From a virus: a DNA stretch of 21,018 nt. Positions 1 through 21,018 of the stretch are shown in pieces. The translations under genes and the position numbers were made by a program. The first letter of the stretch is position 1, and the number at the start of each line of letters is the position of its first letter. The notes under the pieces were generated by a model. It saw only the letters and a program-made list of their open reading frames with translations. It did not search any database and was not told where the DNA came from. The stretch lies in IMG/VR virus record IMGVR_UViG_3300031862_000049, positions 1-21,018 of that record; one strand, written 5' to 3'.

Positions 1-2
1 AA

Positions 3-386
3 GGGCTGGAGGCTGGCGAGAGCTTGCCGGAATTGACAGATAGGGTGAAGCAGGTTTATGAGTTCTCGGATGAAGTTAGGGCGGAAAGGGTGGCGAGAAC
101 TGAGGCGTTTGCGGTGGCGAATTCAGCGACCAAAGAAGCGTGGAAGCAATCGAAGGTGGTTAAGAGTTTAAAATGGTTCACGGCTCTGGATGAGAGGGTC
201 TGCGAATTTTGCGAACCGATGAATGGAAAGGTTGTCGGAATTGAGGAAAACTGGTTTGAGAAAGGCGATAGTTTCACTGGGAAGGATGGAGGGAAAATGG
301 ATATCGATTATTCGGATATCGAGAATCCTCCGCTTCATGCCAATTGTCGTTGTTATATTAGGCCGGAAGAAATTTCGGTTGAATAA
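3..386 (+). CDS. Phage head morphogenesis protein, MuF / SPP1 gp7-like, C-terminal part (5' truncated)
   Basis: The reading frame is open to the left edge, so the gene begins outside the window; the TTG at 24 is an internal Leu codon, not a supported start. The visible 127 residues carry the C-terminal signature of the Mu gpF / SPP1 gp7 family: an R-x-x-R-T-E segment, N-x-A-x(4)-W, the Cys pair in VCEFC, and the ending NPPLHANCRC. Family members are minor head proteins that sit near the portal during capsid assembly and are sometimes ejected with DNA; some are fused to portal or toxin domains. Normally portal lies just upstream and protease just downstream. Here five adsorption-type genes separate it from the protease at 5600. 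The family call is firm; whether the N-terminus is a portal fusion cannot be seen. Confidence 0.88.
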   Translation, partial: GLEAGESLPELTDRVKQVYEFSDEVRAERVARTEAFAVANSATKEAWKQSKVVKSLKWFTALDERVCEFCEPMNGKVVGIEENWFEKGDSFTGKDGGKMDIDYSDIENPPLHANCRCYIRPEEISVE

Positions 387-390
387 ATTG

Positions 391-399
391 AAAGGTCGA
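391..399 (+). repeat. AAAGGTCGA intergenic motif, copy 1
   Basis: Exact AAAGGTCGA in the gap after the MuF gene, 30 nt before the next ATG. A TTGAAA hexamer overlaps its left side and an AATAAT lies 17 nt further on, so a weak promoter is possible. Other copies are at 5509, 8460 (CAAGGTCGA), 13006 on the reverse strand, 18915 and 20236 (last base differs). Confidence 0.5.
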
Positions 400-429
400 A
401 ATCTTAATTAAATAATTTGCAGGAAAAAA

Positions 430-603
430 ATGGCAAATTCTAATCAAAACAAAAATATCATTGATATTTCAGAAGAAAAAAAGAAAGAGTTGGGGATTTT
501 GAAAATCCTGAATATTATTATTTCGGAAGATGGAGAAGATAAATATAACTGCATAATGGAAGACGGGAATATCAAAGCAATTCCTACTTCTGAATTAGAA
601 TAA
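430..603 (+). CDS. Small acidic hypothetical protein (57 aa)
   Basis: ATG at 430 opens a 57-codon frame ending in TAA at 601-603. It is one of the few genes here with a plausible ribosome binding site: AGGA about six bases upstream, in an A-rich leader. The product is acidic with many Lys, Glu, Asn and Ile residues (MANSNQNKNI at the start, PTSELE at the end) and has no signal peptide or membrane segment. It lies between the MuF gene and the first fibre-type gene, whose ATG is two bases after this stop, so the two are probably translated together. I do not recognise the family. Size, coupling and the AGGA box favour a real gene. Confidence 0.6.
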   Translation: MANSNQNKNIIDISEEKKKELGILKILNIIISEDGEDKYNCIMEDGNIKAIPTSELE

Positions 604-604
604 T

Positions 605-1138
605 ATGGACAAACTTCAAACACTAAAATTAGGTTCAGATGGAAAGTCCAAAATGAGTTTCAGGATTTGGCGGGCAAATAAACAAAGATGGGAAGTGCCA
701 GGATTATTGTGGAATATAAAGCAGTTATTGAGAGAGTTGAGAATACAATTCCTTAATCTGTTTAGGACAGCAAAAGGATATGCCACAGTTTTGACAAGTG
801 TCGGAGAAGCTTGGATTGTAGATAAGTTAGATGAAACAGTCCAAACCACTGGCGATTATATCGGCTGGGGAACTGGGGCTGGAACTGCGGCTAAGGCAGA
901 TACTGCTTTATTTACCGAATCAGCCGAAACAAGAGTAACAGCGACCAGAACTCAACCTTTGGCTGATAAAATTAGATGGGTTGGAACTTTAACTTCTGCT
1001 TCTGCCCAGACAATTACCAATGCTGGAAACTTTACCGCTGTGACTGCTGGGACTTTAATTGTTCACGGGGACTTCACTGGGATTGCTTTGGCGATTGGGG
1101 ATAAAATAGAATTTACGATTGATATAGAAATAACCTAA
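605..1138 (+). CDS. Phage fibre-type structural protein (177 aa), shares a domain with the 16403-16873 product
   Basis: Residues about 60-177 form the recognisable part: a GEAWIVDKLD segment, a G-W-G-T-G-A-G-T turn, a D-T-x-L-F-T-E motif followed by the R-V-T-A-T strand, and an ending GDKIEFTIDIEIT. The same order (G-A-L-G-T, D-T-Q-L-G-T-E, R-K-T-V-A, and a hydrophobic terminal strand) is seen in the product at 16403-16873, so the two look like distant paralogues of a small beta-rich tail or fibre protein. The first 60 residues are basic, low in Gly and unlike the rest; the true start could be an internal codon such as ATG 653. No Shine-Dalgarno is visible; the upstream gene ends one base before this ATG. 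A terminator hairpin overlaps the stop codon. A structural role is inferred from composition and context. Confidence 0.7.
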   Translation: MDKLQTLKLGSDGKSKMSFRIWRANKQRWEVPGLLWNIKQLLRELRIQFLNLFRTAKGYATVLTSVGEAWIVDKLDETVQTTGDYIGWGTGAGTAAKADTALFTESAETRVTATRTQPLADKIRWVGTLTSASAQTITNAGNFTAVTAGTLIVHGDFTGIALAIGDKIEFTIDIEIT

Positions 1139-1163
1139 ACTTTTATTGGTTTGGGTTATTTTT
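1128..1163 (+). terminator. Rho-independent terminator overlapping the stop codon at 1136-1138
   Basis: AATAACCTAAAC (1129-1140) pairs with GTTTGGGTTATT (1149-1160) through 12 bp with one G-U, around an 8-nt loop. Five T residues follow at 1159-1163, and A1128-T1161 can extend the stem. The 5' arm contains the last codons and the TAA of the fibre-type gene. The next ATG is only 11 nt downstream, so later genes need read-through or another promoter that I cannot see. Confidence 0.72.
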
Positions 1164-1173
1164 AATACTGAAT

Positions 1174-1482
1174 ATGATTCAACCCAAATGTTTTATTTGC
1201 GATAAGGATTTATTGGGTGGATACCAAAGAATAATCTACTCGGAAGTAGATACTTCTGATATTCCGCAGGAACAGAAAGACGAATTAAAAAAGAAACCAG
1301 AACAGATGTCTTATTGGGCTCACGACCCGAATGATATTCACCGAGATATTGAAGTTTTCGTCCACAAAACTTGTTTTGACTTAGTAAAGAAAGTGGCAAA
1401 GTATAAAGATTTTGATTTACCAACAGAAAAAGATTGGTATAATCCAATTTACCCTAAAATAATAGGCGGGATAGTCAAATAA
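1174..1482 (+). CDS. Small Cys/His protein, possible zinc-binding, unknown function (102 aa)
   Basis: The product has a CFIC pair at residues 6-9 and an H-K-T-C set at residues 64-67, together a C-C-H-C arrangement that could bind one zinc ion. Between them is a charged, soluble segment; there is no signal peptide or membrane helix. The ATG is 11 nt after a terminator and has no Shine-Dalgarno. Its TAA overlaps the leader of the tailspike-like gene, whose ATG is at 1484, so the two are likely coupled. I do not recognise the family. Metal binding is inferred only from residue spacing. Being locked between fibre-type genes it might be a fibre chaperone or a small virion protein, but nothing in the sequence decides this. 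Confidence 0.72.
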   Translation: MIQPKCFICDKDLLGGYQRIIYSEVDTSDIPQEQKDELKKKPEQMSYWAHDPNDIHRDIEVFVHKTCFDLVKKVAKYKDFDLPTEKDWYNPIYPKIIGGIVK

Positions 1483-1483
1483 A

Positions 1484-4012
1484 ATGCCAACACTAATTTC
1501 AAAAGCAACAGGGAATTTTACAGCAGCTACAACTTGGGCTTTAGTAGATGCAACTTCAAAATTGGATTCAGAGGCGGGGTATACTACCTTGACCACCGCT
1601 TATGTTTATTCTTCGGCTTTCACTCCTGGAGCGATTACGGTTGATGGAATTGCTGTGAAATTAGCTGCCAGAGTTGCCTCACCAACTGGAACGATTTCGG
1701 TTTGCTTGTATGACTCAACTACTTTAACAATCGTTAAAGAGGTGACAATCAATGTTTCAGATTTACCAACTTGTTCTACTACTAATAATGAAGGTGGCTG
1801 GATATTTTTCAAATTTGATGCACCTGTCACTTTATCGGCAACAGATAGTTATCAAGTAGGGGCTAAATGTTCTGTGGCTTCAGAAGCGACGCTTTACAGA
1901 GACGCAACCGCAGGAAACTGGTCAAGGATGTTAAGAACTACTACTGAGCAAGCACCAGCCGCAGGCGACCAATTAGATATAATGGGAGAACATACAGGAG
2001 CAGGGACTGGGAATGATATTACTGTTACAATGGATAATATTCTGACCACTGATTTTGGTCCTGGGACTGATGGTGGAACGGCAATGGTTATTTGTAAAAG
2101 AGGAACTCTGAATTATGCTTATGCGGCGGCAACTAATTATTACCTGAAACTTTCTGGAAACTTAATAGTTTATAATGGCGGCACTTTGACAATTGGAACA
2201 ACTACTAATCCTATTCCAAGAGATAGCACAGCAGTTCTGGAATTTGACCCAGTGGCTGATGGCGGAATGGGATTGATTGTTAGAAATGGCGGAACTTTTA
2301 CGGCACAAGGACTTTCAAGAACTGCTTTGAAAAATATCGTCTCTTGTAAATTAAATACGGATGAGGCAGTAGGTTCAACAGTTTTAGGAGTAGATACCGA
2401 TACTGGCTGGTTGGCGAATGATGAAATCGGTATTGCTTCAACAACAAGAACTGCTTCCGAATGTGAAAAAAGAACCTTATCAGTTAATGCTTCGGCAACC
2501 GAATTAACAATAACTTCTGGATTAACCTATGCTCATTCGGGAACTACGCCAACGCAGGCAGAAGTGATTTTATTAACAAGGAATGTAAAAATCAGAGCGG
2601 CAACTTCTTCAATAGTAAGTTATTGTAATTTCAAGGAAACCGCAACCATAGATATTGATTGGGTAGAATTTTATTATTTAGGAGAAAATGTGGCTGGAAA
2701 AAAAGGAATAGAAATAGGAACTACAACTGGTTCTTGCAATATTCAATATAGTTCTGTTCACGATACTGAAGATTGGGCTATTTATCATTCGGGCTCGGGT
2801 AGTGGAGCTAATACAACTATTTCAAATAATGTTCTTTACAATGTTTGCACGGCATACAATAGTTCTGGAGCAATTTCTCATACTTCTATGGCTAATCTTA
2901 TTATTACTAATAACATCGTAATGTATTGTCCCCTTGCGAGTAGTTATGGATTCTATTCAAACTCAAATTCTGGTTCTTTTGAAGGAAATACTGCGGTTGG
3001 GGTAAACGGACAAGGAACTTATTTGATAAGCTTTCAAAAAAGTATTGCTGGTCTAACTTCTCATAGTAATGCATCTTATGGTCTCGTTTTATATATTGGA
3101 GCAACCAATGCTGCTATGATAACTTGGTCAGATTTCAAAATTTGGAGAAATAGTGCTGCTGGAATATACTTTTCTACATCTAGCAATTATCCAATGGCTA
3201 ATTATACGTTTCTTAATGGTAATTTTTTTGGGAACGCTAATGATAATATTCTGCTTCAAGCAGCTAGCGGCATAATGGTTATTGAAAATTTAATATTTGA
3301 TAATTGTAATATTTCTGCTGATTCAACTTTTGCGACCACCGATGGACTTCATCTTGGGGGGGCAGGAAATTATAATTCTTTTAACATTACTTTTAAGACT
3401 TGCACTTTTGGAGTAGTTTCTGGCATATATAGGGCACATACAAATGATATAAATATTGCTTCAACATCTACTTATGTTCGTTTCTTATTAGAAAATACTG
3501 CATTGGCAAGTGCAAATGAAATAATAACTCTTCCTACTAATCTTTTAATTGGTTCCTTTATCAAATCCACCAAGCACGACCAAACCGCAGGATTACACAA
3601 AAGTTGGTTCAAATATGGAATAATCCAGACAGATATAACTTATTACAAAACAGCCAGCCCATCACAAAGATTAACACCGAATAATGCTTCTTATAAATTA
3701 GAATCGGGAAGTAAAAAGGCGGCTTTGAATAGCGGGGCGACAGCAACATTTTCTGTCTGGGTCAGAAAATCAAGCGTGGCGGCAGGCGGGGCGGATTATA
3801 ACGGAAATCAACCAAGATTAGTTTTAAAAAGAAATGATGCCGCAGGAATAACAGCTGATACGGTTTTGGATACGATGACTGTTGGTTTGGATACTTGGGA
3901 ACAATTAACTGGAACAACACCCGCAGTTACAGACGATGCAGTTCTGGAAGTTGTGATAGATGTAGATGGAACTGCAGGATTTGTAAATGTGGATGATTGG
4001 TCAGTAACTTAA
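1484..4012 (+). CDS. Tailspike-like protein with right-handed beta-helix and C-terminal sandwich domain (842 aa)
   Basis: Residues about 1-190 form a Gly/Thr/Ser-rich beta domain starting MPTLISKATGNF. From about residue 220 to 690 the sequence shows the periodic Asn/Gly/Ser/Ile pattern of a right-handed parallel beta-helix (turns such as NNVLYN, NGGTLTIG, NIVMYC). The last 140 residues resemble a carbohydrate-binding, galactose-binding-like sandwich ending in VNVDDWSVT. Such proteins bind or cut host surface polysaccharide; no catalytic pair can be assigned by eye. The ATG is one base after the upstream stop and has no Shine-Dalgarno. DNA at about 2700-3540 is visibly richer in A/T than the flanks, as if the central helix had been exchanged. 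It is the longest gene in the window and likely the main receptor-binding or depolymerase candidate. Confidence 0.75.
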   Translation: MPTLISKATGNFTAATTWALVDATSKLDSEAGYTTLTTAYVYSSAFTPGAITVDGIAVKLAARVASPTGTISVCLYDSTTLTIVKEVTINVSDLPTCSTTNNEGGWIFFKFDAPVTLSATDSYQVGAKCSVASEATLYRDATAGNWSRMLRTTTEQAPAAGDQLDIMGEHTGAGTGNDITVTMDNILTTDFGPGTDGGTAMVICKRGTLNYAYAAATNYYLKLSGNLIVYNGGTLTIGTTTNPIPRDSTAVLEFDPVADGGMGLIVRNGGTFTAQGLSRTALKNIVSCKLNTDEAVGSTVLGVDTDTGWLANDEIGIASTTRTASECEKRTLSVNASATELTITSGLTYAHSGTTPTQAEVILLTRNVKIRAATSSIVSYCNFKETATIDIDWVEFYYLGENVAGKKGIEIGTTTGSCNIQYSSVHDTEDWAIYHSGSGSGANTTISNNVLYNVCTAYNSSGAISHTSMANLIITNNIVMYCPLASSYGFYSNSNSGSFEGNTAVGVNGQGTYLISFQKSIAGLTSHSNASYGLVLYIGATNAAMITWSDFKIWRNSAAGIYFSTSSNYPMANYTFLNGNFFGNANDNILLQAASGIMVIENLIFDNCNISADSTFATTDGLHLGGAGNYNSFNITFKTCTFGVVSGIYRAHTNDINIASTSTYVRFLLENTALASANEIITLPTNLLIGSFIKSTKHDQTAGLHKSWFKYGIIQTDITYYKTASPSQRLTPNNASYKLESGSKKAALNSGATATFSVWVRKSSVAAGGADYNGNQPRLVLKRNDAAGITADTVLDTMTVGLDTWEQLTGTTPAVTDDAVLEVVIDVDGTAGFVNVDDWSVT

Positions 4013-4013
4013 A

Positions 4014-5183
4014 ATGTCAGCAATAAACCCTGCGGGGAGTGAAAAGTATTGGTTTGAAGGTTTACCAGCCGAAATCCTTAAAAAAGAAGATGAGGGGGTT
4101 GAGAGATACTGGTTTGAAGGATTAACTGGGGAGAGTTTAGTGCCGATAACAGGACAAACTTTCTATCAGACTTTAGCGGCAACAGAAGTAGCAGTTCTTT
4201 CCTTATCAAAAATAATGATTTGGGCGAAATTGCTCTCGGTGGTAGAAAGTAGCGTCGCTTCTTTGTCAAAAATAATGACTTATCTAAAGTCATTGCTGGT
4301 CACGGAAATATCTGTTATCACGATGGCTTTAGCTAAGACATTTTATCGGACGCTTTCGGTGGTGGAGAGTTCAATCGCAAGTTTAATCAAGGGAATGTCC
4401 AAGACCCTGTCGGCGGTGGAAAGTTCGGTGGTGAGTTTGGCAAAAGCACTTTTCTACACAATTTCAATGGTGATTACAGAAGTTTCAGTGCCTGCGATTT
4501 CAAAAATCATCACCTGGTTGAAATCCCTTTCAGTAGTGGAAGTTAGCGTGGCGGGGCTATCAAAAATTGCTACTTTTTTGAAAAGTTTATTAGCGACAGA
4601 AATAAGCGTGCCAAATCTGGGGAAGATAGCGAGCTATTTCAGGAGTTTGTCGGTGGTTGAGAATAGCATCGCAGGATTGGGTAAGGTGGTGTCGTTTTTC
4701 AGGAACTTAGCGGCGACGGAAGTTTCAATACCAGCGATGAGTTTGATTAAGACATTCTATCGGGCGCTGAGTTCGACTGCGGTTTCTGTCGCCGGGCTGA
4801 TAGCCAATAAGATAGGAGGAGTGGTTCATTATGTGGAGATGGCAGCGACGGAAGTGTCGGTGGCGACGATGGGGCTGGCCAAGAGCTTCTATCGGGCATT
4901 ATCGGTCGTGGAGAGTTCGGCGGTCTCTTTGACAAAGGGATTATTCAAAACATTGGCAGCAGTGGAGGTTTCGATCGCCAGTTTGGTCGGGCAGTTCATT
5001 CGGGGTTTTCTGAGGCCGTTTGTAGAGATAATGTGCCGGCTGCCGATTTCGAAGACAATACTGGATCGGGTCAAGGCATTCACAATTTTGAGTTCGGCAA
5101 AAAGTTTCATTTTAAAAAATCCGATAACGAACTACATTTTAAAAGGTTATAGCAAAAGCTATATTTTGAAACAAAAAATATGA
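4014..5183 (+). CDS. Phage protein with fourteen tandem 20-residue repeats (389 aa)
   Basis: Residues 11-42 hold two copies of a K/R-Y-W-F-E-G-L motif. Residues 49-328 are about fourteen imperfect 20-residue repeats with the pattern aromatic-x-x-x-L-x-x-x-E-x-S-V/I-x-x-L/M-x-K. Units with SVVESS and units with ATEVSV largely alternate, giving a 40-residue super-period. The tail (340-389) is basic and repeats S-K-S-Y/F-I-L-K. There is no Gly-rich turn, Cys or signal peptide. The repeat suggests an extended fibrous or solenoid protein, perhaps a fibre shaft or a linker between the tailspike before it and the Ig-domain protein after it; this is inference. The ATG follows the upstream stop by one base, and the TGA overlaps the next ATG. 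Similar Glu-Ser-Val runs occur at the C-terminus of the tail hub protein (14916-16376). Confidence 0.75.
   Translation: MSAINPAGSEKYWFEGLPAEILKKEDEGVERYWFEGLTGESLVPITGQTFYQTLAATEVAVLSLSKIMIWAKLLSVVESSVASLSKIMTYLKSLLVTEISVITMALAKTFYRTLSVVESSIASLIKGMSKTLSAVESSVVSLAKALFYTISMVITEVSVPAISKIITWLKSLSVVEVSVAGLSKIATFLKSLLATEISVPNLGKIASYFRSLSVVENSIAGLGKVVSFFRNLAATEVSIPAMSLIKTFYRALSSTAVSVAGLIANKIGGVVHYVEMAATEVSVATMGLAKSFYRALSVVESSAVSLTKGLFKTLAAVEVSIASLVGQFIRGFLRPFVEIMCRLPISKTILDRVKAFTILSSAKSFILKNPITNYILKGYSKSYILKQKI
4158..4997 (+). repeat. Tandem protein repeat, about 14 x 60 bp
   Basis: This is the DNA span of residues 49-328 of the repeat protein. The unit is 20 codons, apart from short variants near residues 109-146 and 311-328 and one longer unit at 247-270. 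Copies differ widely at the DNA level while keeping the Leu, Glu, Ser and Lys positions, so the array is old or under selection on protein structure rather than recently expanded. Confidence 0.8.
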
Positions 5184-5500
5184 CAGAAATAAAAGTGATT
5201 CAAAACGACAAATTATATGATCTGAATTTCACTTTGCAGGATTCGGGCGGGACGGCGATTGATTTGACTGGTTCAACAATCAAATTGAAAGTTCAACAGA
5301 TCGGGTCATCAGCTTTAAAATTCACGGGAACGATGACGATTGTCGATGCGACAGCCGGGAAATGCAAATATCAGGTTGCGGCAACTGATTTCGATAAGGT
5401 GGGGAAGCATTATGCCGAGATCGAGGTTACTTTCACATCGAATCAAATTTTGACATTTCCGGACATAGTAATCATAGTCGAGCCGGAACTACCGAAATGA
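5180..5500 (+). CDS. BppU-like baseplate protein, Ig-like N-terminal domain (106 aa)
   Basis: The product is a single beta-sandwich-type domain: a start NDKLYDLNFTLQDSGG, an IDLTGSTIKLKV strand, and an ending FPDIVIIVEPELPK. This matches the short Ig-like domain found at the N-terminus of phage upper baseplate proteins (BppU family), where it links the fibre to the baseplate. Here it stands alone, without the usual C-terminal receptor part, which may be supplied by neighbouring proteins. Its ATG overlaps the upstream TGA by 4 bases, so the repeat protein and this one should be made together. It ends in TGA immediately followed by TAA. The assignment is by pattern and is moderate. Confidence 0.65.
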   Translation: MTEIKVIQNDKLYDLNFTLQDSGGTAIDLTGSTIKLKVQQIGSSALKFTGTMTIVDATAGKCKYQVAATDFDKVGKHYAEIEVTFTSNQILTFPDIVIIVEPELPK

Positions 5501-5508
5501 TAAAAATT

Positions 5509-5517
5509 AAAGGTCGA
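5509..5517 (+). repeat. AAAGGTCGA intergenic motif, copy 2
   Basis: Exact copy of the 9-mer, placed 9 nt after the TGA of the BppU-like gene and 82 nt before the protease ATG, just upstream of the 5527-5576 hairpin. Confidence 0.5.
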
Positions 5518-5526
5518 AATTTAAAA

Positions 5527-5576
5527 GGCACACGCGAAGCAGAAAACCAGCAAAAGTTAACCGCTTTTTGTGTGCC
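5527..5576 (+). other. Two-helix hairpin upstream of the protease gene
   Basis: GGCACAC (5527-5533) pairs with GTGTGCC (5570-5576). After a 3x3 internal loop, AAGC (5537-5540) pairs with GCTT (5563-5566). The apical loop is 22 nt and A-rich. No T-run follows the outer stem, so a simple terminator is unlikely; it could be an RNA processing or stability element before the head genes. Confidence 0.45.
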
Positions 5577-5599
5577 AATTAGATAATAGCAAATAAAAA

Positions 5600-7210
5600 A
5601 TGGAATCAAAAATTACTTTTCAAAAGTTAAGCGAGGAAATCAAAACTAAGATTCAGGAACAGCTGAAATCAAAGGAAATTCAGGAAATTGTTGAGAAAAC
5701 CTTGAAGGCCGAAGATTCGGGCAGATTTGAGGTTGTGATTTCGACGGGTGATGTAGATAGGATGGGAGAAAGTTTGAATCCTGAAGGATGGGATTTGGAG
5801 TTTTACAAGTCCAATCCGGTTGTCTTGTGGGCGCACGGCTATATGGATTTGCCGATCGGATTGACGGAAAATATCGAGATTAAGGAAGGGAAATTGGTGG
5901 CTTCGGGGAGATTCGCTCCGGCGGATGCCAACCCTTTTGCCCAGCAGGTCAGGAAACTTTATGATATGGGGATCGAGAGAGCAACTTCGGTCGGATTTTT
6001 AGAGAAAGAAAGGGAAGGGAACAAGATCATCAAGGCGGAATTGCTGGAGTGGTCTTTTGTGCCAGTGCCGGCCAATCCTTTTGCTTTATCGACCCTGCAG
6101 AATTCTGGGGTTGATACGAAAGTTCTGATAACGAAAGGGATAATTATACCGGTTAAAGGAGCGGTGGCTTCTCACGAGACGCCGAAAGCCGATGAGGGAA
6201 AGGAATGGGAAGGGGATGCGGCGGTTCAGAGGATTTTGAAATGGGCTGGTGGGCCCGACAAGGAAAATGTCGACTGGGAGAAATTCAGGCAGGGATTCGG
6301 TTGGTATGATGAGGAGGCGGCGGACAACATCACCTCCTATAAGCTGCCGCACCACGATGTGATCGACGGGGAGTTGAGGGTCGTCTGGAATGGGGTGAGG
6401 GCGGCGATGGCTGCTCTGATGGGGGCGAGAGGGGGAGTTGATATCCCAAGCGATGATTGGGACGGGGTCTATAATCATCTGGCGAGGCATTATGAGCAGT
6501 TCGACAAGGAACCGCCGGAGAAAAGTGCGAAGCAAGAGCCGAAAGAAGGAGACCCTTGCACGATGGACGACGGATCGGAAGGAGAGATGAAACCGGACGA
6601 GAATGGCGATCTGGTTTGCCAGCCAAAAACTGGAGCAAAACCTGCGCCTGAGACTTCGGGTGATTATATTATTATCAGGGTGAAGGATCCGGACTATTTT
6701 GATCCCGATTCTTTCAGGACGATTGATATTTCAAAGGAGCAAGGAATCAAGGCGACTATCGGGTGCAAAAAAGGAGAATATGAGGGAGGCAAATGCCAAA
6801 TCGGGACTGAAGTCCAGCGATATCTTTTTGACAAGGAAAAATGGACTTTGAGCGAAGCTGAGGCATGGGTGAAGGAACATAAGGCAGAAGGAAAACAAGA
6901 GGAAGGAAGTTTGGCAGAAAAGGTAGGGGCGGAATTGACCCAGATGCAGACAAAAATCGATTCAGCGATTGTCGAGCATTCAAGGAAAATCATCGATTTA
7001 TTAAGTGAGAAAAAAATAATTGCTGCCTTGGGGAACAAAAAACCTCAGGGTGACAAGTCCGGGGAAGGGACGAATCTTGGTCGAGCACCTGCAGGGTTAG
7101 AGGAGCTGGAAGATTATATCTTCCTTCGCCAAATCTTGCAGAAAGTAGATAAGGTTATTGAGGACGGATTAAGGAAAACAAAGGAAAAAATCCGATCCTC
7201 AAAAAACTAA
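5600..7210 (+). CDS. HK97-family prohead protease with long C-terminal extension (536 aa)
   Basis: Residues 41-170 are a U35-type prohead protease: VVLWAHGY with the predicted catalytic His79, ERATSVGF with the predicted Ser130, and LLEWSFVPVPANP. The enzyme cleaves scaffold segments of the capsid protein inside the prohead. The family is usually about 200 residues; here 360 more follow. Residues 200-302 are a separate domain (DNITSYKLPHHDVIDGEL, GVRAAMAALMGARGGV, YNHLARHYEQF) seen attached to several phage proteases. Residues 313-345 hold a Cys-containing acidic linker. Residues 355-430 hold DPDSFRTIDI and the motif DKEKWTLSEAEAWVKEH. The last 100 residues are charged and helical and may act as a scaffold. 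It is followed by the capsid gene after 2 bases; there is no Shine-Dalgarno, only an A-rich leader. Confidence 0.92.
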   Translation: MESKITFQKLSEEIKTKIQEQLKSKEIQEIVEKTLKAEDSGRFEVVISTGDVDRMGESLNPEGWDLEFYKSNPVVLWAHGYMDLPIGLTENIEIKEGKLVASGRFAPADANPFAQQVRKLYDMGIERATSVGFLEKEREGNKIIKAELLEWSFVPVPANPFALSTLQNSGVDTKVLITKGIIIPVKGAVASHETPKADEGKEWEGDAAVQRILKWAGGPDKENVDWEKFRQGFGWYDEEAADNITSYKLPHHDVIDGELRVVWNGVRAAMAALMGARGGVDIPSDDWDGVYNHLARHYEQFDKEPPEKSAKQEPKEGDPCTMDDGSEGEMKPDENGDLVCQPKTGAKPAPETSGDYIIIRVKDPDYFDPDSFRTIDISKEQGIKATIGCKKGEYEGGKCQIGTEVQRYLFDKEKWTLSEAEAWVKEHKAEGKQEEGSLAEKVGAELTQMQTKIDSAIVEHSRKIIDLLSEKKIIAALGNKKPQGDKSGEGTNLGRAPAGLEELEDYIFLRQILQKVDKVIEDGLRKTKEKIRSSKN

Positions 7211-7212
7211 AA

Positions 7213-8400
7213 ATGGACGAGAAAATTTTAGAAGTTTTAGAACAGAAGTTTGCTTCGGTTGTCGATAAGATTTTTGAGGAAAGATTGAAAGGTGTGGTCG
7301 GTGAAGTTGCCGCTCAGGAAACCAGAAAAATCGTCGAGCAGATGAGAGTCGAGAGACTTTTCACTGGTCAGGACAGATCTGGTCTTTCAGAGGAGCAGAA
7401 ACTGAAGTTTGTTGATACGGTCAAGGCCGCTTTGAATATCAGAACCAAAGCCAATGAGGCTTTGATTGAGGAGCAGGACAGTCGGGGTGGTTATCTGGTG
7501 GCGAAGGAAGTGGCCGATGCCATTTTAAGAATCGCGGCTTCGGTTGGTTTGGTTTTGAGTCAGGCTACAAAATGGCCGATGGGAACTGATGAGAAGGACA
7601 TTCCGGCTTATACCGGTTCCTTCTTGGAGGGAGAATATCTCGGAGTTGATGCGGCTGGCTCAGTGACCGGGATCACTTTTAAGCAGGCGAGATTGATTAC
7701 TAAGAAATGGCAGTTGGCTTTCGTGGTCGGGAATGATCTTTTGGCTGATGCAGGCGTCAATTTAGCCGATTGGTTATTGGCTTTGGGTGCTGAAGCTTTG
7801 GCAAATAGGATTGATAAGGAGGGTTTGGCTGGGACTGGTGCTCCTTTTGTCGGTGTTACCAATGATGCTGATGTCACTGTTTATACGATGCCGAGTGGCA
7901 AGACCTCGTTTGCTAATTTCGATCCGGTGGCTCACGCCTCGGATGTGATCGGGAATGTAGAAGAATCTGTTTTGGATGGATGCATTTGGGTTTTTAACAG
8001 AACGGTTTGGGCAAAGATTAGGCAGGCGAAAGATGCGGCAAACCAGTATATCTTGGCATTGGCAGGAGCTCCTACCGCTGATATCTTGACGGCTTATACT
8101 GGAAAACTCGGAGGGGCGAAACCGGTCGGTGCGATGGCTGGTTATCCGGTTTTCACTTGTAAGCATCTGCTTGGGATGACTGGTGATGCGGTGAGCACGA
8201 TTTTCGGTGTGTTCGGGAACTTCAAGGCTTTGGCTTACGGAGACAAGGGCGAGTTAAGGGTGGCACAATATCAGTCTGGAAGTTTTGGCGGAAAGGAAAT
8301 TGCTTTGGCTGATCAAACTGGATTGGTTTATAAGCACCGACACGCTTTAGCGATTGGATTGCCAGCGGCTTTTGTCAATATCAAGACCGCGGCTTCCTAA
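7213..8400 (+). CDS. Major capsid protein, HK97 fold (395 aa)
   Basis: The protein has the two-part design of HK97-type capsid proteins. Residues 1-80 are charged and helical (LEVLEQKFASVVDKIFEER), likely the scaffolding delta-domain removed by the upstream protease. The shell domain starts near LIEEQDSRGGYLV, with the typical N-arm/E-loop order KWPMGTDEKDIPAYTG, then the spine helix region NLADWLLALGAEALANRIDKE and GLAGTGAPFVGV, and A-domain strands near the C-terminus (YGDKGELRVAQYQSGSF). It forms the icosahedral shell. It directly follows the protease gene, and a strong hairpin is found 28 nt after its stop, which may set mRNA stability or partial termination, as expected for the most abundant virion protein. 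No Shine-Dalgarno is present. Confidence 0.95.
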   Translation: MDEKILEVLEQKFASVVDKIFEERLKGVVGEVAAQETRKIVEQMRVERLFTGQDRSGLSEEQKLKFVDTVKAALNIRTKANEALIEEQDSRGGYLVAKEVADAILRIAASVGLVLSQATKWPMGTDEKDIPAYTGSFLEGEYLGVDAAGSVTGITFKQARLITKKWQLAFVVGNDLLADAGVNLADWLLALGAEALANRIDKEGLAGTGAPFVGVTNDADVTVYTMPSGKTSFANFDPVAHASDVIGNVEESVLDGCIWVFNRTVWAKIRQAKDAANQYILALAGAPTADILTAYTGKLGGAKPVGAMAGYPVFTCKHLLGMTGDAVSTIFGVFGNFKALAYGDKGELRVAQYQSGSFGGKEIALADQTGLVYKHRHALAIGLPAAFVNIKTAAS

Positions 8401-8427
8401 AGCTGAGTTTTGAGGCAAAGATTTTTG

Positions 8428-8458
8428 AACTGAGAATCGCTCCCCCGATCTCTCAGTT
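8428..8458 (+). other. Strong hairpin just after the capsid gene (possible attenuating terminator)
   Basis: AACTGAGA (8428-8435) pairs perfectly with TCTCAGTT (8451-8458). Inside it ATCG (8436-8439) pairs with CGAT (8446-8449), with one bulged C and a C-rich 6-nt loop. No T-run follows directly; the next T-rich stretch is some 15 nt downstream. Partial terminator or 3' mRNA stabiliser are both possible. Confidence 0.6.
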
Positions 8459-8459
8459 T

Positions 8460-8468
8460 CAAGGTCGA
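8460..8468 (+). repeat. CAAGGTCGA, variant of the intergenic AAAGGTCGA motif
   Basis: Eight of nine bases match the motif. It abuts the 3' side of the post-capsid hairpin and lies 37 nt before the ATG at 8506. Confidence 0.4.
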
Positions 8469-8505
8469 GTAGTTTAATTTTTGAAAGGTAATTTTTATCA
8501 ATTTC

Positions 8506-8718
8506 ATGGAAAAGAAAAAATACAAAGTTAAATCACCTATTGCTTGGTATGGAAGGCATGAAGCTGGAGAAATTATTGAATTAACTGACGATGAGTTTAA
8601 TGCTTTCGGCAATGAATATTTGGAACCGGTCATCGAGGTTGCGACCGCAACTCCTGAAAAGGTCGAGGCTGGTTCGGCTGTCAAGCCCCGGAAGCGAGGA
8701 AGGAAACCTAAGAAATAG
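8506..8718 (+). CDS. Small capsid-adjacent protein with AT-hook-like tail (70 aa)
   Basis: Residues 5-45 show a short beta-rich domain (YKVKSPIAWYGRHEAGEIIELTDDE) seen in small proteins encoded next to phage capsid genes. The last ten residues, PRKRGRKPKK, match the AT-hook pattern R-G-R-K-P flanked by basic residues, which binds the minor groove of A/T-rich DNA in other proteins. It sits between the capsid gene and a second small structural gene. It may be a head completion protein, or a small inner-capsid protein that touches packaged DNA; the latter is inference from the tail. The leader has no Shine-Dalgarno but contains the AAGGTCGA motif. Confidence 0.72.
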   Translation: MEKKKYKVKSPIAWYGRHEAGEIIELTDDEFNAFGNEYLEPVIEVATATPEKVEAGSAVKPRKRGRKPKK

Positions 8719-8741
8719 ATAATTAGGTTTTCAAAATTAAA

Positions 8742-9134
8742 ATGAGAAGCGTTTATGATGCGATAAAGGCTTTGTTTACGATTAGGCCGGTGACCGCAAC
8801 TGCGACTCAAACTGGAAGTGCGGTTGATACGAAAGGATATAATTCTGCGGCAGTTGTTTTGGAAGTCGGTGCGGTTTCAGGAACCACTCCGACTTTGGAT
8901 GTGAAGATTCAGGAATGCGACACTTCTGGCGGAACTTATGCCGATATTTCGGGAGCAACTTTCACGCAGGTAACAGCAACTGGCAGCTCTCAAATCTTGA
9001 GGATTGAAGGTTTGGGAACTTCGAGAAAGAGATATCTGAGGGCGGTCGGAACTATTACCGGCACTACTCCTTCATTTGCATTCGGAGTTGAGATATTGTT
9101 GGGCAGAGCTTTCAGAGGACCAGTTAATAGCTAA
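8742..9134 (+). CDS. Putative capsid decoration or structural protein (130 aa)
   Basis: The sequence is a single beta-rich domain: a helical start YDAIKALFTIRPV, then TGSAVDTKGYNSAAVVLEVGAV, DVKIQECDTSGGTYADISGATF, and the strand RYLRAVGTITGTTPS. This arrangement recurs in small phage structural proteins encoded directly after the capsid gene and thought to be head decoration or head-associated proteins. It has no Cys pair, signal peptide or membrane helix. The ATG is 23 nt after the upstream stop with no Shine-Dalgarno. A 157-nt gap with strong RNA folding potential follows. The assignment rests on position and pattern. Confidence 0.7.
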   Translation: MRSVYDAIKALFTIRPVTATATQTGSAVDTKGYNSAAVVLEVGAVSGTTPTLDVKIQECDTSGGTYADISGATFTQVTATGSSQILRIEGLGTSRKRYLRAVGTITGTTPSFAFGVEILLGRAFRGPVNS

Positions 9135-9156
9135 GATTGGCTAATTCTTTGGCAAA

Positions 9157-9268
9157 TATCCCTTCATTCCTTTCCTTGTGGGACTAAAAATGGAGGGATA
9201 GAGCCAGAGAGGTAGTTCATATCGGCTCTGGGGTCGAAGTCGTGCCACGGGGGTTCCTGTGGGGTCGA
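9157..9268 (+). ncRNA. Candidate structured RNA element in the head-connector gap
   Basis: The 157-nt gap 9135-9291 has no ORF worth calling but folds well by eye. Helix 1: TATCCCTTCATT (9157-9168) with AATGGAGGGATA (9189-9200), 12 bp with one G-U; TCC/GGA can pair within its loop. Helix 2 has two competing forms, AGAGCC (9200-9205) with GGCTCT (9224-9229) or CCAGAG (9204-9209) with CTCTGG (9226-9231). Helix 3: CCACGGG (9245-9251) with CCTGTGG (9256-9262), loop GGTT. TGGGGTCGA is repeated at 9229 and 9260, flanking helix 3. There is no T-run. It is inside the head operon, 24 nt before the connector ATG, so a translation-control or processing element is the likeliest role. Confidence 0.5.
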
Positions 9269-9291
9269 TTTAACGGTAAAAAGTCGAATCT

Positions 9292-9924
9292 ATGCCTATT
9301 ATTGGTCATGCGTTAACAAATTTAGATAGGGTCAAAAATCGGTTAGGGATAACTGAAACTGGTTTTGATATTTTAATTGAGCAGTTAATAAACGGGATTA
9401 CCGATTGGATCGAGGGTCAATGTGAAGGAAGAAGATTCAAGGAAACAACTTATACTAATGAGATCCACGACGGGTCGAAGCCGTCAGGGCTGGACGAGGG
9501 GAAGAAGAAATTCCTGATTCTGAAGCACGCTCCGGTCACCGCCTTGACTTCTTTCCAGTATAACGGGGGGACGATCAGCTCGCCGTCTTGGACAGATTTC
9601 GATACGGAGGAATACCAACTGCTAGATGAGGAGGGAATGATTTATATTCTGGGGACTTTGCCGAGAGGATTCAGGAATATCAGGGTTACTTACACTGCCG
9701 GCTATAAGATTGATTTTGCTAATGAGAACGATGAGACGAAACACACCTTGCCTTTTGACATCTCGAATCTGACGGAAAGGTTGGTGGTCAAGGAGTTCAA
9801 GAAAAGAGCAGAGGTCGGGAAGTCGGGGGAAACTGTCGGGGATGCGACGATAAACTGGTTTGACCATTTAGAGGAAGAAGACAAATCGGTTCTGGCGAGA
9901 TATCGAAGAATAATTTTTGGATAA
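9292..9924 (+). CDS. Head-tail connector protein, gp6-like (210 aa)
   Basis: The N-terminus (LTNLDRVKNRLGI, then a helix containing LIEQLINGITDWIEGQC and the segment CEGRRFKETTYTNEIHDG) is typical of gp6-like connectors of HK97/SPP1-type siphophages, which form the ring below the portal. The middle holds LILKHAPVTAL and VTYTAGY, also usual in this family. The C-terminus (residues 160-210) is helical and charged. The gene starts 24 nt after the structured gap; AAAAGTCGA ends 5 nt before ATG. Downstream genes follow the canonical order connector, gp10-like, terminator, tube. Its TAA is at 9922-9924, two bases before the next ATG. Confidence 0.85.
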   Translation: MPIIGHALTNLDRVKNRLGITETGFDILIEQLINGITDWIEGQCEGRRFKETTYTNEIHDGSKPSGLDEGKKKFLILKHAPVTALTSFQYNGGTISSPSWTDFDTEEYQLLDEEGMIYILGTLPRGFRNIRVTYTAGYKIDFANENDETKHTLPFDISNLTERLVVKEFKKRAEVGKSGETVGDATINWFDHLEEEDKSVLARYRRIIFG

Positions 9925-9926
9925 AT

Positions 9927-10379
9927 ATGCCAGTTTTAGAAGTTGAGATTTTAAATTTAAAAGAATTACTTTTCAACTTGAAAAGGTATCCGGCAATTTC
10001 GGAAAGGTGGTTACAGAAAGCAATCGAGGCTTCGGGAGCGGAACTACATAAGGTGGCAAGGAGAGGGGTCGTGCCTTGGAGGACTGGGAGGCTGACGCAG
10101 AGTTTTCAGGTGGCGATTGGAAGATTATTTGCGAGGGTCTGGCCGACGGCCAAGTATGCGATTTATGTTCATGAAGGAACTCGACCACATCTGATTCTGC
10201 CGAGAGTGAAGATGGCTCTTTATTGGGAGGGAGCGCCGCATCCGGTCAGGAGGGTTCAGCATCCGGGGACGCAGGCGAACAGGTTTTTGGAAAGGATGGT
10301 CAGGTTGGCTCAGCCAAATATCACAAAACATTTCAAAACAGCTGGCGATAATATTTTAAAAGAAATTGCGAAAATATGA
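9927..10379 (+). CDS. HK97 gp10-like head-tail joining protein (150 aa)
   Basis: Motifs of the HK97 gp10 family are clear: WRTGRLTQSFQV near residue 51, KYAIYVHEGTRPHLI near residue 73, and HPGTQANRFLERMV near residue 112. The helical N-terminus (LKELLFNLKRYP) is also usual. Family members are small minor structural proteins at the head-tail interface. The ATG comes two bases after the connector stop, and its TGA overlaps the next ATG (ATGA), so the three genes form a tightly coupled block. There is no separate ribosome binding site. Confidence 0.86.
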   Translation: MPVLEVEILNLKELLFNLKRYPAISERWLQKAIEASGAELHKVARRGVVPWRTGRLTQSFQVAIGRLFARVWPTAKYAIYVHEGTRPHLILPRVKMALYWEGAPHPVRRVQHPGTQANRFLERMVRLAQPNITKHFKTAGDNILKEIAKI

Positions 10380-10810
10380 GCTTTTATTCAATCCATAGTG
10401 CCATAAAAACAAAATTGGAAACCTTGAAAACTGCGACTTTGCAGGAAGTTTATGGGGAGAAAATAAACCCTTTGGAGCACGAGTTTGCCAAGTTTCCAGT
10501 GGCGGAACTGATCGAATCGGGGAACGAGGCGGATTACCTTTCAACAAAGGAAAATATGAGGACTTATGCCTACGAGATTTATATCTATCAGGGAGTTGAG
10601 GAAGCTGGGGGAATTGACAAGGCTTATGAGAGTTTAAGGAAAGTAGTAGATACCATTTTGGATACTTTTGACAATTATCAGGATCTGGGAGGGGCGGCTG
10701 ATTGGGTCGAGCCGTCTTTTGCCGGGTTCTCGGATTTCGCGAGAAGAAATAAAACAATAGCGGTGGCGGTTGTCACTTTGAAATGTCATAAGGTGAAAAC
10801 GCTCACTTAA
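10376..10810 (+). CDS. Tail terminator protein (144 aa)
   Basis: Residues 1-70 start with a helix (IHSAIKTKLETLK) followed by FAKFPVAELIE and, after a loop, a strand RTYAYEIYIYQ. Residues 85-110 are helical (AYESLRKVVDTILDTFD), and the end returns to beta structure (KTIAVAVVTLKCHK). This order, together with the position between the gp10-like protein and the tail tube gene, matches siphophage tail terminators, which cap the finished tail and bind the connector. Sequence identity in this family is low, so the call leans on gene order. It overlaps the preceding gene by 4 bases. Confidence 0.72.
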   Translation: MSFYSIHSAIKTKLETLKTATLQEVYGEKINPLEHEFAKFPVAELIESGNEADYLSTKENMRTYAYEIYIYQGVEEAGGIDKAYESLRKVVDTILDTFDNYQDLGGAADWVEPSFAGFSDFARRNKTIAVAVVTLKCHKVKTLT

Positions 10811-10815
10811 AAATT

Positions 10816-10986
10816 ATGCTTAAAGATTACAAAAATAAAATGCAAAAAGAGGAAAAAACAAAATCAAAGGTCGAAGAAACTTACTTCTTTCCGCCTCAGG
10901 ACGGGATTCCTGAATTTTCGTGTCAGGCATCGTCTTTGAGCGAGGCGGAGGAAAAGTATAAAGAATTTAAAGAAAATAAGAAATAA
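10816..10986 (+). CDS. Small conserved-type tail-region protein (56 aa)
   Basis: ATG at 10816 opens a 56-codon frame ending with TAA at 10984-10986; an alternative in-frame ATG is at 10840. The product has a charged N-terminus, then TYFFPPQDGIPEF and SSLSEAEEKYKEF. A short Pro-rich strand followed by an A-S-S-L-x-E-A-E helix recurs in tiny proteins encoded between tail terminator and tail tube genes in phages, function unknown. It carries an in-frame AAAGGTCGA at 10866. It begins 5 nt after the terminator-gene stop and ends 5 nt before the tube gene, leaving no room for other genes. Reality is likely from fit and composition. Confidence 0.65.
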   Translation: MLKDYKNKMQKEEKTKSKVEETYFFPPQDGIPEFSCQASSLSEAEEKYKEFKENKK

Positions 10987-10991
10987 ATTCT

Positions 10992-11966
10992 ATGCCAACA
11001 AAAGCAATTGGACGATTAGTTAATTTAGGGATCGGTAAGGAAACTACCAGAGGAACGGCAGTCGCACCTACTTATTGGCTATTTAAAACCGAATTGAATT
11101 ATCAGGAAAAATTTGAGCAAGCGATTGAGGAAAGCTCGGTCGGGGTGATAGCTGATTCTGTTGGTGCGGAAATCGTCAAGAAATGGGCTGAAGGTTCTTT
11201 CGGGGGCGATATCAAGGACAAGAGTTTCGGTTTGATATTACTGGCCTTGTTCGGTTCGGTCGCTTCAGCGGTGAAGGAAACAACTGCTTACAATCACACT
11301 TTCAGCTTACTCGGTTCGGCTCAGCATCCCTCTTTGACTTTGGGGATCGACGACCCGTGGCAGGATTATCAGTTCGCTTTGGCGATGATTGAAAGTTTGG
11401 AGATCAGGTATGAGAGAGGGAAGTTCATCAGCTATACCGCCAACTTCAAATCGAAGAAGGGAGCGACTGGAACTTTGACCGCCACCTATACGACCGAGAA
11501 CTCTTTTAGGCCGCAGGACTTCGTTTTCAAAATGGCGGCTAATCTGGCTGGCTTGGATGCGGCTTCGGCGGTCACGATAAAATCAGCTACTTTGAGGTTT
11601 GAGAAAAATTTAGAGATCGACGATGTGCTTGGTTCGGTTGATCCGGCTGATATCCTCAATAAGCAGTTTGTCTGCACAGGAACGATTGAGGCTCTATTCG
11701 ATGATGAGGCGACTTTCAAGACAGTGACTTTGGGAGATACGGCAAAAGCATTGCGTCTGGATATAATAAATACTTCGGTGATGATTGGGGCTTCCAGCAA
11801 TCCGGAATTAAAGATTGATCTGGCAAAGGTGAAGTTCAGCGAAATAACGAGGGCGACTCCGATAGGGGATCTGGTGAAGCAGACATTAGCATTTAAGGCT
11901 TTTTATTCTCTCAGTGATAGTAAATTATTTAACTGTGTGCTGACTAATACGGCAACCAGTTATTAA
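10992..11966 (+). CDS. Major tail tube protein (324 aa)
   Basis: The protein begins LVNLGIGKETTRGTAVAPTYW, the usual opening of a large group of phage tail tube proteins (the G-x-E-x-x-x-G-T-x-x-x-P motif). It continues with long beta-strand regions, including QHPSLTLGIDDPW, KFISYTANFKSKKG and FVCTGTIEALFDDEATF, as expected for a two-domain tube subunit that stacks as rings around the tape measure protein. It lies just upstream of the tail assembly chaperone pair, as is normal. The length, about 320 residues, is also normal. No sheath gene accompanies it, consistent with a non-contractile tail. Confidence 0.85.
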   Translation: MPTKAIGRLVNLGIGKETTRGTAVAPTYWLFKTELNYQEKFEQAIEESSVGVIADSVGAEIVKKWAEGSFGGDIKDKSFGLILLALFGSVASAVKETTAYNHTFSLLGSAQHPSLTLGIDDPWQDYQFALAMIESLEIRYERGKFISYTANFKSKKGATGTLTATYTTENSFRPQDFVFKMAANLAGLDAASAVTIKSATLRFEKNLEIDDVLGSVDPADILNKQFVCTGTIEALFDDEATFKTVTLGDTAKALRLDIINTSVMIGASSNPELKIDLAKVKFSEITRATPIGDLVKQTLAFKAFYSLSDSKLFNCVLTNTATSY

Positions 11967-11970
11967 AAAC

Positions 11971-12312
11971 ATGGAGAGAGAAACAAAAAAAATCACCACT
12001 CCCTCTGGGAAGGTGGTGGAATTGAAAACCTATCTGACGGCTGGGGAAAAAAGGCAATTGAGATCGATATTCTTGAAATCGATGGAAGTCGAGGTTAAGG
12101 AAGGGCAACCGCAGATTCAAAAGATTTCCGGGGCGATTTTGGATGAGGCAGAAAACAAGGCTATCGAATTGACTGTGATTTCCTTTGACGGGTCGGGTGA
12201 AAACATCTTGGCGAGACTTTTGGAATTGCCGATAGAGGAATACGATTTCATTTTAGAGGAGGTCAATAAGGTGACGAGAGAGAAGGAATTTGAGGAAAAA
12301 AAAACGAGATAA
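11971..12312 (+). CDS. Tail assembly chaperone, gpG-like (113 aa)
   Basis: The short protein starts with KKITTPSGKVVELKTYLTAGEKRQ, the usual opening of a tail chaperone in which a beta hairpin precedes helices, and contains PIEEYDFILEEVNKV near its end. Chaperones of this type bind tube subunits and the tape measure protein during assembly and are not in the virion. The last codons GAA AAA AAA ACG contain a run of nine A residues where ribosomes can slip back one base to enter the frame ending at 12509; the unshifted product ends at TAA 12310-12312. Location between the tube and tape measure genes matches lambda G/GT. No Shine-Dalgarno is visible; the gene begins 4 nt after the tube stop. Confidence 0.82.
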   Translation: MERETKKITTPSGKVVELKTYLTAGEKRQLRSIFLKSMEVEVKEGQPQIQKISGAILDEAENKAIELTVISFDGSGENILARLLELPIEEYDFILEEVNKVTREKEFEEKKTR

Positions 12313-12509
12313 TCTATGATTATCAGCGTTTCTTGGCAATTGGGGAAGGTTCTTTACCAGAGGAGATTTTGATAGCAGAAATCTGCGAAAAATTTGGCTG
12401 GACTTATCAGCAGTATTTAGAACAGCCGGCTTGGTTCGTGGAATTGATTGTAGAGAAAATCAAAATGGAGGGGGAGGAAATGAAAAGGAGAGAGAGGGAA
12501 AGGGTTTAG
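12294..12509 (+). CDS. T extension of the tail assembly chaperone, made by -1 frameshift
   Basis: In the -1 frame a TGA at 12291-12293 closes the frame upstream, and there is no ATG near its beginning, so the only simple way in is from gpG through the A-run at 12296-12304. The extension reads IIYDYQRFLAIGEGSLPEEI and later ICEKFGWTYQQYLEQPAW, ending in a basic tail with TAG at 12507-12509. The D-Y-x-R-F segment followed by an I-C-E-K-F-G-W helix is typical of the T part of phage chaperones. If the slip occurs at 12297-12303 the fusion is 179 residues: 111 from G and 68 from T. Its end overlaps the stop codon of the converging reverse-strand gene by 4 bases. Confidence 0.82.
   Translation, partial: GKKNEIIYDYQRFLAIGEGSLPEEILIAEICEKFGWTYQQYLEQPAWFVELIVEKIKMEGEEMKRRERERV
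12296..12324 (+). promoter_or_regulatory. Programmed -1 frameshift site with downstream hairpin
   Basis: Nine A residues (12296-12304) hold the heptamer A-AAA-AAA in the reading frame of gpG. Four bases further on, GATAATC (12308-12314) pairs with GATTATC (12318-12324) around a TAT loop; CG/CG pairs across a small internal loop can extend it. The gpG stop TAA lies in the 5' arm. A slippery run followed by a stem is the usual design, though this stem is A/U-rich and so weak. Confidence 0.72.
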
Positions 12510-12973
12510 TAATAATCTTCAATAGTGATTATCCAAGAATTGCCAGTATTTATAGTAAGATACCAATTTCCTTTTGTATAGCAGTAGGAAGTATCTGAAC
12601 CACTTCCGATTATATTAGCAAGGATAGAACAATCAAAGGAATATTCTTTACCAACTTGATTCGGAAAAATTTGAAAATTAAATTCTCCTTCTGTTTTCCA
12701 GTTTACTCTCCATCGGTCTCCTTGAATTGTAAATGGTTCGGTAGTTTTTATCCCTTCACCCTTAAAAGTAGTTATCAAATGCCAGCTTTTCGACTGAGGA
12801 ATTGGTTGAGATAGTTCTTGTTGAGAAACTGTAGATTCTGTCGGTTGAGATTGAGAAGGTGAGATTTCCTCCTTTTTCTTGGAAGGAATTATGAACACGA
12901 AAAATATCAAAACCAAAATAATCCAGAACCACCACTGCTTATAGAATTTCTTTTTAGGTTTTAATTCTTCCAT
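12506..12973 (-). CDS. Reverse-strand membrane-anchored surface protein, 'moron'-type (155 aa)
   Basis: The product has a basic start (MEELKPKKKFYKQWW), one membrane helix (about residues 14-30, FWIILVLIFFVFII), a Ser/Gln/Pro linker (31-62) and a beta-rich outer domain (63-155) with WHLITTFKGEGIKTTEPFTI, GDRWRVNWKT and a Cys pair (Cys114 and Cys131). The anchor has no lipobox, so it is a signal-anchor protein with the domain outside the cell. It is on the opposite strand to the late genes and is A/T-rich, marks of a gene expressed from its own promoter in the lysogen. Such insertions often alter the cell surface or block superinfection, but function here is inference. AAAGGTCGA lies 32 nt upstream on its own strand. 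Its stop overlaps that of the T frame. Confidence 0.68.
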   Translation of the reverse strand: MEELKPKKKFYKQWWFWIILVLIFFVFIIPSKKKEEISPSQSQPTESTVSQQELSQPIPQSKSWHLITTFKGEGIKTTEPFTIQGDRWRVNWKTEGEFNFQIFPNQVGKEYSFDCSILANIIGSGSDTSYCYTKGNWYLTINTGNSWIITIEDYY

Positions 12974-13005
12974 ATCAAATAAATATTATTGGATTTAAAG
13001 AAAAA

Positions 13006-13014
13006 TCGACCTTT
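13006..13014 (-). repeat. AAAGGTCGA intergenic motif, reverse-strand copy
   Basis: Exact copy on the reverse strand, 32 nt before the ATG of the membrane-anchored gene. The motif keeps its orientation relative to the gene it precedes, which argues against a random occurrence. Confidence 0.5.
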
Positions 13015-13071
13015 TCTATAGATTAAAATAAATCATAAAAAAAGTAAATGACAGAAGCAATAATTAAAAAT

Positions 13072-13551
13072 TTATTTCCACCGATTAACTCCTTTAATAT
13101 GGTCAGCAAGTTCAGGATGAAATTTTGGGTGATGACGACGATTTGTAAGTTCAAGATTTTCTGGGCGGTTATCATCATGAATTTTATTTTTATGATGAAC
13201 GATTTCCTGCGGTCTCAAATAGCGTCCAAGCACCTTTTCCATTACAAGACGATGTTCAAAAACATATCCTTGTTTTGTAGCAAATGGATGGTTAGGCATG
13301 AGAATATAAATATGACCCCGAGTATAACGACGACCGCCTTTCCAGCGCCCATTTTTCTCTTTGGAATGTTTGCCCCTCATACGAGATTTGGTTTCCGAAG
13401 AGAGAGTCCAATGTTTTCCTTTAGTATTAAGAGTGCCTCGAGCGGAGCAGGAACGAGAACAGTAAAAAGCACTGTTAACTCTTGCACAATTAACAGAAAA
13501 GATTTTACCACAATATTTACAAATTTTTTGAATTTGGCATTTATGACTCAT
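13072..13551 (-). CDS. HNH homing endonuclease with N-terminal zinc finger (159 aa)
   Basis: Residues 10-36 form a zinc-finger-like set: C-K-Y-C-G-K-x-F followed by FYCSRSCSARG. A NUMOD-type segment (GKHSKEKNGRWKGG, near residue 60) leads to the nuclease: GYVFEHRLVMEKVLGRYL, EIVHHKNKIHDDNRPENLEL, then HPKFHPEL. This is the HNH_3 layout with His119/His120 and the following Asn residues as the metal and catalytic set. Free-standing enzymes of this type cut a DNA site in a related phage lacking the gene and spread by repair. The gene lies on the reverse strand immediately before the tape measure gene and is A/T-rich relative to its neighbours. A 168-codon frame on the forward strand over the same span is a shadow. 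Start ATG at 13549-13551, with no Shine-Dalgarno. Confidence 0.88.
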   Translation of the reverse strand: MSHKCQIQKICKYCGKIFSVNCARVNSAFYCSRSCSARGTLNTKGKHWTLSSETKSRMRGKHSKEKNGRWKGGRRYTRGHIYILMPNHPFATKQGYVFEHRLVMEKVLGRYLRPQEIVHHKNKIHDDNRPENLELTNRRHHPKFHPELADHIKGVNRWK

Positions 13552-13570
13552 TAGTTAATTTTAACATATT

Positions 13571-14914
13571 ATGGCTGAAACAGCAACAAGTAAATTAGAA
13601 ATACTGGTCAAATTAAGGGATGAGGCGACCCGTGAAATGGGGAGGTTGAGTGATGAAGTCAAGAATCTTGATGTCGGGTTTAAAAGTGCCGGTTGGTCGG
13701 CTGGGATAATGGCCGGGGCACTGGCGGCTATGGCTGGGGCGACGATTTGGAAGGCGATTGATGCTTTTGCTGAAAGCGAAGTGCAGATGGCGAGATTTGA
13801 GGCGATGATTAAAACTTTGCCTCCGGCATTACAGCAATACCGGGAGGAGCTTTTACAAGCGGCTGATCGGGCATTGGATTTCGGGTTTTCTAATGAAGAG
13901 GCGGCAGTGACTTTAGTGAGATTGTTGTCGGCGACGGGAAATATCGATCTGGCGATGGGAGGGTTGCAGGCGGCGATGGATCTGGCGAGGTTCAAAGGAA
14001 TTGGATTGGAAGAAGCGGCTCGGGCTTTAATTCTGGCATTTCAAGGGAATTCGAGGATGCTAAAGGAATTTGGAATTGATGTCGATGAGCACGCTTCAAA
14101 GGAAACTATTTTAGCGGCAGTATTGCAGAAAGTTGGGGGACAAGCAGAAGCTTATTCTGGAACGATGAGGGGGGCGATCGCTACTTTAAAAACTTATGGA
14201 GGAGAGGTTCTGGAAGCAATCGGGAAGAGTTTGGGCTTCAGGGATGCGGTGGTTTGGGTTCGGGATAGGGTGGTTGGCTGGATAAGGGAGCAGGGGGGAT
14301 TGAATGCGGTTTTGGAGAAATATCAGGGAATCATCATCATCATAAGCTCGCTTTTGACGGGGGTTTTTATTGTGGCAATGGTGGCGGGGATTGGGGTCGT
14401 TTTGGCACATGTGGCGGCTTTTGGCCTTCTTTTGGCGGCAGGTGCGGCTTTGGGGGCTTGGATTGCTACCTTCGTGCTTCTTTGGAAGGGTGGATGGGAA
14501 GATGTTAAATGGGCATTCGGGATAGTGGCGGATTGGTTAGTTGATAAATTTAATTGGTTGAAAGATAGATTCTGGGAAGCGATCGGATGGATAGAAGATA
14601 AATTAAGAGGATTTGTCGATACTTTGGAAAATATCGGAAAGAAAATCACTTCTCCCTTTAAAGAGGCAGGATCAAAAGTAGGAGAGATAATTGGAAAAAT
14701 TCCGGGATTTCAATTCGGAGGGATAATAACTAAGCCGACTTTGGCGATGGTCGGGGAAGCCGGGCCTGAGGCGATTATTCCGCTTCGCCGGGGAGGAGGA
14801 TTCGGGGGAGATATCATTATCAATCTTTCAGGGACTTTTTATACAGAAGAAGAAATGGCGGAAAAATTCGCAAATCAGATCGCCAAACTTATTAAATATC
14901 AATTGAGAATTTAA
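13571..14914 (+). CDS. Tape measure protein (447 aa)
   Basis: The start (SKLEILVKLRDEATREMGRLSDEVKNL) is the helical opening common to tape measure proteins. A hydrophobic segment lies at residues 41-60. A middle region (80-215) reads as helical repeats with FSNEEAAVTLVRLLSATG and the motif AFQGNSRMLKEFGI. Residues 253-305 hold two or three membrane-type helices, and the C-terminus contains the hallmark FGGIITKPTLAMVGEAGPEAIIPL as two adjoining stretches near residue 382. It sets tail length and leaves the tail during injection. At about 0.15 nm per residue, 447 residues predict a tail near 67 nm, short for a siphovirus. It should follow the chaperone genes directly; two reverse-strand genes separate them here. 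No Shine-Dalgarno. Confidence 0.92.
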   Translation: MAETATSKLEILVKLRDEATREMGRLSDEVKNLDVGFKSAGWSAGIMAGALAAMAGATIWKAIDAFAESEVQMARFEAMIKTLPPALQQYREELLQAADRALDFGFSNEEAAVTLVRLLSATGNIDLAMGGLQAAMDLARFKGIGLEEAARALILAFQGNSRMLKEFGIDVDEHASKETILAAVLQKVGGQAEAYSGTMRGAIATLKTYGGEVLEAIGKSLGFRDAVVWVRDRVVGWIREQGGLNAVLEKYQGIIIIISSLLTGVFIVAMVAGIGVVLAHVAAFGLLLAAGAALGAWIATFVLLWKGGWEDVKWAFGIVADWLVDKFNWLKDRFWEAIGWIEDKLRGFVDTLENIGKKITSPFKEAGSKVGEIIGKIPGFQFGGIITKPTLAMVGEAGPEAIIPLRRGGGFGGDIIINLSGTFYTEEEMAEKFANQIAKLIKYQLRI

Positions 14915-14915
14915 A

Positions 14916-16376
14916 ATGCCAATCGTTTTAAAAATAAATGATGTCGATAGGTCAAGCTGGATTGACTGGAAAAGTTTTGAAAAAGTTGAGGTTTTAACAA
15001 AGGAAACCGATAGGTTACAGTTCGATATCAGGAAAATCGGGGGAAGGACTGCTCCGGCTCTGGGAGACAAAATTACCGTTCTCTATGATTCGACAAAAAT
15101 CTTTGAAGGGGTAGTGGTTGAGGTGCTGGAAAAAATTAGTGGTGGGGTTCTGATTAGCTGGGAAATCAAATGCAAGGACTGGACGCACACTTTGGATAAG
15201 AAATTGGTGATTAAAAGCTATACCGACCAGACAGCGGCGGCAATAATTTCGGATATCATCGCCACCTATTGTCCGGGATTCACGGTTAATAATGTGGTGG
15301 CTCCGGTCAATGTTGCTTCGATAAAGTTCAATTACGAATTTGTTTCAAAGTGCCTTCAGCAGTTGGCGGATCTGCTGGATTATGATTGGTATGTTGATTA
15401 CGATAAGGATATTCATTTTTTTTCAGAAGAACAAAATACCGCACCTTTCAATCTGGATGATACTTCTGGGAATTATAAATTCGGCTCTTTGGAAATCAAT
15501 AAAAACATTTTGCAGATTAAAAACACGATCTATATTAGGGGTGGGGAATATAAGGGAAATTTGGAAACTTTTACTTGGTCAGCTGACGGGCAACAAATAA
15601 CATTCGATCTCCCTTATTCTTTGGATGAGATCACGGTCAAAAAAGGGGGGGTGACGCAGAGTATCGGGACAGATTTTGTGACTGATCCTAATCTGGTCGA
15701 TTGCCTTTATAACTTTAATGAAAAGCAGATCAAGTTCAGGGCTGATAACAAGCCGGGTTCGGGAGTGACGGTCGAGATTTCGGGGAAGCCGTGGATTCCG
15801 GTCATATCGAAGATTTCGGACTGGGAGAGTGTTGCCAGCTACGGGGAATATGAATTCGCCATAATAGACAAATCAATCAAGACAAAAGACGAGGCAAAAA
15901 ATAGGGGGAAGGCGGCTTTGAGGAAATTCGGGGAAACTATCTGGGAAGCTTCTTTTAGAACAAATAAAGTTGGATTGAGAACCGGACAGAAAATCAGGGT
16001 TCAATCGGATATTCGGGGGATTGATAAGTGGTTTATGATCAATCGAGTTATTTCGAGGACGAGAAAATCTGATGAGTTCGAATATGAAGTTTTCTTAATC
16101 GCTTCGGGGAATATCACTTTTGTCGATATGATGACTGGGTTGTTGGAAAAGGATAAGAAAAATATCGATATTGCGGCCAATGAAGTTCTGGACAAGATCG
16201 AGACGGTCGAGGATTCGGTTTCGATAGCGGAAGCGGTCAGCAGATACGGGGTGAAGAATATCTCGGAATCGGCGAGCATCGGGGAAAGTATCCAAATGGT
16301 TTTGAAAACTCCACCTTTCAAATGGATGCCTGATGCCGTTAATCCGGCGAAATGGAATCTGTTTGAATGGTATTAG
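14916..16376 (+). CDS. Tail hub / baseplate protein, gpD- and XkdQ-like (486 aa)
   Basis: The N-terminal 80 residues (KINDVDRSSWIDWKSFEK, then LGDKITVLYDSTKIFEGVVVEV) resemble the first beta domain of phage hub proteins of the gp27/gp44/XkdQ type. Then come WEIKCKDWTHTLDKKLV, the segment AAAIISDIIATYCPGF, and LQQLADLLDYDWYVDYDKDIHFF, the usual second hub domain. The 330-400 region has KNRGKAALRKFGE. Residues 425-470 carry a short Glu-Ser-Val/Ile-Ala repeat (DSVSIAEAV, SESASIGESI) like that in the 4014 protein. The final KTPPFKWMPDAVNPAKWNLFEWY is Trp/Pro rich and may dock a fibre. It follows the tape measure stop by one base. The hub seals the tube tip and holds fibres. Confidence 0.8.
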   Translation: MPIVLKINDVDRSSWIDWKSFEKVEVLTKETDRLQFDIRKIGGRTAPALGDKITVLYDSTKIFEGVVVEVLEKISGGVLISWEIKCKDWTHTLDKKLVIKSYTDQTAAAIISDIIATYCPGFTVNNVVAPVNVASIKFNYEFVSKCLQQLADLLDYDWYVDYDKDIHFFSEEQNTAPFNLDDTSGNYKFGSLEINKNILQIKNTIYIRGGEYKGNLETFTWSADGQQITFDLPYSLDEITVKKGGVTQSIGTDFVTDPNLVDCLYNFNEKQIKFRADNKPGSGVTVEISGKPWIPVISKISDWESVASYGEYEFAIIDKSIKTKDEAKNRGKAALRKFGETIWEASFRTNKVGLRTGQKIRVQSDIRGIDKWFMINRVISRTRKSDEFEYEVFLIASGNITFVDMMTGLLEKDKKNIDIAANEVLDKIETVEDSVSIAEAVSRYGVKNISESASIGESIQMVLKTPPFKWMPDAVNPAKWNLFEWY

Positions 16377-16402
16377 AAATTTAATTTTAAAAGTCGAAAA
16401 AT

Positions 16403-16873
16403 ATGAGAAAAAAAATCAAAAATTCAATGAGGATAATTGGAACGGTCAAGGCGACGGTCAGGGATGCTTTGACTGGGGAGATTAAAAGGGTCTATAAAAA
16501 GAAGTTCAATCTGATTTGCACGGTTGGCAGGTCGGTTCTGGCTCAGAGGTTGGCTAATACGGTCACCTATACTGGAATAATCAATTACGGGGCTTTAGGG
16601 ACTTCGACAACGCCTCCGGCTAATGGGGATACCCAGTTAGGGACTGAGGTTTTCCGGAAGACGGTCGCTTCGGCGACTTATCAGGATAATATCGCCTACA
16701 TCTCGTTTTTCTACACGGCGGCTGAAACTTCGGGAACTTACAAGGAATTCGGGACTTTTATCGACGGGACGGCGACAGCGAATTCAGGGAAGCTGTTCAC
16801 CCACGTGGCGGTCAACTGGACGAAGACGACGAGCGAAACTCTGACGGTCGATGTGACTTATACGATTTCCTAA
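16403..16873 (+). CDS. Phage tail fibre-type protein (156 aa), paralogue of the 605-1138 product
   Basis: Residues 1-50 (IIGTVKATVRDALTGEIKRVYKKKFNLI, then CTVGRSVLAQRLA) are the usual beginning of small phage tail proteins with an Ig-like strand followed by a V-G-R-S helix. The second half (INYGALGTSTTPPANGDTQL as a turn, TEVFRKTVASATY, EFGTFIDGTA, and TLTVDVTYTIS at the end) matches in order the C-terminal part of the 605-1138 product. The domain is beta-rich, without Cys pairs or membrane helices. It sits right after the hub gene, where fibre and baseplate genes normally lie. AAAAGTCGA ends 5 nt before the ATG. A structural role is well supported, the precise position in the tail is not. 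Confidence 0.75.
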   Translation: MRKKIKNSMRIIGTVKATVRDALTGEIKRVYKKKFNLICTVGRSVLAQRLANTVTYTGIINYGALGTSTTPPANGDTQLGTEVFRKTVASATYQDNIAYISFFYTAAETSGTYKEFGTFIDGTATANSGKLFTHVAVNWTKTTSETLTVDVTYTIS

Positions 16874-16874
16874 T

Positions 16875-17111
16875 ATGGCAAAAGAAATTTTAACAATCGA
16901 GATAGAGGTTTCTGACGACGCTGAGGCTTATCGGATTTTGAATAGGATTAGTTTTGAGAATAAGATTGTCGGGGCTAAGTATAAGAAAAAGGATTTTATT
17001 TTTAATGAAACCAATCTGCCAAAGCATTTCCTCAAAAAGAAGGGGGAATATTTGACGGATGAGGAATTAAGAAATGGCAACGAAAGGAAAGAAATTGATG
17101 GAGGAACATAA
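16875..17111 (+). CDS. Small hypothetical protein, 3' end overlapped by an HNH gene (78 aa)
   Basis: ATG follows the upstream stop by one base. The product starts with a strand (EILTIEIEVSDDAEAYRIL), and is basic and helical afterwards (GAKYKKKDFIFNETNLPKHF, KKKGEYLTDEELRN). No family is recognised. Its last 38 bases are shared, in another frame, with the start of the HNH gene at 17074; the C-terminal NGNERKEIDGGT may have been created by that insertion rather than being ancestral. It lies between two fibre-type genes, so a small tail or fibre-assembly protein is plausible. Reality is likely because it fits the coupled run exactly. Confidence 0.6.
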   Translation: MAKEILTIEIEVSDDAEAYRILNRISFENKIVGAKYKKKDFIFNETNLPKHFLKKKGEYLTDEELRNGNERKEIDGGT

Positions 17112-17601
17112 AAGGAAATTAAGTTTGGCGAAACTAAAACTTTATAGAGAAAAAGGACATATAATTGGTTTTCAGAAAGGGCATCCGAACTATACAAAAA
17201 ATAGATATAAATTTACTAAAGAAGATTATCTAAAGGCGAGATTAAATAGAATTGTTTGGAATAAAGGGAAAAAGTGTCCGCAGTTATCTGGCGAGAATAA
17301 TGGTAATTGGAAAGGCGGAATAGATTTAGAAAATAAAAGATTGAAAAATAGTGAAGAATATAAAAATTGGCAATTATCAGTTTTTAAAAGAGATTATTGG
17401 ACTTGTCAGATTTGTGGATATAAGGGTGAGAAAATCATTGCACATCACATAAAAAATTGGTCGAAATATCCAAAATTAAGATTTGAAATTTTGAATGGTA
17501 TTACCCTTTGTAGGGTATGTCATTTCAAAATTCATTTATTAAATTATGGCACAATCAAGCAATGTATCAGCAGGACAAGATGCTACAGCTCTGTCTTATA
17601 A
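17074..17601 (+). CDS. HNH endonuclease inserted between fibre genes (175 aa)
   Basis: Residues 70-84 contain SGENNGNWKGG, a NUMOD3-type DNA-binding motif. The nuclease follows: VFKRDYWTCQICGYKG, IIAHHIKNWSKYPKLRFEI, NGITLCRVCHFKIH. Cys111, Cys114, Cys146 and Cys149 would bind zinc, and His124/His125 belong to the active site. The gene is much richer in A/T than its neighbours and overlaps the preceding gene by 38 bases and the following fibre gene by 56, so its ends fit tightly between them. The extra 20 residues after C-x(2)-H are read through the next gene in another frame and are unlikely to be functional. An alternative start is the ATG at 17098. It is probably a mobile homing-type enzyme. 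Confidence 0.85.
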   Translation: MATKGKKLMEEHKRKLSLAKLKLYREKGHIIGFQKGHPNYTKNRYKFTKEDYLKARLNRIVWNKGKKCPQLSGENNGNWKGGIDLENKRLKNSEEYKNWQLSVFKRDYWTCQICGYKGEKIIAHHIKNWSKYPKLRFEILNGITLCRVCHFKIHLLNYGTIKQCISRTRCYSSVL

Positions 17602-18277
17602 CAATCTGAGGGCTGATGTTTTCGGGGCGCACCATTCGGATGCCTTGGGGACTTTGCTAGTTAATGCCGATATTAGCCCCACTGCGGCGATCGCCTTGTC
17701 CAAGCTGGCGGCTCTGACTATCAACAGGGCTCTGGTGACGAATGAGTCGGGGGTGATCGTGGTTTCGGCTGTGACTGCGACAGAATTGGGCTACCTGGCG
17801 GGCATCGTCTCAAAGCCGGTCTGCAACTCGGGGGACGAGACGATAGCTGGGGTCAAGACCTTCAGTTCTATCCCTGTTTTACCTGCTTCTGACCCGACTA
17901 CTGATAATCAGGCAAGTAGAAAGGCTTATGTGAATACTCAAGTTAGTGCTTATAGAAGATTGGATTATGTTGAAATTGAATATCCAGGTTGGTCAAGCCC
18001 AACTGCGGATAGTGTCTGGGAAGATTGGGATTTGTCTGCTTCTATTCCTTCTGGTGGTTTATATGCTGAAATTCTTGTTAAGATGACTGCGACTGGTCCT
18101 AATAATATAGGGGTAAGAGCAAACGGAAGTGCTGTTACAAGATATATTACTATGTATAACTACGATACTTTTACTTTTACTGTAAAACTTGATGCTGGTA
18201 GAATTGTTGAAAGATATTCAGGCGGTGCAGCAGCCAATGCAAAATTCACGGTAATAGGTTATTGGAAACAAGTTTAA
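17546..18277 (+). CDS. Tail fibre / receptor-binding protein (243 aa)
   Basis: The N-terminal half has ALSYNNLRADVFGAHH, followed by DISPTAAIALSKLAALTINRALV and VTATELGYLAGI, the standard shaft pattern of many phage fibres in which S-K-L-A and T-N-E-S-G-V turns repeat. A linker ASDPTTDNQASRKAYVN ends near residue 131. The last 110 residues (RRLDYVEIEYPGWSSPT onward, to VIGYWKQV) form a separate beta-rich tip. DNA of the shaft half is G/C-rich while the tip half, after about 17880, is visibly A/T-richer, which suggests the receptor-binding tip was swapped in. The ATG at 17546 lies inside the HNH gene. No Shine-Dalgarno. Confidence 0.78.
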   Translation: MAQSSNVSAGQDATALSYNNLRADVFGAHHSDALGTLLVNADISPTAAIALSKLAALTINRALVTNESGVIVVSAVTATELGYLAGIVSKPVCNSGDETIAGVKTFSSIPVLPASDPTTDNQASRKAYVNTQVSAYRRLDYVEIEYPGWSSPTADSVWEDWDLSASIPSGGLYAEILVKMTATGPNNIGVRANGSAVTRYITMYNYDTFTFTVKLDAGRIVERYSGGAAANAKFTVIGYWKQV

Positions 18278-18290
18278 TTAGATAAAATCT

Positions 18291-18512
18291 ATGCCAGAAG
18301 ATAAAGTAGAAAACCAAAAAATCGAGAGCAGGCTGACCACCTTGGAGGTCTTGATGAAGGACACGAGGGACGACATAGGAGAAATTAAAAAACAGGTTTT
18401 CAACGAAATTCCGCACCAGATAGATTCAATCAAAGATAGAATATTTTGGGGATTCCTGATTGGGATTGCCGGGATGATAATCGCTCAAATCCTGCTTCGG
18501 TTTTTGAAATAA
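18291..18512 (+). CDS. XhlA-like holin accessory protein (73 aa)
   Basis: Residues 8-45 form an amphipathic coiled coil (IESRLTTLEVLMKDTRDDIG), and residues 52-70 form one membrane helix (FWGFLIGIAGMIIAQILL) with a basic end. This is the layout of XhlA/hemolysin-type proteins found beside phage holins and endolysins, which associate with the membrane and aid lysis. It is the last gene of the late run and is followed by a structured gap, not by an endolysin. It could alone act as a small holin; a second membrane protein is not seen here. The ATG has no Shine-Dalgarno. Confidence 0.72.
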   Translation: MPEDKVENQKIESRLTTLEVLMKDTRDDIGEIKKQVFNEIPHQIDSIKDRIFWGFLIGIAGMIIAQILLRFLK

Positions 18513-18534
18513 TTTTGAGTTCTTTTAAGGCAAA

Positions 18535-18605
18535 AGGGCAGGCCTCTCCGGGCGGTCGTAATGACCAAATTTTAACTCCTTTCTCCTGCGGGGACGACCT
18601 GCCCT
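18535..18605 (+). other. Nested three-helix RNA fold after the lysis gene
   Basis: AGGGCAGG (18535-18542) pairs with CCTGCCCT (18598-18605). Inside it TCTCCG (18545-18550) pairs with CGGGGA (18589-18594) with one G-U, and GGTC (18554-18557) pairs with GACC (18563-18566) around GTAAT. No T-run follows, so it is not a plain terminator. It is much more G/C-rich than the surroundings. Confidence 0.45.
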
Positions 18606-18614
18606 GCCATTTCA

Positions 18615-18737
18615 ATGCAGAAAAAAGAATTGATTAAAAAATTGAAAAGGATTGGCAAGATTAAATTTTATATCCCGAAGCCAAGGAGCAAAGAGAATGG
18701 GGTCTGGAGAAGGGTTAAGGAAAGGATGAGGGCTTGA
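18615..18737 (+). CDS. Possible tiny basic protein (40 aa)
   Basis: ATG at 18615 opens 40 codons ending in TGA at 18735-18737. The product is strongly basic (MQKKELIKKLKRIGKIKFY at the start, GVWRRVKERMRA at the end) with no other recognisable feature. There is no Shine-Dalgarno. The stop codon lies inside the TTGACA of the promoter at 18734. It could bind nucleic acid, or be a chance frame in the gap between the lysis and integrase genes; evidence is weak. Confidence 0.3.
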   Translation: MQKKELIKKLKRIGKIKFYIPKPRSKENGVWRRVKERMRA

Positions 18738-18762
18738 CAAAATTTTTGGTTTCTTTTAGGAT
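18734..18762 (+). promoter_or_regulatory. Promoter P1 of the integrase leader
   Basis: TTGACA (18734-18739, perfect -35) is followed after 17 nt by TAGGAT (18757-18762, four of six to TATAAT). Start of transcription would be near 18769, giving a leader of nearly 200 nt before the integrase ATG. The leader begins with TCCCTC-TTTT-GAGGGA (18781-18796), a perfect 6-bp hairpin. Confidence 0.68.
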
Positions 18763-18803
18763 AAGGCAGTGAGAAGTCGTTCCCTCTTTTGAGGGACACT
18801 CGT

Positions 18804-18832
18804 GCGACACGGCTTTCTTTTTGTGGTATAAT
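18804..18832 (+). promoter_or_regulatory. Promoter P2 with extended -10
   Basis: TATAAT (18827-18832) is preceded by TGG, an extended TGn -10. GCGACA (18804-18809) is 17 nt upstream and matches TTGACA at four positions. Transcription should begin near 18839. It is the best -10 element in the window, equal to that at 20096. Confidence 0.75.
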
Positions 18833-18846
18833 AGAATCGGCTTGAT

Positions 18847-18864
18847 GCTTTATTGCAATAAAGC
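18847..18864. promoter_or_regulatory. 18-bp perfect palindrome, candidate operator
   Basis: GCTTTATTGCAATAAAGC reads the same on both strands. It starts about 8 nt after the expected start site of P2, a place where a bound dimer repressor would block transcription. It may also act as an RNA hairpin. The 53-aa helix-turn-helix protein at 19910 is one candidate ligand; this is inference. Confidence 0.55.
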
Positions 18865-18872
18865 TGATAGCC

Positions 18873-18907
18873 AGCCGCCTTCGGTCGCACGAGGGCGGCT
18901 TTGTTTT
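18873..18907 (+). terminator. Rho-independent terminator before the integrase
   Basis: AGCCGCC (18873-18879) pairs perfectly with GGCGGCT (18894-18900) around a 14-nt loop, followed by the T-rich TTTGTTTT. With the integrase ATG at 18965, this placement suggests attenuation of integrase expression or the end of a small RNA. Confidence 0.72.
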
Positions 18908-18914
18908 GGAGGGC

Positions 18915-18923
18915 AAAGGTCGA
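18915..18923 (+). repeat. AAAGGTCGA intergenic motif upstream of the integrase
   Basis: Exact copy of the 9-mer, 41 nt before the integrase ATG and just after the terminator. Confidence 0.5.
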
Positions 18924-18964
18924 GACGATAAATAACACGCTTTGGGAGGGAGCGTAAAGATGAT

Positions 18965-19840
18965 ATGAGAGTAAAAGATAAGTTCGAGGAGTTTCTTATT
19001 TATTTGAGGAAGAAGGGATTAACAGAGCATTCGATTGGAGAATATCGAAGATTCCTTTTTGGGGCTTTGTCTCATTCGGTTTTGACAGATAAAAAGGTGG
19101 AAGATTTGAAAATGGTTGATGTGGCGAGCATAATAGAGGCAGGGAAAATTCACGGCGAATATGGGTCGCAGAGGGCAGTGGTGACTTTGAGGAGATATTT
19201 GAAATTCTTAAAAGATAGTGGGGTTAGATTGCCCTTTGATTGGAGAGATATTGAAGTGCCGAGAGTTCCGGAGAAGGAACAGGCTTATTTGACCGAGGAG
19301 GAATTCAATTCTTTTATCGAGAAGATTCCGTTGAATACTTTGTATGGTTTGCGGAATCGGACTTTGTATGAGGTTTTGTTTTCTACCGGTGCGAGGATAG
19401 GGGAAATACTTTCTCTTAATAGAAGCGATATCGATTGGGAGAAAAAAGAAGTGAAGGTTAAGGGGAAAGGTGGGGACGAAGGGATGATCTATTTTTCTGA
19501 TAGAAGTTTGGGATGGCTGAAAAAATATCTGGAAACCAGAACCGATGATTGTCCGGCTTTGTTTGTCACTTATAATTTCAATGGGATTAGGCCTCTTTTG
19601 AAAGTCAGTGCCAGAAAGCATTTGCTAAACTACAGAAGAAAATTCGGAATGGATAAAAAGATTACCCACCACGCTTTCAGGAGAAGTTTTTGCAGTTTGC
19701 TGTTGGATAGAGGGGCGACGATAAAAGAGGTTCAATATCTGGCGAGACACAAGTCGGAGAGGACGACTTTGAGGTTCTACATCAAAGTAGAAAAGAGGAA
19801 AGCAAAAGAGGTTCATCAGGAGATTTTTTCAGGATTATAG
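18965..19840 (+). CDS. int: Tyrosine recombinase, phage integrase (291 aa)
   Basis: Residues 1-90 are a core-binding SAM-like domain (FEEFLIYLRKKGLTEHSIGEY). The catalytic domain (about 105-291) has the expected residues: Arg144 in TGARIGE, Lys in KVKGKGG (166-168), His236-x-x-Arg239 in THHAFRRSF, His262 in ARHKS, and the nucleophile Tyr272 in LRFYIKV. The usual L-G-H box reads L-A-R-H. There is no N-terminal arm-binding domain, so it resembles small Xer-like phage integrases. It joins the phage attachment site to a host site; the site itself is not identifiable here. GGGAGGG about 14 nt before the ATG is a rare clear Shine-Dalgarno in this window; another ATG at 18960 would read only two codons. 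Regulation by P1, P2 and the terminator upstream is likely. Confidence 0.93.
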   Translation: MRVKDKFEEFLIYLRKKGLTEHSIGEYRRFLFGALSHSVLTDKKVEDLKMVDVASIIEAGKIHGEYGSQRAVVTLRRYLKFLKDSGVRLPFDWRDIEVPRVPEKEQAYLTEEEFNSFIEKIPLNTLYGLRNRTLYEVLFSTGARIGEILSLNRSDIDWEKKEVKVKGKGGDEGMIYFSDRSLGWLKKYLETRTDDCPALFVTYNFNGIRPLLKVSARKHLLNYRRKFGMDKKITHHAFRRSFCSLLLDRGATIKEVQYLARHKSERTTLRFYIKVEKRKAKEVHQEIFSGL

Positions 19841-19848
19841 ACAAGGGC

Positions 19849-19878
19849 TTGACAAAGGGTCTTGCTTTTTGGTAATAT
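19849..19878 (+). promoter_or_regulatory. Promoter for the helix-turn-helix gene
   Basis: TTGACA (19849-19854, perfect -35), an 18-nt spacer, then TAATAT (19873-19878) preceded by TGG. It begins 9 nt after the integrase stop, and shares GGGCTTGACAAA with promoter P1. Start of transcription is expected near 19885, giving a leader of about 25 nt. Confidence 0.75.
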
Positions 19879-19909
19879 GGTAGTAGGAAGGTAACTGTGG
19901 ATAACTCAA

Positions 19910-20071
19910 ATGAAAAAGCACGACACTAAAGAAAAATTGGAAAGGAATTTGAAGGTAGCGAAACTTTATTATAAAGGTTCTTATACTTTGAGAGGATTGG
20001 CAAGGGTTTTCAGGTTAAGTCATCCTCGGATTTTGGCTATCGCGAAGAAATACAGAAGAAGATTGAAATAG
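19910..20071 (+). CDS. Small helix-turn-helix DNA-binding protein (53 aa)
   Basis: ATG at 19910 opens 53 codons ending in TAG at 20069-20071. After a charged helix (EKLERNLKVAKLYYKG) comes YTLRGLARVFRLSHPRILAI, the spacing of a helix-turn-helix with a second helix LARVF and recognition helix HPRILAIAKKY, ending RRRLK. It is small and basic, like phage Cro, excisionase or resolvase-type DNA-binding proteins. It has its own strong promoter and sits between the integrase and a small-RNA unit, so control of lysogeny or excision is plausible but not shown. No Shine-Dalgarno is seen. Confidence 0.7.
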   Translation: MKKHDTKEKLERNLKVAKLYYKGSYTLRGLARVFRLSHPRILAIAKKYRRRLK

Positions 20072-20072
20072 C

Positions 20073-20101
20073 TTGATTGATGTTCTTTAAAAAGTTATAA
20101 T
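20073..20101 (+). promoter_or_regulatory. Promoter of the 20108-20228 RNA
   Basis: TTGATT (20073-20078), 17-nt spacer, perfect TATAAT (20096-20101). Transcription would begin near 20108, only a few bases before the left arm of the long helix described next. Confidence 0.75.
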
Positions 20102-20107
20102 TAAATA

Positions 20108-20228
20108 AAACAACCATTTAGGCTGTCAGTTTAAAGAGTCCTCCGATAGCGGTTAAGTGGGCAAAGCGGTAAAGGGTAGCGTTTGAAGCAAGTTCAACTG
20201 GCAGTCCTAAATGGACTGCCAGTTTTTT
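20108..20228 (+). ncRNA. Candidate structured small RNA or attenuator with two exclusive folds (about 120 nt)
   Basis: No ORF fits here. In fold A, CCATTTAGG-CTGTCAGTT (20114-20131) pairs with AACTGGCAG-CCTAAATGG (20196-20204 and 20206-20214), 18 bp with one G-U and one bulged T, closing the whole RNA. In fold B the same right-hand bases form the terminator stem at 20196-20224. The folds cannot coexist, as in a terminator/antiterminator switch. The enclosed part has short hairpins TTGAA/TTCAA (20183-20197) and CCG/CGG (20143-20152), and AGCGGTTAAG / AGCGGTAAAG as an imperfect direct repeat. Own promoter and terminator make it a free-standing unit, or an attenuator for the genes from 20272. 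It matches no RNA family I can name. Confidence 0.65.
20196..20228 (+). terminator. Strong Rho-independent terminator
   Basis: AACTGGCAGTCC (20196-20207) pairs perfectly with GGACTGCCAGTT (20213-20224) around TAAAT, with a T-run at 20223-20228. The 12-bp perfect stem makes it the strongest terminator in the window. Its left arm is also the right arm of the alternative long helix. Confidence 0.88.
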
Positions 20229-20235
20229 ATTTGTG

Positions 20236-20244
20236 AAAGGTCGG
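20236..20244 (+). repeat. AAAGGTCGG, variant of the intergenic motif
   Basis: Eight of nine bases match AAAGGTCGA. It is 27 nt before the ATG at 20272, immediately after the terminator. Confidence 0.35.
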
Positions 20245-20271
20245 GCTGGCAGAGATAACAATTAAAAAGCT

Positions 20272-20502
20272 ATGACTGAACAAGAAGAAAAAGAAATCGT
20301 TAGGGTTTGCGGTAAGGACTACGATTATCTGGATATTCCGGCTTACATCAGGAAACGGGACGAAGACGAGGCGAGAGCTTTGTGCCAGTTGGAGGAGGAA
20401 TGGAGACAAGAAGAAGCTGAAAGATTAGAAAAATTATTGAAGGTGTCCAAAGTGGAAATTGGATTGCCTTTGCAAAAAGATGAAGAAGACGAAGAACAAT
20501 AA
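20272..20502 (+). CDS. Small acidic hypothetical protein upstream of the Rad52-like gene (76 aa)
   Basis: The product is highly charged: a folded-looking start IVRVCGKDYDYLDIPAYIRK, then a long helix (DEARALCQLEEEWRQEEAER), and an acidic end DEEDEEQ. No family is recognised. The last 23 bases overlap the start of the Rad52-like gene, so the two are very likely translated as a pair. The acidic tail next to a partner with a highly basic N-terminus could reflect contact between the two proteins, a guess only. It is the first gene after the strong terminator, and the leader has no Shine-Dalgarno. Confidence 0.65.
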   Translation: MTEQEEKEIVRVCGKDYDYLDIPAYIRKRDEDEARALCQLEEEWRQEEAERLEKLLKVSKVEIGLPLQKDEEDEEQ

Positions 20503-21018
20503 AAAGAAAAAGGTTGCCAAAAGGAAAAAGAAAACGAGTTTGGCACTAACATTGATTCCGGCTCCTCTAAAGAAAGATCAATTGTTGGCGGTCCTCCAGA
20601 GAACTCCGGTGAGGCATATCTATCGTCGACCAGCGAAGGGCGGTGGCGAATGGGAATATGTGACGGGGGTCTATGTCAAGAAAGTCCTCAATTATGTTTT
20701 CGGGTGGTTGTGGGACTTTGAGGTTAAGGAGCACGGCAGGGAGAAGGCAGAAGAAGGGGATCTGGTCTGGGTCCTGGGAAGATTGACGATTAAAAACAAG
20801 TCGGGGAAACCAATGATTGTCAAGGAGCAATTCGGCAGGGCTGATGTGAAGTTCAAGAGGGGGACGAAGATCCCTTTGGATTTCGGGAATGACTTGAAGG
20901 CAGCGGCAACTGATGCTCTCAAAAAGTGCGCTTCGGAACTGGGGATCGCTTCGGACATCTACGGGAAGAATGAGTTTATGGAAATTCAGAAGGTAGATAA
21001 GGGATTCGTTCCTCCTAA
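20480..21018 (+). CDS. Rad52-like single-strand annealing protein (3' truncated)
   Basis: ATG at 20480 lies inside the upstream gene and begins a frame that stays open to the right edge (179 full codons seen; the final TAA-like bases are out of frame). The first 20 residues are almost all Lys/Asn. Then TPVRHIYRRPAKGGGEWEYV, GVYVKKVLNYVFGWLWDFEV, LGRLTIKNKSGKPMIVKEQFGRADV, which I give as separate segments, and NDLKAAATDALKKCASELGI with SDIYG match the Rad52/Rad22 family (DLKAAATDALKKCA is the hallmark). Phage versions anneal single strands in recombination and replication. The rest of the gene, where Rad52 proteins bind single-strand-binding protein, is outside the window. It marks the beginning of the early DNA-metabolism region. 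Confidence 0.88.
   Translation, partial: MKKTKNNKKKKVAKRKKKTSLALTLIPAPLKKDQLLAVLQRTPVRHIYRRPAKGGGEWEYVTGVYVKKVLNYVFGWLWDFEVKEHGREKAEEGDLVWVLGRLTIKNKSGKPMIVKEQFGRADVKFKRGTKIPLDFGNDLKAAATDALKKCASELGIASDIYGKNEFMEIQKVDKGFVPP

Follow-up and report, generated by a model that had tools for sequence, protein, structure and literature searches.

A predicted phage attachment site at the 3' end of rpsI that may act as an integration-sensing switch

Between the integrase gene and the recombination genes of a phage genome, a promoter, a short leader and a strong intrinsic terminator follow one another, and the leader can pair with part of the terminator. What is such a unit for, and how would the genes beyond it be expressed? 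The window analysed here, an entire virus record (21,018 bases), runs from head and tail genes through a tyrosine integrase (Int), a 53-aa ORF, the unit at 20073-20228 and a 76-aa ORF to a Rad52-like protein (Table 1).

Layout of the locus and its promoter-terminator unit

Homologues of the window capsid that are 55-64% identical were found within Patescibacteria genomes; as judged from these homologies, the phage host therefore very probably belongs to that phylum. The 53-aa ORF gave no match in Pfam or PHROG. The Rad52-like ORF runs past the end of the record, and its true start is probably later than 20459. Two HNH endonuclease genes, possibly of the homing type, are located at 13072-13551 (minus strand) and 17074-17601 (plus strand). 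The promoter behind int contains a spacer, TTGACAAAGNGTCTT, that is conserved in L002 (at 2124) and L230 (at about 2400), with a different small ORF behind it. Upstream of int, GGCTTGATGCT is common to the window (18841-18851) and L007 (at about 2023) within structured leaders that otherwise differ.

Table 1. Features of the window from the integrase gene to the end of the record.
Feature	Position	Strand	Basis or remark
Tyrosine integrase (Int), 291 aa	18965..19840	+	PF00589 E 2e-25; weak PF02899 at residues 8-84
Promoter TTGACA-18-TAATAT of the small ORF behind int	19849..19878	+	conserved in relatives L002 and G666
53-aa ORF	19910..20071	+	HTH-like by eye
Promoter P, TTGATT-17-TATAAT, 10/12	20073..20101	+	G666 attR equivalent TTGATG-17-TATAAT
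seg1, leader segment, proposed antiterminator strand	20114..20131	+	complementary to T2 left arm and loop
attP core, host rpsI (S9) 3' end, VKWAKR-stop (GTTAAGTGGGCAAAGCGGTAA)	20152..20172	+	homology to G666, G366, G718 and L007 att cores
T2 left arm and loop, seg1 partner	20196..20214	+	pairing with seg1
Intrinsic terminator T2, perfect 12-bp stem 20196-20224, 5-nt loop TAAAT, U tract	20196..20228	+	proposed attL insulator after integration
AAAGGTCG motif directly 3' of T2	20236..20243	+	recurs after T2 in several relatives
76-aa ORF, first early gene past attP	20272..20502	+	ORF list
Rad52-like single-strand annealing protein	20459..21018	+	PF04098 E 5e-8; phrog_37405 E 6e-50

The initial annotation had described a promoter and a perfect 12-bp terminator with no ORF between them, and all three statements held: both signals are present at the listed positions, the terminator stem being followed by TTTTTTATTT, and the only ORF of at least 50 aa over 20073-20228 is a 60-aa minus-strand ORF that starts at the edge. 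The 18-bp pairing claimed for the two ends of the unit was likewise reproduced. The helix formed by 20114-20131 and 20196-20214 contains 18 pairs, one of them G-U, and one bulged U at 20205; its duplex energy is -25.5 kcal/mol, and none of 2000 dinucleotide-shuffled versions of the upstream stretch was as good. Within 2 kb upstream, seg1 is the best partner for the left arm of T2 (-26.1 vs -21.9 for the runner-up), and it is the top partner of this arm over the whole window on both strands, T2 itself excepted.

On its other side, the right arm of T2 can alternatively pair just downstream (CTGCCAG..CTGGCAG, 20216-20249); the equivalent in L002 (2333-2368) reads TTCGCCAG..CTGGCGAA, with two paired changes, both cases being read by eye. 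The AAAGGTCG motif is found 5-20 nt past the terminator also at L002:2353, after T2 in L267 and in the reverse complement of L220, and at attL of G168.

A search of Rfam at gathering and relaxed thresholds gave no match in the window, in agreement with the earlier remark that no known RNA family fits, and ten related loci gave only a tRNA in L004. No tRNA or tmRNA was returned by a dedicated search. In viral contigs, the exact core of the unit was not found, the pattern AAAGGTCGGGCTGGC gave 119 stretches and was too unspecific, and a search with the promoter pattern yielded G001 and one chance match in a capsid gene.

Identity of the unit as an attachment site

The stretch had been annotated as a free-standing RNA unit, possibly a free phage small RNA. 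This description gave way to that of an attachment site (attP): the unit follows Int and a small ORF, it holds the 3' end of a host gene, and in prophages its two halves sit at opposite ends of the element. The integrases nearest to that of the window among 384 genomes include those of the Patescibacteria genome G666 (71% identity), of G366 (55%) and of G718 (40%), all located at an rpsI-type core. In these three, a core encoding ...QWSKR-stop lies downstream of Int and is followed by host DNA, and at attL a terminator lies downstream of the host S9 and its stop codon. In G718, the core occurs a second time as the terminal part of rpsI, which encodes ribosomal protein S9 (PF00380, E 7e-39). 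The attR of G666 aligns with the window over the promoter TTGAT-17-TATAAT, the leader start CATTTAG and the subsequent S9 3' end, and WAKR-stop at 20158-20172 is common to the window core and to host S9 proteins, which were assigned by PF00380.

Because core, promoter and CATTTAG leader align with attR of G666, 20073-20228 is assigned as the attP of a phage predicted with strong confidence to integrate at the 3' end of host rpsI. Neither the host nor the prophage of the window phage itself was found, as a BLAST comparison of the unit with phages and with 380 Patescibacteria genomes gave chance matches only; the window core is therefore assigned by homology. Positional equivalents of T2 are present at attL in G666, G366, G718, G168, G180 and G240. 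Readings as a 6S-like RNA, as P4/P1 c4-type RNA immunity and as boxA/nut antitermination were dropped because the prophage comparison placed a host-gene 3' end inside the unit.

The same arrangement recurs in other elements. L007 has the order of the window: Int, a short HTH ORF, promoter, leader, terminator, small ORFs and Rad52. In the Patescibacteria prophages G168 and G180, Int, an HTH-containing ORF, a promoter and a structured leader form a module that ends at the host chromosome. Their targets are the 3' ends of secA (G168) and gapA (G180), the proteins being confirmed; the leader lies at attR, and a terminator with a leader-complementary left arm lies at attL, directly past the host stop codon. 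The gapA gene is also the target in the prophage G240 and in the free phage G012, which has an intact attP, in the identical order Int, ORF, P, leader, att, T2. Upstream of the leader, each of the nine elements compared has a promoter-like site (9/12 or better). Among the Rad52 relatives, the nearest one, L002, retains the upstream promoter and the sequence from the right arm of T2 onward but lacks the unit itself, and its record shows no integrase related to that of the window.

Some further structures were seen in these loci. Two interleaved (crossing) helices lie directly 5' of the Rad52 gene at L002:2588-2656 and L007:3713-3828, for example AAGGGTAT/ATACCCTT with AGAGGTGAGGGCTC/GAGCTCTCACCTCT (fold z -4.8 in L002), which may be a pseudoknot or a switch and possibly serve autoregulation of the annealing protein. 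In L004 (2638-2803), a 55-aa HTH ORF is followed by a strong promoter and an RNA of 120 nt, rod-like and paired at its ends (z -4.6), the interior of which reads ...KPHTIKRAISILK-stop and is perhaps another host gene end; this unit is similar to that of the window, has no terminator and was left out of the comparison. Tandem rpsI 3' ends were observed in L274 (rpsI of G168; three), L273 (rpsI of G299; two) and L275/L276 (G664; several) and are probably scars or accreted islands from repeated integration. One of the rpsI islands of G664 encodes a DNA methyltransferase.

Pairing of leader and terminator across elements

The initial annotation named loss of the pairing in homologues as one observation that would speak against it; the relatives keep the pairing despite differing sequences. 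Complementarity of leader and T2 is retained in nine elements with three target genes (rpsI, secA and gapA). In a swap test, duplex energies were calculated between each leader region, cut at 150 nt before the core, and each T2 left arm plus loop of the nine elements, T2 being the next terminator past the host stop codon as picked by eye. The element's own leader ranked first for eight of the nine T2s and second for the remaining one, and none of 200,000 random assignments reached the energy sum of the matched pairs. Taken individually, the pairing lay below 1% of shuffles in seven of nine elements and was not significant in G718 (51/1000) and G012 (105/1000). When 74 terminators in the collected related sequences were scanned, the pairing of an upstream segment with a left arm was strongest in L007 and the window. 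For G666, the left arm of T2 was predicted from the attR leader CTCATTTAGATTCTGGCTGGGG as resembling CCCCAGCCAGAATCTAAATG before attL was read; at attL, on a separate contig, left arm and loop read CCCGCCAGTTCTAAATGA.

In the window, G666 and G366 the pairing extends into the terminator loop. The leader complements this loop rather than copying it, and an origin of seg1 by direct duplication of the terminator was therefore rejected for these three elements. Apparent pairings between leader and terminator in four capsid relatives and L010 were set aside, as the leader there falls within the promoter spacer and is therefore not transcribed.

Integration removes the partner of T2. In six integrated prophages, the 150 nt of host sequence preceding T2 contained no partner comparable to the leader, the energies being -6.7 to -14.3 compared with -12.9 to -24.4 kcal/mol for the leaders. 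The pairing is also absent (z about 0) from two restriction-type rpsI islands in G664 that have related integrases; it is therefore not needed for integration as such.

These observations bear on the question whether the repeats act as DNA, either as inverted arm sites flanking the attP core, to be bound by Int or by an excision factor, or by forming a cruciform, with RNA pairing incidental. Inverted repeats do lie 15-21 nt from the att core in several elements, and tyrosine recombinases frequently use arm sites. However, the integrases of the window and G666 appear to hold only core-binding and catalytic parts of XerC/D size (291-292 aa). In the window protein, the catalytic domain spans residues 108-277, the SAM-like match at 8-84 is below the cut-off, an N-terminal extension of the arm-binding kind is not apparent, and 291 aa seem to leave no room for an additional domain. 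Moreover, the repeats coincide exactly with the left arm and loop of T2 and from one element to the next are wholly different, and the rpsI islands of G664 lack them in spite of their related integrases. We thus regard action as DNA sites as unlikely.

The two pairings of the T2 left arm and loop exclude each other, and the attenuator-like arrangement suggested earlier was supported in that the long helix and T2 share these nucleotides. Which of them prevails depends in the predictions on how far transcription has proceeded. The equilibrium fold of the full transcript retains T2 and pairs 20114-20127 with 20146-20160 (-41.3 vs -35.2 kcal/mol for the long helix), seg1 of the window being also able to pair locally with the att core. 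The long helix is favoured only before the right arm of T2 is transcribed, with a probability of about 0.98 for window transcripts ending at 20214-20217. In the joined attP RNAs of the window, L007, G666, G366 and G168 (five of five), the probability of the antiterminator is at least 0.9 until the right arm appears. Once this arm is complete, the antiterminator is mostly or wholly gone in the window, G666 and G366, partially retained in L007 and still favoured in G168; the minimum free energy at equilibrium favours T2 over the antiterminator in the window, L007 and G666. Since the equilibrium fold keeps T2, any action of the antiterminator would have to be kinetic, and read-through may be partial.

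The preference for T2 at equilibrium, together with the lack of an ORF between P and T2, would also suit a simpler function, namely a short phage RNA of about 120 nt (20108-20228), which would either be a stable small RNA or mark a plain stop ahead of the early genes, and in which seg1 is not an antiterminator. G240 and G012 point the same way, having a terminator before att: seg1 doubles there as the right arm of this extra upstream terminator, so that transcripts from P would stop before att, and control of the early genes may therefore differ in these two elements. Such an RNA leaves unexplained, however, why seg1 is complementary to the left arm and loop of T2 across elements and why the halves flank att, and its inner part is the 3' end of a host gene, not a conserved RNA, with no Rfam match. 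We consider it quite improbable.

A proposed switch and its relation to known systems

We consider it likely that attP doubles as an integration-sensing switch, the T2 insulator being on when the phage is integrated and off after excision by means of a sequence-specific antiterminator. Observed are the order of the elements, the att sites, the position of T2, the complementarity and its loss upon integration; we infer an active promoter P, read-through brought about by seg1 and early genes that depend on it. When the phage is free and circular, RNA from P would read seg1, att core, T2 left arm, loop and T2 right arm in this order. seg1 would capture the left arm and loop while the right arm is still untranscribed, and some or all polymerases would thereby pass T2 into the early genes, which are the 76-aa ORF, the Rad52-like annealing protein and those beyond. 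Integration would cut between seg1 and T2. In the prophage, P and seg1 would remain at attR and face host DNA, and T2 would lie at attL directly past the restored rpsI stop codon without an antagonist, where it could end rpsI transcription and shield the early genes. The earlier suggestion of a control point between lysogeny and replication was right in spirit; the sensed input is probably integration or excision itself and not a ligand.

It also seems rather likely that such switches form a widespread class in Patescibacteria phages, with an antiterminator strand and a dedicated insulator terminator on either side of attP, in which a DNA rearrangement sets transcription of the early operon and each pair co-evolves whatever its sequence and target gene (rpsI, secA, gapA). 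If true, this would be a genetic switch with the integration state of the DNA as its input and one base-pairing decision as its working part. It would explain how a strong shield terminator can stand at the end of a temperate phage, yet the genes beyond it be expressed once the phage is excised. Patescibacteria phages are poorly known, and the signature of a leader complementary to a terminator across a host-gene 3' end would be usable for finding attP and prophage borders in this phylum.

Neither a pairing antiterminator split by attP nor one across att in elements integrating at the 3' ends of rpsI or other housekeeping genes was found described in the literature searched, the coverage of which was partial. 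Integration at the 3' end of rpsI (streptococcal ICEs) and of other housekeeping genes is similar in that the element brings a replacement gene end.

The closest functional likeness is to Tn916, in which an insulator terminator, T1, lies near one end and a promoter at the opposite end drives the operon only after circularisation; its canT is an RNA antiterminator that lets transcription pass, is processive and works on heterologous terminators (PMC11658703). In both cases, a terminator at the end would shield the integrated element, and after excision transcription from a promoter at the other end would cross the joint and get past the terminator by means of an RNA element. Unlike canT, which is terminator-independent and processive, each leader described here is predicted to pair only with its own T2, at the left arm and loop, and the element is a phage in which the 3' end of a host gene separates the two parts. 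A processive mechanism of the Tn916 canT, HK022 put or lambda nut type, in which leader RNA modifies polymerase to ignore T2 and later terminators and the pairing with T2 is secondary, could draw on the structured leaders that follow P in several relatives and on a boxA-like TGTTCTTTAAAAA at 20081-20093. This string, however, is part of the promoter spacer, ahead of the expected start, and is not the same in G666; the leaders share no common structure, and what is constant is the sequence-specific complementarity to the own T2. We hold processive antitermination to be very improbable.

In the proposed switch, the position of the RNA element recalls phage lambda, where sib is an RNA regulatory element across attP from int and integration parts sib from int. 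Here, too, an RNA element lies across attP downstream of int. In lambda, sib reduces the expression of int as an RNase III/terminator element; here, by contrast, base pairing would neutralise a terminator of the early operon. As a downstream element of int, sib is described in PMC5300877. Finally, the competition of an upstream strand with the right arm of the terminator for its left arm resembles trp-type attenuators and the expression platforms of riboswitches. In contrast to these, the choice would be set by a DNA rearrangement and not by a ribosome or a ligand, the two strands being physically parted in the prophage.
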